Shown piece by piece: positions 1 to 64,000 of a DNA stretch of 64,000 nt. The position numbers were made by a program, and so were the translations under genes. Under the pieces are notes generated by a model. That model saw only the letters and a program-made list of their open reading frames with translations. It searched no databases and was not told where the DNA came from. Each line of letters starts with the position of its first letter. The stretch's first letter is position 1. The stretch comes from Fluviicola sp. (GTDB lineage: Bacteria; Bacteroidota; Bacteroidia; Flavobacteriales_D; Crocinitomicaceae): positions 1 through 64,000 of the forward strand of contig NVXU02000023.1 in NCBI GenBank assembly GCA_002734065.2. Reading direction: 5' to 3'.

Positions 1-98
1 ATTAGCAATTAGCAATTAGCAATTAGCAATTAGCAATTAGCAATTAGCAATTAGCAATTAGCAATTAGCAATTAGCAATTAGCAATTAGCAATTAGCA
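1..98. repeat. Heptamer tandem array, 14 x ATTAGCA
   Basis: The window opens inside a perfect tandem array of the 7-bp unit ATTAGCA, 14 units with no mismatch, and it may extend further left. A 7-bp period is not a multiple of three, so it is not coding. It lies just upstream of the MerR-type gene and its promoter. The perfect units suggest recent slippage expansion. Confidence 0.95.
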
Positions 99-134
99 AA
101 AATTAAAATTATCCGCTATTCATTTTACATCTTT

Positions 135-166
135 TTGCACATTTTATCAAATAATTCCTATCTTCG
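135..166 (+). promoter_or_regulatory. Putative promoter for the MerR-family gene
   Basis: TTG at 135-137 and TATCTTCG at 159-166 are separated by 21 bp. This resembles the Bacteroidota -33 (TTTG) / -7 (TAnnTTTG) pair with one mismatch in the -7. It lies inside the longest open frame, which could start at the TTG at 135, so it argues for a start further downstream. Confidence 0.5.
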
Positions 167-185
167 AGGACTAACAATCAATAAA

Positions 186-536
186 TTGGGCAGAATTAAC
201 CAGAAAGACTTGACTAAACTGTACTACTCCATCGGAGAAGTTGCAAAAATGTTGGATGTCAATACGTCGTTGATTCGTTTTTGGGAGAAAGAATTCACAA
301 GTATTAAACCCAAGAAAAACAAGAAAGGAAATCGCTCTTTTACTCCCAAAGAAATTGAAAAATTAGACAATATTTACACTCTTGTAAAAGAAAAGGGATA
401 CACTTTGGACGGTGCAAGAAAAGCATTAAAAGATAAAAGCACTGACTATTCTTCTGAGGAGACTCAACAAGACAATCAACAGCTTATTTCAAAGTTAGAA
501 GGCATTAAAAAGCAACTTTTGAGTTATAAGCGTTAG
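186..536 (+). CDS. MerR-family transcriptional regulator
   Basis: Predicted DNA-binding regulator of about 116 aa. The winged helix-turn-helix of the MerR family begins at YYSIGEVAKMLDV and continues through LIRFWEKEF and the basic stretch KPKKNKKGNR to a second helix (FTPKEIEKLDNIYTLVKEKG). The C-terminus (from about residue 85) is short, polar and probably coiled-coil, and it lacks a recognisable effector-binding domain. This is the usual layout of the small MerR proteins found next to housekeeping genes in Flavobacteriia. The frame is open from a TTG at 135, but a promoter-like sequence lies in 135-166 and family members begin just before the HTH, so the TTG at 186 is preferred; no ATG is available upstream of the HTH. 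It converges with aroB, and the two genes overlap by 4 bp at their 3' ends. The regulated genes are unknown. Confidence 0.85.
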   Translation: MGRINQKDLTKLYYSIGEVAKMLDVNTSLIRFWEKEFTSIKPKKNKKGNRSFTPKEIEKLDNIYTLVKEKGYTLDGARKALKDKSTDYSSEETQQDNQQLISKLEGIKKQLLSYKR

Positions 537-1606
537 TTCAAATTAATTTGTAAATTCTTAAAGTGCATGAACATTTCCATGAAAGATTCTTCTGCTAAAA
601 AGTTGTCGTAAGTACACTCCCCTATTGATTTTAACAAACACGTATTTATTCTCCCCTTGCTGTTTTTTTTATCGTTAGAAAGCATTGCGACCATAATTTG
701 TATGTCTTTGTCGGAGAATTTCGGGACAGAAAAATGGCTAAAAACAGTGCTCTCAATTTCAGCATAAGAAGAATCGTCCAGCGAAGAAAAATGGGAGGAC
801 AAAAAGGCTTCCATCACCATTCCAATAGCAATCGAATGTCCGTGGGTGAGTTGTAAAGACTCCATAAAATGACCTTCAATCACATGTCCAACGGTATGTC
901 CAAAATTCAATAACTTTCGTTGCCCTTTTTCCAAAGGATCTTGCTTCACAATGCCATTTTTCACTTCGATGGCTTTGAGCAATAAATCAACGCTGAATTC
1001 TTCTTTGCTCATCTGTTCCGCCACCTCATCAAAAAGCGTTCGAGAAGAAATAAGGCCATGTTTTAGCATCTCTGCATAACCGCTTTGCAATTCTTCCAAA
1101 GGCAAGGTTGACAAGAAAGAAATATCGATAAAAACAGCTTTTGGGTTTGAAAAAACACCAATTTGATTCTTATAGTTGCCTAAATTTACGCCCGTTTTGC
1201 CTCCAATAGACGCATCGACCATTCCCAAAAGAGAGGTTGGAATATTGACAAAATCACATCCTCGTTTGTAACAAGATGCTATGAATCCACCCATATCCGT
1301 TATCATTCCTCCACCGAGGTTGATAATTAAATCACTGCGAGAAACACCGTATTCTGTCAATGCTTCCCAAACATTGAACGCAATGGACATTTGCTTGTTT
1401 TCTTCTCCGTCAGGCAAAAGAATAACCTCTGCTTCTGCTAATTCAGAAAAAGTAGTGATTAAATAAGGCAAGCAATGTTCGTGCGTATTCTCATCAACAA
1501 TGATGACTTTTTTGCAAGAATCATAGGACTTTAACAAGGATGCAAAGGAAGACTCTTCTAAGTTTCCTATCTCCAATTTATATTCCCTTGCATCGATGTA
1601 TTTCAT
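533..1606 (-). CDS. aroB: 3-dehydroquinate synthase
   Basis: Second enzyme of the shikimate pathway: it converts DAHP to 3-dehydroquinate using NAD and a divalent metal, in the cytoplasm. The 357-aa product has the NAD-binding segment LGGGMITDMGGF, the lysine-rich motif GGKTGVNLGNYKNQIG, and the metal-ligand motifs YAEMLKHGLI, LNFGHTVGH and THGHSIAIGM. The frame is open upstream to 1693, but those 29 extra codons do not resemble the family and overlap a -7 element, so the ATG at 1604-1606 (MKYIDAREYKLEIG) is taken as the start. Length then fits the flavobacterial form. It is divergent from the proline dehydrogenase gene and convergent with the MerR gene. No other aromatic-biosynthesis gene is nearby. 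Confidence 0.96.
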   Translation of the reverse strand: MKYIDAREYKLEIGNLEESSFASLLKSYDSCKKVIIVDENTHEHCLPYLITTFSELAEAEVILLPDGEENKQMSIAFNVWEALTEYGVSRSDLIINLGGGMITDMGGFIASCYKRGCDFVNIPTSLLGMVDASIGGKTGVNLGNYKNQIGVFSNPKAVFIDISFLSTLPLEELQSGYAEMLKHGLISSRTLFDEVAEQMSKEEFSVDLLLKAIEVKNGIVKQDPLEKGQRKLLNFGHTVGHVIEGHFMESLQLTHGHSIAIGMVMEAFLSSHFSSLDDSSYAEIESTVFSHFSVPKFSDKDIQIMVAMLSNDKKNSKGRINTCLLKSIGECTYDNFLAEESFMEMFMHFKNLQINLN

Positions 1607-1627
1607 TCTATTTTGCTCACTTATGAC

Positions 1628-1635
1628 CAAAAGTA
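1628..1635 (-). promoter_or_regulatory. -7 element of aroB promoter
   Basis: On the minus strand this reads TACTTTTG, a perfect TAnnTTTG, ending 21 nt before the aroB ATG. No TTG at the expected -33 spacing was found, so only the -7 half is claimed. Confidence 0.55.
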
Positions 1636-1701
1636 GTGAAATGAATTGCAAATTAGAGCAGAAAAAAGAACAAGAATCATTTATTCTTCCCAAAAAGCAA
1701 T

Positions 1702-1709
1702 TATTTTTG
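1702..1709 (+). promoter_or_regulatory. -7 element abutting the proline dehydrogenase start
   Basis: TATTTTTG matches TAnnTTTG and ends only 4 nt before the ATG at 1714. Transcription would begin at or within the start codon, so the mRNA is predicted to be leaderless. Confidence 0.5.
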
Positions 1710-1713
1710 TGCT

Positions 1714-2883
1714 ATGGTTTCATTCGATAACACCGAAATAGCATTTAAGAGCAAATCGACCAAAGATTTGAAGCGCGCCTATTGGCTGTTCAAAATGGTT
1801 TCGAACAGGGCCATGGTGAAGTTCGGAAAATGGGCGACCAACATTGCGATTAAGTTGCGTTTGCCCATTGATGGAATCATCAAGAAAACCATTTTTAAAC
1901 AATTTTGCGGAGGAACCTCTATCGAGGACTCTTTGGCAACATCAAAAGAATTGGCGGCCTTTAATGTCCAAACAATCCTTGATTACAGCGTCGAAGGCAA
2001 AACCAAAGAAGAAGATTTTGATGCAACCGTTAGCGAGATCATCAACACCATTCTGGAAGCTAAAAATAATGACAGCATCCCTTTTGCCGTTTTTAAAGTG
2101 ACCGGGATTTGCCTTTTTGCAACGCTAGAAAATGCAAATAACGGTGTTGAGAATCATTCTGCAGAAGAATTACAACGCTATACTAAATTAGTTGAACGCG
2201 TGGATGCTATTTGCTCGAAGGCGCATGAACACAAAGTCCCGCTTTTTATAGATGCAGAAGAAACATGGATTCAAAATACGATTGATGAAATTGTCGTTCA
2301 GATGAGCAAAAAATACAACAAGGGAAGTGCTATCATTTTTAACACTTTACAACTGTATCGACATGATAGATTGAATTATTTAAGATCAGAAATCGAACTT
2401 GCCAAAAAAGGAAATTATAAACTCGGGATGAAGTTGGTAAGGGGTGCTTACATGGAGAAAGAGCGAGAAAGAGCAGAAGAAAAAGGATATCCATCGCCTA
2501 TTCAGCCAACAAAAGAAGCGACGGACAAGGATTTTAACGAAGCTTTGAAAGTAGTCGTAGAAAATTTGGATACTGTTTCTTTATGCGCAGGTTCTCACAA
2601 TGAAGAAAGCGCGAAAGTTTTGATGAAGCTTATGGGAGAACACAACATTGATGTCAATGATTCTCGCATATTCTTTGCACAATTATTGGGGATGAGCGAC
2701 CACATCTCTTACAACCTCGCCAATGCGAATTACAACGTTGCAAAGTATGTTCCTTACGGTCCTGTGAAAGAAGTTCTTCCTTATTTGATAAGAAGAGCTG
2801 AGGAAAACACGTCGGTTGCCGGTCAAACAACAAGGGAGTTGTCATTGATTATTAAGGAGAGGAAGCGGCGTAGCGCTAAGTGA
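1714..2883 (+). CDS. Proline dehydrogenase
   Basis: FAD-dependent oxidation of proline to pyrroline-5-carboxylate, the first step of proline catabolism. This is the stand-alone single-domain enzyme (389 aa), not the large bifunctional PutA. The Pro_dh TIM barrel covers about residues 80-385. Visible family motifs are DAEETW (about 186-191), KLGMKLVRGAYMEKER (about 236-251), and near the end YLIRRAEEN (about 357-365), whose paired arginines bind the proline carboxylate. The start MVSFDNTEIAF matches the conserved beginning of flavobacterial homologues, so the ATG at 1714 is trusted although the -7 element lies only 4 nt upstream. The next step (P5C dehydrogenase) is not in the window; proC at 9079 runs the opposite, biosynthetic direction. 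The stop codon is the first triplet of the downstream repeat element. Confidence 0.95.
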   Translation: MVSFDNTEIAFKSKSTKDLKRAYWLFKMVSNRAMVKFGKWATNIAIKLRLPIDGIIKKTIFKQFCGGTSIEDSLATSKELAAFNVQTILDYSVEGKTKEEDFDATVSEIINTILEAKNNDSIPFAVFKVTGICLFATLENANNGVENHSAEELQRYTKLVERVDAICSKAHEHKVPLFIDAEETWIQNTIDEIVVQMSKKYNKGSAIIFNTLQLYRHDRLNYLRSEIELAKKGNYKLGMKLVRGAYMEKERERAEEKGYPSPIQPTKEATDKDFNEALKVVVENLDTVSLCAGSHNEESAKVLMKLMGEHNIDVNDSRIFFAQLLGMSDHISYNLANANYNVAKYVPYGPVKEVLPYLIRRAEENTSVAGQTTRELSLIIKERKRRSAK

Positions 2884-3130
2884 TTCAATGTTTCAATGTT
2901 TTAATGATTTAATGTTCTAGTGATTCAAGGCATTCCCAAGGTAGGTTTGACTTGTTAAGAAGGTAAGTAGAAAAAAGTTAGAGTCGTCTAAAATATTAAG
3001 TTAGAGTAGTCGAAGTTAAGAAGTTAAGAAGTTAAGAAGTTAAGAAGTTAAGAAGTTAAGAAAAAAATGTTTTAATGGATTACATCTACAATGGGCATCC
3101 ATTAAAACATTAAATCATTGATTCATCGAC
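2881..3130. repeat. Dispersed intergenic repeat, family 1, copy A
   Basis: About 245 bp filling the gap between the stop codons of two convergent genes. From left to right it holds an AT-rich stretch of TGATT/CAATG words, a block shared with copy B (from TTCTAGTGATTCAAGG through GTTAGAGTnGTCGAAG), six tandem copies of the octamer AAGTTAAG (3013-3060), and a hairpin with 15-bp perfect arms at 3066-3080 and 3097-3111 (AATGTTTTAATGGAT and its complement). The end (AAATCATTGATTCA) is an approximate inverted repeat of the start. Copy B lies at 7621-7846 in the same orientation. No ORF is present. The hairpin could end transcription from either side. Confidence 0.9.
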
Positions 3131-4570
3131 TCATCGTCCCCCTTCTCCATTCTCATTGGGTCCTAAATATCCCGGCCAAGTAATCGATTCCACTTTCTTA
3201 TTCAATTGAATACACTCAATGATGCTGTATTGAGCTTTTTTTTCGGTTTCAAATGATGATGTAGCGACAATAACCTCATGTTCTCCGTCATTCTCCAAAT
3301 CTACAATGCCCGGTGAAGATGCCATAGAAATACCCGGGCGAATGCCGCCAATAAAGTAACTCTCATTTTTTGCAATATTAAGAACACGCAATTGGTTCAC
3401 CATAGCAAAAGTTGTAGGATCTATCAAGGTATTATAGGTATAAAGAAGTTCGTCAATTCCGTCATTGTCCATATCTACAGTTATCGCTGGAGAGAACTGA
3501 TTGAAACCTGAATCTTCCGTCCATTCAACCTTTCCTGTTGCGCCATCAATGACCACCAATTTGAAGGCAGAATACCTCGGAAATGTCCCTTTTGCAACAA
3601 TGGTAAAGACATCAAGCGTAGAATCCCCAACTAAATGACCCAAAGAAGGAGTAACATAGCATTCGTATCCTGGGAAAGAATTCTCCCAAAGAATAGAGTG
3701 AGAAATACCGTCAATGGCAGTGATTGTTGCGTTTAATCTTGCTGCGATAATGTCAACTTTAGAGTCGTTGTTTAAATCCGTTAACACAGAATTTAAAATA
3801 AAACCTTTGAGTGAATCGTGGAGAATTAAAGTTGCTTTCTTTAAATTTTTCTTCTTTGTTAAATCAGAAAGTGCAACCTCCCACAAACCTCCGTCTATGG
3901 TTTCTCCACCCGTTCCAAATAAGATTGTTGGCTCCGATCCATTGTTCAGAATTGTTGGTGCATAATATGATTCTCTTTCTTCTGGAATTTTAGCAGCAGC
4001 AATTATTTCACCTGTTCTACCAGAAAGAACCATTAATTGCGCGGTTGGGCGTTCTTTATCTTTAGGCTTTGCTAAATAATCTCCTCCATTGGTCACTAAA
4101 AGGTCTTTGAAACCATCATTATTTTGGTCTGAAATCCATTGCGTTGAAAAGAAATTAAGCCAACCAATTGCTCGTGATTCTTGGTCACTCTTATTCCAAA
4201 ACTCCCAAACAATTTCTCCAGTAACTCCATTGATTGCATAAAACGAAGCTGCTCTACCTCCAATAAACACCTCCGGAACAGAATCTCCTGTTATATCTTG
4301 AAACAATGCACTTGTATAAATTTGCGTTCGTGTCCCTACTTTCCAAAGTAATTCTCCATTGACACCATTGAGTGCAACAATACCGTTTGTAACAGGATGA
4401 TATTCTAATCCTGCCCCAATAATTACATCTTTCACTCCGTCTTTATTTAGATCTGCAAATCTTGGGGAGGAGAATATATTGGCAGAATCAATTTTAGTTG
4501 ACCATCTTGTTTCTTGTCCTCTGACATTGAAAATAGTACTGAAAAGGATAAAATAGATAAGGATTTTCAT
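3131..4570 (-). CDS. Exported FG-GAP / PQQ-like beta-propeller protein
   Basis: 479-aa protein with an N-terminal signal peptide (MKILIYFILFSTIFNVRGQ, cleavage likely after RGQ). The rest is a series of blades mixing two repeat types: calcium-loop FG-GAP/VCBS motifs (DLNKDGVKD, DQNNDGFKD, DLNNDSKVD, DMDNDGIDE, DLENDGEHE) and PQQ-like blades (ALNGVNGELLWKV, AINGVTGEIVWEF, VIDGATGKVEWTE). It probably forms a seven- or eight-bladed propeller. There is no catalytic signature; such proteins bind ligands or partners outside the cytoplasmic membrane. No T9SS sorting tail or lipobox is seen. It is divergent from the haloperoxidase/ASPIC pair and lies in the same repeat-bracketed cassette, which suggests a shared role. 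The exact function is unknown. Confidence 0.85.
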   Translation of the reverse strand: MKILIYFILFSTIFNVRGQETRWSTKIDSANIFSSPRFADLNKDGVKDVIIGAGLEYHPVTNGIVALNGVNGELLWKVGTRTQIYTSALFQDITGDSVPEVFIGGRAASFYAINGVTGEIVWEFWNKSDQESRAIGWLNFFSTQWISDQNNDGFKDLLVTNGGDYLAKPKDKERPTAQLMVLSGRTGEIIAAAKIPEERESYYAPTILNNGSEPTILFGTGGETIDGGLWEVALSDLTKKKNLKKATLILHDSLKGFILNSVLTDLNNDSKVDIIAARLNATITAIDGISHSILWENSFPGYECYVTPSLGHLVGDSTLDVFTIVAKGTFPRYSAFKLVVIDGATGKVEWTEDSGFNQFSPAITVDMDNDGIDELLYTYNTLIDPTTFAMVNQLRVLNIAKNESYFIGGIRPGISMASSPGIVDLENDGEHEVIVATSSFETEKKAQYSIIECIQLNKKVESITWPGYLGPNENGEGGR

Positions 4571-4654
4571 GTAATTTATTTGAGACGAAATTAACTAAAA
4601 ATAAAGAAGTGAACTCTTAATAAAAACAGGAGAAGTGAATTCTCTAAAAAAATG

Positions 4655-4662
4655 TAGCTTTG
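4655..4662 (+). promoter_or_regulatory. -7 element of the haloperoxidase/ASPIC operon
   Basis: TAGCTTTG is a perfect TAnnTTTG, 15 nt before the ATG at 4678. It overlaps the TTG at 4660 that opens the longest frame, which supports the ATG at 4678 as the real start. Confidence 0.55.
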
Positions 4663-4677
4663 TTAGAAAGTAATAAC

Positions 4678-6003
4678 ATGACAAAGGTTTTCTTACTAAC
4701 AGCTGTTTTTCTACATAGTTTCACTTATTTTGCCCAAAAAAGCACCATTGTTTCTTCTGAAATCAAGGATGATTGTCTATCAATACATCAACAATGGTTG
4801 GACGAGGTGTTTATTCTTACCCAAAACACCGTTGGTTTCAGTGCTCCCGTGAGTGGAAGGGCTTACAGTTATTTTTCAATCGGTATGTATGAGAGTACGA
4901 TCGAAATTACGCCAGAATTGCAGTCCATTCACGTTCAATTGGATGGATATACAAGAACAGAATGGAGTAATGACCAACAATTGGACTGGAGAATTGTTGC
5001 CAACAGTGTTGACTACGAAATTATTCAATACCTGTACCGAGCGGCCCCTTCTTCCTATATGGAAAGAGTAGGATTCATAATGGATTCTATTCAAAGAAAA
5101 TACGCTAAAGAATGCTCAAAAAAAGTAAAGAAGAATTCTATTAACTATGCAAAAAACATTGCCAATGAGATTATTGAATGGTCAAAATTGGACGGTGGAG
5201 ACATTGGTTTTAGTAATAATTTTCCTGAAGATTTCAAAGCTCCGTATTGTCCAAGTTGTTGGGTGAAAACGACTCCTGGATATCTTCCTTCACTGCTTCC
5301 TTATTGGGGAGAAAATAAGTTGATGCTCAAAGAAAGTTATGCCGCTACTGACGATTGCGAGGTTTTTGAGTTTTCTGAAGACAGCTCTTCATTTATGTAT
5401 GCAGAAGCAATGCGTGTATTGGAAAATTCTAAATTAGCAGACCCGAACTATGAAATTATTGCAGAATATTGGAATGACGGCGCAGGCTATTCTGGAACAC
5501 CAACGGGACATTTTTTCACGATTGCAAAGCAAATGGCAATACAACAAAAACTCAATTTAGACGAATCAATGGAATTGTATGTAAAATTAGGAGTCGCAGT
5601 GAATGAAGCATTTATTGCAGCCTTTCGGTTGAAGTATAAATTCAATTTTATTCGCCCCATCACCTATATTCATCGACTTATTGACCCTAAATTTAACACC
5701 CGTATTGCAAGTCCTCCGTTTCCTGAATTCCCATCTGGACATTCCTTTCAATCAGGTGCCGCAACAGAAATTATGAAGTCTATTTTAGGAGACAAACTCA
5801 AAATAATTGATTCTACAAACATTAATCGTACTGATATTGACGGAACACCTAGACATTTCTCCTCTTTTACTGAAATGTCGGAAGAAATATCAGTTTCTCG
5901 CCTTTATGGAGGTATTCACTTTTTAAAAACACTGGACGAGAGCCTTAAATATGGTCGAAAAATTGGCGTTTATGTTGCCACTGAATTGAAGTGTAGAAAA
6001 TGA
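4678..6003 (+). CDS. Exported vanadium haloperoxidase / PAP2-superfamily protein
   Basis: 441-aa exported protein with a signal peptide (MTKVFLLTAVFLHSFTYFAQ). The three oxyanion-binding motifs of the vanadium haloperoxidase/acid phosphatase fold are visible in its C-terminal half: KYKFNFIRPITY (K and RP), FPEFPSGHSFQSG (PSGH with the catalytic histidine), and SRLYGGIHF (Arg and His). All phosphate/vanadate ligands are therefore present. A long N-terminal helical region precedes them, as in the single-chain bacterial haloperoxidase-like family, and a CPSC pair occurs near residue 200. Halide oxidation and phosphatase activity cannot be told apart from sequence. The ATG at 4678 is chosen over the TTG at 4660 because the signal peptide begins there. 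The stop overlaps the next start (ATGA), so the two are translationally coupled. It probably acts in the periplasm or outside the cell. Confidence 0.85.
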   Translation: MTKVFLLTAVFLHSFTYFAQKSTIVSSEIKDDCLSIHQQWLDEVFILTQNTVGFSAPVSGRAYSYFSIGMYESTIEITPELQSIHVQLDGYTRTEWSNDQQLDWRIVANSVDYEIIQYLYRAAPSSYMERVGFIMDSIQRKYAKECSKKVKKNSINYAKNIANEIIEWSKLDGGDIGFSNNFPEDFKAPYCPSCWVKTTPGYLPSLLPYWGENKLMLKESYAATDDCEVFEFSEDSSSFMYAEAMRVLENSKLADPNYEIIAEYWNDGAGYSGTPTGHFFTIAKQMAIQQKLNLDESMELYVKLGVAVNEAFIAAFRLKYKFNFIRPITYIHRLIDPKFNTRIASPPFPEFPSGHSFQSGAATEIMKSILGDKLKIIDSTNINRTDIDGTPRHFSSFTEMSEEISVSRLYGGIHFLKTLDESLKYGRKIGVYVATELKCRK

Positions 6004-7628
6004 TGAGGTTACTGCTGTTTTTCTTGATTTTGCTTTCATTTTCTCCAGGAGGGAATGCGCAAATATTCACGGAGGTAAGCAATGAAATTGGTATTGATTA
6101 TGTCTATCCAGGCAATGATTTTCAAATGGCTGGCGGTGGATTAATGGTCATTGATGTCAACAACGACGGTTGGGAAGATTTTTATCAGTGTGGGGGAGTT
6201 TTTCCTTCCAAATTATGGTTGAATAAGGGCGGGACTTTCATCGATGCAACGCAAGAATACGGTTTAGATTCGCTGGATGGTTACTTTATTCAAGGAGCCA
6301 TTGGTGCAGATTATAATAACGATGGATTTCAAGATTTCGTGATTGTGAATTTTGGTTCAGGAATGGGCATGGGGGATAAAAAATCGCCTGTTTTATTGAA
6401 GAATATCAACGGGAAATCTTTTCAAATGATTTCTTTGGAAGAATTATTGCCTGCCGAAGATTATGCCTCAGCAAGTTGGGGCGACATCAATAATGATGGA
6501 TTTGTTGATCTTTATTTATCAAATTATGTGGCATCAATGGGTGTGCTTCAAGATTCTTCAGGCAGAGAAATTGGTTATAATCCAACCTGTTTTGAAAATA
6601 AATTATTGCTCAACATTGATGGAGAAAATTTTAAAGAATCTTCAGAAGAATACGGCATTAACAACGGTGGATGCAGTTTAGCATCGATATTTACGGATAT
6701 TGACAATGACGGAGATGTAGATTTGCTCCTTTTAAACGATTTTGGTGTATGGACAGGGGAAGGAAACAAATATTTTCGGAATAATTTCCCCGAAAAAACG
6801 TTCTCAGATTTAAGTGATATCAGTGGCTTTAATCACAAAATGTACGGAATGTCTTTCGGGCCTGGAGATTATGATTTAGACGGTGACATTGATTATTACA
6901 TCACAAATATTGGACAAAACTATCTATTTGAATACAAAAACGAAGGTTTTACAGATGTGGCAATGAATCTCAAACTCGACGAGAGTTTTGCCTATGATTC
7001 TGTGAGAAGCACGAGTTGGAGCGGACTCTTTTTCGACCTCGAATTTGACGGAGATTTAGACCTATTCATTTCTCAAGGAAACATTGCGACGCTCATTCCA
7101 AAAACAACGATTTTAGATTCTAACAAATTATTCATCAATAATAACGGTGTTTTCGAAGATATTTCAGAGTCCTCGGGTGTTGCTGATGTCTTGTCTCATC
7201 GAGGAAGCGTTATTTTTGACTATGATCATGATGGCGATTTAGATATTATATCCTCCGTTGTGAAGTTGCCTTGGGGAGCTTATGCTAATAAAGAGCAAAA
7301 AATAAAAGTCTATCGCAATGACACCAAGTCTGGAAATTGGATAGGAATTAGACTTGTTGGAGAAGGGGAAATCTGTCGAGATGCCTTTGGAACAAAAATA
7401 TTGGTCGAGCAAAATGGCAAAAAACACATGAAAGAAGTTGATGCCGGCACGGGACACTCCTCCCAATCCACTCGAATTCTCTATTTCGGATTGGGTCAAG
7501 ATAAATACCTCCAAAAAGCAACGATTTTTTGGTTGGATGGAACTACAACTCAACTTTCTAAGTTAAAAAAGAACCGTGTTTATGAAGTGACATCGAAAGG
7601 GGAAGTCAGGGATTCAATGAATCAATGA
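6000..7628 (+). CDS. Exported CRTAC1-like VCBS / ASPIC-UnbV protein
   Basis: 542-aa exported protein. A signal peptide (MMRLLLFFLILLSFSPGGNAQ) is followed by a propeller of FG-GAP/VCBS repeats with calcium loops (DVNNDGWED, DYNNDGFQD, DINNDGFVD, DIDNDGDVD, DYDLDGDID, DYDHDGDLD) over about residues 25-430. A C-terminal ASPIC/UnbV domain (about 450-535) shows NWIGIRLVGEGE, DAFGTKILV, GTGHSSQSTRILYFGLGQ and WLDGTTTQL. The architecture is that of cartilage acidic protein 1. It shares a 4-bp ATGA overlap with the haloperoxidase-type gene and almost certainly the same mRNA. The final codons (DSMNQ) lie in sequence resembling the edge of the family-1 repeat, so the C-terminus may have been altered when the repeat arrived. 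The molecular role is unknown; extracellular binding is the usual inference. Confidence 0.87.
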   Translation: MMRLLLFFLILLSFSPGGNAQIFTEVSNEIGIDYVYPGNDFQMAGGGLMVIDVNNDGWEDFYQCGGVFPSKLWLNKGGTFIDATQEYGLDSLDGYFIQGAIGADYNNDGFQDFVIVNFGSGMGMGDKKSPVLLKNINGKSFQMISLEELLPAEDYASASWGDINNDGFVDLYLSNYVASMGVLQDSSGREIGYNPTCFENKLLLNIDGENFKESSEEYGINNGGCSLASIFTDIDNDGDVDLLLLNDFGVWTGEGNKYFRNNFPEKTFSDLSDISGFNHKMYGMSFGPGDYDLDGDIDYYITNIGQNYLFEYKNEGFTDVAMNLKLDESFAYDSVRSTSWSGLFFDLEFDGDLDLFISQGNIATLIPKTTILDSNKLFINNNGVFEDISESSGVADVLSHRGSVIFDYDHDGDLDIISSVVKLPWGAYANKEQKIKVYRNDTKSGNWIGIRLVGEGEICRDAFGTKILVEQNGKKHMKEVDAGTGHSSQSTRILYFGLGQDKYLQKATIFWLDGTTTQLSKLKKNRVYEVTSKGEVRDSMNQ

Positions 7629-7846
7629 TTTAATGATTTGATGTTCTAGTGATTCAAGGAATGCTCATGGTAGGTTATACTAGGGAAGTAGAAAAAAGTT
7701 AGGGCAGTCTAAAATATTAAGTTAGAGTGGTCGAAGTTAAGATGTTAAGATGTTAAGATGTTAAGAAAAAAATGTTCTAATGGATTACACCTATTACGGG
7801 CATCCATTAGAACATTCGTTCCTTCAATCATTGACTCATTGATTGA
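7621..7846. repeat. Dispersed intergenic repeat, family 1, copy B
   Basis: Second copy of the 2881-3130 element, in the same orientation. The shared core reads from TTCTAGTGATTCAAGG to GAGTGGTCGAAG. The octamer array here has four units: one AAGTTAAG then three ATGTTAAG (7734-7765). The hairpin arms are at 7771-7785 and 7802-7816 (AATGTTCTAATGGAT and its complement). Compared with copy A, one U-A pair has become C-G with both arms changed, so pairing is kept. The left edge overlaps the last codons of the ASPIC/UnbV gene, and the right edge reaches the stop codon of the SPFH gene. Confidence 0.9.
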
Positions 7847-8719
7847 CTACTTGTATCCCTTCAAAACAGATACTCCAGCACCAAAGACATTAGATTCTCC
7901 ATAAGGTGAACCTACACCGTCCCATTTTTCCCATTTCTTTAACTCGATATAAGCAGGGCTTTTCGCAATTTGCGAGGCCTCTAGCATAATCGCTTCCGCT
8001 TTAAATCGTGCAGATACAACCAAAGAAGAATCTCCTCTTGCTTTCTCAATTCTTGCATTTGCTAAGTATTCTTGCTCTTTTTGCGTTTCCTTAGCAGTAA
8101 GATTTTTTTGCTTTTGCGTTTCTTTGTTGACAATTTCTTGTGCAATACCCAATGGAAGATCTACATCCTTGATTTTAACATACTCAAGGTTAAGAAAGTT
8201 TTCATTCAGCGCTATTTTTAACTTGTCAGCCATTTCGACTTCTAAAACTCCTCTTTTAGTACTATAAACCTCTTCATAGGTGTATTTTCCAATAACATCT
8301 TTGATTGCTCCTTGTGCTTTGTCATCAATAATAACGATGTAATTTCTACCAACGTCTAAGTGTAGTTGAGCACTTTTTGTTCTTTGCACAGAGTAATTCA
8401 CGGCTACTTCAACCGTAATATCCGTACCATTTTTATCCATTACTGTAGATGTGTACGTTTTAGATTGTTGTAGAATACTGTAGGTAATCATTTCGTTCCA
8501 AGGAGCAATAAATTGCGTTCCTTCAGTATATGTTATACCGGTATCAACACCTTGACCATAAGGTCTGTAAATAAACCCTTCTTCACCAGGATCTACATCT
8601 TGCCATGACATTAAAAACATCACTACTAAAATCAATCCTAATACGCCGAAAACTACAATTTTCCCGATTTTTTTGGGGTCAATGTTAAAGTCTGGCATTT
8701 GTTGTCTAAAATCATTCAT
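7847..8719 (-). CDS. SPFH/Band 7 domain protein (prohibitin-like)
   Basis: 290-aa membrane protein of the SPFH superfamily. One transmembrane helix (about residues 19-41, VVFGVLGLILVVMFLMSW) is followed by the SPFH domain (DPGEEGFIYRPYGQGV, TEGTQFIAPWNEMITYSI, EVAVNYSV), then a charged coiled coil (about 190-245, NKETQKQKNLTAKETQKEQE). Members assemble into large rings at the membrane that corral proteases or lipids. The fold is closest to prohibitin among the family. Its start overlaps the end of the upstream 65-aa membrane protein by 8 bp, so the two are co-translated. No FtsH or NfeD partner is nearby; the small membrane protein may be the partner. Confidence 0.9.
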   Translation of the reverse strand: MNDFRQQMPDFNIDPKKIGKIVVFGVLGLILVVMFLMSWQDVDPGEEGFIYRPYGQGVDTGITYTEGTQFIAPWNEMITYSILQQSKTYTSTVMDKNGTDITVEVAVNYSVQRTKSAQLHLDVGRNYIVIIDDKAQGAIKDVIGKYTYEEVYSTKRGVLEVEMADKLKIALNENFLNLEYVKIKDVDLPLGIAQEIVNKETQKQKNLTAKETQKEQEYLANARIEKARGDSSLVVSARFKAEAIMLEASQIAKSPAYIELKKWEKWDGVGSPYGESNVFGAGVSVLKGYK

Positions 8720-8909
8720 TTTTTCTTTCTTTATTATGTTTAATTAAATTATCTACCACCAGGTAGGCTGTTCCAATCACCAATCCTATGGCCAACACTT
8801 TTATGAATGGAGGTCCTTTTAGTAAGTAACGAAAAGAGAGGAAAAAGACCGCTCCAATGATTACGATTCCAAAAAGGAGACGATACAAAAATTGTGTTTT
8901 CTTATTCAT
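8712..8909 (-). CDS. Small two-helix membrane protein
   Basis: 65-aa protein with two predicted transmembrane segments (about residues 9-27, LLFGIVIIGAVFFLSF, and 35-52, IKVLAIGLVIGTAYLVV), a short KGPP loop, and a basic C-terminal tail (KHNKERKNE). No family is recognised. The 8-bp overlap with the SPFH gene and the shared upstream region indicate one transcription unit, so it may be a subunit or regulator of the SPFH assembly. A -7-like TATCTTTA on the minus strand at 8928-8935 lies 18 nt before the ATG. Confidence 0.7.
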   Translation of the reverse strand: MNKKTQFLYRLLFGIVIIGAVFFLSFRYLLKGPPFIKVLAIGLVIGTAYLVVDNLIKHNKERKNE

Positions 8910-9078
8910 GGTAATTGTTTTCTCGCATAAAGATAATGCTAATTCTCAATTGATTGGAAAAAATAGGAAAAAGTGGCAGGAAATGATGATGAGCGGGGTG
9001 AAAGAGGTGAAAAAATATAAGCACGCTTGCTCTACGTCCAAATTCTACCTTCAATTCTACTTTCTAAAGCAAAAAAGG

Positions 9079-9876
9079 TTATTTTTCAATTTTCTCGTAT
9101 GAAGTGACAATTCCCTTTATCAGAGCTGAACTAAAGCCATTATGCTCCATTTCATTCAGTCCTGCAATTGTGCAGCCCTTTGGAGTAGTTACTTTATCAA
9201 TTTCAAATTCAGGATGCTCAGCTCGTTTAATCAATAATTCAGCAGCACCTTTGACAGTCTGTGTTACAATGTCACTAGCCGTTTTTGCGTCAAAGCCAAT
9301 TTGAATCCCTCCTTGCATCATTCCTCTAATGAACCTTAAAACATAGGCTATTCCACAAGCGCCAAGTACAGTTGCGGAGTCCATTAATCCTTCATCAATA
9401 ACAATCGTTTCTCCAATTGAAGTAAAGCATTGTTTTATAGAATCGATTGCTTCATTATTCGTTGTATTTGACGAAATACAAGTCATGGACATTCCAACAT
9501 CAGCAGCCGTATTCGGCATTGCTCTGAATACAGGTATCGGAGCTGTTACAATGCTTTGAATTTGGTCTAAAGAAATTCCTGTTGCTAAGGAAACTAAGAT
9601 GTGTTTCTGGGGAACAAAGAAAGTCTTTAGCTCTTTTAATACTTCTAATATATTATATGGTTTAAGGGCTACAATAATTATTTCTGATTCATTTATTGCA
9701 CTAGCATTGTCATCGCTAAGTTTAATTCCTTTTTCCTCTAGGTGTTTTAAGTCTTTAATATCTCTCCTTGTAACAATAATATTTGAAGGCAGAATAGTTT
9801 GGTCATCTAATAATCCGTTCAAAATTGATAATCCTAAATTACCACATCCAATAATTGCTATTTTTTTATCTTTCAT
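9079..9876 (-). CDS. proC: Pyrroline-5-carboxylate reductase
   Basis: Last step of proline biosynthesis: NAD(P)H reduction of pyrroline-5-carboxylate to proline, in the cytoplasm. At 265 aa it has the usual length. The N-terminal Rossmann fold starts at residue 5 with IAIIGCGNLGLSILNGLL (dinucleotide loop GxGxxG). A second signature is VALKPYN (about 71-77). The C-terminal dimerisation domain holds the family stretch ALIKRAEHPEF...KVTTPKGCTIAGLNEMEHNGF, where TPKGCTIAGL is close to the classic TSPGGTT substrate motif. The ATG is preceded by a short AT-rich leader and, 26 nt upstream, a perfect inverted repeat that could be an operator. It stands alone on this strand. Confidence 0.95.
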   Translation of the reverse strand: MKDKKIAIIGCGNLGLSILNGLLDDQTILPSNIIVTRRDIKDLKHLEEKGIKLSDDNASAINESEIIIVALKPYNILEVLKELKTFFVPQKHILVSLATGISLDQIQSIVTAPIPVFRAMPNTAADVGMSMTCISSNTTNNEAIDSIKQCFTSIGETIVIDEGLMDSATVLGACGIAYVLRFIRGMMQGGIQIGFDAKTASDIVTQTVKGAAELLIKRAEHPEFEIDKVTTPKGCTIAGLNEMEHNGFSSALIKGIVTSYEKIEK

Positions 9877-9902
9877 CTTTTTGTTAATCTACTTGGCATT
9901 GA

Positions 9903-9919
9903 CCTATAGTCAGTATAGG
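9903..9919. promoter_or_regulatory. Possible operator upstream of proC
   Basis: Perfect 6-bp inverted repeat CCTATA/TATAGG with a 5-bp spacer, 26 bp upstream of the proC ATG. Size and position suit a dimeric repressor or activator. No factor is known. Confidence 0.3.
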
Positions 9920-10146
9920 GAGTAAAAGTAATGAACTTTCGGCTAAAGATTCAATCAAAACTATTTATTTTGTTTTAGGTGTTTTCAAATTGAACAATAT
10001 TTTCAAGGTTAGATTTATTTCAATTTCCAGCCGTTCAGCGTGCGCCTTCAAATTTGCTTTTTAACGCAAAAAATCGGGTGTTTTGGTGGTCTTCGAACCT
10101 TTGGAAAGCATCAAAAAAAATAATTTTTTATCCTCCTCATTTTTCC

Positions 10147-10154
10147 TATCTTTG
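10147..10154 (+). promoter_or_regulatory. -7 element of the metzincin gene
   Basis: TATCTTTG, perfect TAnnTTTG, 51 nt before the ATG at 10206. It falls inside the longer open frame that begins at 10083, which rules out that upstream start. Confidence 0.5.
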
Positions 10155-10205
10155 GAACTGAAATGGCCGCATGGAAGCTGTTTTAAAACGAACTCAGTCT
10201 ATTTT

Positions 10206-12389
10206 ATGAAGCTTATTACTACTTTTTCTTTTCTTTTAATTTTTGGCGTATTCAATTCTCAGTCCCAAACTACGGCGCTATTTAACGCTGAAAAAATAGA
10301 CATTGAAGATACGTTTTTAGCAAACAGTTTAAATGAATTGATAAACGCCTATGAAGTTTTTGAAGTCCCAACGAAGGCCATTTTCGAAGGTTTGAAATCC
10401 AATAATTATCAATTCACACTGAATTTAGGAAGCAGTTATAGTTTTGATTTCAACCTTTCTCCAAATAGTATTGTTGCGCCAAATTATTTGTTGCGAACAC
10501 AATCGTCTAAATCTTCAATAAAACCAATTACATCTACTTATAATGGTTCAATAAACAGTCTTTTACCGAGTAATTTGAGACTTTCAATAAGAGCGAATCA
10601 TTTCTCTGGAGTCATTATTGAGGGAGAAAATAATTACTGCTTTGAAGCTCTTAGCAACTACATAGCAGGAGAAAATAGCAACAAAATTATTGTCTATCAA
10701 TTAAAAGATATCAATGCGAATGTCAGTCCGACTTGCGGAGAAGTAAAACCTAGTTCATTTTTAGAAAAGATGAAATCCATCCAAGAAAAAGAAGTAGAAC
10801 CTGATAAAAACCTAACTAATTGTTCAATAATCGAGATTGCCGTTGCTGCAGACAATAGTATGTTGACGAAATTCGGAGGCGATACCAGTTTAGTGCAAAC
10901 AGAAATTATTGACATGTTGAACTTGGCAGAATTATTTTATTCTCCCGCTCCACTTGAAATAAATTACCGATTGGTGGAAACATACATTACAGCTCCTGAT
11001 GAAATAACCTTGGATTCAGAGACAGATGGCAATGTAATTCTCTCTGATTTCAGAAATTTTGGGAATTCAAGCGGATTCAGTAACCCTTTTGGAGTTGCCA
11101 CCATGTGGACAAATCGAGATTTTGAATTTGGCGGAAGTTTTGGAACGGCAGGTCTCGCCTACATAAATGCTGTTTGTGGCTTTTCTAGATACAACATCAT
11201 TGAGCACCTTATCCCAAGTTTAACACAAGCACACCTGAGTATTTTATATGCTCATGAGTTAGGACATAATTGGAGTGCTGCACACACGGCAACCAACACA
11301 ATAAACATCATGTCTCCTACTGTAAATGCGACCAACACGACATGGAGTGCAGCAAGTATTACTTCCATAACGAATAAAAAAGCGACTGCATCTTGCCTTT
11401 TTCCGTGTGATATTCCCTTTTCTCATTTTTCTGCAGGTAACACCTTGATTTGCGAAGGACTTTCTGTTGCTTTCACTGACACGAGTCATGGAAATCCGAC
11501 TTCATTTCAATGGACGTTCCCTGGAGGAAGTCCAAGTTCATCAACTCTTCAGAATCCATCAATTCAATACAATACTGCTGGTACTTTTGATGTTAAATTG
11601 GTTATTTCCAATGCTCAAGGAACTGATTCTGTGACCACTTCTAGCTACATCACTGTGGTCAGTAATTCGTTGATACAGCCCACCGTTTCAGTCACAGGAA
11701 GCATCCCTTTTTGTATAGGAGACAGTGTCATTCTAGGTTCCAGTCCAGCAGGCAACTATTTGTGGTCGAATTCTAGCACAACTCAAGACATTGATGTATT
11801 CACGACGGGCAATTATTTCGTGCAAATTAGTGATGCTGCTGGTTGCACAATGAACTCAGACACCACCGTTGTAACTGTGAATTCTTTGCCCATCGTTTCC
11901 GTTGTTTTATCCCCAGATGCTGTCTGTTTGGCGTTGACTCCATTTACATTGACTGGTGGAATACCAACGGGAGGTATTTATTCTGGAAACGGAGTGTTTG
12001 GTGCTTCTTTTGACCCAAGTTCTGCTGGAATCGGTGCTCATCAAATTAATTATACATTCACCGATCTTAACTCATGTACCAATTCTGACTCAACAACCAT
12101 GACCGTTGAGTCGTGCGCAGGGGTTGCAACGATTAAAAATGAACTGGACCTTTTGGCCTATCCGAATCCATTCTTAGAGGAGATAATTATTGTTTTTCCG
12201 AAGAATGGTGACGATGTACGTTTTATTCTCACCAATGTACTGGGACAAGAAGTTGCCAAAATTGAGCATCTAAAAGTAATTGCCAACGAAAAAACAAGCT
12301 TCGTTCTACCGGCACTTTCAAAAGGCACTTACTTCTTAATTGTACAAGACAAGGATGCAGTTTTTATTGAGAAAATGCTGAAAAAATAA
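10206..12389 (+). CDS. T9SS-exported reprolysin-like metalloprotease
   Basis: 727-aa secreted zinc protease. The signal peptide (MKLITTFSFLLIFGVFNSQSQ) is followed by a ~200-residue propeptide-like region. The metzincin catalytic domain carries AHELGHNWSAAH near residue 350 and the Met-turn NIMSPTV about 18 residues later. In the zinc motif HExxHxxGxxH the glycine is replaced by serine. After it come a PKD domain (about 405-490; TSFQWTFPGGSP), Ig-like repeats with paired cysteines, and a type IX secretion sorting domain (about 650-727) with the typical AYPNPF motif and GTYFLIV near the end. The product is therefore expected to cross the outer membrane by T9SS. The ATG at 10206 is chosen because the signal peptide starts there and the promoter lies inside the longer frame. 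Repeat family 2 follows the stop. Confidence 0.92.
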   Translation: MKLITTFSFLLIFGVFNSQSQTTALFNAEKIDIEDTFLANSLNELINAYEVFEVPTKAIFEGLKSNNYQFTLNLGSSYSFDFNLSPNSIVAPNYLLRTQSSKSSIKPITSTYNGSINSLLPSNLRLSIRANHFSGVIIEGENNYCFEALSNYIAGENSNKIIVYQLKDINANVSPTCGEVKPSSFLEKMKSIQEKEVEPDKNLTNCSIIEIAVAADNSMLTKFGGDTSLVQTEIIDMLNLAELFYSPAPLEINYRLVETYITAPDEITLDSETDGNVILSDFRNFGNSSGFSNPFGVATMWTNRDFEFGGSFGTAGLAYINAVCGFSRYNIIEHLIPSLTQAHLSILYAHELGHNWSAAHTATNTINIMSPTVNATNTTWSAASITSITNKKATASCLFPCDIPFSHFSAGNTLICEGLSVAFTDTSHGNPTSFQWTFPGGSPSSSTLQNPSIQYNTAGTFDVKLVISNAQGTDSVTTSSYITVVSNSLIQPTVSVTGSIPFCIGDSVILGSSPAGNYLWSNSSTTQDIDVFTTGNYFVQISDAAGCTMNSDTTVVTVNSLPIVSVVLSPDAVCLALTPFTLTGGIPTGGIYSGNGVFGASFDPSSAGIGAHQINYTFTDLNSCTNSDSTTMTVESCAGVATIKNELDLLAYPNPFLEEIIIVFPKNGDDVRFILTNVLGQEVAKIEHLKVIANEKTSFVLPALSKGTYFLIVQDKDAVFIEKMLKK

Positions 12390-12478
12390 GTAGAGAATAG
12401 CAGTTTTACAAATAGTTTTTTGCTTTAAAGCGTCTGAATTAAGAGAAAAACATCGCTGCGTTGTTTTTGCTGAAATAA

Positions 12479-12614
12479 GCCATTTTTCGCAAAATTCAAC
12501 CGAATTCGGTTGAATTTTGCGAAAAATCGAGTGTTTTGTTGTTTTTTTGAGGTTGGGAGGTGGGTGAAATTGTACAAGCACGGTACGCGAAAAATTCACG
12601 CACTAGCTTTGGAA
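12479..12614. repeat. Palindromic intergenic repeat, family 2, copy A
   Basis: A 136-bp element between two convergent genes. It opens with a perfect 46-bp palindrome (12482-12527; half-site ATTTTTCGCAAAATTCAACC, centre GAATTC), then GAGTGTTTTGTTGTTTTTTT, a G-rich stretch, and a tail containing GTACAAGCACGG and GCGAAAAATTCACGCACTAG. Copy B is at 15045-15171, same orientation, lacking the central 10 bp of the palindrome. It is not coding. The palindrome can form a very stable hairpin on either strand and may serve as a bidirectional terminator. Confidence 0.9.
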
Positions 12615-12655
12615 AGTGCTTTATTAAAGTTAATATGAGAGGTATTATAGGTGTT

Positions 12656-13411
12656 TTAATCTCGCCGATATTCGATCAACCAATATTCATTTACACCATG
12701 AGTTAAAATATTAATCTCTTTTTTTACAGGAATTTTATTCTTGTTGAAATGAGTTATCTCGGTACTTCCGTCATCTTCCCATCCAGGTGTTTCATATATA
12801 TCGGTTTGTGTGTGGAGGGAATCGTTGTAAATGCTTCGGAACTGTTCAGAGGGAATTTCGTCGGGAGACTTTAGATAATGCTTACTTAGTACTTGACGAT
12901 TTTGTTTATCGTAAACCCTAATCGAATATGTTGTGTCCCCTTTATTCCAAATAGTCAAAACAGTGTCTTCTCTACCAAAAGAGTTGTGGTTGAATTCTTT
13001 TCTATACTCACAACCAAATATGCATTCACTTTTTGTCATGAGTTTGTTTTGATATGTAGTCTTATAAATCGTGGAAGTATCAGTTCCAACAATTATATAA
13101 GACCTAAAGTTTGTGGTGTCATGGATATAATAGTATCGCGAGGTGTCGGTGCCGATTACACTTTCATGTATGTAATCGTTCGTATTTCCAATATTGTAAT
13201 CTATATTATACATGGAATCAGGATTCCCTAATGGAAAGATTTTCTCATAAACGTTTTCTCCTTCATCATTATATACTTCTGTACTGAAATATCTGTCCAT
13301 AACTGAAGAGCTGTCTTTTGACTTGTAATAGGTACAATATCCGTGAACCGTGGTTTGCGCGACAGTTATGTTTCCGATTAGGGAGATAAAAGCGATAAGT
13401 AGTACCTTCAT
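12656..13411 (-). CDS. Exported protein of unknown function
   Basis: 251 aa with a clear signal peptide (MKVLLIAFISLIGNITVAQ, cut after VAQ). The mature part is rich in Tyr, Asp, Ser and Thr (for example NPDSMYNIDYNIGNTNDYIH and GTDTSRYYYIHDTTNF), and short strands of the type KTTYQNKLMTKSE suggest an extracellular beta-rich protein of the kind that tracks text-like YD repeats. One Cys pair (CIFGC) is present. No family is recognised and no sorting tail or lipobox is seen. Flanking sequence is repeat-rich on both sides, so it may be a recent arrival. A 9-bp inverted repeat with a third half-site lies just upstream (13428-13474). Confidence 0.7.
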   Translation of the reverse strand: MKVLLIAFISLIGNITVAQTTVHGYCTYYKSKDSSSVMDRYFSTEVYNDEGENVYEKIFPLGNPDSMYNIDYNIGNTNDYIHESVIGTDTSRYYYIHDTTNFRSYIIVGTDTSTIYKTTYQNKLMTKSECIFGCEYRKEFNHNSFGREDTVLTIWNKGDTTYSIRVYDKQNRQVLSKHYLKSPDEIPSEQFRSIYNDSLHTQTDIYETPGWEDDGSTEITHFNKNKIPVKKEINILTHGVNEYWLIEYRRD

Positions 13412-13427
13412 TGTATTTTGTACTTCA

Positions 13428-13474
13428 TTAACTATAACAAATCACTATAGTTAAAAATCGTTTAATTAACTATA
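13428..13474. promoter_or_regulatory. Three half-sites TTAACTATA
   Basis: TTAACTATA at 13428-13436 and its complement TATAGTTAA at 13446-13454 form a perfect inverted repeat with a 9-bp spacer; a third TTAACTATA lies at 13466-13474. This arrangement, 16 bp upstream of the ATG of the 12656-13411 gene, suits a DNA-binding dimer. Confidence 0.35.
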
Positions 13475-13515
13475 CCTATCTATCATATTCCCCTTAAAAG
13501 TACACTTTTTACACC

Positions 13516-13593
13516 AAAAAAAGAATTTCTCTCTCTCAAAATCGTTTCCAACATTTAATTATCTTTGCCATATTTTTTTAAGGGGAAAAGGAT
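13516..13593 (+). repeat. Promoter-bearing repeat, copy 1 (orphan)
   Basis: First of three related tracts (others at 14934-15040 and 15721-15807). It contains AAGAATTTCTCTCTCTC, then CAAAATCGTTTCCAACATTT and a perfect -7 element TATCTTTG at 13560-13567. No ORF follows on the plus strand: transcription from here would run antisense into cbpM. Downstream, TTTTTTTAAGGGGAAAAG is shared with copy 2. Confidence 0.75.
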
Positions 13594-13666
13594 TGTTTTT
13601 CGGAGAGAATTAACAAAGGACTTTAAGGTGTTTCAATCTCTACCTTCAATGACTATTAATATTTCG

Positions 13667-13963
13667 TTAATCATTTTCATAAATTCTCAACCTATTTTGA
13701 GTGTCAATTAATTTCTCCTGCAATTCATCTACCTTTTGAAGCAAATTAAAGACCACATCAATTCCTTGTATATTTACTTCTAAATCATGATACATTCGTA
13801 TCATTTTTTCTAAATCACTAAGGTTCTCTTGGTGAATACATTGCTTTTCTGCTATGGTAATAATTTCAATTAAACCAACTTCCTTTAATTCATTAAAAAA
13901 AGTAATTTCAACATCATAAGTTGTGCAAAGCTGGTGAATAGAGATATACTTTTGTACTTCCAT
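13667..13963 (-). CDS. cbpM: Chaperone modulator CbpM
   Basis: 98-aa partner of the co-chaperone CbpA. In E. coli CbpM binds the J domain of CbpA and blocks its action with DnaK. The sequence shows the MerR-like helical N-terminus (YISIHQLCTTYDVEITFFNELKEVGLIE) and the helical C-terminus typical of the family (LEKMIRMYHDLEVNIQGIDVVFNLL...EKLIDTQNRLRIYE). It lies 2 bp downstream of cbpA in the same operon, as in other bacteria, which supports the call. Confidence 0.9.
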   Translation of the reverse strand: MEVQKYISIHQLCTTYDVEITFFNELKEVGLIEIITIAEKQCIHQENLSDLEKMIRMYHDLEVNIQGIDVVFNLLQKVDELQEKLIDTQNRLRIYEND

Positions 13964-13965
13964 AA

Positions 13966-14853
13966 TTATCTTAGTTTAGCTAACTCTTCAACTAATTCTT
14001 TTTCTTTAGCTGTTAAATTGGTTGGTATTTTAATTTGATAGGTAATGTATAAATCCCCAAATTGTCCTTCTTTTTTGTAAACAGGAAAACCTTTCCCTTT
14101 CAACTTAATCTTGGTTCCATTTTTGGTTTCTGGTTTTACTTTTAGTTTTGCTTTTCCATTAAAAATTTCTATGGTAATATCTCCACCCAACAAGGCTTTG
14201 TATAAATCTAAATCAACTGTAGCATATAAATTATTCTTATCTCTTTTAAATTTAGTATGATTAGCTATAGAAAATTTAATGTGTAAATCTCCCTTAGGAC
14301 CACCATTAATTCCAGCACCTCCATGCCCTTTAATTTTAATAATTTGTCCGTTTTTAACTCCTGCAGGAATGGTTAAGCGAATATTTTTTCCGTTAACGGT
14401 TAATGTTTGTTTATGGGTTTTGTAAACGTCTTTTAAATTTAAGTGAAGTTCTGCATTATAATCTTGCCCTTTAAATTTAACACTTCCGCCTCTAGCTCTT
14501 CCTCCCGATCCGCCACCAAACATAGATTCAAAAAAGTCGGAGTAATCATTTTCTGAAAACCCTCTGCCAGCACCTTGATAATGCTGCTGCTGACTTTGTT
14601 GTTGCTGTTGTTTTTCAAACTCTTCAGCGTGTTTCCAATCCTTACCATACTTATCGTTTTTCTTGCGATTTTCAGCATCGCTTAATACTTCATTGGCTTC
14701 ATTAATTTCTTGAAATTTTTTCTTGGCGGCTTCATTGTTTGGGTTTACATCAGGATGAAATTTACGCGCCAATTTCCGGTAAGCTGTTTTAATTTCTTTG
14801 TCAGTTGCTGTTTTTGCAACACCTAAAATTTTATAATAATCTATAAATGCCAT
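13966..14853 (-). CDS. cbpA: Curved-DNA-binding / DnaJ-class co-chaperone CbpA
   Basis: 295-aa type II Hsp40 that stimulates DnaK and, in E. coli, binds curved DNA in stationary phase. The J domain (about residues 4-70) has the HPD tripeptide in KLARKFHPDVNPNN. A Gln-rich, then Gly/Arg-rich linker follows (QQQQSQQQHYQGAG; MFGGGSGGRARGG). The two C-terminal substrate-binding barrels run from about 125 to 285 (LTIPAGVKNGQIIKIKGHGG, GDLHIKFSI, LKVKPETKNGTKIKLKGKG, GDLYITYQIKIP). The zinc-finger domain of true DnaJ is absent, as expected for CbpA. It is the first gene of the cbpA-cbpM unit; the region upstream is full of repeats. Confidence 0.93.
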   Translation of the reverse strand: MAFIDYYKILGVAKTATDKEIKTAYRKLARKFHPDVNPNNEAAKKKFQEINEANEVLSDAENRKKNDKYGKDWKHAEEFEKQQQQQSQQQHYQGAGRGFSENDYSDFFESMFGGGSGGRARGGSVKFKGQDYNAELHLNLKDVYKTHKQTLTVNGKNIRLTIPAGVKNGQIIKIKGHGGAGINGGPKGDLHIKFSIANHTKFKRDKNNLYATVDLDLYKALLGGDITIEIFNGKAKLKVKPETKNGTKIKLKGKGFPVYKKEGQFGDLYITYQIKIPTNLTAKEKELVEELAKLR

Positions 14854-14933
14854 TTATGCTTTGTAAATAAATTTCATATCGGGTAATTCTGAGTAAAACA
14901 ATCCCAATTGCGATTATCCTCCTATGTTTTTAT

Positions 14934-15040
14934 TTCAAATATAGTAAATCTAAGTGTGTTTTTAAGTAAAAAAGAATTTCTCTTTTTCGCAAAATCACTT
15001 CCAATTAGTTAATCATATTTGCTATTCTTTTTTAAGGTGA
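14934..15040 (+). repeat. Promoter-bearing repeat, copy 2 (degenerate)
   Basis: Shares TTCAAATATAGTAAATCTAA and GTGTGTTTTTA with copy 3 (15721-15807), then AAGAATTTCTCT and CAAAATCACTTCCAA. The -7 element has decayed to CATATTTG at 15014-15021. The tail TTTTTTAAGGTGAAAGAG is shared with copy 1. It runs directly into family-2 copy B. Confidence 0.75.
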
Positions 15041-15044
15041 AAGA

Positions 15045-15171
15045 GCCATTTTTCGCAAAATTCAATTGAATTTTGCGAAAAATCGAGTGTTTTGTTGTTT
15101 TTTTAGGGTTGGGAAGTTGGTAAAATTGTACAAGCACGGTCCGCGAAAAATTCACGCACTAGCTTTGGGAA
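15045..15171. repeat. Palindromic intergenic repeat, family 2, copy B
   Basis: Second copy of the 12479-12614 element, same orientation. The palindrome is a perfect 36 bp (15048-15083; half-site ATTTTTCGCAAAATTCAA) and lacks the central CCGAATTCGG of copy A, so a length change at the exact centre kept the symmetry. The tail with GTACAAGCACGG and GCGAAAAATTCACGCACTAG is conserved. Confidence 0.9.
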
Positions 15172-15185
15172 GATAAAGATAAAAT

Positions 15186-15599
15186 TTAATTAATTTTATA
15201 ATAGGTCTGATTGCTTCCATTATTCACTTTGACTCTGAGAAGTCCGCGTACATAGATTAAATCATTACTACAAAAGGACGGAGGGTTTGGGTTTTGAATG
15301 TAGCCCAAAGTATCTATTACTTCAATAATAGTAAACACATAATTACCATCAACATAAAGGTCATCATCATTAGTTTTAACTTTCCCTTCAGAGGTTTCAC
15401 CCACTCCTGAATTAGAATCGTATGAATCGAATTTACCCTTTCCGTTTGTGTTTACCGTCAATTTTTTGAAGTTATTCCCAATGACACACCAGTTAACCCA
15501 AGACCATTCCCCCACTATATTTGGATATGTTTTTACTACACTTTTTTTACATGATGATAATATTAACAGTAGCAAAATCAAGGTTGTCGCTGTTTTCAT
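15186..15599 (-). CDS. Small lipoprotein of unknown function
   Basis: About 137 aa from the ATG at 15597-15599; ATGs 7 and 10 codons further upstream are possible but would lengthen the signal. The start MKTATTLILLLLILSSCKKS is a lipoprotein signal with lipobox LSSC, so the mature protein is lipid-anchored at Cys 17. The mature region has GEWSWVNW near its start and short beta strands (NFKKLTVNTNGKGKF, LLRVKVNNGSN) like small lipocalin-type proteins of Bacteroidota, but the match is only by feel. It stands alone between repeat elements. Confidence 0.7.
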   Translation of the reverse strand: MKTATTLILLLLILSSCKKSVVKTYPNIVGEWSWVNWCVIGNNFKKLTVNTNGKGKFDSYDSNSGVGETSEGKVKTNDDDLYVDGNYVFTIIEVIDTLGYIQNPNPPSFCSNDLIYVRGLLRVKVNNGSNQTYYKIN

Positions 15600-15720
15600 G
15601 TCCATTTCTTTTTTTATCATGAATGCCAAATTAAAAAATTGACGTGTTTACTGAATGTTCTCGCCTATAATTAAACACGAAACGCCTTATTTGTAATATA
15701 CAGCGTTTTGTACTTCCATG

Positions 15721-15807
15721 TTCAAATATAATAAATCTAAGTGTGTTTTTAGTTAAAAAATTTCTCTCCCTCTCAAAATCGCTTCCAACATTTAATTATC
15801 TTTGCCC
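15721..15807 (+). repeat. Promoter-bearing repeat, copy 3 (drives the exonuclease gene)
   Basis: Contains TTCAAATATAATAAATCTAA, GTGTGTTTTTA and CAAAATCGCTTCCAACATTT, ending in the -7 element TATCTTTG at 15797-15804. It is the copy with an obvious client gene, whose ATG lies 3 nt further on. Copies 1 and 2 upstream have none. Confidence 0.8.
15797..15804 (+). promoter_or_regulatory. -7 element abutting the exonuclease start
   Basis: TATCTTTG followed by CCC and then ATG at 15808. A leaderless mRNA is predicted. The element overlaps the TTG at 15802 that would extend the frame by two codons, so that upstream start is unlikely. Confidence 0.55.
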
Positions 15808-17178
15808 ATGCTTTTTGCAATTTGCGATATCGAAACAACGGGTGGGAGTCCTAAAGACTCTAAAATTACCGAAATTGCCATCTACAAACACGATGGGCAC
15901 AAAGTTGTGGATGAATTTGACACTTTGGTCAACCCAGAGATGCCAATTCCGCCTTTTATTGTGAATTTAACCGGAATCAGTGACAGAATGGTGGAGAATT
16001 CTCCCCGTTTTTTTGAAATTGCCAAAGACATCATTGAGTTTACAAAAGATTGCGTTTTCGTGGCGCACAATGTTGCTTTCGATTACGGTATTTTGCGTGC
16101 AGAATTCCGAACTTTGGGCTTTGATTATCGATTGCCACATCTTTGCACCGTGAGCACATCGCGTTTTGTTCTGCCCGGACATGAATCCTATTCTTTAGGA
16201 AAATTAACACGAGCACTGGGCATTGATTTAATCGGTCGGCACAGAGCCGGAGGAGATGCTCTAGCAACGGCAAAACTTTTTTCTATTCTCTATGAAAAAG
16301 ACCCCACTAATTTGGCAACTTTCATTCAGGAGGAGTTGAATCCGAAGAAATTGCACCCCAACCTCGCCATTGACACCATAGACAATTTGCCCAATAAAGC
16401 AGGCGTTTATCAGTTTTACAACGATGTCAATCAATTGATTTATATTGGAAAAAGCATTCATATTAAGAAAAGAGTTGAGCAGCATTTTCGCAATTTGAAG
16501 ACCAATAAAAGTATTCAGATGCAACGAGAAATCGCCCGCATTGAGTTTGAATTGACAGGTTCAGAATTGATTGCTTTACTCAAAGAATCGCAGCTCATCA
16601 AGGAACATACGCCCATTTATAACCGTTCTTTGCGCAGAAGTCGTTCGCCTTATGGCTTGTTTCAATACACGGATGGCAATGATTATATTCGCTTATATGT
16701 TGGTCAAACAGCAAAGGTCAATGAGACTCCTTTGGCATCATTCTCCAGCAAGAAAGAAGGAAATGTTTTCATGGAAAAGTTGGTCGAAAAGAATGAACTT
16801 TGCAAAAAACTATGTGACCTCTACACAACGAATTCTGCCTGTTTTCAATATGAAATAAAGCAATGCAAAGGGGCGTGTATTCAGAAAGAAAGCTCGGAAG
16901 AGTACAATAAAAGAGTTCAAATCGTGATTAACGAACTGAATTTGAATAACGCCACCTTCTACATCGTTGACAAAGGCAGAGACCGGAAAGAAAAGAGCCT
17001 TATTTTCGTGAAAAATGGATCTTTGGTCGGTTTTGGCTATGCACCATTTCATTTTCATAGAAAAAAACCGAGAAATTGGGAAGATTTTCTCGAAATCACA
17101 ACCGAAGACAGAGATGCGCGAACAATTTTAAAACTGTTCTTAAGAAAGAATAAAACGCATGAAGTTGTGTACCTCTAA
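15808..17178 (+). CDS. DnaQ-like 3'-5' exonuclease fused to a GIY-YIG nuclease domain
   Basis: 456-aa two-nuclease protein. Residues 1-165 form a DEDDh exonuclease like DNA polymerase III epsilon: LFAICDIETTGG (first Asp and Glu), HNVAFDYGIL (second Asp), HRAGGDALAT (His and final Asp). Residues about 190-270 form a GIY-YIG domain as in UvrC/Cho: AGVYQFYN, LIYIGKSIHIKKRVEQHF, with a later ELIALLKESQLIKEHTPIYN helix. The rest resembles the UvrC N-terminal half (CKGACIQKES). Such fusions are known in Bacteroidota and actinobacteria; a role in DNA repair or polymerase proofreading is assumed, not proven. The ATG at 15808 follows a perfect -7 element by 3 nt. Confidence 0.92.
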   Translation: MLFAICDIETTGGSPKDSKITEIAIYKHDGHKVVDEFDTLVNPEMPIPPFIVNLTGISDRMVENSPRFFEIAKDIIEFTKDCVFVAHNVAFDYGILRAEFRTLGFDYRLPHLCTVSTSRFVLPGHESYSLGKLTRALGIDLIGRHRAGGDALATAKLFSILYEKDPTNLATFIQEELNPKKLHPNLAIDTIDNLPNKAGVYQFYNDVNQLIYIGKSIHIKKRVEQHFRNLKTNKSIQMQREIARIEFELTGSELIALLKESQLIKEHTPIYNRSLRRSRSPYGLFQYTDGNDYIRLYVGQTAKVNETPLASFSSKKEGNVFMEKLVEKNELCKKLCDLYTTNSACFQYEIKQCKGACIQKESSEEYNKRVQIVINELNLNNATFYIVDKGRDRKEKSLIFVKNGSLVGFGYAPFHFHRKKPRNWEDFLEITTEDRDARTILKLFLRKNKTHEVVYL

Positions 17179-17347
17179 GTTCACTAGAAAAAATCAGTCG
17201 CAGAAACTATCCAGTTTCCGACAATCATCACCAACACCAATCCTACAAACACAATCATAACTTCCTCCTTTTACTAATAAGACGTAAGAATTACGCCTAC
17301 CGTTGGGTATAGAGATGCAAAAACTGTTCCAAATGCGCAAAATGAAG

Positions 17348-17475
17348 AATCCTCCCCCTAGCCCCCTCCAAAGGGGGAAACCCATGCCTGTTAAAATAGA
17401 GGGAGTATTTTAATTCAGGAGGAAAAATTTCGAGCATCTACTTCTTCCCCCTTTGGAGGGGGCTAGGGGGAGGAT

Positions 17476-17476
<1 letters not shown>
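17348..17476. repeat. MITE-like inverted repeat, family 3, copy A
   Basis: Two 32-bp perfect inverted arms (17348-17379 and 17445-17476; core CCTCCCCCTAGCCCCCTCC) enclose 65 bp. The right arm ends at the enolase stop codon, so the hairpin could act as its terminator. No ORF lies inside. The related copy at 62201-62319 is in the opposite orientation (interior ends AAACCCA and CTnCTTC match when reversed). The remaining gap 17179-17347 shows nothing recognisable. Confidence 0.9.
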
Positions 17477-18762
<1,286 letters not shown>

Positions 18763-18836
18763 TTAATTTGATTGTTCAAGCAGTGAGGACTGAGGCTCTC
18801 GAAGTCCGAAGTCCGACTACTTGATGATTTTTAGTA

Positions 18837-19931
18837 TTAATTTTTCATATTGTCAACAAACTGGTCAAACAGATACCGTGAATCGTGTGGTCCAGCAGAT
18901 GCTTCAGGATGGTATTGAACAGAGAAAATTTTCTTCCCTTTCAATGCGATTCCTGCAACGGTGTCATCATTCAAGTGAATGTGTGTTATTTCAATTTCCG
19001 AATTACTCTCCAAACTTTCCTTAGAAATAACAAAACCGTGATTTTGCGAAGTAATTTCCCCTTTTCCTGTTATTAGATTTTTAATTGGGTGATTAATACC
19101 TCTGTGACCGTTGAACATCTTTTCTGTTTTCAATCCTTGACTTAAACCTAGTATTTGGTGTCCTAAACAGATGCCAAAAACGGGTTTATTACTGTTTGCT
19201 ATCTCTTTCACTAAGTTGATAGAATTAGGCATTGCAGAGGGGTCTCCAGGACCGTTAGACAACATATATCCATCAGGATTGTAGTCATTAATTTCGCTTA
19301 AAGATGAATCCAAAGGAAATACTTTGACATCGCATCCTCTATCATTGAGGCAAGAAATGATGCTTTTTTTCACGCCAAAATCGAGCAATGCCACCTTGTG
19401 ATTTGCCTTTTTTGCCTTTACTTCATACGCCTTTTTTGTTGCTACTTTAGAAGAAAGCTCAAGTCCATCCATTGACGGTACTTCTTGTAATTTCTTTTTC
19501 AGAACTTCAAGGTCTGTAATTTCAGAAGAAATAATAGCATTCATTGCTCCTTTGCTTCTAATGTGTCTAACAAGAGAACGAGTGTCAACATCGGAGATGC
19601 CCACTTTTTTATTCTCTATCATGTATTCTTGCAAAGATTTTGAAGCTGAAGGTCGTGAATACCCATCCGAGAATTTTTTAATGACCATTCCGGCAATTTT
19701 CATTCCTTCTGATTCAATTTCCTCGTCATGAACGCCGTAATTACCGATGTGTGCGGTGTTCATTGTTAGAATTTGACCGTAATATGATGGGTCGGTAAAA
19801 ACCTCTTGATAACCTGTCATTCCGGTGTTAAAGGCAATCTCTCCAGTAGTTGTGCCGATTAGTCCAATTGCTGTCCCCTGAAAAACTGTTCCGTCTTCGA
19901 GAAGTAAAACAGCCACTTTTTTATCCTCCAT
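18837..19931 (-). CDS. carA: Carbamoyl-phosphate synthase, small (glutaminase) subunit
   Basis: Provides ammonia from glutamine to the large subunit for carbamoyl phosphate, used in pyrimidine and arginine synthesis. 364 aa. The N-terminal CPSase domain has GEIAFNTGMTGYQEVFTDPS. The class I glutaminase domain has the nucleophile in PVFGICLGHQILGL, the oxyanion strand MLSNGPGDPSAMP, and the His-Glu pair in FSVQYHPEASAGP. carB is not adjacent. The gene lies downstream of rplQ after a terminator and has its own -7 element (19947-19954), so it is probably transcribed independently. Confidence 0.97.
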   Translation of the reverse strand: MEDKKVAVLLLEDGTVFQGTAIGLIGTTTGEIAFNTGMTGYQEVFTDPSYYGQILTMNTAHIGNYGVHDEEIESEGMKIAGMVIKKFSDGYSRPSASKSLQEYMIENKKVGISDVDTRSLVRHIRSKGAMNAIISSEITDLEVLKKKLQEVPSMDGLELSSKVATKKAYEVKAKKANHKVALLDFGVKKSIISCLNDRGCDVKVFPLDSSLSEINDYNPDGYMLSNGPGDPSAMPNSINLVKEIANSNKPVFGICLGHQILGLSQGLKTEKMFNGHRGINHPIKNLITGKGEITSQNHGFVISKESLESNSEIEITHIHLNDDTVAGIALKGKKIFSVQYHPEASAGPHDSRYLFDQFVDNMKN

Positions 19932-19946
19932 TCTGAAAATTTTCTA

Positions 19947-19954
19947 CAAAGTTA
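19947..19954 (-). promoter_or_regulatory. -7 element of carA
   Basis: Minus strand TAACTTTG, a perfect TAnnTTTG, 15 nt before the carA ATG. No TTG at -33 spacing was seen. Confidence 0.5.
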
Positions 19955-19991
19955 GCAAAAGCAAATTGATTAATTGTGAGAATTTTGAGTA

Positions 19992-20025
19992 TAAAAAAAA
20001 GGGCAATCGCTGATTGCCCTTTTTT
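19992..20025 (-). terminator. Intrinsic terminator of the ribosomal superoperon
   Basis: Perfect 8-bp stem GGGCAATC/GATTGCCC with a 3-nt loop, flanked by A8 on one side and T6 on the other. On the minus strand the stem is followed by a long U tract, 17 nt after the rplQ stop. The symmetric flanks make it potentially bidirectional. Confidence 0.9.
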
Positions 20026-20041
20026 AGTGTATTATAGAAGA

Positions 20042-20959
20042 TTATTCAGTTGGTTTTCCACCATCCATTTCGTCTTGCCATTTTTTCAATTCATCCCACT
20101 TTCCGTCAGCAGCTAAACCAGCTTGCTTACACCAAGTAGATGCATCTTTACCTGCTAATGTTTTGTGTGCAGATAAAATTTCTATGATTGCTTCAGGTGT
20201 TGAGTCAGCAAGAGCTTTGTACGTTGACAATCCTGCTTCTGCTAAAACATCAGCAATTTTAGGACCGATTCCTTCGATTTTCTTCAAATCGTCAGCAACA
20301 ACTTCAGCATTTTCTTCCGTTGTTTCAACGGTTGCTGAGCTTGTCGAAGTATCAGCAACTTCTTCCTTGACCTCTTCAACAACTTCTGCTTTCGCTTCTT
20401 TTGTTGTTTCTTCAACTGTCTCTACCACTTCCTCCACTACATCAGTAGTTTCCGTTGTAGTTTCATCAACGGTTGCTGAGCTTGTCGAAGTATCAGTAGT
20501 TTCTGCTTTTGCCGAAGCATCAGTAGCACCTTCCGTACTTGCTCCACCACCACGACGTGAACGACGAGTTGTTTTCTTCGATTTCTCATTTACGTAGATC
20601 TCGTTAAAATCAACCAGTTCAATCATACACATCTCAGCGTTATCACCTAGTCTATATCCCGTTCGGATAATTCTAGTATAACCACCTGGACGGTTGGCAA
20701 TTTTTGGAGCAACGTCTCTGAATAATTCAGTAACCGTAAATTTATTTTGCAAATAGCTAAACACAACTCTTCTTGAGTGCGTTGAGTCTGTCTTTGACTT
20801 CGTCAAAAGAGGCTCTACATACTTTCTTAAAGCTTTCGCTTTTGCAAGCGTTGTGTTAATCGTTTTGTGCTCAATAAGAGAACAAGCCATGTTAGCCAAC
20901 ATTGCTTTTCTGTGTGCAGGCTTTCTACCTAAGTGATTAAATCTCTTTCCGTGTCTCAT
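20042..20959 (-). CDS. rplQ: Ribosomal protein L17 with acidic linker and C-terminal helix-hairpin-helix domain
   Basis: The first ~120 residues are ordinary L17 of the 50S subunit ([54 protein letters not shown]). The protein is 305 aa, against about 127 in E. coli. After a basic stretch ([11 protein letters not shown]) comes a ~95-residue linker of Thr, Val, Glu, Ala and Ser (for example [20 protein letters not shown]), then a C-terminal domain (about 222-300) starting [23 protein letters not shown], a helix-hairpin-helix fold like that attached to some flavobacterial ribosomal proteins. The linker DNA contains two identical 30-bp repeats. It is the last gene of the alpha operon, followed by a terminator. 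Confidence 0.95.
20326..20355. repeat. 30-bp repeat inside rplQ, copy 1
   Basis: Identical over 30 bp to 20467-20496, same orientation, 141 bp apart (47 codons). Core TGAGCTTGTCGAAG. It encodes TSTSSATV in the L17 linker. The core looks like a dispersed intergenic repeat known from many bacterial genomes. Confidence 0.85.
20467..20496. repeat. 30-bp repeat inside rplQ, copy 2
   Basis: Second identical copy of the element at 20326-20355, in the same reading frame of rplQ. Confidence 0.85.
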
Positions 20960-21055
20960 AATTTAAAATTTCGCAAGTAACGGTTAACTGAACTATGTAT
21001 CGAATTAGCTCAGCCACCTATCACGCCATTTGTTTTTTTATTAATAATTCCGATA

Positions 21056-22048
21056 CTAATCTTTGTCTAATTTGTATTTTGAAACATTCATTCCGAAATT
21101 AAGACCTTTATTATCTACTAAGTCTTCTAATTCCGTTAATGATTTCTTACCGAAGTTTCTGAACTTCAATAAATCGTTCTTGTTGTAAGAAACTAAATCA
21201 CCTAATGTTTCAACGTCTGCAGCTTTCAAGCAGTTCAATGCACGAACAGATAAGTCCATGTCAACCAACTTCGTTTTCAACAACTGACGCATGTGCAATG
21301 AAGTTTCATCAAATTCTTCTGTTTCAGATTTCACTTCACTGTCCAATGTGATACGCTCATCTGAGAATAACATAAAGTGGTGAATTAAAATCGTCGCAGC
21401 TTCTTTCAATGCTTCTTTCGGGTGAATTGAACCATCCGTTTTAATATTGAAAACTAGTTTCTCATAATCCGTTTTTTGCTCAACTCTAAAGTTTTCTACT
21501 GCATACTTTACATTTTTGATTGGTGTAAAGATAGAATCGATTGCAATTGTTCCAAAAGGAGCATTGCTATCTTTATTCTCTTCTGCAGGATAGTATCCAC
21601 GACCTTTAATAATCGTCAATTCCATTTCAATTTTAACAGAAGGTTCCATGTTGCAAATCACTAAATCTGGATTCAATACTTGGAATGCAGAAGTAAATTT
21701 ACCTAAATCACCTGCGGTCAATGTACTTTGCCCAGCGATTGAAACGATTACTGTTTCAGAATCTGTTCCTTCAATTTGTTGTTTGAAACGTACTTGTTTC
21801 AAGTTCAAAATAATCTCAGTAACATCTTCTACGATACCTTTTATTGTAGTGAATTCATGATCTGCACCTTCAATTCGTATAGAAGAAATCGCAAATCCTT
21901 CCAATGAAGAAAGAAGAATACGTCTCAACGCGTTACCAACTGTGATACCATATCCTGGCTCTAAAGGACGAAATTCAAATTGTCCTTCATGCTCATCAGA
22001 ATTGATCATGATTACCTTGTCTGGTTTTTGGAAGTCTAATATTGCCAT
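21056..22048 (-). CDS. rpoA: RNA polymerase alpha subunit
   Basis: Scaffold for RNA polymerase assembly and contact point for activators. 330 aa, normal length. The N-terminal dimerisation domain has [28 protein letters not shown] and the C-terminal domain the helix-hairpin-helix [41 protein letters not shown]. It lies between rpsD and rplQ in the alpha operon. Confidence 0.98.
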
Positions 22049-22066
22049 GTTAATTACTTTTATTAA

Positions 22067-22672
22067 TTATTTAGAATACAATTCAACGATTAACTGTTCC
22101 TTGATATTTTCTGGGATCATTTCTCTTGTTGGAACACCAACAATTTTCCCTTCCATACCAGATGGATTCCAATCTAACCAGTCAAAACTATTTGAGTTAG
22201 CAGCCAAAGAATTTGCGATTGCCTCTAAAGATTTAGATTTTTCACGAACTCCAACTACGTCTCCTACTTTTACAGAATACGAAGGAATGTTTACCAATTC
22301 TCCGTTTACAGTAATGTGCTTATGTGTCACCAATTGACGAGCACCTCTACGTGTAGGAGAAACTCCTAATCGATAGATCATGTTGTCTAATCTTGCTTCA
22401 CAAAGTTGCAACAAGTTTTCACCTGTTATTCCTTTCATTCTTGAAGCTTTCTTAAACATGTTCGAGAATTGACGCTCTAAAATCCCGTAAGTGTACTTCG
22501 CTTTTTGCTTTTCCGCTAACTGGATTGCGTATTCTGATTGTTTACCTCTACGTCTGTTTGGACCGTGCTGTCCTGGACCGTATTGTCTTTTTTCCAACGC
22601 TTTGTCTGGTCCGAAGATTGGATCTTGGAACCGACGTGCGATTTTTGATGTTGGACCTGTATATCTTGCCAT
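22067..22672 (-). CDS. rpsD: Ribosomal protein S4
   Basis: Primary 16S rRNA-binding protein of the 30S body and a regulator of its own operon in E. coli. 201 aa. The N-terminus ([21 protein letters not shown]) lacks the cysteines of zinc-binding S4. The S4 RNA-binding domain is visible as [49 protein letters not shown]. Confidence 0.98.
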
Positions 22673-22756
22673 TTTACTTTTTGTTAAAGGGAGAATATGG
22701 ATTAAGGCTTCCTCCTCCGATATTCTATTTTTCCCTTGTGTTATTTACTATACTTA

Positions 22757-23143
22757 TTAAACTCTTCTTCTTTTCGGAGGACGACATCCGTTATGTGGCA
22801 TTGGAGTAACGTCAACTATTTCTGTTACTTCAATCCCTGCATTATGTAGTGATCTGATAGCAGATTCACGACCTTGTCCAGGTCCTTTTACATATACTTT
22901 AACTTTACGTAGTCCGAAGTCATGTGCCTCTTTTGCCGCATCTTCCGCAGCAACTTGTGCAGCGTAAGGCGTGTTCTTTTTAGAACCTCTGAAACCCATC
23001 TTTCCAGCTGAGGACCAAGAAATAACTTGTCCTGAGTTGTTAGTCAATGAAATAATGACATTGTTAAAGGTAGCTTGAATATGCGCTTGTCCCAATGCAT
23101 CTACTTTGACTTTCTTCTTCTTCTTTTGATTCGATTTTGCCAT
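22757..23143 (-). CDS. rpsK: Ribosomal protein S11
   Basis: Forms part of the 30S platform near the E site. 128 aa. Family motifs: [66 protein letters not shown] and the C-terminal [17 protein letters not shown]. Between rpsM (63 bp) and rpsD (84 bp) in the alpha operon. Confidence 0.98.
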
Positions 23144-23205
23144 TTTAATTAGCTTTTTTTATTTGTACTATAAATCGTCCTAAAATAACTTAGCGTTAAC
23201 TAAGA

Positions 23206-23571
23206 TTATTTTTTCTTATTCGCAACTGTTTTTCTTCTACCTTTTCTAGTACGAGAATTGTTCTTCGTTCTCTGTCCTCTTAAAGGCAATCCTGATCTAT
23301 GACGAATACCTCTAGTACATCCAATATCCATCAAACGTTTGATGTTTAATTGAACTTCAGAGCGCAATGCTCCTTCTACTTTGATATCATTCATTTCTGT
23401 ACGGATAGCAGAAAGCTGATCATCTGACCAATCTTCAACCTTGATGCTATGGTCAATTTTAGTTTTATCCAAAATTTGTTTAGCTCTACTTCTTCCTATT
23501 CCGTAAATGTAAGTCAATCCGATTACACCTCTTTTATTTTTTGGTAAGTCAATACCTGCAATACGTGCCAT
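23206..23571 (-). CDS. rpsM: Ribosomal protein S13
   Basis: 30S head protein that contacts the 50S subunit and P-site tRNA. 121 aa. Helix-two-turn-helix start [26 protein letters not shown], and C-terminal [22 protein letters not shown] reaching toward tRNA. Eleven bp after rpmJ. Confidence 0.98.
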
Positions 23572-23582
23572 ATTATTCTATT

Positions 23583-23699
23583 TTACCCTTGTCTTTGTTT
23601 AAACTTTGGATTCTTCTTGTTAATAACGTAAACCCTTCCTTTTCTCTTAACGATCTTGCAGTCTGCAGAACGTTTTTTTACTGATGCTCTAACTTTCAT
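23583..23699 (-). CDS. rpmJ: Ribosomal protein L36 (zinc-free form)
   Basis: 38-aa 50S protein, read directly from the minus strand: it begins [20 protein letters not shown] and ends NPKFKQRQG. Of the four zinc ligands of classic L36 (Cys11, Cys14, Cys27, His33) only Cys14 remains; positions 11, 27 and 33 are Ser, Asn and Phe. It is therefore the C-minus type, common in Bacteroidota. It sits between infA and rpsM, the usual place. Confidence 0.97.
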
Positions 23700-23734
23700 C
23701 TTTTCTAAATTTTATACTTCCTTAGAAGTTGCAA

Positions 23735-23953
23735 TTATTTGTATCTAAATGTGATTCGCCCTTTTGTTAAATCATAAGGCGACATTTCTACTTTTACTTT
23801 ATCTCCTGGTAGAATTTTAATGTAATACATTCTCATTTTCCCAGATATGTGAGCTGTTATCACGTGACCATTATCTAACTCAACGCGGAACATTGCGTTT
23901 GATAATGCTTCAATGATTACTCCATCTTGTTCTATTGATGCTTGTTTTGCCAT
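23735..23953 (-). CDS. infA: Translation initiation factor IF-1
   Basis: Binds the 30S A site during initiation. 72 aa, an S1-type OB fold: [56 protein letters not shown], ending KGRITFRYK. It starts 2 bp after secY ends; map and adk, which often separate them in other bacteria, are missing here. Confidence 0.98.
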
Positions 23954-23955
23954 AA

Positions 23956-25293
23956 TTACATTCCTGAAGTTTCGTTTTGAGTTCTTCTACCTTGAATTCT
24001 TGTTCCTTCCATTAAACTATCCATGTGACGGTTTAATAAGTAAGATTCAACTTGCTGAAGTGTATCCAATACAACACCCACCATAATTAATAAGGACGTC
24101 CCTCCAAAGAACATTGCAAAAGCATCATTCACTCCTGCAATTTTTGCAAGTGCTGGAATGATCGCAATGAATGCTAAGAAAATAGATCCTGGTAATGTAA
24201 TTCTTGAAACCAGAGAATCAATAAAACCTGCAGTTTCTTCTCCAGGTCTAATACCAGGGATAAATCCACCGCTTCGTTTTAATTCATCTGCAATTTTTCG
24301 AGGGTTAATCATTATTGCCGTATAGAAATAGGTAAAGACAACAATTAGGACAAACAACAAAGCGTTGTAGCCAAAACCGTAAATGTCTCCCATATACTTC
24401 GCAACAAATCCATCTCCTCCTTGACCAATCATCATCATTGGCACCGTCATAATTGCTTGCGCAAAGATGATAGGCATCACACCTGATGCATTGACCTTAA
24501 TTGGTAAATAATTTCTTGCTCCTTGATCTTCAGCTGCTCTTGCACCAACTACTCGTTTTGCCGTATTCAGGGGGACCTTTCGAACACCTTGAACAATTAA
24601 AACAGTACCCAGTACAACGACCATGAATACGAAGATTTCAATAACAATTTTAATCAAGTTTCCAGATTCTGCAGCAAAACCAAATTCCGCCATAAATGCT
24701 TCTGGAAGTCGTGCTAAGATACCTACTGTGATTAACAAAGAAATACCATTACCGATACCTTTATCCGTAATTCTTTCTCCTAACCAAACAGCAAACATTG
24801 CTCCGGCAACCAATACAATAATGGACTGAACCCACCACAGTGTTCCTGCATCAACTGGTAGTGCACCTTTGCTTTCTACGTATAACGCAAGATAACTTGG
24901 AGCCTGTGCAGCACAAATAATGATCGTCAGAATACGCGTATAATTGTTTATTCGCTTTCTTCCTGACTCTCCTTCGTTTTGCATCTTCTGAACTGCTGGG
25001 ACTGCCATTCCGAGGAGTTGCATAATAATCGACGCACTAATATATGGCATAATTCCTAGTGCCATAATGGATGCGTTCGAGAATCCACCTCCTGAGAATA
25101 ACGAAAGTAATGTCTCTAACATATTTTGACCTCCGTTTGCTTGTGATTCAGCCAATGCGGTATAATCTACCCCCGGCAAAATAACGAAAGATCCAATACG
25201 ATAAATGAGAATTAAGAAGAGCGTCAATAAGATTCTCTTCCTTAATTCTTCTACCTTCCAGATATTCTTTAAATTATTAATTAATTTTTTCAT
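23956..25293 (-). CDS. secY: Preprotein translocase subunit SecY
   Basis: Channel-forming subunit of the Sec translocon in the cytoplasmic membrane. 445 aa with ten predicted transmembrane helices. Visible landmarks: N-terminal [26 protein letters not shown], the plug region rich in Gly and Ser ([33 protein letters not shown]), the cytoplasmic loop GNGISLLI and [13 protein letters not shown], and [10 protein letters not shown] between helices 8 and 9. Twenty-five bp after rplO. Confidence 0.98.
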
Positions 25294-25318
25294 CTATTTA
25301 AAATGTTGGCAAAGGTAA

Positions 25319-25765
25319 TTAGATTTCTGAACAATTCCCACCTTGTCCTTCAATTGCTTCTTTAGCAGTTGAAGAAAATTTGTGAGCTGTCACATTTATC
25401 TTTGACTTCAATTCGCCTCTACCCAATACTTTAACCAATTCATTTCTAGATACTAGTCCATTTTCTTGAAGAATTTCAGGTGTAATTTCTTTTACCTTTT
25501 TTCTTTCAATTAATGATTGAATAATATCTAAATTAATTGCTTTATACTCAACTCTGTTGATATTCTTAAAACCAAATTTAGGAACTCTTCTTTGAAGCGG
25601 CATTTGTCCACCTTCAAATCCAATTTTTCTTGAGTAACCTGATCTTGATTTTGCTCCTTTGTGTCCTCTTGTAGAAGTTCCACCGCGTCCTGATCCTTGA
25701 CCACGAGCGATTCTCTTTCTATTTTTCGTAGAACCTTTTGCTGGAGTTAAATTATGTAAATTCAT
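25319..25765 (-). CDS. rplO: Ribosomal protein L15
   Basis: 50S protein whose glycine-rich N-terminal arm penetrates the subunit. 148 aa. MNLHNLTPAKGSTKNRKRIARGQGSGRGGTSTRGHKGAKSRSG and FEGGQMPLQRRVPKFGF are diagnostic. Between rpmD and secY. Confidence 0.98.
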   Translation of the reverse strand: MNLHNLTPAKGSTKNRKRIARGQGSGRGGTSTRGHKGAKSRSGYSRKIGFEGGQMPLQRRVPKFGFKNINRVEYKAINLDIIQSLIERKKVKEITPEILQENGLVSRNELVKVLGRGELKSKINVTAHKFSSTAKEAIEGQGGNCSEI

Positions 25766-25785
25766 TTGTCTAATGTTTTTAAAGT

Positions 25786-25962
25786 TTAGTCAACTACTTC
25801 TACTAAGTGTTGAACTTTCTTAACCATTCCAAGGATTTGTGGAGTTGCTTCTTTTTCAATTACTTGATTCAACTTACTTAATCCTAGTGCCTTAATCGTA
25901 GCTTTCTGTCTAGCAGGACGATTAATAGCGCTTCTTACTTGTTTGATTTTAATTTTCGCCAT
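25786..25962 (-). CDS. rpmD: Ribosomal protein L30
   Basis: 58-aa 50S protein read from the minus strand: starts MAKIKIKQVRSAINRPARQK and continues ATIKALGLSKLNQVIEKEAT to a C-terminal HLVEVVD. The signature is KVRSxI...RQKxTIxALGLxKxN. It fills the space between rpsE (11 bp) and rplO (20 bp), the canonical place. Confidence 0.97.
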   Translation of the reverse strand: MAKIKIKQVRSAINRPARQKATIKALGLSKLNQVIEKEATPQILGMVKKVQHLVEVVD

Positions 25963-25973
25963 TTCGTTCTGTT

Positions 25974-26489
25974 TTAACCGTTAAATACTTTATCAAGGTT
26001 AACTCCTCTTTGTCTTGCAACTTGAACAGCATCTCTCATTTGAGAAAGTGCATCAATTGTTGCTTTAACAACGTTGTGAGGGTTAGATGATCCTTGTGAT
26101 TTAGCTAAGACGTTATGTACACCAACACTTTCCAATACAGCACGCATCGCACCACCGGCGATAACTCCTGTACCTTCAGATGCTGGACGCAACAAAACTC
26201 TTGCACCACTGAATTTACCTTTTTGAATATGCGGTACTGTTCCGTGCAGAATAGGAACTTTAATTAAGTTCTTTTTTGCATCATCAATACCTTTAGAAAT
26301 TGCTTCTACAACTTCTTTTGCTTTTCCTAAACCATGTCCAACGATTCCGTTTTCATCACCAACAACAACAATTGCTGAGAAACTAAACGTACGTCCACCT
26401 TTGGTAACTTTCGTTACACGGTTTATGGCAACCAACTTATCTTTAAGCTCGATGTCAGCAGATTTTACTCTTTGTTCAACTTTCGCCAT
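25974..26489 (-). CDS. rpsE: Ribosomal protein S5
   Basis: 30S protein at the decoding-centre back; mutations affect fidelity. 171 aa. Double-stranded RNA-binding-like N-terminal domain ([26 protein letters not shown]) and C-terminal domain with [39 protein letters not shown]. Confidence 0.98.
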
Positions 26490-26491
26490 TA

Positions 26492-26842
26492 TTATAATTT
26501 TAGTCCGCCTTCTCTTGCCGAGTCAGCTAGTGATTTAACTCTACCGTGGTATAAATAACCGTTTCTATCAAAGACAACAGTTTCTATTCCGGCTTTTTTT
26601 GCTAATTCTGCAACTTCTTTACCAACAACTGCAGCTTGTTCTTTTTTTGTTCCTTTAGCAGACTTATTGTTAAATGATCCCGCAGCGACTAATGTCTTAC
26701 CTGTTGAATCGTCAATAATTTGCGCGTAAATCTGTTTGTTACTTCTGAACACAGATAAACGAGGCATCGCAGTCGTACCAGAAATTTTCTTTCTGATTCT
26801 TCTTTTGATCTTTGCTCTTCTATTTACTTTGCTAAACGCCAT
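26492..26842 (-). CDS. rplR: Ribosomal protein L18
   Basis: Binds 5S rRNA in the central protuberance. 116 aa. Basic N-terminus [19 protein letters not shown], then [18 protein letters not shown] and the C-terminal [24 protein letters not shown]. Two bp before rpsE, 21 bp after rplF. Confidence 0.98.
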
Positions 26843-26863
26843 AACTTAAATGATATCTATTTA

Positions 26864-27415
26864 TTATTTCGCGGCTGTTTTACCAGCTTTTCTTCTTATT
26901 TCTTCTCCTAAGAATCTAACACCTTTTCCTTTGTACGGTTCTGGTTTACGGAGGGAGCGAATTTTGGCTGCGACTTGACCAACTAATTGTTTATCGTGAG
27001 ACTCTAGTGTTACCACTGGTGCCTTACCTTTAGCTGATTCTGTAGATACCTTTACTTCTTTTGCAATTTCTAGAACGAATGGATGAGAGAAACCTAGAGA
27101 CAATTCTAATTTTTGTCCATTTGCTTTAGCTCTGTATCCAACTCCAACTACTTCTAATTGCAATTTATACCCTTCCGTTACTCCAACAATCATATTCTGA
27201 ACTAAGGCACGGTATAAACCATGTTTTGCTCTATGATCTGGCGTATCTGATTCGCGGGTGAAAGATATTGTTCCGTCTTCTATCGACATTGAAATACAAG
27301 AATCCATTTCTTGTGTTAACTCGCCTTTAGAACCCTTCACTGTAACTACGTTACCGTCAACTTTCACTTCAACTCCACTCGGGATTGTTACTGGGGATTT
27401 ACCTATCCTTGACAT
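26864..27415 (-). CDS. rplF: Ribosomal protein L6
   Basis: 50S protein near the factor-binding site. 183 aa. MSRIGKSPVTIPSGVEV at the start, GYRAKANGQKLELSLGFSHP in the middle and the C-terminal RNA-binding signature KPEPYKGKGVRFLGEEIRRKAGK. Confidence 0.98.
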   Translation of the reverse strand: MSRIGKSPVTIPSGVEVKVDGNVVTVKGSKGELTQEMDSCISMSIEDGTISFTRESDTPDHRAKHGLYRALVQNMIVGVTEGYKLQLEVVGVGYRAKANGQKLELSLGFSHPFVLEIAKEVKVSTESAKGKAPVVTLESHDKQLVGQVAAKIRSLRKPEPYKGKGVRFLGEEIRRKAGKTAAK

Positions 27416-27431
27416 TTTTACTTAACTTTAA

Positions 27432-27830
27432 TTAATGAACGTAGCAAAGAACTTCTCCACCTACGTTTTCTCTTTTTGCTTGTTTTCCTGTGATAACACC
27501 TTTGCTTGTAGAAACAATCGCGATACCAAGTCCATTCAATACACGTGGCATCTCTTGAGAACCGTTGTATTTTCTTAAACCTGGACGAGAAGCTCTTTCC
27601 AATTTAGTAATTGCTGGAACTTTCGTTGATTGATTGTACTTCAAAGCAATCTTAATGCTACCTTGTTTGTTATCCTCTAAGAATTTGTAATCAGTGATGT
27701 AACCTTGGTCAAATAAAATTTGAGTCATTGCTTTCTTTACATTAGAAGCTGGAATCTCAACTGTTTTTAACTTAGCTGCACTTGCATTACGAATTCTCGT
27801 CAAATAATCTGCTATTGGGTCTGTATTCAT
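27432..27830 (-). CDS. rpsH: Ribosomal protein S8
   Basis: Binds helix 21 of 16S rRNA; in E. coli it represses the spc operon. 132 aa. Starts [14 protein letters not shown] and ends with [30 protein letters not shown], the classical S8 C-terminus. Confidence 0.98.
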
Positions 27831-27889
27831 ACTTGTTTAAATTTTGGAAGCGGTTTTCAATTTATTGAACCTGCCACCCGTTTATAATT

Positions 27890-28204
27890 TTACCAACTTG
27901 CTTTTCTCACACCTGGGATCTTACCTGCCAATGCCATTTCACGGAATGTTACCCTTGAAATACCGAATTGACGCATATAACCTCTAGGACGTCCTGTTAA
28001 TCCACATCTGTTGTGAACTCTACATTTTGCAGAATTTGCAGGCAATTTTTGAATTGCGATCATCGCATCCCATTTTGCTTCTTGCATTTCCTCTGAATCG
28101 TCAGCTGATTTTAAAATCTTTGTTAACTCAGCACGTCTATCTGCGTATTGAGCTGCCATTCTTTCTCTTTTACGCTCTCGCGCTTTCATTGATTCTTTTG
28201 CCAT
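27890..28204 (-). CDS. rpsN: Ribosomal protein S14 (zinc-free, with insertion)
   Basis: 30S head protein. 104 aa, about 15 residues longer than the usual Bacteroidota form (~89): the extra part lies in the region [20 protein letters not shown], before the conserved core. The core [31 protein letters not shown] lacks the two CxxC pairs of zinc-type S14. The C-terminal [11 protein letters not shown] is typical. Confidence 0.97.
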
Positions 28205-28208
28205 CTCT

Positions 28209-28760
28209 CTATTTTTTTATAAAAGGAAAACCGAATTGGTCAAGTAATGCTTTACCTTCTTCATCACTGTTTGCAGTGGTAACGAATGTAATGTCCATAC
28301 CCATAATACGACTCACTTTATCGATATCAATTTCTGGAAAGATAATGTGTTCTTTAACACCCATGTTAAAGTTACCTCTTCCATCAAAGCCTTTTGGATT
28401 GATTCCTCTAAAATCTCTTGTTCTTGGAAGTGCAACAGCCAAAAGACGATCTAAGAAATCGTACATACGATTTCCTCTCAACGTAACTTTTGTTCCAATT
28501 GGCATTCCTTTTCTCAGTTTGAAATTAGAGATGTCTTTCTTTGACAATGTTGCGATAGCTCTTTGACCAGCGATGCGTGATAAATCTTCAACAGCATTGT
28601 CAATCAATTTTTTATCAGCAACAGCATCTCCGACACCTTGGCTAATTACTATTTTCTGAAGTTTAGGTACAGACATTACTGTCTTGTATCCAAACTTTTC
28701 AGTAAGCGCTGAAACTATTTCAGTGCTGTACTTTTCCCGAAGTCTTGGTGTATAACTCAT
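28209..28760 (-). CDS. rplE: Ribosomal protein L5
   Basis: Binds 5S rRNA and contacts P-site tRNA. 183 aa. Landmarks: [88 protein letters not shown]. Its ATG overlaps the rplX stop by 1 nt (TAATG), implying translational coupling. Confidence 0.98.
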
Positions 28761-29077
28761 TATTTAATTTCCTCTCCGGATTTTTTTGAATAACGTACTA
28801 ATTTTCCTTCTTTGTTTTCTTTACGACCGATGCGTGAAGCAACTCCGTTATGAACAATCATAAGGTTAGAAATATGGATTCCTGCTTCGGTTTCCACTAT
28901 TCCTCCTTGAGGGTCTGCAGCACTTGGTTTCGTGTGTTTCTTAATTAAGTTAACACCCTCAACGATTGCGCGCAAGTTCTTTTTGTCGATCGTAAGGATT
29001 TTACCTTCTTGACCGTTTGATTCACCTGTTAAAACTTTAACAGTGTCTCCGACTTTAATGTGTAATTTCTGTTGCAT
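28760..29077 (-). CDS. rplX: Ribosomal protein L24
   Basis: Assembly initiator of the 50S subunit. 105 aa. KOW motif [41 protein letters not shown], then [20 protein letters not shown]. The stop shares one base with the rplE start. Confidence 0.98.
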
Positions 29078-29090
29078 AACTTCAATTATT

Positions 29091-29459
29091 TTAAAGTACC
29101 TCAGGAGCTAATGAAACGACTTTCATAAAGTCAGCATCACGAAGCTCTCGGGCTACGGGTCCGAAAATACGAGTTCCTCTCATCTCACCTGTTGGGTTTA
29201 AGATAACGCAAGCGTTGTCATCAAACCTGATGTAAGATCCGTCGGCACGACGTATTTCTTTCTTTGTTCTTACTATTACTGCCGTGGCAACTGTTCCTTT
29301 TTTGACAGTTCCAGAGGGCATTGCACTCTTTACGGTAACGACTATCTTGTCGCCTACAGAAGCATATCTACGTTTTGTTCCGCCTAATACGCGAATACAT
29401 AGAACTTCTTTGGCTCCAGAATTGTCTGCTACTTTGAGTCTTGATTCCTGTTGTATCAT
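29091..29459 (-). CDS. rplN: Ribosomal protein L14
   Basis: 50S protein at the subunit interface (bridge B8). 122 aa, exact family length. [74 protein letters not shown]. Confidence 0.98.
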
Positions 29460-29468
29460 TACTAAAAA

Positions 29469-29726
29469 TTATTTAGCTCGTTCAATAATTTCTACTAACC
29501 TCCAATTTTTCGATTTCGAAAGAGGTCTTGTCTCCATGATTTTAACTGTATCGCCTTCGTTACAGTCATTCTTTTCATCGTGTGCGACAAACTTAGTAGT
29601 CTTCTTCACGAACTTACCATATTTAGGGTGTTTTACTTTTCTCTCTACAGAGATAACAATAGATTTTTCCATCTTACTGCTAGTAACAATCCCGATACGT
29701 TCTTTTCTTAAATTACGCTTTTCCAT
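29469..29726 (-). CDS. rpsQ: Ribosomal protein S17
   Basis: Primary 16S rRNA-binding OB-fold protein of the 30S body. 85 aa. [62 protein letters not shown]. Confidence 0.98.
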
Positions 29727-29752
29727 TTCAAGCTTTTTTTTATGACAAGCAA

Positions 29753-29947
29753 TTATGCTTGTACTTCCCGTTTAGTTAATTCTGTCTTCAATCTTGCGAC
29801 TGTTTTTCTGACGTTACGAATCTGAATCGGATTTTCCATTGGTGCAACTGTATGTGCTAATTTCATCTTAGCGAGTTGTTCCGAGAAATTCGAAATCTGA
29901 TCTTTCACATCTTCGATTGACATCTTTGTTATTTCTGTCTGCTTCAT
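29753..29947 (-). CDS. rpmC: Ribosomal protein L29
   Basis: Two-helix protein at the 50S tunnel exit, near the docking site for SRP and trigger factor. 64 aa. [39 protein letters not shown]. Lies 7 bp after rplP and 26 bp before rpsQ. Confidence 0.98.
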
Positions 29948-29954
29948 GCTTCTT

Positions 29955-30383
29955 CTATTTTGCAGGTATTACAAAGTCGTTACGTGTAACGAATTTACAT
30001 TTAACTGGCATTTTTTGTGCTGCCAAACGCATTGCTTCTTTAGCAACATCATAAGGAACACCGTCGCATTCGAACAAGATTCTTCCTGGTCTAACAACTG
30101 CAACGAAGTGACTTGGAGCACCTTTACCTTTACCCATTCTCACCTCTGCTGGTTTAGCAGTAACTGGTTTGTCTGGGAAAATTCTGATCCATACTTTCCC
30201 TTCACGCTTCATGTATCTAGTAACAGCGATACGTGCAGCTTCAATTTGACGAGAAGTAAGCCAACTTGGCTCAAGTGTCTTTAGTCCAAAAGACCCGAAA
30301 GCTACAGTGCTACCTCTATGAGCTAGACCTCTGTTTCTACCTTTCTGAGCTTTTCTAAATTTGGTTCTCTTTGGCTGTAACAT
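29955..30383 (-). CDS. rplP: Ribosomal protein L16
   Basis: 50S protein beside the A-site tRNA, essential for peptidyl transfer assembly. 142 aa. [68 protein letters not shown]. The conserved Arg of the hydroxylation site region ([12 protein letters not shown]) is present. Confidence 0.98.
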
Positions 30384-30413
30384 TTTTAATTAATTTAAAA
30401 TTCCTTTCGGAAA

Positions 30414-31124
30414 TTATTTTTTTCTTCTTTTTCCACCTGGGTTTCTTCCGCCACCTTTTTGACCTGAAGACATACCTACATTTGGAGAAAGATCTCTTTT
30501 ACCATAAACTTCACCCTTACAAATCCAAACTTTGATACCAAGTTTACCGTAAGTAGTCTGTGCTTCTGCTAAAGCATAATCGATGTCAGCTCTGAACGTA
30601 TGTAACGGAGTACGTCCATCTTTGTACATCTCTGAACGAGCCATTTCTGCGCCATTCAAACGTCCGGAAATCTTAACTTTGATTCCTTCTGCTCCCATTC
30701 GCATTGTGCTCGCAATAGACATTTTAATCGCTCTTCTAAAAGAAATTCTTGCTTCCAATTGACGTGCGATACTGTCAGCAACTAAACGGGCATCCAATTC
30801 TGGACGTTTCACCTCGAAGATGTTGATTTGAATATCTTTTTTCGTCAATTTTTTAAGCTCTTCTTTTAACTTATCGACTTCCTGTCCACCTTTCCCAATA
30901 ATTACACCTGGTCTCGCTGTGTTAATAGTAACGGTTACTAACTTCAACGTTCTCTCGATGATAATCTTAGAAAGACTTGCTTTAGATAAACGAGCTTGAA
31001 GGTACTTACGAATTTTATCATCTTCGATGATTTTATCTTTGTAATTACGACCTCCATACCAGTTAGATTCCCATCCTTGGATGTAACCTAATCTATTTCC
31101 TATTGGATTTGTTTTTTGTCCCAT
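30414..31124 (-). CDS. rpsC: Ribosomal protein S3
   Basis: 30S head protein at the mRNA entry, with helicase-like role. 236 aa. The type II KH domain has [24 protein letters not shown] (GxxG loop = GKGG), and the C-terminal domain has [33 protein letters not shown]. The tail is Gly/Lys-rich. Confidence 0.98.
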
Positions 31125-31134
31125 TTATCTAAAA

Positions 31135-31536
31135 TTATTCTGCGTCTCTACCGTCAACAACGATAGTTACATGATTTGATCTTTTTCTAATTCTATGCGC
31201 ACGACCTTGTGGAGCTGGTTGAATTCTTTTCAACATTCCCGCAGAACCAACTTCAATTGACTTTACAAACAATGTTGTCTCTTCAATGCTCTTGTCTTCA
31301 TTTTTCTGTTCCCAATTGGCAACAGCAGAGCGCAATAATTTTCCAAGGCTTACAGATGCATCCTTAGAATCATGTTGCAATATGTTTAGAGCTTTATTCA
31401 CCTCTTCACCTCTAATAAGGTCAGCAACTAATCTCATTTTTCTAGGAGTGATAGAAGAATTTCTCAATTTCGCAAAAGCGATTGATTTATTTTCTTCTTT
31501 TCTTTTATCAGCTCTTAGTCTTTTTCTAGCACCCAT
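31135..31536 (-). CDS. rplV: Ribosomal protein L22
   Basis: Lines the peptide exit tunnel; its beta hairpin narrows the passage. 133 aa. [29 protein letters not shown], then the tunnel loop [25 protein letters not shown]. Confidence 0.98.
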
Positions 31537-31539
31537 AAC

Positions 31540-31818
31540 CTATCTTTTTTTATCTTTTTTACCGCCTACGTGTCCACGGAAGTTACGCGTTGGAGAAAAC
31601 TCTCCCAACTTGTGACCTACCATGTTTTCTGTTACGAATACAGGGATAAATTTATTACCATTATGTACTGCGAAAGTTAACCCAACGAAGTCTGGAGAAA
31701 TTGTACTTGCTCTTGACCATGTTTTGATAACTGACTTACTTCCTGATGCTTGTGCATCGTCCACTCTTTTTAATAACTTATAGTGTATAAACGGTGGTTT
31801 CTTCAACGAACGACTCAT
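31540..31818 (-). CDS. rpsS: Ribosomal protein S19
   Basis: 30S head protein paired with S13. 92 aa. [72 protein letters not shown]. Confidence 0.98.
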
Positions 31819-31825
31819 ATCCTAA

Positions 31826-32650
31826 TTATTTTTTTCTTCTTTCGATGATGAACTTATCTGAATACTTCTTTTTAGCACGCGTCTTGTATCCTTTTGCAGG
31901 AATTCCATTACGTGATCTTGGGTGACCTCCGGCATTTTTACCTTCACCACCACCCATTGGGTGATCGACAGGATTCATTACCACTCCACGTACGCGTGGA
32001 CGACGACCCAACCATCTTGAACGACCTGCTTTACCAGATACTGTCAAGTTGTGCTCAGAATTTGAAACGGCTCCAATAGTTGCCATGCAAGTAGTTAAAA
32101 TCATTCTAGTTTCACCAGAAGGCATTTTAATGATTGCGTAACGTCCATCACGAGCGTTCAATTGTGCGTAAGTACCTGCTCCACGAGCAATGGCACCACC
32201 TTTTCCAGGTTTTAATTCAATGTTATGAATTACAGTTCCTAATGGAATATCCGCTAAGTATAGCGCATTTCCGACACTCGGAATAGCTTCAGTTCCAGAC
32301 ATTACCTTGTCTCCGACTTTCAATCCGTCAGGAGCAATGATGTAACGTTTTTCACCGTCAGCGTAGAATAACAAAGCAATTCTTGCAGTACGATTTGGAT
32401 CGTATTCGATCGACTTAACCGTAGCAGGAACACCGTGCTTTTCTCTTTTAAAATCAATGATACGGTATTTTTGTTTATGACCACCACCAATATAGCGCAT
32501 CGTCATTCTACCATCATTGTTTCGACCACCGTTCTTATTCTTTCCTTTTACAAGTGACTTTTCAGGAGTCCCTTTTGTAATTTCAGAATAATCACTAACG
32601 ACCTTGTGCCTTTGCCCTGGAGTTGTAGGCTTGAATTTTTTAAGACCCAT
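31826..32650 (-). CDS. rplB: Ribosomal protein L2
   Basis: Largest 50S core protein, needed for subunit joining and peptidyl transferase function. 274 aa. Motifs: [47 protein letters not shown] and near the end [30 protein letters not shown], with the conserved His of the peptidyl transferase region. Confidence 0.98.
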
Positions 32651-32661
32651 TGTTTAAATGA

Positions 32662-32958
32662 TTAAAAGTTATTAAATAAATCAATCGTCTCTCCATCTGC
32701 AACAGTAACAATGGCTTTCTTCCATCTTTTACTTTTTTGCTCAACGATACCTCTGTTCGTATATTTCGTAGAGGATTTCCCACCGCCATAATTCATGGTC
32801 CGAACTTCAGTTACCTGAACTCCATACATCTTCTCGACAGCCTTTTTAATTTCAATTTTATTTGCCTGTGGATCTACAACAAATGAGAAACGGTTAAAAG
32901 TCTCGCTTAATCCCGTTGCTTTTTCTGTTATGATCGGCTTTTTAATTATTGTCTTCAT
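32662..32958 (-). CDS. rplW: Ribosomal protein L23
   Basis: Tunnel-exit protein and docking site for trigger factor and SRP. 98 aa. IIKKPIITEKATGLSETFNRFSFVVDPQANKIEIKKAVEKMYGVQVTEVRTMNYGGG is characteristic. Confidence 0.97.
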   Translation of the reverse strand: MKTIIKKPIITEKATGLSETFNRFSFVVDPQANKIEIKKAVEKMYGVQVTEVRTMNYGGGKSSTKYTNRGIVEQKSKRWKKAIVTVADGETIDLFNNF

Positions 32959-32965
32959 TTTCCAA

Positions 32966-33592
32966 TTAGTTTAGAATCTTTTCGATTACTTCAATTGAAC
33001 TTGATGTCATCACCACTTTCTGTGCATTCAATACGTCATACGTATTCACAGAATCAGCTGTTACGACTTTTATTTTCTTAAGGTTACGAGAAGAAAGATA
33101 AAGGTTATCATTTTTCTCTCCCAAAATCATCAACACTTTGCTGTTATCAAGCTTCAAATTTGCTACCAGTGTTTCGAAATCCTTTGTTTTGATTGCATCA
33201 AATTTAGGATCATCGATTACCATAATGTCTTTTGCTTTTGCTTTGTAAGAAAAAGCAGACTTTCTAGCCAATCTTTTTGTTTTGACATTCAACTTAAAGT
33301 GATAGTTTCTTGGACGAGGTCCAAAAATACGTCCACCACCTCTACGTGTACCTGACTTGATAGAACCCGCACGAGCTCCACCTGTACCTTTTTGTTTCTT
33401 AATCTTCTTTGTAGAACCTGTAATTTCTGCTCTTTCTTTAGCTTTATGCGTTCCTTGACGACGATTTGCCAAGTGTTGCTTAACGTCTAAATAAATTGCA
33501 TGGTCATTAGGCTCAATTCCGAAAACGTCTTTTGACAAGCTAACTTCTTTTGAAGTAGCTGCACCTTTTGCACTAGTTACTTTAATTTTCAT
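32966..33592 (-). CDS. rplD: Ribosomal protein L4
   Basis: 50S protein reaching into the exit tunnel; in E. coli it also represses the S10 operon. 208 aa. The tunnel loop is visible as GSTKKIKKQKGTGGARAGSIKSGTRRGGGRIFGPRPRNY. Its start overlaps the rplC stop by 1 nt. Confidence 0.98.
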   Translation of the reverse strand: MKIKVTSAKGAATSKEVSLSKDVFGIEPNDHAIYLDVKQHLANRRQGTHKAKERAEITGSTKKIKKQKGTGGARAGSIKSGTRRGGGRIFGPRPRNYHFKLNVKTKRLARKSAFSYKAKAKDIMVIDDPKFDAIKTKDFETLVANLKLDNSKVLMILGEKNDNLYLSSRNLKKIKVVTADSVNTYDVLNAQKVVMTSSSIEVIEKILN

Positions 33593-34206
33593 TACTTCTC
33601 AATTATTACGGTTGAACCTTTGTGTCCAGGAATAGATCCTTTAACAACGATTAAATTTTTATCAGCTATCACTTTCAATATCTGCAAGTTTTCCATGGTT
33701 ACACGTTCGTTACCCATTTGACCGCCCATTCGCATTCCTTTGAATACACGCGCTGGATAAGATGCTGCACCAATTGATCCTGGAGCACGCAATCTGTTGT
33801 GTTGACCGTGAGTTGCTTGTCCAACACCGGCAAAACCGTGTCTTTTAACAACCCCTTGGAAACCTTTACCTTTTGAAATTCCTGCTACACTAACGAATTC
33901 TCCTTCCTCGAAGATATCAACGTTAATTACATCACCGAGATTAGCTTCTTCGAAGCCTTTAAATTCTGCCAATTTCGACTTTGGGTCTGTTTTAGCTTTT
34001 TTAAAGTGACCTTTCAATGAATTTGGAGTGTTTTTTTCCTTGCGGTCTCCAAAACCTAATTGAACAGCCTCGTAACCATCTCTGTCTTCTGTCTTAACCT
34101 GAGTTACGACACAAGGACCCGCTTCTATCACTGTGCATGGCATTGCTTTACCCTCGGCACTGTAGATGCTAGTCATTCCGATTTTTCTACCAATAATTCC
34201 TGGCAT
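33592..34206 (-). CDS. rplC: Ribosomal protein L3
   Basis: Initiates 50S assembly; a loop approaches the peptidyl transferase centre. 204 aa. [19 protein letters not shown] at the N-terminus and [57 protein letters not shown] in the second half, including the conserved Gln that is methylated in E. coli. Confidence 0.98.
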
Positions 34207-34239
34207 ACTTTAACTATTTATTTGTTTAACTTAATTTAT

Positions 34240-34545
34240 TTACACTTTAATCTCAACATCAACACCACTTGGAAGCTCCAAACGCATTAACGCATCAACT
34301 GTCTTTGAAGAAGAACTATAAATGTCCAACATACGTTTATAAGAACACAACTGAAACTGCTCACGAGCTTTCTTGTTTACGTGTGGTGATTTCAACACTG
34401 TATAAATTCTCTTGTGCGTTGGCAATGGAATTGGTCCACTTACAACTGCTCCAGTTGACTTAACTGTTTTTACAATCTTCTCAGCTGATTTATCAACTAA
34501 ATTGTGATCGTAAGATTTTAATTTGATTCTAATTCTTTGATTCAT
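34240..34545 (-). CDS. rpsJ: Ribosomal protein S10
   Basis: 30S head protein and, as NusE, part of the antitermination complex. 101 aa. [53 protein letters not shown]. It lies 10 bp after fusA with no tuf gene between, the Bacteroidota order. Confidence 0.98.
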
Positions 34546-34555
34546 CTGCTTCCTA

Positions 34556-36661
34556 TTATGCTGTTACGCCTTTTACTTTTGCTACTACTGCTTCTGCTAT
34601 ATTTCTTGGTGCTTCTGCGTAGTGTGAAAATTCCATTGTTGAACTTGCTCTACCTGAAGAAATTGTTCTTAACGTAGTTACGTATCCAAACATTTCTGAT
34701 AATGGAACGTCTGCCTTAACAATCTTTGCTCCGTTTCTGTCATCCATACCTTTCATGATACCACGACGACGGTTCAAATCTGCAACTACATCACCCATGT
34801 TCTCTTCTGGTGTTACCACCTCCAATTTCATGATTGGCTCTAATAATTGAGGTCCTGCTTGTTTTAACGCATTTCTAAATGCCATCTTCGCACAAATCTC
34901 AAAAGACAATGCATCTGAATCGACCGCATGGAAAGATCCATCTTTCAATTCAACTTTCATTGCATCTAATGGGAACCCTGCCATAACGCCATTCTTCATG
35001 GACATTTTGAACCCTTTTTCTACAGAAGGGATAAATTCACGAGGAACGTTACCACCTTTCACAGAATTAATAAATTCTAAACCTGTTTTCTCTGGATCAT
35101 CTTGTGGAGAAATAATAACAACGATGTCTGCGAATTTACCACGACCACCTGATTGTTTCTTATAAACTTCTCTGTGATCAACAGTCTTAGTAATGTTCTC
35201 CTTGTAAGAAACCTGAGGTGCACCTTCGTTCACTTCCACATTAAATTCACGCTTTAAACGCTCAACTAAAATTTCTAAGTGAAGCTCACCCATTCCTGAG
35301 ATAATAGTTTGACCTGAATCTTCATCCGTTTTCACTTGGAAAGTTGGATCTTCTTCAGACAATTTATTAAGACCTATTCCTAATTTATCCATATCCGCTT
35401 GAGTTTTAGGCTCAATTGCAATACCGATAACTGGATCTGGGAAATCCATTGATTCAAGAACAATCTTGTTCTTCTCATCACATAAGGTGTCTCCTGTTCT
35501 AATATCTTTAAAACCAACAGCTGCTCCAATATCTCCAGCTTCCAATGCCTCAATAGCATTTTGCTTGTTAGAGTGCATTTGGAACAAACGAGAAATTCTT
35601 TCTTTCTTACCTGATCTTGTGTTAAACACATAAGAACCTGCATCGATTTGACCTGAGTAACATCTAACGAAGCACAAACGACCTACGAAAGGATCTGTTG
35701 CGATTTTAAATGCTAATGCTGCCATTGGTTCATCTTTAGAAGGTTGACGTGTTGCCACTTCATCCGTATCAGGATTTATCCCTTCAATCGCTTCAATATC
35801 CAATGGAGAAGGCATATATGCCATCACTGCATCTAACATTGTTTGAACTCCTTTGTTCTTAAATGCAGAACCACACATTACTGGTTGAATTGTCATGTTA
35901 ATTGTTGCAACGCGAATTGCAGCCATCATTTCATCAACTGTAATTGATTCTGGATCTTCAAAGAATTTTTCCATTAAAGCATCATCAGATTCTGCGATTG
36001 CCTCAATTAATAAATCTCTGTATTCTTGAACTGTATCTTTCAAATCTTCCGGAATTTCCATTTCTTCAAATGTCATTCCCATATCTTCTTCGTTCCAAGT
36101 AATTCCTTTTCCTGTGATTAAATCAACCACTCCAACGAATTCATCTTCTGCTCCAATTGGAACTTGCAATGGAACTGGATTACCTCCTAAACGTTCTTTG
36201 ATTTCAGAAACAGTATTGAAAAAATCAGCTCCCATTCTGTCCATTTTATTAACGAAACACAAACGTGGAACTTTATACTTATCAGCTTGTCTCCAAACAG
36301 TCTCAGACTGTGGCTCAACACCGGAAGAAGCGCAGAACAATGCAACTGCACCATCCAAAACTCTTAATGAACGCTCAACTTCAACTGTAAAATCAACGTG
36401 ACCAGGAGTATCAATGATATTCATCTTAAACTCTTCGTCGTTGTATTTCCAGAAACAAGTAGTTGCAGCAGAAGTAATTGTAATACCTCTTTCCTGCTCT
36501 TGCTCCATCCAATCCATTGTTGCAGCACCGTCATGTACCTCACCAATTTTGTGAGAGATACCTGTGTAATATAAGATACGCTCAGTAGTTGTTGTTTTAC
36601 CAGCATCTACATGGGCCATGATCCCAATATTACGTGTATATGTTAAATCTCTTTTAGCCAT
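34556..36661 (-). CDS. fusA: Elongation factor G
   Basis: GTPase that moves tRNAs and mRNA after peptide transfer. 701 aa. G motifs: [19 protein letters not shown] (P loop), [11 protein letters not shown] (switch I), [12 protein letters not shown] (switch II), VNKMDRMGA (G4), and domain IV/V marks [11 protein letters not shown] and [15 protein letters not shown]. Three bp from rpsG and 10 bp from rpsJ. Confidence 0.98.
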
Positions 36662-36664
36662 GAC

Positions 36665-37135
36665 TTAGAATCTAAAATGTGAGAATGCCTTATTTGCTTC
36701 AGCCATTCTTAATGTATCTTCTTTTTTCTTGTAAGCAGCACCTTCTTCTTTAGAAGCTGAAAGAATTTCAAAGGCTAATTTCTGAGCCATTGTTTTCTCG
36801 TTACGCTTACGTGAAAAACCAATTAACCATTTCATAGCTAATGATTCTTTTCTACTATCTCTAACTGGCGTAGGGATTTGAAAAGTTGCACCACCAATTC
36901 TTCTACTCTTAACCTCTACAGGTGGAGTAATGTTGACCAATGCTTTTTTCCAAGTTTCTAAACCTGTTGCTTCTTCTACTTTCTCGTCAACCATATCGAT
37001 TGCGTCGTAGAATATTCTGAAAGCCAAACTCTTTTTCCCGTCCAACATTAAGTTATTAACGAACTTTGTTACTTGAACATCGTTAAACTTTGGATCCGGA
37101 AGGATGGCTATTTTTTTCGCTTTTCTTCTTCTCAT
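36665..37135 (-). CDS. rpsG: Ribosomal protein S7
   Basis: Organises the 3' domain of 16S rRNA in the 30S head. 156 aa. [64 protein letters not shown], and the C-terminal [19 protein letters not shown]. Confidence 0.98.
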
Positions 37136-37156
37136 CTTTTAAACTTTTTAAAAGGA

Positions 37157-37531
37157 CTATTTTTTAGGTCTCTTTGTTCCATACTTAGAACGACGTTGCG
37201 TTCTACCTTCTACTCCTGCTGTATCTTCCGCACCACGAACGATGTGATAACGTACACCTGGCAAATCTTTAACTCTACCACCACGTACTAATACTAATGA
37301 GTGTTCTTGTAAATTGTGACCTTCACCACCGATGTAAGCATTCACTTCCTTACCGTTGGTTAGTCGAACTCTGGCTACTTTTCGCATTGCCGAATTCGGC
37401 TTTTTAGGTGTAGTGGTGTAAACTCTTACACATACTCCTTTACGCTGAGGACAAGAATCAAGAGCTGCTGATTTGCTCTTCTTTACCTGCGCTGTTCTCC
37501 CTTTGCGAACTAATTGTTGTATAGTTGGCAT
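37157..37531 (-). CDS. rpsL: Ribosomal protein S12
   Basis: 30S protein at the decoding centre; site of streptomycin-resistance changes. 124 aa. [72 protein letters not shown] (lysines equivalent to the streptomycin sites are wild type). First gene of the superoperon; the promoter lies 60 bp upstream. Confidence 0.98.
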
Positions 37532-37590
37532 AAAAATACTTGTTAACTTTAATTAATAATAAAACTCTCCCAAAACCTATTTCGGGGGTG

Positions 37591-37620
37591 CAAAGATAGT
37601 ATATTAAAGTTATAAATCAA
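37591..37620 (-). promoter_or_regulatory. Promoter of the ribosomal superoperon
   Basis: On the minus strand TTG (37618-37620), a 19-bp AT-rich spacer and TATCTTTG (37591-37598): an excellent match to the Bacteroidota primary-sigma promoter. The start of transcription would lie about 50-55 nt before the rpsL ATG. It is the best complete promoter in the window. Confidence 0.85.
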
Positions 37621-37738
37621 GGGGCAAACAAAAAAAAATGAAGTTTTTTCACATTTAAGTGTTTACATCTTTTTTGTCGGAGAAAATATTCAATTGTAAA
37701 TATAAGAATTGTTCTTAAATGTTTGATATTTTCGCAAG

Positions 37739-39487
37739 GTGAAAAGTTTTTCGAACCTTGTTGTAGTTGTAATTAGTTTATTCTTTATTGTTCAATTTAA
37801 TTCTAAGTTGAGTGAAGTTTATAGCAATGAGAAAACTTGTGTCTGCGCTTACGATGGTTTTGGCTACTACTTATACCTTCCCGCCCTGTTTGATCAAGGC
37901 ACTCTAAATGTTGATAAAGAATGGTCGCAGAGCTTGCAGAATGAATATTGCAACGGAATTGACTCCTACCAACTGGTTCAACGAAAAAACGGAAACTACA
38001 TTGATGTTTACCACATGGGGTTGGCTTTCGTAGAACTTCCTTCTTACATTGTCAGTGACCAATTTGCACGATGGCTAGGCTACAAAACAGACGGCTTTAG
38101 CAAACCTTATCAATACGGTTTCTTGATCAATGCTTTGCTGTTTATCTTGCTCGGCATTTACTTCTTGAGAAAATTGCTTCGCCTATTTTTTGAGGATAAA
38201 ATAACAGCCGCCCTTATTGCTATCGTTTATCTCGCAAGTAATTTTTACATTACGTCTGTTTATCAATATGATTTAACCCATATTTATCTATTTGCCCTCA
38301 ATGCTATTTTTCTTTATCACTTTTTTAAATTCTGCAAGAACAAAAACAAGAAACATCTATTATTCTCTGCTATAATTTTAGGGCTCACGTTTGCAATTAG
38401 GCCAACGCAAATTTTATGGGGGATTTTGCCTCTGGTGTATTTTTACAACAATAAAAAAGACGGCATCTCTTTCTGGAAAAGCCTATTAATTTATCCTCTA
38501 TTTGCCGTTTTATGGAACATTCCACACTTGTTTTATTGGAAAATTGTTGGCGGGGAATTAATTCTGCCGAATTTGCATACTGAAGAAATTATCATCGTTG
38601 ACCCCAACCTAATAGATTTTTTGTTCTCCTACAGGAAAGGATGGCTACTTTACAGTCCTGTGTTTATCTTGTTTTTTATTAGTTTGGGTGTTCTTTTCAA
38701 GAAAAATAGAGTTCTTTTTTGGTCATCTTTACTCTTTTCTTTTAGTTACATTCTCGTCGCCAGTTCTTGGGAAACATGGTGGTATGCAGCATCCTTTGGT
38801 GCCAGACCAATGATAGAAACCTATCCTCTTTTACTTATAGGAATAGGCTTTTTATTTCAGCGCTTACGAAGTATGTTTTCCAAAATAGTTTGTGCAACTT
38901 TTGTTCTTCTCGCAATTGTTCTCAACCTTTTTCAAAGCTCTCAATTTAGTCAAGGCATTCTTCATGCCGACCGCATGTCAAAAGAACACTACTGGTACAT
39001 CTTTGGGCGTTCTGAAATTGATGACTACACCGAAGATCGACTATTAATTAATAGAAACGATTCTAATTGGATTGATAACGTTCATAATTCTTATCAAATT
39101 GAAACCAAAGAAATTTTCTCATTAGACTCAACAATTTCTACGCCAGGAAGAACGCCTTTGACTATCGGGAGAATAAGCTTACTCGACGAATTAAAAACGG
39201 ACGAGACCTCACTGGAGGTAACACTGAAAATATCCACTTCTGACTCAACACAACATTGCTACTTACAAATGGAAACATGCAGCTCATTTAATTGTTACAA
39301 ATGGGAAACTATTGAAGTTTCGTTTGGATTAAGGCAAGACGTTTTCAATGAAATGATATTGAAATTCAATGTCACTGACATTAGGCATCGCAACGATTAT
39401 ATGCAAATATATTTATACAATCCTGAGGATGCCGAAATGACAATTGAAGAATTTAAGGTGGTTGCAACCTCAATCATTCGTCCGTAA
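37739..39487 (+). CDS. Polytopic membrane protein, GT-C glycosyltransferase-like
   Basis: 582 aa with a signal-anchor (VVVVISLFFIVQF) and about nine or ten transmembrane helices to residue ~400, then a ~150-residue soluble C-terminal domain. The first loop carries CAYDGFGYYLYLPALF with an aspartate in the position used by GT-C lipid-sugar transferases, and later RPTQILWGILPLVYF. It resembles dolichyl-phosphate-mannose-type or ArnT-like transferases in layout only; no signature proves the reaction. The start is GTG at 37739, 4 nt after a weak -7 (TATTTTCG). It converges with pdhB: their stop codons touch (TAATTA), so there is no room for a terminator. Confidence 0.7.
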   Translation: MKSFSNLVVVVISLFFIVQFNSKLSEVYSNEKTCVCAYDGFGYYLYLPALFDQGTLNVDKEWSQSLQNEYCNGIDSYQLVQRKNGNYIDVYHMGLAFVELPSYIVSDQFARWLGYKTDGFSKPYQYGFLINALLFILLGIYFLRKLLRLFFEDKITAALIAIVYLASNFYITSVYQYDLTHIYLFALNAIFLYHFFKFCKNKNKKHLLFSAIILGLTFAIRPTQILWGILPLVYFYNNKKDGISFWKSLLIYPLFAVLWNIPHLFYWKIVGGELILPNLHTEEIIIVDPNLIDFLFSYRKGWLLYSPVFILFFISLGVLFKKNRVLFWSSLLFSFSYILVASSWETWWYAASFGARPMIETYPLLLIGIGFLFQRLRSMFSKIVCATFVLLAIVLNLFQSSQFSQGILHADRMSKEHYWYIFGRSEIDDYTEDRLLINRNDSNWIDNVHNSYQIETKEIFSLDSTISTPGRTPLTIGRISLLDELKTDETSLEVTLKISTSDSTQHCYLQMETCSSFNCYKWETIEVSFGLRQDVFNEMILKFNVTDIRHRNDYMQIYLYNPEDAEMTIEEFKVVATSIIRP

Positions 39488-40468
39488 TTAATTCCTGTAC
39501 AGTGTTGCTTTTATCGCTTTCGTTAAACGATCAATATTTGGCAATGCTTCTGCAATTAAGGTTGGAGAAAATGCAAATGGTGTATCTGTTTGCGTAACTC
39601 TTTGTACAGGCGCATCCAAATAATCAAACGCATAGCGCTGTAAATGATAAGCAATTTCCGAAGAAATGGAAGCTAAAGGCCATGATTCTTCCAGAACAAC
39701 ACATCGATTCGTTTTCTTAATAGATTCAACTACCGTGCCATAATCGATAGGCCTAACGGAGCGTAAATCTATAATTTCACAAGAAATTCCTTCTTTTTCA
39801 AGAATTTCTGCAGTTTGGTGCGCAATGTCAATGATTTTTCCAAAAGTAACGATGGTAACATCTGTACCTTTTCTTTTTATATCAGCAACTCCAATGGGAA
39901 CAATGTATTCTCCTTCTGGAATTTCCCCTTTAACGCCGTATAATCTTTCCGATTCTAATACAACAACAGGGTCATTATCTCTAATCGCCGCCTTCATTAG
40001 CCCTTTAGCGTCGTATGGTGTTGATGGAACAACTACCTTTAACCCCGGTACGTGCGCGTAAAATGCCTCAAAACTTTGTGAATGTGTAGCTCCTAATTGT
40101 CCAGCCTGGCCATTTCCCCCTCTAAAAACGATGGGGCAACTGTATTGTCCACCGGACATTTGCAACATTTTAGCAGCACTATTAATGATCTGATCAGCCG
40201 CGAGAATAGCAAAATTCCATGTCATGAATTCTACAATTGGTCTCAATCCATTCATCGATGCTCCAACAGCAATTCCAGTAAATCCTAGCTCTGCGATAGG
40301 AGTATCAATGATTCTTTTCTCTCCAAATTCTTCAAGCATTCCTTGAGAAACCTTGTATGCACCGTTATATTCTGCTACTTCTTCTCCTAAAAGAAAAACA
40401 GATTTGTCCTTGCGCATTTCTTCAGACATTGCTTCGTTCAAAGCCTCTCTATACTGTACTGTTTTCAT
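39488..40468 (-). CDS. pdhB: Pyruvate dehydrogenase E1 component, beta subunit
   Basis: With the alpha subunit it decarboxylates pyruvate using thiamine diphosphate and passes the acetyl group to E2. 326 aa. Motifs: LGEEVAEYNGAYKVSQGMLEEFGEKRIIDTPIAELGFTGIAVGASM, PIVFRGGNGQAGQLGATHSQSFEAFYAHVPGLKVVVPSTPYDAKGLMKAAI, VLEESWPLASISSEIAYHL. The ATG at 40466-40468 (MKTVQYREAL) is preferred to an ATG eight codons upstream because homologues begin there. pdhA is not adjacent. Confidence 0.95.
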   Translation of the reverse strand: MKTVQYREALNEAMSEEMRKDKSVFLLGEEVAEYNGAYKVSQGMLEEFGEKRIIDTPIAELGFTGIAVGASMNGLRPIVEFMTWNFAILAADQIINSAAKMLQMSGGQYSCPIVFRGGNGQAGQLGATHSQSFEAFYAHVPGLKVVVPSTPYDAKGLMKAAIRDNDPVVVLESERLYGVKGEIPEGEYIVPIGVADIKRKGTDVTIVTFGKIIDIAHQTAEILEKEGISCEIIDLRSVRPIDYGTVVESIKKTNRCVVLEESWPLASISSEIAYHLQRYAFDYLDAPVQRVTQTDTPFAFSPTLIAEALPNIDRLTKAIKATLYRN

Positions 40469-40502
40469 ATCTATTAATTTGCATTCACCCAAATAGGGAT
40501 GT

Positions 40503-40510
40503 CAAAAGTA
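40503..40510 (-). promoter_or_regulatory. -7 element of pdhB
   Basis: Minus strand TACTTTTG, 34 nt before the pdhB ATG. A perfect TAnnTTTG; the -33 half is not obvious. Confidence 0.5.
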
Positions 40511-40584
40511 ATAATTTTAAATCAAAAAAAGACATTTTTAATAATTGCTAAAGACTTCGTGTTCAACCCGCATTACTAATGTCT

Positions 40585-40733
40585 TTAGCTTTGGCTATTA
40601 GCCTTTAGCTTGATTTTGCTTCGAAATATTACTTCTTCTTTGAAGATGTGTTCTTAGAAGAGAGCGAATATAAAAATAAATACTCCTTGTTTCTCATAAA
40701 GAACCAAGCTAAAGGCTAATAGCCAAAAGCTAA
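40585..40733. repeat. Long inverted repeat with GCTAAAGGCTAATAGC arms
   Basis: The left arm 40585-40612 and right arm 40705-40733 are complementary over 28 bp with a single bulged base; 92 bp separate them. The arms are themselves repetitive (TTAGC words), which recalls the ATTAGCA array at the window start. It lies between divergent genes, so a terminator role is unlikely. Confidence 0.8.
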
Positions 40734-40830
40734 CTCTAAAAGAACAATTCATAATTCCTATATTTAATGACACTATATTAACAAGAAATAACTAAATTCG
40801 TAGCCGATAAAAAAGCAAAAATAATTCCTT

Positions 40831-41571
40831 ATGAAAATACTTGTTTGTATAAGTAAATCTCCAGATACAACTTCCAAAATTGCCTTCACAGATGGTAATT
40901 CTAAGTTTGATGAGAATGGAGTTCAATATATTATTAATCCTTATGATGAGTGGTATGCTTTGGTTCGTGCCCTTGAATTGAAAGAAGCAAACGGAGGTTC
41001 TGTTTCTGTCATTACAGTGGGTACAGCTCCAGACGATGCCATTATCAGAAAAGCACTGGCCATTGGTGCAGATGATGCAACTCGTATAGATGCTGAAGCA
41101 ACGGATGCTTACTTCGTAGCGATGCAAATTGCGAATTATGCCAAAGAGAATGCTTTCGATTTAGTCATGACAGGGAAAGAAACAATCAACTACAACGGCT
41201 CTCAAGTTGGAGGAATGATTGCTGAAGCAATGGGTTTGCCTTTTGTTTCTTTAGCTTCTAAAATGGATGTTGCTGGTTCTACGGCAACTTTGGAAACAGA
41301 AATTGTTGGAGGAATTCAAACGGTTGAAGTTGAATTGCCAGCTGTGATTTCTTGTGCAAAAGGAATGGCTGAGCAAAGAATTCCAAACATGAGAGGAATT
41401 ATGGCTGCAAGAACGAAGCCTTTGAATGTCGTTGCTGCAAGTTCGGTTGACGTACTGACTTCTTTTGAAAGTTACACATTACCAGACGCAAAAACGACTT
41501 GCAAAATGATTGATCCAGAGAACATGGACGAGTTGGTTAAGTTACTTCACCAAGAAGCAAAAGTTATTTAA
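40831..41571 (+). CDS. etfB: Electron transfer flavoprotein, beta subunit
   Basis: Small subunit of the FAD/AMP heterodimer that takes electrons from acyl-CoA dehydrogenases. 246 aa. MKILVCISKSPDTTSKIAFTD, YDEWYALVRALELKEANGGSVSVITVG, then LVMTGKETINYNGSQVGGMIAEAMGLPFV, which is the ETF beta signature. Nine bp before etfA, same transcript; a terminator follows etfA. Confidence 0.96.
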   Translation: MKILVCISKSPDTTSKIAFTDGNSKFDENGVQYIINPYDEWYALVRALELKEANGGSVSVITVGTAPDDAIIRKALAIGADDATRIDAEATDAYFVAMQIANYAKENAFDLVMTGKETINYNGSQVGGMIAEAMGLPFVSLASKMDVAGSTATLETEIVGGIQTVEVELPAVISCAKGMAEQRIPNMRGIMAARTKPLNVVAASSVDVLTSFESYTLPDAKTTCKMIDPENMDELVKLLHQEAKVI

Positions 41572-41580
41572 AAGAAAAAT

Positions 41581-42519
41581 ATGTCAACATTAGTATATAT
41601 AAACAGTCGTGATGGAATTGCAAAGAATGCATACGAAGCCATCACTTATGCCAAAAAATTAGGGCAAGAAGTTATTGCAATCACCACAGGCGATGCGGAT
41701 GATTCTCTTTTAGCAACTGCTGGAGAATATGGAGCAAGCAAAGTCCTTGTCGATAAAAGCATTGCCACAGATGACGCACAGCAAGTTACGCGTGTCATTG
41801 CTTCGGCGGTTGAAGCAACTGGTGCAAATACAGTCGTTTTTTCTAACGATTTAGTTGCGAAAGCTGTTGCGCCAAGATTGTCCGTTCGCTTAAAAGCAGG
41901 ATTGATTTCTGGAGCAATTGCAATACCCGAAGGAGACACTATCAAAGTGAATGTATTCTCTGGAAAGGCGTTTGGAAATGTTAAAATCAATTCTGACAAG
42001 AAAATTATTTCTTTGCTACCCAACAGTATTCAACCTGAGCAAACAGGTTCTGCTTGTTCTGTAGAAGAATTTAACGGAAATGGCGGAGAAGCAAAGATAA
42101 AACTACTGGAAGTTAAAAAGCCAGAGGGAGAAATTCCTTTGCCTGAGGCTGAGATTGTTGTTTCTGCTGGTAGAGGACTAAAAGGACCTGAAAATTGGGG
42201 GATGATTGAAGAGTTAGCAAAAGAATTGGGTGCAGCAACAGCTTGTTCTCGACCAGTTGCTGATATTGGATGGAGACCTCACCATGAGCACGTTGGTCAA
42301 ACGGGAGTTGCCATTCGTCCAAACTTATACATTGCAGCGGGAATTTCTGGTGCCATTCAGCATCTGGCTGGAGTCAATGGTTCTAAAGTAATTGTGGTTG
42401 TAAACACGGATGCTGAAGCACCATTTTTTAAGGCTGCAGACTACGGAGTTTTGGGAGATGCTTTTGAAGTTATCCCAAAATTAACAGAGGCAATCAAAAA
42501 ATTCAAAGCATCGAATTAA
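41581..42519 (+). CDS. etfA: Electron transfer flavoprotein, alpha subunit
   Basis: FAD-binding large subunit. 312 aa. The C-terminal domain has the FAD-binding stretch VSAGRGLKGPENWGMIEELAKELGAATACSRPVAD and the ETF alpha signature HVGQTGVAIRPNLYIAAGISGAIQHLAGVNGSKVIVVVNTD. Electrons would go on to ETF-quinone oxidoreductase, not in the window. Confidence 0.97.
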   Translation: MSTLVYINSRDGIAKNAYEAITYAKKLGQEVIAITTGDADDSLLATAGEYGASKVLVDKSIATDDAQQVTRVIASAVEATGANTVVFSNDLVAKAVAPRLSVRLKAGLISGAIAIPEGDTIKVNVFSGKAFGNVKINSDKKIISLLPNSIQPEQTGSACSVEEFNGNGGEAKIKLLEVKKPEGEIPLPEAEIVVSAGRGLKGPENWGMIEELAKELGAATACSRPVADIGWRPHHEHVGQTGVAIRPNLYIAAGISGAIQHLAGVNGSKVIVVVNTDAEAPFFKAADYGVLGDAFEVIPKLTEAIKKFKASN

Positions 42520-42561
42520 GAATAATTGCGGATAAATATTAATTTTATCCTTGAAGAAATA

Positions 42562-42597
42562 AATTGGGGAGGCTATTTCGCTTCCCTAATTATTTTT
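42562..42597 (+). terminator. Intrinsic terminator after etfBA
   Basis: Stem AATTGGGGAGGC / GCTTCCCTAATT, 12 bp with two G-U pairs as RNA of the plus strand, 6-nt loop, then ATTTTT. The G-U pairs would be A-C mismatches on the other strand, so it works in one direction only: reading out of etfA. Confidence 0.8.
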
Positions 42598-42611
42598 AAA
42601 AGTCAATTTGC

Positions 42612-43199
42612 ATGGACAAAATAAAACTAGAAATCGTAGGATTATCATACAGCCAAACTCAATCGGGTGCGTATGCCTTAGTTTTGTCCGAAGCGGATGG
42701 CAACAGAAGATTACCGATTATTATTGGTGGATTTGAAGCACAAGCAATTGCTATTGAGTTAGAAAAAATGACTCCTACTCGACCTTTAACACACGATTTA
42801 TTCAAAAAGTTTGCTGTTTCCTTCTCCGTTAAGGTAGTGGAGGTAATGATTTACAAATTAGAGGAAGGAATTTTTTATTCTAAACTTATCTGTGAGCAAG
42901 ACGGAAAAACCACTGAAATTGACGCCAGAACTTCCGATGCAATTGCAATTGGCGTTCGCTTTGAGTGTCCTATCTATACTTCTGAAGACATTTTAGCAAG
43001 TGCAGGAATTTTACTTGACGAAACGGAATTGGAAGCAGATGATTTCATGAGTGAGCTAGAAGAAGATGAAGAGAAAAAAGAAACCATTTCTTCACAAAGC
43101 CTTGAAGATCTAGAAAAACAGCTTTTAACGGCTATTGATAATGAAGACTATGAATTAGCTTCAAAAATCAGAGACGAAATCAAAAATCGTAAAGGTTAA
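42612..43199 (+). CDS. Bifunctional nuclease (DUF151) with C-terminal UVR motif
   Basis: 195 aa. Residues 1-130 form the bifunctional nuclease (BFN, DUF151) domain: LPIIIGGFEAQAIAIELEKMTPTRPLTHDL, and IDARTSDAIAIGVRFECPIYTSEDIL. After an acidic linker (EADDFMSELEEDEEKKE) there is a UVR motif (SLEDLEKQLLTAIDNEDYELASKIRDEIKNRK), as in UvrB. DNase and RNase activity is reported for plant homologues. It lies between etfA and the nucleoside permease, 68 bp upstream of the latter. Confidence 0.9.
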   Translation: MDKIKLEIVGLSYSQTQSGAYALVLSEADGNRRLPIIIGGFEAQAIAIELEKMTPTRPLTHDLFKKFAVSFSVKVVEVMIYKLEEGIFYSKLICEQDGKTTEIDARTSDAIAIGVRFECPIYTSEDILASAGILLDETELEADDFMSELEEDEEKKETISSQSLEDLEKQLLTAIDNEDYELASKIRDEIKNRKG

Positions 43200-43267
43200 C
43201 TACTGCCCGATGCAAAAGCATCAACCTATTGAACTACAAATGCTGCGCTAAGCTATAGCGACTAACT

Positions 43268-44521
43268 ATGGACACAAAATTAAAATTAAAGATTTTAAAC
43301 TTTTTGCAATTTTTTGCATGGGGAGCTTGGTTGCTTACCGTTGGAAGTTATATTGCTGAAACATTTGGACCAAACGATATTGGATGGAAAATTGGAGCTG
43401 CATACGGAACTATGGGGTTTGCATCTCTGTTTATGCCAGCCTTATTAGGTATTGTTGCTGATAAGTGGGTAAATGCTGAAAGAGTCCTCGGAATCAGTCA
43501 TCTTATTCTTGGAGGACTTCTAATAGTATTGGCGAACGTTACTGATTACAGTGTGTTTTATCCAATCATATTTTTAGTATCTATGTTCTACATGCCGACT
43601 ATTGCTTTAGATAATGCTGTTTCTTATGCTGTTTTGGAGAAAGAGAAATTTGACATCATAAAAGTTTTTCCGCCAATTCGTGTTTGGGGAACAGTTGGAT
43701 TTATTCTAGCTGTTTGGACAGTGAATATTTTTGGATGGAGAGTGTCTATCAATCAATTTTATTTAAGTGCAGGAGTATCAATCGTTCTGGGTCTCTATTC
43801 TTTCACTTTACCTCAAATTAAGCCTTCAAAATCCTCCGAGAAAAAATCATTGGCTCAGCAATTTGGTCTAGACGCGTTTGTTTTGTTCAAACGAAAGAAA
43901 ATGGCAATATTTTTCATCTTCGCGATGCTACTTGGTTGTGTCCTACAAATATCGAACATGTGGGGAGAACAATTTCTTGATTCATTTAAAAACATCGATA
44001 TATATAAAGACTCTTTCATTGTAGAGAATGCCTTGAGTTTTTTATCCCTATCTATGATTTCTGAAGCTCTCTTTATATTGTCAATTCCATTTTTTCTAAA
44101 ACGATTTGGTATTAAACAAGTAATGCTTATGAGCATGGTCGCTTGGGCTTTACGTTTTGCATTGTTTGGAATAGGAAATCCAGGAACTGGAATTATATTC
44201 TTAACGCTATCAATGATTGTCTATGGAATGGCTTTTGATTTTTTCAATATCTCTGGCTCTTTATTTGTAGAGAAAGAGTCTAATGAAAAAATTAGATCTA
44301 GCTCTCAAGGTCTTTTCATGCTAATGACCAATGGCTTAGGAGCAATAATTGGCGCCTATGGCAGTGGATATGTCGTTGACTTATATTCTGAAAATGGAGT
44401 TGCTGATTGGCCAACCATCTGGTTTATTTTTGCGATATACTCGGTAATTGTAACCATTGCTTTTGCGCTGGTCTTCAAATACAAACATGATCCGAATGAG
44501 GAATTGGAAGTGAAACATTAA
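43268..44521 (+). CDS. Nucleoside:proton symporter, NupG-type MFS transporter
   Basis: 417 aa with 12 predicted transmembrane helices. N-terminal NFLQFFAWGAWLLTVGSYIAETFG, loop IVADKWVNAERVLGI, PTIALDNAVSYAVLEKEKFDIIKVFPPIRVWGTVGF, and the second half VEKESNEKIRSSSQGLFMLMTNGLGAIIGAYGSG are typical of the nucleoside permease branch. It imports nucleosides with protons across the cytoplasmic membrane. Confidence 0.9.
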   Translation: MDTKLKLKILNFLQFFAWGAWLLTVGSYIAETFGPNDIGWKIGAAYGTMGFASLFMPALLGIVADKWVNAERVLGISHLILGGLLIVLANVTDYSVFYPIIFLVSMFYMPTIALDNAVSYAVLEKEKFDIIKVFPPIRVWGTVGFILAVWTVNIFGWRVSINQFYLSAGVSIVLGLYSFTLPQIKPSKSSEKKSLAQQFGLDAFVLFKRKKMAIFFIFAMLLGCVLQISNMWGEQFLDSFKNIDIYKDSFIVENALSFLSLSMISEALFILSIPFFLKRFGIKQVMLMSMVAWALRFALFGIGNPGTGIIFLTLSMIVYGMAFDFFNISGSLFVEKESNEKIRSSSQGLFMLMTNGLGAIIGAYGSGYVVDLYSENGVADWPTIWFIFAIYSVIVTIAFALVFKYKHDPNEELEVKH

Positions 44522-44593
44522 AATCGAGCATTGGATTTTTCGAGCATTAGAGCATTGGAGCGTTCAAATGCTAATATGCTCAAAAATTCGAAT

Positions 44594-45559
44594 ATGAAAC
44601 TTGCAGACATAATTTTCTCGATAGCATCTGACGAAGACTTCGAGAAAGTCGCGTTAGAGGTTTATGCTTACCAAGCTGAACATTGTAAAGTATATCGGGA
44701 TTTTGTAAATCAACTGAATTGGAAAGCGCCAACTTGCACCAAAGAAATTCCTTTTTTGCCGATAGAATTCTTCAAGACGCATCACGTTATTGCTTCTAAT
44801 ACAGAATCACAGCAAGTCTTCAAGAGTAGTGGTACTGGAGGATCTAGAAGCTTGCATCCGGTAACAGACTTAAATTTATACGAAGCATCTTTTAATTTTC
44901 ACTACCGAAAATTTATCGGAGAACCTAAAGAGCAGGTCATTTTAGCGCTTCTGCCCAACTACATTGAACAGGGAGAATCGAGCCTTATTTACATGGTAAA
45001 TCACCTCATTGACCAATCACAAAATGAACTCTCAGGATTCCTTTTGGAAGATGCCGATTCTCTTCTAAATCGCTACCATTCTGCATTGAAAAAGAAGAAG
45101 CAAGTTGTTCTTTTTGGGGTTTCTTATGCATTGTTAGACTTAGCCGAAAAACAACTCGACCTTTCTAAAGCAATCATTATTGAAACTGGCGGAATGAAAG
45201 GTCGACGAAAAGAGTTGACCAAAGCAGAATTGCATGCGATTCTTAAAAAGGGATTCAACTGTTCTTCTATTTCTTCAGAATACGGAATGACGGAACTGCT
45301 CTCACAAGCGTATAGCAATCAAGACGGAATCTTTGAAACTTCCTCCATTATGAAGGTTTTAATTCGTGAGACCAACGACCCTTTTTCTTACACAAAAGAC
45401 GGAAAAACGGGAGGAATTAATGTCATTGATTTGGCGAATATTTACAGTTGCTCGTTTATTGCTACGCAAGATTTGGGAAAAATTGTTACAAATGGCTTTG
45501 AAATCATGGGACGATTTGACAATAGTGATGTGAGAGGTTGTAATTTGATGATTGGGTAG
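44594..45559 (+). CDS. LuxE/PaaK-type acyl-protein synthetase-like protein
   Basis: About 321 aa from the ATG at 44594 (MKLADIIFSIASDEDFEKVA). The family carries an adenylate-forming fold; here FKSSGTGGSRSLHPVT is the ATP-binding loop, ISSEYGMTELLSQAYSN the A5-type motif, and GKIVTNGFEIMGRFDNSDVRGCNLM the end region. LuxE activates fatty acids; in Bacteroidota such genes lie near cell-surface or polysaccharide loci and their substrate is unknown. The open frame begins at a TTG 63 nt earlier, but that stretch is a hairpin-forming repeat, so it is left out. The stop is 9 bp from the stop of the convergent lipoprotein gene. Confidence 0.8.
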   Translation: MKLADIIFSIASDEDFEKVALEVYAYQAEHCKVYRDFVNQLNWKAPTCTKEIPFLPIEFFKTHHVIASNTESQQVFKSSGTGGSRSLHPVTDLNLYEASFNFHYRKFIGEPKEQVILALLPNYIEQGESSLIYMVNHLIDQSQNELSGFLLEDADSLLNRYHSALKKKKQVVLFGVSYALLDLAEKQLDLSKAIIIETGGMKGRRKELTKAELHAILKKGFNCSSISSEYGMTELLSQAYSNQDGIFETSSIMKVLIRETNDPFSYTKDGKTGGINVIDLANIYSCSFIATQDLGKIVTNGFEIMGRFDNSDVRGCNLMIG

Positions 45560-45568
45560 AACTTCTAT

Positions 45569-46456
45569 TTATTTCAAATTCAATTCTGTTAAAATCTCTA
45601 TCTTATTATCTGAGTTCTTATCCTTCAACACTGCAATCAATTGATAAGGGTTATTTTTCGTTCCACTTCTAAATGTCAAAATCACTGGAATCTGTCCATC
45701 CTTAAAGTCTTTAGGATTGACTCCACTTCTTTCAATATTACTGAGTATGTTCGGGTCGGATATTATCTTATTCCCGTTTCTGTCACTCATTTCAATAGAA
45801 AGTATAGGAAAAATTAGGTTGTCTTTCATTTCAAGACCCTCAACACCCTCAATAATGAGAATTAGGGTGTCATTGCTGTTCACTTGACCATTAATAACCG
45901 TTTTTTTGGTGCTTTCATTCCACAAGTATATTCTTGAGTAATCAATGCTGGTAGAATTGACTTTCAATAAATCATTATTCTCAACAGTGAATGGCAGTTC
46001 GTAGGTTAAGACACCATCTCCGCGTTGATCTTTAATGGTGATGTGCATTTTGTAACTTTCACCATTCTCATTCGGAAGTGCTACTACAAAATAAGCTGTC
46101 AATCGCAAAGGCGAAAGCGTTGTACCTTGATTTAAGTTATTCAACAAATTAGGTCTGTTTAAAACGGTGTCTTTCTCATTCTTCATCACTACCATTGATA
46201 AGGTTGGGTAGCTTTTTCCGTCTTCAATAGTCAAACCTCTAACGTTATTAAAAACAAAAGTGATTTCTTCCCCATAGGTGAAAGTATTGGTGTTTTTCAC
46301 TTCTTCGTTTACTTTTATTATTACGTCATTGCAACTAATTCCATCACCTCTGGTATAGGCGCCTGTACTTAAATCTTTATTCACAGATTGGTTAAATTGG
46401 CACGAGCCAAAAATCAGCGAAACAATTATAACTGTGATAAATGAGCGTAAATTCAT
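45569..46456 (-). CDS. Lipoprotein with two similar domains, function unknown
   Basis: 295 aa from ATG 46454-46456 (MNLRSFITVIIVSLIFGSC): a lipoprotein signal with lipobox FGSC. The mature region contains a duplication: GEEITFVFNNVRGLTIEDGKSYPTLSMVV...NRPNLLNNLNQG matches NDTLILIIEGVEGLEMKDNLIFPILSIEM...SDPNILSNIERSG. Each half is probably a beta sandwich. No family is recognised. It follows dnaX on the same strand after 10 bp and may be cotranscribed. Confidence 0.75.
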   Translation of the reverse strand: MNLRSFITVIIVSLIFGSCQFNQSVNKDLSTGAYTRGDGISCNDVIIKVNEEVKNTNTFTYGEEITFVFNNVRGLTIEDGKSYPTLSMVVMKNEKDTVLNRPNLLNNLNQGTTLSPLRLTAYFVVALPNENGESYKMHITIKDQRGDGVLTYELPFTVENNDLLKVNSTSIDYSRIYLWNESTKKTVINGQVNSNDTLILIIEGVEGLEMKDNLIFPILSIEMSDRNGNKIISDPNILSNIERSGVNPKDFKDGQIPVILTFRSGTKNNPYQLIAVLKDKNSDNKIEILTELNLK

Positions 46457-46466
46457 AGTGGTTGTG

Positions 46467-47081
46467 TTAAAATTCAATGTCTAAATTAAACAAAGTTTTC
46501 AAAGAGTGTAAATTTGGGTTTTTCCTTGCCAAAGCAGCAAAACGATCTTTTCCCGTTTGGAACTTCACTTCTTCCTCAGGGTTTGTGGTCAGCACCAGCT
46601 CAAAACTAACGTCGTAATTTTTCAGTTCTTTTCGAATATATTCGACCATTTCAGAAAGCATTGGTCGGATGTAATCAATTTGAGATTGACCATCCACTTC
46701 GAGAAGGTACAGGTCATCTTCCTTAAATTTAGGTTCTCTTTTAATCAGTGCATTATAAAAAGTAAGCTTTCCTTTGTCCTTCATGGAGAATGCAAAGCGG
46801 CGCCACAACATTTTCAAGTCGTCGATGTCGTAATCATTACGTGGCATGTTGCTTAAATCACGACTGAGTCCTTCATCATCCTCCTTTTTCTCCATCATTT
46901 TTTTGATAGAAAGGTTAGACGTTTTGAGTGTCCCAGAGGGTGCTTTTAGAACTTTAGGCGCTTCTTTTTCTGTTACTTTGTTGTAAGAGGGTTTAATTTT
47001 AGGCTTAACCGTCGCTTTTTTTGCAGACTTCCTTAAATTTTGATTGGTAAACGGAATAATCTTAACTGGATCCGTTAGGAG
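46467..47081 (-). CDS. dnaX: DnaX tau-specific C-terminal region, in the -1 frame
   Basis: 205 codons (204 aa and stop) that continue dnaX only after a -1 shift. Downstream of the A10 tract this frame has no stop and reads LLTDPVKIIPFTNQNLRK, then a Lys/Pro-rich linker and the tau C-terminus (DDLKMLWRRFAFSMKDKGK...ELVLTTNPEEEVKF...KNPNLHSLKTLFNLDIEF), which in Bacteroidota DnaX contacts the polymerase alpha subunit. The first ATG of the frame is at 46898, with no promoter or good start context, so a separate gene is unlikely. Joined to the zero-frame part it gives about 574 aa, the usual size of full-length DnaX. Confidence 0.85.
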   Translation of the reverse strand, partial: LLTDPVKIIPFTNQNLRKSAKKATVKPKIKPSYNKVTEKEAPKVLKAPSGTLKTSNLSIKKMMEKKEDDEGLSRDLSNMPRNDYDIDDLKMLWRRFAFSMKDKGKLTFYNALIKREPKFKEDDLYLLEVDGQSQIDYIRPMLSEMVEYIRKELKNYDVSFELVLTTNPEEEVKFQTGKDRFAALARKNPNLHSLKTLFNLDIEF

Positions 47082-48190
47082 TTTTTTTTTTCGAGCTCCT
47101 GATTAATGGAACACAACTGCATCAACGCCATTTCGACCAGCAGTCGTTGATTTTTTGAGGCTTTGTAATCGACATCAGCTTTACTCAAAACGCCAAGCGC
47201 TCTAAGAATGTGAGAACCTTCCAATTCTTTCGATTGTTCGATGTATTTTTTCTCAATGCTCTCGCTAACCTCCAGTAATGGCGCCGTTCTCACGTCTTTG
47301 CAAACCAATAAACTTCTGTAGTGCTCTGCCAAGCCTACCAAGAAGTTATGCGCATCGAATCCTTTTTCTATGATGTCATTGAGCAACAATAAAGCCGCTG
47401 GAATATCTTCTTTCTGTGTGCTTTCAATAATTCTGAAATAATAATCGTAATCAAGAATATTGAGGTTTTCAATCACGTTTTCGTAACTGATAGAATCTCC
47501 GGAAAAAGTAACAATTTGATCAAAAATCGACAAGGCATCTCTTAATGCACCGTCTGCTTTTTGCGCAATGATGTGCAAAGCGTTTTCATCGGCAGTTATT
47601 CCTTCTTCTTTGGCAACAAAGGCCAAATGTTTGGCAATATCCACTACTTTAATTCTGTTAAAATCAAATATCTGACATCTGGAAAGAATAGTCGGGATAA
47701 TTTTATGCTTCTCTGTCGTTGCCAATATAAAAATGGCATGTTTTGGAGGTTCTTCAAGCGTCTTCAAAAATGCGTTAAAAGCACTGGAAGAAAGCATGTG
47801 AACCTCATCAATGATATACACTTTATACGTACCTAACTGAGGTCCAACTCTGACTTGGTCAATTAAACTCCGTATATCTTCTACCGAATTATTAGAGGCA
47901 CCATCCAACTCAAAAACATTGAGAGAGCTACCAGTATTAAAAGATTCACAAGAATCACATTTGTTACAAGCTTCTATTTTTTCTGTTCTGTTCGAACAAT
48001 TAATTGTTTTCGCTAAAATTCTGGCAGTGGTCGTTTTCCCAACCCCTCTTGAGCCACAGAATAAAAATGCTTGCGCAAGATGATCGTTTTTAATAGCATT
48101 CTTCAAGGTAGCCGTTATCGACTTTTGTCCAACTACGGTGTCAAAAGTTTGCGGTCTATATTTTCTTGCCGATACTACAAAATCACTCAT
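47075..48190 (-). CDS. dnaX: DNA polymerase III gamma-like product of dnaX (zero frame)
   Basis: Clamp-loader ATPase. 371 aa, ending right after the oligomerisation domain. Walker A GSRGVGKTTTARIL, zinc site CNKCDSC with the preceding Cys, DEVHMLSS Walker B, sensor 1 ILATTEKHKIIPTILSRCQ, sensor 2 GALRDALSIFD. This is domains I-III, equal to E. coli gamma. Translation ends at LEKKNS because of a TAA just after ten adenines (47082-47091). The tau part lies in the -1 frame. Start: ATG at 48190, with GTG one codon earlier; a -7 element lies 5 nt before. Confidence 0.93.
   Translation of the reverse strand: MSDFVVSARKYRPQTFDTVVGQKSITATLKNAIKNDHLAQAFLFCGSRGVGKTTTARILAKTINCSNRTEKIEACNKCDSCESFNTGSSLNVFELDGASNNSVEDIRSLIDQVRVGPQLGTYKVYIIDEVHMLSSSAFNAFLKTLEEPPKHAIFILATTEKHKIIPTILSRCQIFDFNRIKVVDIAKHLAFVAKEEGITADENALHIIAQKADGALRDALSIFDQIVTFSGDSISYENVIENLNILDYDYYFRIIESTQKEDIPAALLLLNDIIEKGFDAHNFLVGLAEHYRSLLVCKDVRTAPLLEVSESIEKKYIEQSKELEGSHILRALGVLSKADVDYKASKNQRLLVEMALMQLCSINQELEKKNS
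47079..47100 (-). promoter_or_regulatory. dnaX recoding site: A10 tract with AGGAG upstream
   Basis: On the coding strand AGGAG-CTCG-A10-CTCCT. A10 gives a place for RNA polymerase slippage, and its end with the next base is the heptamer A AAA AAC in the right phase for tandem -1 slippage. AGGAG sits just upstream like the stimulator in E. coli dnaX, and AGGAG/CTCCT can pair around the tract. The zero-frame TAA is 6 nt further. A homopolymer error of one base would give the same picture. Confidence 0.75.
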
Positions 48191-48195
48191 CACAA

Positions 48196-48203
48196 CAAAG
48201 TTA
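48196..48203 (-). promoter_or_regulatory. -7 element abutting dnaX
   Basis: Minus strand TAACTTTG, perfect TAnnTTTG, 5 nt before the ATG at 48190 (2 nt before the GTG). Predicts a leaderless or nearly leaderless mRNA. Confidence 0.5.
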
Positions 48204-48331
48204 ATTTTTTGAACCGATAATTAAAATAGAAATGACCAATTGTTAATAAAAGAGTTAAATATTGGATAACTATAAACACAGCTACTGTTAAAAAATATCT
48301 TATTTTAGCGTTGAATTGAAAAACTATTATT

Positions 48332-48634
48332 ATGATAAAGAAATTTTTAGCTGTTGGTGTTGTTGCATTTTCGTTAGCCTCTTGTGGAGGACCAGGTGCA
48401 GCAGAATATGATGCTGCGGCGCAGACGCTCTGCGATTGTATGGCGGAAAAATCAGTAGAAGCTGAGGAAGATGATTTAGGGTTGGACATTGATATGACAG
48501 GGTTGGATTATGCGTTATGCGCATTAGATGTTGCTTTTGACGTTGATGTTAGTGATGAACAATTGACAAAGTCTATCGAATCTAAATGCCCAGACTTAGC
48601 AGAAACACATGCAGAATATGTGAAAGGACTTTAA
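48332..48634 (+). CDS. Small acidic lipoprotein
   Basis: 100 aa. MIKKFLAVGVVAFSLASCGG is a lipoprotein signal with lipobox LASC. The mature part is very acidic (EAEEDDLGLDIDM, DVAFDVDVSDE) with four further Cys (TLCDCMAEK, YALCALDVA, SKCPDL) that could form two disulfides. No family recognised. A terminator follows the stop. Confidence 0.75.
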   Translation: MIKKFLAVGVVAFSLASCGGPGAAEYDAAAQTLCDCMAEKSVEAEEDDLGLDIDMTGLDYALCALDVAFDVDVSDEQLTKSIESKCPDLAETHAEYVKGL

Positions 48635-48655
48635 GCTAAGCTTAACGAAATATTG

Positions 48656-48686
48656 AAAGGTCTCAAATTAGTGAGACCTTTTTTTT
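48656..48686 (+). terminator. Intrinsic terminator overlapping a convergent coding end
   Basis: Stem GGTCTCA/TGAGACC with a 6-nt loop followed by T8, 22 nt after the lipoprotein stop. The right arm and T8 are also the last six codons (KKRSH and stop) of the minus-strand glycoside hydrolase gene. Confidence 0.85.
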
Positions 48687-50887
48687 ATTCTTTCTTTTCG
48701 TAGAGATTTTTTCGTGACTACCTTAAATAAGACTATATATTCTTCAAAAGAATCCCCAATGATCGCTTTAATCTTAACATTAGAGCCTCGGCCGCGAGAC
48801 GTATGAATCGAATTTTCTAAGTCATTGGGCAAGAAATACTCAATCACATAGCCCGTTTTTTTCATTCCTTTCAATCGGAGGTTTTCTCCTTTCCTTCCAA
48901 AAGTTTTTACTTTCTGCAGCTCTGTTATTTGTCCTTCTTGCCAGCCGGGTAATCCAATTTTTTCGTCCCATTCCTTATCAAAACAGTCTAAAACAGTATA
49001 AACGTTGTAACTTTTGTTCGTTATAACTCCAATAGCTTCTTGTTTGTTTCCAGAACGCAAATAGGATAAATCAGCGAGACCATTATTACCTTCCATCCTT
49101 GCTGCGTAAGAATTGCGATACTCCCATCCGGGCAATTCATTTTCAACTGCCATCAATTCCATTGCTCCTGGATGCCAGTTATTTTTATCCAACTCATAAT
49201 CACTAATAAAAGCATTTATTTTTGCATAATTTGTATGATCATCTAAAAACCACAAATCCCATTCAAAAGCTCCCGCAACACCTGAAAAAGTGCTTTGATA
49301 TAAGTGCCTTTTAATTTCTATGCCATTGGAATCGCATAATCGCGTCACAGAAGGAATTCCCGTTTCGGAATAAATCAATGGTTTTACTTCTCTTTTATCT
49401 TGAGATATTGCTTTAATGTAACTATACTCATTGGCTTCATTCAAGTGTCTTTCTGCGACACTCCATACCCAAAAATAGCCAAAAGAAGGCGCGTGAAAGT
49501 CATAATTATTTAGGCTCATGACGTCAAAAGGCTCTCCCACAAAAACGGTGTCTTCTTGAAATTTATCCCCTGCATAACTCGCCGATTGTAAGTGAGTTCT
49601 ACCATTATAAAGCGTATTGATGTAATCCCCCATTTCTTTTTGCCAAGCTGTTAGCAATTGCCAGTTCTTTTCTGTTTTATTGGTTTTTTCAGAAGGAGAA
49701 AGGTCAGGGCCCAGCTTAACTACATTGTTTATCTCGCTAAAAAGCTCAAAAATGGCAATGTTTGTTGAGTAACCCCAACGAGAAATGATGTAGCGTAAAC
49801 GTTGCTTGTAATATTTTTTTGCTTCCTCATGCGAGAAGAAGTCTAGAGGATTGTCAGAATTAATGAGTTCTCTGTAACAGAAAGGTTGTCCTTTAATTTT
49901 GCTATCCCATGCCCAACTTTTGTAATAGGCCTCAACACTTTCTTGAAAAGAATAATGTATTTGCAAATTCCAAAGTAGGTAGATTCCATTCTCTTCTGCT
50001 ACTTCTAGGATGTCATCTAACTCACTCGCTAACTTTAGCCTGTCGGTATAGTCGCCCAATTTCTCCCATTCAATGTCCGTTGAAGAAGGATACATTATCA
50101 TTCTGACCATGTTCACACCGTTGCTTCCCATTTTTTTAAGAAGGTCTTTATACACCGAATAAACTCTAGGAACTGCTGTAACACCTCTGTATTCTTCAGG
50201 AAACGGGGTGCCTTTATAGTTGCTTAACTTTGCAAATTCTGGATCTAAAAACTTATATGTTGCCGGCCATGGCGCATTACCTCCAATGGGGAAAAATGAT
50301 TGGCTGTCCAATTCAAAAAATCGTTGATTCTCTCCAACACTCACGTAACCTTTGTTGTCACTTGCTACAACTTCAAACGATTTTTGGCTCGTTACAAAGC
50401 TGTGATCTTTCGTTTTTATATGAATTTTATAACTCCACTCCCCTGTATTATTTGGAGAAAAACGGACTCTAAAATTATATTCAGTTGGCGACTCAACCCA
50501 ACCTCCAAGCGCTGCATATTCTTGATCGGTATAAGAATTTCTATTTGCGGGAGTTGGTAAACTCGGACTCATGTGGGACGAGTAATCTCGACTATAAAAA
50601 GCATGTACAAAAATCGATTCAAGGCCATTGGGAGGAGTGAATTCAACGGTCACTTTTAGCTCCCACTCCAAATAAGGGTTAATAACAGGACCTCTTCTTT
50701 TTTGCGTGAAATTCTCTACTCTATTTCTAATGTAAGTGGGTAAATTAATGCCAATCTCGAGTTTTTCTAATTTCAAAACTTCTTCAGTATTCTCATAGTT
50801 GAGAATTTCTGTCCTCACAGGAACGATTTTCTGTGCTGTTAGTTGAAAAATTGAAAAAACAAGACCGAGAAGAAGCAAACTCCTCAT
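48668..50887 (-). CDS. Exported DUF5060-type glycoside hydrolase-like protein
   Basis: 739 aa with signal peptide (MRSLLLLGLVFSIFQLTAQ). Residues about 60-180 form a beta-sandwich of the DUF5060 kind (NPYLEWELKVTVEFTPPNG, FRVRFSPNNTGEWSYKI); about 190-590 a TIM barrel like GH5 family enzymes (QRFFELDSQSFFPIGGNAPWP; MGSNGVNMVRMIMY; NGIYLLWNLQIHYSF). Catalytic candidates are Glu in AIFELFSEINNV and Glu in PLIYSETGIPS. The C-terminal ~130 residues form a beta domain. The substrate is unknown. The start shares one base with the stop of the cyclophilin gene, so it is translated from the same mRNA. Confidence 0.85.
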   Translation of the reverse strand: MRSLLLLGLVFSIFQLTAQKIVPVRTEILNYENTEEVLKLEKLEIGINLPTYIRNRVENFTQKRRGPVINPYLEWELKVTVEFTPPNGLESIFVHAFYSRDYSSHMSPSLPTPANRNSYTDQEYAALGGWVESPTEYNFRVRFSPNNTGEWSYKIHIKTKDHSFVTSQKSFEVVASDNKGYVSVGENQRFFELDSQSFFPIGGNAPWPATYKFLDPEFAKLSNYKGTPFPEEYRGVTAVPRVYSVYKDLLKKMGSNGVNMVRMIMYPSSTDIEWEKLGDYTDRLKLASELDDILEVAEENGIYLLWNLQIHYSFQESVEAYYKSWAWDSKIKGQPFCYRELINSDNPLDFFSHEEAKKYYKQRLRYIISRWGYSTNIAIFELFSEINNVVKLGPDLSPSEKTNKTEKNWQLLTAWQKEMGDYINTLYNGRTHLQSASYAGDKFQEDTVFVGEPFDVMSLNNYDFHAPSFGYFWVWSVAERHLNEANEYSYIKAISQDKREVKPLIYSETGIPSVTRLCDSNGIEIKRHLYQSTFSGVAGAFEWDLWFLDDHTNYAKINAFISDYELDKNNWHPGAMELMAVENELPGWEYRNSYAARMEGNNGLADLSYLRSGNKQEAIGVITNKSYNVYTVLDCFDKEWDEKIGLPGWQEGQITELQKVKTFGRKGENLRLKGMKKTGYVIEYFLPNDLENSIHTSRGRGSNVKIKAIIGDSFEEYIVLFKVVTKKSLRKERIKKRSH

Positions 50888-51339
50888 TAGTCCACTATTT
50901 CGATGTCCAAAATCATATCTCCTTCTACAATGTCATCTACAATATCAACTCCTTCAATAACTTTTCCGAAGCATGTATGGGCACCATCTAAATGAGCTGT
51001 ATTGTCTCTAGAATGACAAACAAAAAACTGCGAACCTCCTGTGTTTTTTCCTGCGTGTGCCATTGAAAGCACTCCTCTTTCGTGATGTTGCTTCTCAGCA
51101 TCCGTTTCACAATCAATGTTATGTCCTGGCCCTCCTGCTCCTGCCATTCCTTCTGCTCCATCTTTTGAATTAGGGCATCCTCCTTGAATCACAAAATTAG
51201 GAAGAACGCGGTGCCATTTTAAATCTTTATAAAATCCGTCTTTTGCTAATTTTACAAAGTTTGATACGGTTACAGGAGTTTCATTGGCATATAACTCAGC
51301 CGTCATTTCTCCCTTATTTGTTTTGATAATTGCTTTCAT
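50887..51339 (-). CDS. Peptidyl-prolyl cis-trans isomerase, cyclophilin type
   Basis: 150 aa cyclophilin without a signal peptide, so cytoplasmic. Catalytic and binding motifs: FYKDLKWHRVLPNFVIQGGCPN (Arg and Phe of the active site), GGSQFFVCHSRDNTAHLDGAHTCFGKVIEG (Gln, Phe, His). It catalyses proline isomerisation during folding. Stop overlaps the next start (TAATG). Confidence 0.95.
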   Translation of the reverse strand: MKAIIKTNKGEMTAELYANETPVTVSNFVKLAKDGFYKDLKWHRVLPNFVIQGGCPNSKDGAEGMAGAGGPGHNIDCETDAEKQHHERGVLSMAHAGKNTGGSQFFVCHSRDNTAHLDGAHTCFGKVIEGVDIVDDIVEGDMILDIEIVD

Positions 51340-51353
51340 TTTTGTATTTTTTC

Positions 51354-51384
51354 CAAAGATACATTCTAAGCGCTAATTATTCAA
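51354..51384 (-). promoter_or_regulatory. Promoter of the cyclophilin gene
   Basis: Minus strand TTG (51382-51384), 20 bp, TATCTTTG (51354-51361): both halves of the Bacteroidota promoter, 14 nt before the ATG. Confidence 0.75.
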
Positions 51385-51402
51385 TTTTTGATTCACTTAA
51401 TG

Positions 51403-51410
51403 TACATTTG
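51403..51410 (+). promoter_or_regulatory. -7 element abutting bshC
   Basis: TACATTTG then CAA and the ATG at 51414. Predicted leaderless mRNA. It lies within the longer open frame starting at 51330, ruling that start out. Confidence 0.5.
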
Positions 51411-51413
51411 CAA

Positions 51414-53000
51414 ATGCAAGTTTTTAAATTCCATAGAAATAGTTTAAGTCAGGTTAATGAACAACACCTCAACTTGGTTTATCGCCAAGAAGCGTACTTG
51501 CCGTACATTAATCACACTTTTTCTTTTGAGAACTTTGACCGACAAATTCAGGAGAAAGAACGACAATTTTCTAAAGAAAAACGTGAAGTCTTGTCTCAAT
51601 CGCTATTAGCACAGTATAAAAACATCAATGATAATGAATTGATTATCAATAATATAGAGTCGTTGAAAAACGAGGATACATTCACCGTAACCACCGGGCA
51701 CCAACTTTCTTTCTTCACGGGGCCACTTTACTTTATTGTTAAAATTTTACATGTTATTAAGCTTAGTGAGCGCTTGAAGAAGATGCATCCTGAGAAAAAT
51801 TTTGTCCCTATTTATTGGATGGCAACCGAAGATCATGATTTCGAAGAAGTGCAATCAATGCGTTTATTTAGCAAAAGTTTCACGTGGGAAAGTGAACAAA
51901 AAGGGTCTGTTGGTAGATTTAACTTAGACGGTTTTGATGACGTCAAAAATGAAATTCGTGCAATGTTTCGCGACCCAGAAGCGGAAATTCATGCCTTGTT
52001 AAACGCTTACGATGGTCAGAATTACGCAGATGCCACCAGAAATCTCGTTCATTTTCTATTTAAAAAATACGGTTTAGTGATTATTGATGGCGATGACTCA
52101 GCGTTAAAATCTGAATTTTCTGGTATTATGCGTAAAGAATTGACAGAGCAGTTCTCTTATGAAAAAGTCATACAGACAAATGAAAAATTGCAAAAAGAAG
52201 GTGTAAAAATCCAGGTAAATCCAAGAGAAATCAATCTTTTCTACATTAAAAATGGACTCCGAGAAAGAATTGTAAACGAAAACGACATTTTTTCAATCAA
52301 TAAGGTGGGAACTTTTTCAGAAAGTGAAATTTTGAAAGAATTAGAAAATCACCCTGAACGTTTTTCTCCAAATGTCATTTTACGACCTCTTTATCAAGAA
52401 ACTATTTTGCCAAATATTGCTTACATTGGAGGAGTTGGTGAAATTTCTTACTGGTTGCAATTAAAAGGTGTTTTTGATGCTGTCAATTGTACATATCCAC
52501 TTATCGGAGTGAGAAATTCTGTGATATGGGTAGATCCTCTGACCACTAAAAAGAAAGCAAAAATTAATTTACTACTGGAAGATATTTTTAAAAGTAAAGA
52601 CCAACTGAAAAAAGAATTCGTGCAGTCAAATTCTGATGGAGCCTTAGATTTCAAGGCTTTAGACCATGCCATTGATGAAATTCAGGGAAAAATTAGAGAT
52701 TTGGTGCTTTCTGTTGATGCTTCCATGAATTCTCTGGCAGAATCAGAAGTCACGCGTATAACAAAACAAATGGATGCGTTGAAGGCTAAGATGATAAAAA
52801 CTTCCAAGTCTAAACATCAAGTTGCGATGCAATCAATTGACCAAATAATTGATAAGTTATTCCCTGATGGTAACATGCAAGAACGTATTACTAATTTTTT
52901 CTCATTCTGTCCCGACGGAAACTACTCCAAACGCTTGCACAATCTTTATCATTGTATCGATCCTGAAGAAAAAGACATGCTAATTTTGAGAGAATTGTAA
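51414..53000 (+). CDS. bshC: Bacillithiol biosynthesis cysteine-adding enzyme BshC
   Basis: Adds cysteine to glucosaminyl-malate in the last step of bacillithiol synthesis. 528 aa. Rossmann-like core with TVTTGHQLSFFTGPLYFIVKILHVIKLSERLKK and PIYWMATEDHDFEEV (both BshC signatures), LRPLYQETILPNIAYIGGVGEISYWLQLKGVF, then a coiled coil (about 415-490) and the C-terminal NFFSFCPDGNYSKRLHNLYHCIDP. The start at ATG 51414 (MQVFKFHRNSLSQV) matches homologues; the frame is open 28 codons further up. Confidence 0.95.
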   Translation: MQVFKFHRNSLSQVNEQHLNLVYRQEAYLPYINHTFSFENFDRQIQEKERQFSKEKREVLSQSLLAQYKNINDNELIINNIESLKNEDTFTVTTGHQLSFFTGPLYFIVKILHVIKLSERLKKMHPEKNFVPIYWMATEDHDFEEVQSMRLFSKSFTWESEQKGSVGRFNLDGFDDVKNEIRAMFRDPEAEIHALLNAYDGQNYADATRNLVHFLFKKYGLVIIDGDDSALKSEFSGIMRKELTEQFSYEKVIQTNEKLQKEGVKIQVNPREINLFYIKNGLRERIVNENDIFSINKVGTFSESEILKELENHPERFSPNVILRPLYQETILPNIAYIGGVGEISYWLQLKGVFDAVNCTYPLIGVRNSVIWVDPLTTKKKAKINLLLEDIFKSKDQLKKEFVQSNSDGALDFKALDHAIDEIQGKIRDLVLSVDASMNSLAESEVTRITKQMDALKAKMIKTSKSKHQVAMQSIDQIIDKLFPDGNMQERITNFFSFCPDGNYSKRLHNLYHCIDPEEKDMLILREL

Positions 53001-53039
53001 ACGATTAAAATATTCCTTCCTTTTTCTCGTTTGATAAGC

Positions 53040-53047
53040 TACTTTTG
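53040..53047 (+). promoter_or_regulatory. -7 element abutting the TonB-dependent receptor gene
   Basis: TACTTTTG then TGCG and ATG at 53052. Predicted leaderless mRNA. It overlaps the upstream TTG start at 53031 of the longer frame. Confidence 0.5.
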
Positions 53048-53051
53048 TGCG

Positions 53052-55682
53052 ATGCGAAAATTACTATTACTCTTCTTGATTTTACCGCTTAACTTCCTTG
53101 TTTTTGGGCAAGAATATCGCATTGTTGGTAAATGTACTGACCAAAGAGGCACACCAATTGACCTTGCAAAAATACACGCTGACAAAGCTGATCCAAAAGA
53201 CGTTTTTTCGAATGAAAAAGGCGAATTTGAGCTTTTTTTTAAAGAAAAAGACACAATCACCCTTATTTTTCGCTTTGCAGAATACGAAGAAAGAAGAACA
53301 ATAATCATCAAGAAAGAAAAAACGAAAATTAAGGACATAAAATTTCAATTTCAACAAGAACAAGTTGTAGATGCGCAAGGTCACAGAGAAGAACCTTTTG
53401 CTATTGATTACCTGTCAACTTATGACCCGCAAGGAATAACAAATGGTGTTGAAAAAAGTCTAATCTATATGACTGCGGCAACTTCCAACAATGAATTAAC
53501 GACCAATTACAACGTTCGTGGAGGTTCTTATGATGAAAATTTGGTTTATGTCAACGGTTTTCAAGTTCGTCGCCCATTTTTAACACGTTCGGGTCAGCAA
53601 GAGGGCATGAGTTTTTTGCATTCTGCACTGGTCGAGTCTATTCAATTTTCTGGTGGAGGTTTTAATTCTGAATACGGTGATAAATTGAGTTCTGTCTTAG
53701 ATATTACATACAAAACTCCCGATTCTTTGCGAGGTTCTGTAATGGCATCATTACTCGGTGTAGAAGCGCATCTTGAACACGCTCCAACAGCAAAATTCAA
53801 CTTCTTAGTCGGTGCTAGATACCGTTCCAATGGGTATTTTCTCAATGCTTTGCCCACGAAAGGAGCGTACAACCCTGTTTTTTGGGATGCACAATTCTTA
53901 ACCAATTATGCCATTAATGAGAAATTGACCTGGTCTTTATTAGGTCATTTTTCTTCAAATAATTATCGTTTTCGACCAGAAAGTGCTGAAACGGAATTCG
54001 GAACAGTCAACGAAGCCTATTCTTTTGTCGTTTACTTTGAAGGACAAGAACAAACCAAGTTCCAAACCATGATGGGAGGAACTTCGCTAAAGTGGGAAGC
54101 AGGCAAAAAGACCAACCTCGATTTTTACGCCACCGTTTTTAATACCGTAGAAAAAGAATCCTTTGATATTTTGGGAGAATATTTCATCAATGAATTAGAA
54201 ACCGACCCTTCACAGGAAGATTTTGGAGATTCTGTTGGCGTGCTCGGAATTGGCTCTTTTTTGACCCACGCAAGAAATAGATTGGATGCAACCATCATCA
54301 ATTTGTACCACAACGGTGATCATCAGTTTTTTAAAGGTTATAAAAACGATGAACGAACGAAATTTCAAAATCATCACCTAAAATGGGGCGTGAACTTCCA
54401 GATGGATTACTTCACCGACCGACTAAGTGAATGGAAGATGGTTGACTCCGCAGGATTCTCAACTCCGCAAGCTAACGATGGAACTCTTGCCTTATTTGAA
54501 AGCGTGAAAAGTGATTTGACTTTACAATCACAACGATACACTGGTTTTGTGCAAATGAATTCTATTTGGGCAAAGAATCAGAAAAATAAAATCGTCACCA
54601 AAAGTAAGAAGTATAAAATTTCGAAGAAAGAGAAAGAAAAAAGGTCCTTCACCGACACCATTATTGAGTCACCGTCTCGCTGGGCAGTCTCTTACGGTAG
54701 TAGAATTGGCTATACAACAGCAAATAATGAGTTTTTTGTCACGCCTAGAGCATCTGTTAAATTCTATCCTCGCGCCTACATGATTAGAGATCAAAAAGTG
54801 GTTCGGAGAAATATGAACATTCATTTTGCGACGGGAATGTATTATCAACCTCCTATTTATAGAGAATTTAGAACCTTTGATGGGCAATTAAACCTTGATG
54901 TTCGTGCGCAAAAATCGGCACATTTCGTTGTTGGTTCTGACGTCTATTTCGATATGTGGGAAAGAGAGGTTCCTTTCAAATTCACCGCAGAAGCTTATTA
55001 CAAATACATGTGGGACGTCAATTCTTATGAAATCGACAATGTGCGAACGCGCTACTATGCAAACAATGATGCGGTTGCCTATGCCTATGGTTTTGACCTC
55101 AATGTTCACGGTCAATTTGTAGAAGGAATAGAATCCTTTTTTAAGATTGGATTCTTGTCCACAAAAGAAGACGTTCTCAACGACTTTTACTACGATTATT
55201 TTAATGCAGCCGGGGAAGTTATAAAAGGAGGAGTAGTTGATAAAGTTGTTGTGGATAGTTCTCGTGTATCTCCCGGTTTTATTCCACGACCTACGGATCA
55301 ACGCATAAGTTTTGCTGCGTTGATTCAGGACAGAATGCCCAATCACGAAAGTTTCAGCGTGCAAATGGGCTTGATTTTTGGTTCTCGTTTGCCTTACGGT
55401 CCTCCTGATTTTGTGCGTTACAAAGATACGTTGAGAATCAAATCATTTTTCAGAGTCGATTTAGGAATGTCCTATGATTTCTTGTACAAAAAGAAAGAGA
55501 AGAAGACTTTTTGGAACAAAAATTTCACCGATGCTATTATTTCCTTTGAAGTTTTCAACCTCTTAGGAATCAACAATGTTCTATCCATGCAATGGGTGCA
55601 AGATGTGAACGGGAGGTTCTATTCTATCCCTAATTATTTAACATCAAGAAGGTTTAATTTGAAGTTGATACTGAGGTTTTAA
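53052..55682 (+). CDS. TonB-dependent outer-membrane receptor
   Basis: 876 aa outer-membrane beta barrel. Signal peptide MRKLLLLFLILPLNFLVFGQ, then a carboxypeptidase-regulatory-like domain (about 22-105; GKCTDQRGTPIDLAKIHAD), a plug domain (ELTTNYNVRGGSYDENLVYVNGFQVRRP, FSGGGFNSEYGDKLSSVLDITYK), and the barrel to residue 876 with alternating aromatic strands and a terminal aromatic (LKLILRF). No TonB box is obvious. No SusD gene follows, so it is probably a single-protein receptor; ligand unknown. Confidence 0.92.
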   Translation: MRKLLLLFLILPLNFLVFGQEYRIVGKCTDQRGTPIDLAKIHADKADPKDVFSNEKGEFELFFKEKDTITLIFRFAEYEERRTIIIKKEKTKIKDIKFQFQQEQVVDAQGHREEPFAIDYLSTYDPQGITNGVEKSLIYMTAATSNNELTTNYNVRGGSYDENLVYVNGFQVRRPFLTRSGQQEGMSFLHSALVESIQFSGGGFNSEYGDKLSSVLDITYKTPDSLRGSVMASLLGVEAHLEHAPTAKFNFLVGARYRSNGYFLNALPTKGAYNPVFWDAQFLTNYAINEKLTWSLLGHFSSNNYRFRPESAETEFGTVNEAYSFVVYFEGQEQTKFQTMMGGTSLKWEAGKKTNLDFYATVFNTVEKESFDILGEYFINELETDPSQEDFGDSVGVLGIGSFLTHARNRLDATIINLYHNGDHQFFKGYKNDERTKFQNHHLKWGVNFQMDYFTDRLSEWKMVDSAGFSTPQANDGTLALFESVKSDLTLQSQRYTGFVQMNSIWAKNQKNKIVTKSKKYKISKKEKEKRSFTDTIIESPSRWAVSYGSRIGYTTANNEFFVTPRASVKFYPRAYMIRDQKVVRRNMNIHFATGMYYQPPIYREFRTFDGQLNLDVRAQKSAHFVVGSDVYFDMWEREVPFKFTAEAYYKYMWDVNSYEIDNVRTRYYANNDAVAYAYGFDLNVHGQFVEGIESFFKIGFLSTKEDVLNDFYYDYFNAAGEVIKGGVVDKVVVDSSRVSPGFIPRPTDQRISFAALIQDRMPNHESFSVQMGLIFGSRLPYGPPDFVRYKDTLRIKSFFRVDLGMSYDFLYKKKEKKTFWNKNFTDAIISFEVFNLLGINNVLSMQWVQDVNGRFYSIPNYLTSRRFNLKLILRF

Positions 55683-55693
55683 TCTCCGCAAAA

Positions 55694-55725
55694 AATGCGG
55701 TGAATAGCCATTTATTCACCGCATT
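55694..55725 (-). terminator. Terminator between convergent genes
   Basis: 13-bp stem AATGCGGTGAATA/TATTCACCGCATT with a 6-nt loop. On the minus strand the stem is followed by a U run (T6), suiting the metzincin gene ending at 55761; on the plus strand it lies 12 nt after the receptor stop and lacks a strong U tract. Confidence 0.75.
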
Positions 55726-55760
55726 CCTATATTTTATGAGCTTTTCTAAGGAAAATCCTC

Positions 55761-58325
55761 CTATTTAACCTCCTTCAAAGCGTTATTAATCAAAGTCACT
55801 AAATGATCTTTATGCGCTTTAGTTGATACATCTCCTGCAGTATTGCTTGCCATTTTCTTAATCTTCTTTAAGAAATACAAAGCGTGTGACTGAGGAATGT
55901 TAGAAAATCTTCGGCTCATCGGTCCAACAAGCATACTGATTAATGTATTGGTGTATTTCAGCTGTAAATTTTGTCTAAAAGTATTCACACTTCCAGCAAT
56001 ATCAGCTTTAAAAATAGCGTCTGTCAAATCTTGAAAAACAGTTGAAATATCGTACTCGTTTCCATAAAGTTTTGTGTCCACAATTCTGTTTAGCGTTGTT
56101 GGATGTAATACATGACCCAATACTTGCCATTGAATTCCCAATGCAATATTATGAACTTTCAAATCTTCAGTGCCTCTAAAGAAATTAAATCCTCGTCTTT
56201 GTTTCGCTGCGTAATTGTACAATTCTGAACCAAAATCAAAAGCGTTTGGTGCAAAAATATATTCAGAAATCATCTTCATTGCTTTCTTTTGCGTAGCCAA
56301 ATCAACCGGAGTGTATGGTTTCGTAGCTCCAGGTTGACCAATCATTGCACGGTCAAGAAATATTCCGCCGATATAACGAGAAGTTACACTCGCAGCATCT
56401 CGATACTGTCGCATCATTGAATAGTACGCAACATACTGATCGTGATGAGAAGTATTCTCAGTCGCATATTTCTCCAAAATTTCACTTGAAAGGGTTTTCA
56501 CTAAATCCAATCGTTCTTGTGCATACCCAATTGCATCGCTCGATAAATCATAGATGTTTACCAAAGGATCAATTGCTTTCCCCATGGCGCGCATGTCGTC
56601 TGCATCGTTGCCAAAGACTAAGTCATGTTCTGTAGAACGGTCTAACAATGTTTTTGTTTGCGCTTCGGTTCTTCCTGTTTCATAAGCATATTGAATTGCC
56701 CATAAATCATAAGGCCCAGGGCGCGTTGTGAAATAGTTCCCTTGGTTTGCTCTGTCTTTGTTCGCATTCACAGAAGGATAATCCATTACAGAACCCATTA
56801 ATCCAACTTTCTCCGTCAAAGTTTTATCATGCACAGCTTGTAAATTATGCATTTGACTTGCTTTCATGTTGTGGTTTAAGCCCAATGTGTGTCCAATTTC
56901 ATGGAGAATTAAATAACTCAAGTATTCTTTAACCATTTGGCTGTTTTCGATAGGTTGTCCGTCAATATATTGGAGAATTAAGCCCGCAAAAGCACTGTTA
57001 ATGGCTCCAATTTCACTTGCTTGGCAGTTTAAATGGTCGCCGTGCAAATTAATTTCCTCTTCTTCAAATTGCATAGAAGAGTTTTCTTCGAAGAATTTTT
57101 CCGTTCTATAGCGACTCAAAACAGAACGGTATTCAAACATAATGTCTGCACCCATAATTTCACCCGTTCTTGGGTTTACAAAACTTGGTCCGTAACCACC
57201 AAACGGAGGGAAAGGGGAAGCGGTCCAACGCAGAACGTTGTAGCGAATATCACCTGCATCCCAATCGGCATCGTCTGGTTGTTGCTTAATGACCATTGCA
57301 TTTTTAAATCCTGCCTTTTCAAAAGCAAGGTTCCATTTTTCGGCAGCTGCCTTTATAATAGGACGCAAATTCTCTGGTGTCGTATTCTCCATCCACCAAA
57401 CAATTGGTTCTACTGGTTCAGAAAGCGCTGCATTGGGATCTTTTTTAACCAATTTCCATTTGTGAACTAGGTCGCGATAATTCGCACTTGCTGGACTGGT
57501 CATGTCAGTTACCTGCGTGGTAAAGAAACCAACTCTTGGATCTTCGAACAAAGGTTGATAATCATCCTCTGGCATTTCGATAAGACTGTGATATACTTTC
57601 AACGAAACATTTCGACCGTCTGTGACATCTCTCTGTCCACCATTTAGAACAGAAGGTTTAGAATAGACATACTCTACGGCAATGTCTGTGTTTTTAGGGT
57701 AACTTCTAATGGCATTGATTTTCGTTTTCTCTTTGCTCAAGTTACCAATTGTAAACGCAAATGGTGATTGCTTTGGATTTCGAGCCGGTTTAATTTGCGA
57801 AAATGTTTCGCTTAAGAAAAGCTTATTTGCATCTACCAAAAATGCACTTTCGCCCTTTCCGACCGCTTCAATTTTTAAACTGGCAATAATCGCATTCGGC
57901 ATATTTGCCTCCGATGCTTTAGATATTGCGTTTTCTGGATCAAAATAAGAAGACGTATTTATTTCAACAAATTCAATCTTGTTAAAGTACTTTTGAATCT
58001 TAATGATTTTTGAACCTCGATAATTTCCTCTAAAACCTCTTACTGAAGCAACTCCATCCGCACTTTGACTGAAATAAATGAATTCTTGCCCAATCTGGTC
58101 TGCTTTTATCTCCATCTTGATAGAACCATCAATTGTGTCTTGATAAATGGTAAATAAGCCTTCAAATTTTTGACTTTTCTTCGTTAGTTCAGAAATTTTC
58201 TTGACCTTATCTTTGCCGCTTTGTTCTGTCTTTGCAGGTTCTTTTTTCTTTTTACGCTTTTGTGCGTTGACATTCTGCACAGAAAAAGCAAGAATGAGAA
58301 TTAGGGAGAGTTTTATTATTTTCAT
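55761..58325 (-). CDS. Large exported metzincin (DUF5117/DUF4953 type)
   Basis: 854 aa with a signal peptide (MKIIKLSLILILAFSVQNVNAQ). The Bacteroidota-type domains DUF5118/DUF5117 precede the catalytic part. The zinc motif is HEIGHTLGLNHN (about residue 480; HExxHxxGxxH complete) and the Met-turn is GSVMDYPSV. A mostly helical C-terminal region (about 560-854) follows, with repeated short segments. It is probably a periplasmic or secreted peptidase; no T9SS sorting tail is visible. Confidence 0.88.
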   Translation of the reverse strand: MKIIKLSLILILAFSVQNVNAQKRKKKKEPAKTEQSGKDKVKKISELTKKSQKFEGLFTIYQDTIDGSIKMEIKADQIGQEFIYFSQSADGVASVRGFRGNYRGSKIIKIQKYFNKIEFVEINTSSYFDPENAISKASEANMPNAIIASLKIEAVGKGESAFLVDANKLFLSETFSQIKPARNPKQSPFAFTIGNLSKEKTKINAIRSYPKNTDIAVEYVYSKPSVLNGGQRDVTDGRNVSLKVYHSLIEMPEDDYQPLFEDPRVGFFTTQVTDMTSPASANYRDLVHKWKLVKKDPNAALSEPVEPIVWWMENTTPENLRPIIKAAAEKWNLAFEKAGFKNAMVIKQQPDDADWDAGDIRYNVLRWTASPFPPFGGYGPSFVNPRTGEIMGADIMFEYRSVLSRYRTEKFFEENSSMQFEEEEINLHGDHLNCQASEIGAINSAFAGLILQYIDGQPIENSQMVKEYLSYLILHEIGHTLGLNHNMKASQMHNLQAVHDKTLTEKVGLMGSVMDYPSVNANKDRANQGNYFTTRPGPYDLWAIQYAYETGRTEAQTKTLLDRSTEHDLVFGNDADDMRAMGKAIDPLVNIYDLSSDAIGYAQERLDLVKTLSSEILEKYATENTSHHDQYVAYYSMMRQYRDAASVTSRYIGGIFLDRAMIGQPGATKPYTPVDLATQKKAMKMISEYIFAPNAFDFGSELYNYAAKQRRGFNFFRGTEDLKVHNIALGIQWQVLGHVLHPTTLNRIVDTKLYGNEYDISTVFQDLTDAIFKADIAGSVNTFRQNLQLKYTNTLISMLVGPMSRRFSNIPQSHALYFLKKIKKMASNTAGDVSTKAHKDHLVTLINNALKEVK

Positions 58326-58427
58326 AGAATTGAGTGTTTATTTGAAGCATAAACATACTAAAAAAAAAGAAAGAATAAGGCAAATAAAAAAGCTTAGCAT
58401 TGAAATGCTATAAAAAAAATCCGTTTT

Positions 58428-59063
58428 TCAGAGAGTATTGACTGACATTTTCAATTCTCCAATGATTTTTAGTCCTAATAGATATTTAGGATGATTCATT
58501 CTTTCTTTATAGGCACTATCAGTCTCAGGAGTCATCCCAAAATCGTCCATAAATCCATGTTTTTTTATATACGAATCAGCCCTCAAATGATAGCTGATAA
58601 GAGTGTCGTTTAAGTTAAAGTATTCAACGATAATATAACTCAAATGAGAATTTCTAAATCCAGATTCGGGAGTATCATTTACAGTATCAATTCGATTCAC
58701 TTTAATATAGTCAAGTAACCTACTCGGATTCTTAATGTTAAATTCCTTAGATACTTTAAGTTTTCCTTTTCTGTTTTCTGACAACGCATAAAGATGCGAG
58801 AAGGAACCATCACCAAAAAACCAATAATGAATGTTTGTATAATTCTCAGACAAATCTCTGTCAGTTGAATAGAAATGTATTACATCTCGAAATTTACTAT
58901 TGAGTCTTGAGGTAGTCTTGTTGAGTTGTTCATTATTAAATTTGTAGACATTGTGAGTTGAAAGCCGGTTAACCTTTGTTCTAAGATCAAGTCTCGTGTA
59001 ACAACTTATAAAAAACGTAGTAATCACAATAATTAATATGCCTGATAATACTTTAAATCTCAT
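58428..59063 (-). CDS. Lipoprotein of unknown function
   Basis: 211 aa. MRFKVLSGILIIVITTFFISCY is a lipoprotein signal with lipobox FISC. The mature region reads IHYWFFGDGSFSHLYALSENRKGK and IIVEYFNLNDTLISYHLRADSYIKKHG, probably a beta-rich domain. No family is recognised. It lies 19 bp downstream of the 59083-59916 gene on the same strand and may share its mRNA. Confidence 0.7.
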   Translation of the reverse strand: MRFKVLSGILIIVITTFFISCYTRLDLRTKVNRLSTHNVYKFNNEQLNKTTSRLNSKFRDVIHFYSTDRDLSENYTNIHYWFFGDGSFSHLYALSENRKGKLKVSKEFNIKNPSRLLDYIKVNRIDTVNDTPESGFRNSHLSYIIVEYFNLNDTLISYHLRADSYIKKHGFMDDFGMTPETDSAYKERMNHPKYLLGLKIIGELKMSVNTL

Positions 59064-59082
59064 TCTTAGACTTGATTGACTT

Positions 59083-59916
59083 TTACTTCTTCCCTTCCGT
59101 TAGTCCTATATCCATTTTTACATCAAAAGAAACTTTTGGTAACAAAACAGGCTTTGTCTCCACAAAAGTATTGTTCCAAAGTATATTCATGGTTGCAAAC
59201 TGCATGTCCACAATCTTACCTGGGATATGAAATACAGCAACTATTTTAGTGCTATTCCCACTTCTTAAAAGCACAGGTTTTGCTTTCTTATTGTCATTGG
59301 CATAAGTCACTGTCTCTTCTGACTTCTTACGTGTTGCTATCACAGAGAGGTTTGCAGGATTTATTATTGCCATATCATTGCCCGTGTAAGTCACCTCAAA
59401 AGTTGCTTTTGCCTCTTTGGTAGAAGCATTGTATTTTAATAACTTAACTTTGAAATCACCAACGGTAAAGCTGTTATTTGATGCAGGCAATTGAAAGTTG
59501 GGTGTCTTTTGCGACTTACCATCAATAGGTATCTGAAACAAGTTACCTAATTCTACAGAAAAACTTTCTTGCAAGAACTCATTGCCCCCATTTACCTCTA
59601 ACGTTTTCGTCTTAGCCTTATTCGGTTCTATGAAATACTCTCTAGAAACAGGTTTCTTCTCTCCTTCAGGGTAAATAAATTTACTTTCTTGGGGAACAAA
59701 CATCAAAAAATCACTTGTTAAATTCTTGATGCTCAATGCCATCTTGCAAACATCCTCTTGCGCAACGATGTTCTTGGTCTTTACTTCTACAACCTCCGTG
59801 ATTGGTATTTCAGGGTTGGTATAGTAGATTTTCTCGTAAGAATCAGTCTTCTGAGAGAAAGCCGACAATGAAACTGTCATTACGGCTGCTGATAATAATG
59901 TGGGTAAAATTTTCAT
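59083..59916 (-). CDS. Exported beta-sandwich protein of unknown function
   Basis: 277 aa. Signal peptide MKILPTLLSAAVMTVSLSAFSQ. The rest is beta strands with TFEVTYTGNDMAIINPANLSVIATRKKSEE and NSTKIVAVFHIPGKIVDMQFATMNILWNNTF, resembling an immunoglobulin-like fold. No family recognised. A -7 element lies 41 nt upstream. Confidence 0.7.
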   Translation of the reverse strand: MKILPTLLSAAVMTVSLSAFSQKTDSYEKIYYTNPEIPITEVVEVKTKNIVAQEDVCKMALSIKNLTSDFLMFVPQESKFIYPEGEKKPVSREYFIEPNKAKTKTLEVNGGNEFLQESFSVELGNLFQIPIDGKSQKTPNFQLPASNNSFTVGDFKVKLLKYNASTKEAKATFEVTYTGNDMAIINPANLSVIATRKKSEETVTYANDNKKAKPVLLRSGNSTKIVAVFHIPGKIVDMQFATMNILWNNTFVETKPVLLPKVSFDVKMDIGLTEGKK

Positions 59917-59957
59917 AGTGTGTTTTTTATTTGTGAAAGGTATTTCATAATTCGTGC

Positions 59958-59965
59958 CAAAGTTA
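59958..59965 (-). promoter_or_regulatory. -7 element of the 59083-59916 gene
   Basis: Minus strand TAACTTTG, perfect TAnnTTTG, 41 nt before the ATG. Confidence 0.5.
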
Positions 59966-60013
59966 CAAATAGTATCCTATAAATAAAATGACTTCCCTTT
60001 CGACATAAATTGG

Positions 60014-60021
60014 TACATTTG
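60014..60021 (+). promoter_or_regulatory. -7 element of the SpoIIE phosphatase gene
   Basis: TACATTTG, perfect TAnnTTTG, 16 nt before the ATG at 60038. Confidence 0.5.
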
Positions 60022-60037
60022 GTTTAGAACTAATTCA

Positions 60038-62185
60038 ATGAAGCAACTATTTTTTTTCTGTTTATTAATTTTGCCTTCCTTTGTCTACTCTCAAGACAAA
60101 GATTCTATTCTCGCAGAGCGCTATTTTATTCTTTTTGTTCAGAATGAATACGGCGACTCATTAAAAGCGAGAAACTACGCTGATTCTGGATTGTATCTCG
60201 CAAAAAAAGTAAACAGCACTTATTTATTAGCTATCGCCTACCAAATGAAAGGTTGGTTTTTACAAAACACATCACAATTCAAAGAAGCGCAAGAATCATT
60301 TTTCAATTCACTTGAAAATTTCAAGAAAGTTGGCAGTAAACAGGGAGTAGCAGACGCTTATGGAAATATTGGAAACACTTATTTAGACTTAAACGACTAT
60401 TATAAAAGTTTAGATTATCAGTTGTTGTCTCTAGAGAAAAATGAGAAAATTTTGTCTGGCGAAGTGGAAGGTAATATACTAGCCGATGCCATAGAAGGCA
60501 AAACGATTGCTTTGCACAACATTTCGAGCATTTATTTTGCAGTTAAATTATATAGACTTGCTCTGAATTATGAATTCAGAAGTTTAGAATACGAAACAGC
60601 TTCGGGCCATACCATTGATTTAGCAATTTCTTATAATGCCTTGGCTAGAATTCATAATTCATTGAACCAAAGAGACAGTGCGGTCTATTATTTTAAGAAA
60701 GCCATTGAAATTTACAAAGTTGACGATTATCCTTACGGCTATTCTGGAACACTTCAATCCTATGCTATGATGGATAGTATCGGATTAACTAAATCTCATA
60801 GAAACAGAATGCTCACAGAAGCATTGAGAATAAGAAAGGAAATCGGCGATATAGATGCTGAGGCAAGAATATTACTAGATGCAGCAAGTCTGCAAGTCAA
60901 CACTTTACCCTCAGATTCATTGAAAAAGATGCTCGATAGAGTTGATTTACTGATAAAACAAAATAATTTTGAAAACCTCATTTGGAAATACCACGATGTG
61001 CTTTCCAACTACTACATGAGGATTGGTTTGCATAAAAAAGCATTCGAGTCTTTAACGATTTCTATTGAACAAAAAGCACTGAAGGAGAAAAAAGAAGAGC
61101 GGCAAGATTTAGCAACTAGAGAAATCAGAAAACAAATCGAAACAAAGAGTTTCAACGATAGTTTAACGGTGCAAAATGCATTCGCTACAGAAAGATTAGC
61201 GCATGAAAAAGAGTTGTCAAAAAAACAGAATGTCATATACCTTAGTGTTATTGGTTTTATTGTTCTTGCTTCGTCTCTCCTGTTTTTTATTCAGGCAAAT
61301 AAGAGAAGAAAACGGTTAAATTCTGTTTTGACCACTAAAAACGACCTCATTAAACAACAAAAGGAGATCGTTGACGAGAAAAACAAGTCCATTTCGGATT
61401 CTATTAATTATGCGCGAAGATTGCAATCCGCTATTTTGCCAACTGCAGAAGTCATAAAAGGTCATCTTCCAAACAGTTTTATCTTGTATCTCCCCAAAGA
61501 TGTCGTAAGTGGTGATTTTTACTGGTTTCACAAAAAAAATAACTTAACAATGATTGCCGCTGCTGATTGCACAGGACATGGTGTCCCTGGAGCGTTGGTA
61601 AGTGTTGTTTGCAGTGGTGCGCTCAACCGTTCTGTGAAAGAATTTGGACTGACTTCACCCGCAGATATTCTCAATAAAACAAGAGAATTGGTCATTGATA
61701 CGTTTAAATCTGAAGACGATAAAGTGGAAGATGGAATGGATATTTCTCTGTGTGTGTTTGATGAGAAAAGTAAAGAACTGAGCTTTGCAGGAGCCAATAA
61801 TCCAGTTTGGATAATAAGAAAAGAAGGAGAAAAAATCATTGCGGATAGCGAATTGACAGAAGGAGAAAATATCCTGTATGAAATCAAGGGAGACAAACAA
61901 CCCATCGGACATTTTGATTACGGAAAAGACTTTTCTGAAAGAGTCGTTGCACTGCAAGAAAACGATGCTTTTTATCTTTTCACAGATGGTTACGCAGACC
62001 AATTCGGGGGAGAAAAAAACAAGAAATTCAAGTCTGCTCAACTCAAAAAAGCTTTGCTTGAAATGAACACATTAAATTTTGAGCAACAAGGTGAGAAATT
62101 GCATACTATTTTTAATAACTGGAAGGAAGGAACGGAACAAATCGACGATGTGTGCGTTATTGGATTTAGAATTGGAAAAAATTGA
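60038..62185 (+). CDS. TPR / SpoIIE-type protein phosphatase, membrane-anchored
   Basis: 715 aa. Signal peptide (MKQLFFFCLLILPSFVYSQ), then about six TPR repeats (residues 30-350; QGVADAYGNIGNTYLDLNDYYKSLDYQ), a coiled coil, one transmembrane helix (about 404-422, VIYLSVIGFIVLASSLLFF), a second coiled coil, and a SpoIIE PP2C domain (about 465-712): LPKDVVSGDFYWF, AADCTGHGVPGALVSVVCS (metal Asp), FAGANNPVW, FTDGYADQFGG (metal Asp). The TPR part is periplasmic and the phosphatase cytoplasmic, so it may pass a signal to an anti-anti-sigma factor or similar partner. No such partner is adjacent. Confidence 0.92.
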   Translation: MKQLFFFCLLILPSFVYSQDKDSILAERYFILFVQNEYGDSLKARNYADSGLYLAKKVNSTYLLAIAYQMKGWFLQNTSQFKEAQESFFNSLENFKKVGSKQGVADAYGNIGNTYLDLNDYYKSLDYQLLSLEKNEKILSGEVEGNILADAIEGKTIALHNISSIYFAVKLYRLALNYEFRSLEYETASGHTIDLAISYNALARIHNSLNQRDSAVYYFKKAIEIYKVDDYPYGYSGTLQSYAMMDSIGLTKSHRNRMLTEALRIRKEIGDIDAEARILLDAASLQVNTLPSDSLKKMLDRVDLLIKQNNFENLIWKYHDVLSNYYMRIGLHKKAFESLTISIEQKALKEKKEERQDLATREIRKQIETKSFNDSLTVQNAFATERLAHEKELSKKQNVIYLSVIGFIVLASSLLFFIQANKRRKRLNSVLTTKNDLIKQQKEIVDEKNKSISDSINYARRLQSAILPTAEVIKGHLPNSFILYLPKDVVSGDFYWFHKKNNLTMIAAADCTGHGVPGALVSVVCSGALNRSVKEFGLTSPADILNKTRELVIDTFKSEDDKVEDGMDISLCVFDEKSKELSFAGANNPVWIIRKEGEKIIADSELTEGENILYEIKGDKQPIGHFDYGKDFSERVVALQENDAFYLFTDGYADQFGGEKNKKFKSAQLKKALLEMNTLNFEQQGEKLHTIFNNWKEGTEQIDDVCVIGFRIGKN

Positions 62186-62200
62186 TTCTGGCTTAATATT

Positions 62201-62319
62201 AAGTCCTCCCCCTAGCCCCCTCCAAAGGGGGAAGAAGCAGATAAGTGAAGTTGGCGTTATAATTTCGATCTTATTTTGAGAGTGGGTTTCCCCTTTGGAG
62301 GGGGCTAGGGGGAGGACTT
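62201..62319. repeat. MITE-like inverted repeat, family 3, copy B
   Basis: Arms 62201-62232 and 62288-62319 share the core CCTCCCCCTAGCCCCCTCC with copy A at 17348-17476. Compared with copy A the outer base pairs differ but still pair (AAGT/ACTT here, AAT/ATT there). The interior matches copy A when reversed. It begins 16 nt after the phosphatase stop and may act as its terminator. Confidence 0.9.
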
Positions 62320-62422
62320 GTGATTTGATCAAAAAAGAGAAATCAAATACATTTACTTTAAAAAACCATACCAATCGAGCCATTTTTTCTTTCTACCTTT
62401 ACGCTCAAATTAATGTGTAATT

Positions 62423-64000
62423 ATGAGTTCGTTTAAAGAGCAAATCCTTGAAGGTGTCCCGGCATCAATTCCAGCACTTAAAAAGAAAGAAGAAGGTATC
62501 AACCATGCCCCAATTCGCAAGCAAATTCTTTCCAAAGAAGAAAGAAAACTAGCCCTTAAAAATGCTTTGAGGTACTTTCCAAAAAGCCAGCATCAAGAAC
62601 TAGCAAAGGAATTTTTGAATGAACTAGACACACTAGGACGTATTTATATGCATAGATATAGACCTGACTATCAAATGACTGCTAGACCCATCAGTGATTA
62701 TCCCGGAAAGTGCGAACAAGCAAAGGCCATCATGTTGATGATTCAAAACAACTTGGATTATGCCGTAGCGCAGCATCCTCACGAACTGATCACCTACGGT
62801 GGAAACGGTGCTGTTTTCCAGAATTGGATTCAATACCGATTGACGATGAAATACTTGGCTGAAATGTCAGACGAACAGACTTTAGTCATGTATTCTGGTC
62901 ACCCAATGGGACTTTTTCCTTCTCACAAAGATGCACCGAGAGTTGTGGTTACCAATGGCATGATGATTCCGAATTATTCTCAACCCGATGATTGGGAGAA
63001 ATTCAACGCGTTGGGCGTTACGCAATACGGACAAATGACCGCCGGTTCTTACATGTACATCGGGCCGCAAGGAATTGTACACGGAACAACCATCACTGTT
63101 CTCAATGCAGGGAGAATGATTTCCAAAAATGGCGAAGGCTTGGAAGGTAAATTATTCTTAACCGCAGGACTTGGAGGCATGTCTGGCGCACAGCCAAAAG
63201 CAGCAAATATTGCAGGTTGCGTTTCTGTGACGGCAGAAGTCAATGCAAAAGCGGTGCGAACACGCCATTCGCAAGGTTGGGTAGATGAAGTGATTGACAA
63301 TGTGGAAGAATTATGCGTTCGTGTTCGTCGTGCGAAAGAAAACAAAGAAATTGTGTCCATTGCTTTTGAAGGAAACATCGTGGATGTCTGGGAAGCATTC
63401 GACAAGAACGATATTTACGTTGATTTAGGTTCTGACCAAACGTCTTTGCACAATCCTTGGGCGGGTGGTTATTATCCAGTCGATATGACTTTGGAAGCAT
63501 CTAACGACATGATGGCAAACAATCCTGAAGAATTCAAAAAGCGCGTGCAAGCCACCTTGGTTCGCCATGCAGATTCTGTCAATAAACACACGGCAAAAGG
63601 CACTTATTTCTTCGATTATGGCAACGCATTCTTACTGGAAGCATCACGTGCCGGAGCAGATATTATGGCAGAGAATGGCATTGATTTCAAATACCCATCT
63701 TATGTGCAAGACATCATGGGACCGATGTGTTTCGATTACGGTTTTGGACCATTTAGATGGGTTTGCGCCTCTGGAAAACCAGAAGATTTGCAAAAAACCG
63801 ACACCATTGCTTGTGCTGTTTTGGAGAAAATGAAAGAAACAAGTCCTGCTGAAATACAACAGCAAATGGCTGATAACATTCAGTGGATTAAAGGGGCACA
63901 AGAGAATAAATTAGTCGTTGGTTCGCAAGCAAGAATTCTCTATGCAGATGCAGAAGGGAGAATGAGAATTGCGCAAGCATTCAACGATGCCATTGCCAGT
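62423..64000 (+). CDS. hutU: Urocanate hydratase (5' part, runs off the window)
   Basis: Second step of histidine degradation: urocanate to imidazolone propionate with bound NAD. 526 codons are visible without a stop; the long form of the enzyme has about 660. Start MSSFKEQILEGVPASIPALK; HELITYGGNGAVFQNWIQYR, LVMYSGHPMGLFPS and QYGQMTAGSYMYIGPQGIVHGTT form the NAD and substrate region, and GKLFLTAGLGGMSGAQPKAA is the glycine-rich loop. This is the long bacterial/animal form. A weak -7 (TACCTTTA, 62394-62401) precedes it. Other hut genes would lie beyond the window. Confidence 0.95.
   Translation, partial: MSSFKEQILEGVPASIPALKKKEEGINHAPIRKQILSKEERKLALKNALRYFPKSQHQELAKEFLNELDTLGRIYMHRYRPDYQMTARPISDYPGKCEQAKAIMLMIQNNLDYAVAQHPHELITYGGNGAVFQNWIQYRLTMKYLAEMSDEQTLVMYSGHPMGLFPSHKDAPRVVVTNGMMIPNYSQPDDWEKFNALGVTQYGQMTAGSYMYIGPQGIVHGTTITVLNAGRMISKNGEGLEGKLFLTAGLGGMSGAQPKAANIAGCVSVTAEVNAKAVRTRHSQGWVDEVIDNVEELCVRVRRAKENKEIVSIAFEGNIVDVWEAFDKNDIYVDLGSDQTSLHNPWAGGYYPVDMTLEASNDMMANNPEEFKKRVQATLVRHADSVNKHTAKGTYFFDYGNAFLLEASRAGADIMAENGIDFKYPSYVQDIMGPMCFDYGFGPFRWVCASGKPEDLQKTDTIACAVLEKMKETSPAEIQQQMADNIQWIKGAQENKLVVGSQARILYADAEGRMRIAQAFNDAIAS

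Follow-up and report, generated by a model that had tools for sequence, protein, structure and literature searches.

A conserved adenine tract at the gamma/tau junction of dnaX in Fluviicola sp. and other Bacteroidota: a probable site of transcriptional slippage

The dnaX locus

The window analysed here, a stretch of 64,000 nucleotides of the genome of Fluviicola sp., carries on its minus strand a dnaX gene that is divided between two reading frames. The zero frame (47078..48190) begins with an ATG at 48190 and encodes a gamma-like product of 371 aa, ended by a TAA (47075..47077). This protein (P0001) scored 445 bits against TIGR02397 (cut-off 250), indicating that the N-terminal ATPase domains of gamma/tau are present, and matched the Pfam families PF13177, PF22608 and PF12169, which correspond to the clamp-loader ATPase, the lid and domain III. 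Shortly before the stop lies a run of ten adenines (A10, 47082..47091), the proposed slippage site, which is found as A10 or A11 at the equivalent codon and in the same phase in relatives of the genus. The zero-frame codons at the tract are GAA AAA AAA AAC TCC TAA, so that A_AAA_AAC stands in phase; the tract is followed by CTCC and then by TAA, which leaves 4 nt between tract and stop, not the six given in an earlier note on this DNA. The -1 frame (46470..47090) stays open for 204 codons past the tract, up to a stop at 46467-46469, and encodes the tau-specific C-terminal part; the two non-tau frames close 1 and 5 codons past the tract. AGGAG (47096..47100) upstream of the tract and CTCCT (47077..47081) downstream of it are, like the in-phase heptamer, present as the earlier note had described them.

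The tail encoded in the -1 frame (P0002) matched positions 430-613 of NF011531 (E 5.6e-18) and thus contains the tau-specific part, the 65 bits obtained for this piece alone being below the cut-off set for the whole protein; the Pfam search gave no match for it. Reading frames and profile matches therefore bear out the earlier assignment of a 371-aa gamma to the zero frame and of a tau C-terminus of 204 codons to the -1 frame. Gamma domain III and the tau tail gave one match each in the genome of the organism itself (3.49 Mb in 62 contigs), where a search for a second copy of the tail found none; P0001 also gave weaker partial matches elsewhere in this genome, presumably to other AAA+ proteins. 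Comparison of the window with 12 relatives of the same genus gave 725, 508 and 1377 differences at codon positions 1, 2 and 3 of the -1 tail; because of this pattern, that of a tail evolving as protein, the possibility that the frame is open by chance was rejected. An ORF of 302 aa, possibly encoding a lipoprotein, is located at 45569-46477 on the minus strand; with TTG as its start, it would share sequence with the end of the tau frame.

Twenty distinct runs of at least ten As (grouped from 30 matches) were found in the genome of the organism, and among these the dnaX A10 alone is in contact with two open stretches that each exceed 150 codons. Five other A10 runs (L138, L139, L141, L146 and L152, in C10, C12, C21, C31 and C45) are located, in the sense orientation, within open frames some 200 to 800 codons long. 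Provided that these five frames are genes, slippage of the polymerase on A10 should give rise to shifted products from them as well.

The tract and the frame of tau in relatives

The genus of the window comprises 34 genomes with dnaX, and 27 loci were compared (L002-L025, L032-L034); among the seven genomes outside this set, four (G041, G043, G046, G048) have frames of 374-413 codons, two (G003, G047) have dnaX cut short, and in G042 it is in two pieces with stops inside. All 27 loci carry the tract at the identical codon and phase, as A10 in 22 cases and as A11 in five, and in 26 of them the zero frame stops right past the tract and the longest frame beyond it is -1. In L024 (A11) the whole of dnaX is open, with tau in the zero frame, and in L005 the -1 tail ends after only 71 codons. 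The other four A11 loci, which have the break, retain unchanged spacing to the stop; therefore, their run was lengthened by substitution and not by insertion. A further member of the same family, L035, has A11, i.e. one extra A, and a single open frame, with a tail of 56% identity. The family of the window, coded f1, also contains a record named Crocinitomicaceae (L054).

For the phylum, 333 loci were collected in all; 31 come from the genome of the window itself (L001, L131-L160) and were not counted. From the 302 others, 13 duplicates and six loci missed by the motif were dropped, giving 283 distinct loci, and later parsing of the six, which are absent from the tree described below, brought the number to 289. 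Among the 283 loci, 238 had a run of A9-A13 near the end of the gamma domain, 28 had neither run nor break, and 17 had the break without the run. The run was A10 in 197 of the 238, A9 in 20, A11 in 19, and A12 and A13 in one each; the six loci parsed later all had A9 or A10 with tau in -1. An A9-A13 run is thus present in 244 of the 289 loci, most often as A10 (200 of 244). It occurs in 66 of 80 titled records, and in 44 of 60 loci picked across the phylum; outside the class of the window it was found in 21 of 36 of those and is therefore far from universal there. The titled records with a run have tau in the zero frame in Hymenobacter, Pedobacter, Mucilaginibacter, Aequorivita, Flagellimonas, Aquimarina and Dyadobacter, and in -1 in Cesiribacteraceae and Sunxiuqinia; several Bacteroidales records (L087, L096, L105, L113, L127) have no run. 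In L108 and L129, titled as Bacteroidales MAGs, the zero frame stops near the end of gamma with no A run, which represents either an error or another layout. Two further titles look mislabelled, the dnaX of these records being like that of the window's family: the 600-nt dnaX core of L052 (Chryseobacterium gleum MAG) is identical to that of L049 of family f1, and the dnaX of L055 (Chitinophaga pinensis MAG) is 80% identical to the window protein.

The state counts are not frequencies, since family f1 was densely sampled and the 60 phylum loci were hand-picked for spread from 146 matching genomes, with truncated frames somewhat over-represented. The order search matched 277 of 299 genomes; among the matches listed, all f1 genomes but G172 are covered, and the others partly. 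In the even draw from the phylum, the dnaX frame is just 364-462 codons long in 45 of the 146 genomes that matched (that of G411 is at a contig end), and recoding may explain such truncated gene calls. Chance occurrence of the A run was considered and rejected: in the 335,066 nt of 199 tract-bearing genes, no run of at least ten As was found elsewhere, and there were four runs of nine. AAA makes up 0.724 of the lysine codons in the N part, and two or three consecutive AAA are not rare (0.53 and 0.38). Lysine codon use alone was accordingly set aside as support, and the argument rests on the conservation of the whole run, its partial codons included.

The frame of tau, taken as the longest open frame past the tract, is -1 in 154 of the 244 tract loci, zero in 80 and +1 in 10 (148, 80 and 10 in the set of 238); in L093, L114, L207 and L218 this frame reaches the contig end at fewer than 100 codons and the state is provisional. 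On a tree of 282 loci, at least 26 changes of the tau frame were counted among tract-bearing genes, a number that weak branches may inflate, as the tree was a quick one made from 282 gamma domains with the tract columns removed and without a mixture model (L102, at a contig end and one of the 28 loci with neither run nor break, was excluded); on a previous tree, of 222 rows, 18 changes had been counted. Twenty shuffles of the labels gave 69-80 changes, and the tau frame is therefore inherited but often changing. Independently of any tree, all three frames occur within families f1, f9 and f17, whereas f10 and f26 each show two. Nearly all members of f1 are -1, so that the direction is not wholly free in this family. 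One of the +1 cases comes from a genome in a single contig (L258, G026), and ten of ten +1 tails are homologous to the window tail (z 15-41). Among tails of at least 150 codons, 213 of 232 reach z 5 against the window tail; for the 19 below this value, 14 of them from other classes, homology is not shown thereby. A change of one A flips the frame among near relatives, as in L213 (A9, +1, amid -1 congeners) and L035 (A11, zero frame), although each of these two cases rests on a single assembly. A stop closes each of the two non-tau frames within six codons in 185 of 199 loci and, in the larger set, in 218 of 238; among positions in the tails of the 199 loci, the corresponding share is 15.7%. 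Thus, whichever frame holds tau, reading in either of the others almost always terminates gamma immediately.

Transcriptional slippage and its alternatives

A tract that stays constant while the frame behind it varies, with no conserved ribosomal stimulator, points to transcriptional slippage, as in Thermus dnaX. With a probability of about 0.8, judged from the sequences, the dnaX gene of the window makes both clamp-loader subunits by programmed slippage of this kind. RNA polymerase, with an RNA:DNA hybrid of 9-10 bp, would realign on A10 and produce mRNAs with differing numbers of As. Those with 10 (or 13) As would encode the 371-aa gamma, and those with 11 (or 8) As would encode tau, of about 574 aa by arithmetic; mRNAs with 9 or 12 As would give another product of gamma length, since a stop codon closes the +1 frame after 5 codons. 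A hybrid of 9-10 bp is the length given for the Thermus polymerase in the sections of PMC5009743 that were consulted. Slippage predicts a run about as long as the hybrid, indifference to direction and stops in the other frames, which matches the pattern found for dnaX. The excerpts of PMC3711429 likewise treat variable direction at one site as the criterion for transcriptional realignment, and constant direction as that for ribosomal shifting. The earlier proposal of programmed recoding at A10, with gamma as the unshifted product and tau as the shifted one, is supported by these comparisons.

The strongest competitor, which we nevertheless regard as unlikely, is that transcription is faithful and tau is made by ribosomal -1 frameshifting at A_AAA_AAC or by sliding of the ribosome on oligo-A. 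The window has the in-phase heptamer and the AGGAG upstream, -1 is by far the commonest state of tau in family f1, and dnaX of E. coli is described as using -1 frameshifting at A_AAA_AAG (PMC3711429 and PMC5009743, in the parts used). However, the ten +1 and 80 zero-frame members among the tract loci, and the close stops that guard both non-tau frames, speak against it. The heptamer, which the earlier note had offered as a signal, is not conserved as such, the base after the run being unconstrained (G in 81, C in 59 and T in 59 of 199 loci). Nor did the suggested pairing of AGGAG with CTCCT hold as a conserved feature: AGGAG within 18 nt upstream was found in 38 of 199 tract loci, CTCCT within 12 nt downstream in eight and both in seven, and the helix showed no covariation in 30 sequences. 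The consensus fold of the same number of sequences, reaching 75 nt past the tract, contained no helix downstream of it and just a stem of 4 pairs upstream of the run (-2.1 kcal/mol). Ribosomes of Bacteroidia are, moreover, reported to be unable to recognise Shine-Dalgarno sequences (PMC9976891, as excerpted). Since A10 always contains a slippery A_AAA_AAN, some of the -1 product could also come from slipping of the ribosome on these As, alongside transcriptional slippage.

Some loci keep the break without the tract. In 15 loci of family f1 (genera g18, g24, g25 and g30; L232, L236, L237, L239, L240-L244, L254, L323, L324, L328, L329 and L333) the break is in roughly the same position and tau is again in -1, but no run there exceeds seven As. 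Nine of the 15 have ATCTTAAG in common over the zero-frame stop, L240 and L242 contain the E. coli heptamer A_AAA_AAG, and L232, L254 and L329 have an ATG or GTG at the stop. In six (L236, L237, L239, L254, L324, L328) the overlap contains no -1 re-pairing site (Z_ZZN), so ordinary ribosomal -1 shifting cannot explain all of these loci, and a search for re-initiation codons found no ATG, GTG or TTG in the overlap and the next 31 nt in six (L236, L241-L244, L328). Another way to make tau, or to do without it, therefore exists, and these loci may have moved to a different mode of recoding, may use re-initiation or may carry a split gene.

These 15 loci, three of them with a start codon at the stop, are also what favours a fixed frameshift in the window, by which only gamma would be made and the tau tail would be separate or unused. 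We consider this very improbable, given that the tail is under protein-level constraint in the tract-bearing relatives of the genus, that the run itself is kept among relatives, and that L035 of the same family has the same tail in one open frame. A homopolymer error of sequencing or assembly, with the true dnaX in one frame, has a practically negligible chance: homopolymers are error-prone, and the single members that differ by one A (L213, L024, L035) could themselves be errors, but the same break in 26 of 27 genus genomes, the four broken A11 members that differ by substitution and the one-contig genomes G026, G133, G139 and G163, which show the break (G133 without the tract), mean that error is ruled out by independent relatives for the group, and the reservation made in the earlier note is narrowed to this one copy.

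Known dnaX systems and the meaning of the tract

Genes of two ORFs are already on record for dnaX: Antonov et al. 2013 (PMC3711429, excerpts) list 17 of them in 12 genera, nine of the genes having 10 As where the two ORFs meet, and propose realignment. As in these genes, the zero frame of the window dnaX encodes gamma and its -1 frame tau, and the A10 matches the run of the nine. The need for recoding to obtain tau was thus published in 2013, and the layout of the window gene is itself already known in kind; the reversed arrangement, short product unshifted and tau shifted, which the earlier note contrasted with E. coli and Thermus, is found in that paper and was reviewed in 2016 in PMC5009743, which, in the portion used, states that one nucleotide can reverse the roles of gamma and tau. 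The difference is that, in the available part of that paper, all 17 genes are -1 and just three green sulfur bacteria, with shorter runs, are named, whereas here zero, -1 and +1 frames flank the same tract phylum-wide.

With dnaX of Thermus thermophilus (A9; PMC1088944 and PMC5009743, both in part) the window gene shares an A run of at least nine, close stops in the non-tau frames and the derivation of both gamma and tau from a single gene. The frame of tau differs, being zero in Thermus and -1 in the window, although the Thermus layout is that of the 80 zero-frame tract loci. E. coli dnaX similarly has two products and a shift at an A-rich site where the gamma part ends; there, as far as the sources used describe it, the shift gives the short product by means of A_AAA_AAG, a Shine-Dalgarno sequence and a stem-loop, whereas in the window the short product is that of the zero frame and the heptamer is A_AAA_AAC. 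The tract loci tested here do not conserve any of the E. coli signals. In Blochmannia endosymbionts, poly(A) frameshifts, dnaX included, are described in the excerpted text of PMC3017870 as possibly restored to frame by transcriptional slippage. A search of titles and abstracts of the open-licence literature did not find a Bacteroidota-wide dnaX tract, +1 members, drift of the frame or a broken subclade without the tract.

For the phylum as a whole, we lean, by a narrow margin over even odds, towards an old slippage switch in dnaX that is nearly frame-blind: A10 would stay while tau drifts over three frames, and some lineages would later have lost the tract, with gamma and the tail of tau retained in ORFs that overlap. 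Such a switch, if real, requires a polymerase that spreads transcripts almost evenly over the three frames; how even the slippage has to be is a question for which the drifting frame of tau offers a natural experiment. Whether it matters that both forms of DnaX are made can be tested in the tract-less subclade. Tau connects the polymerase to the helicase in the replisome, and its production here seems to depend on an 'error' of RNA polymerase that has been kept across much of the phylum.
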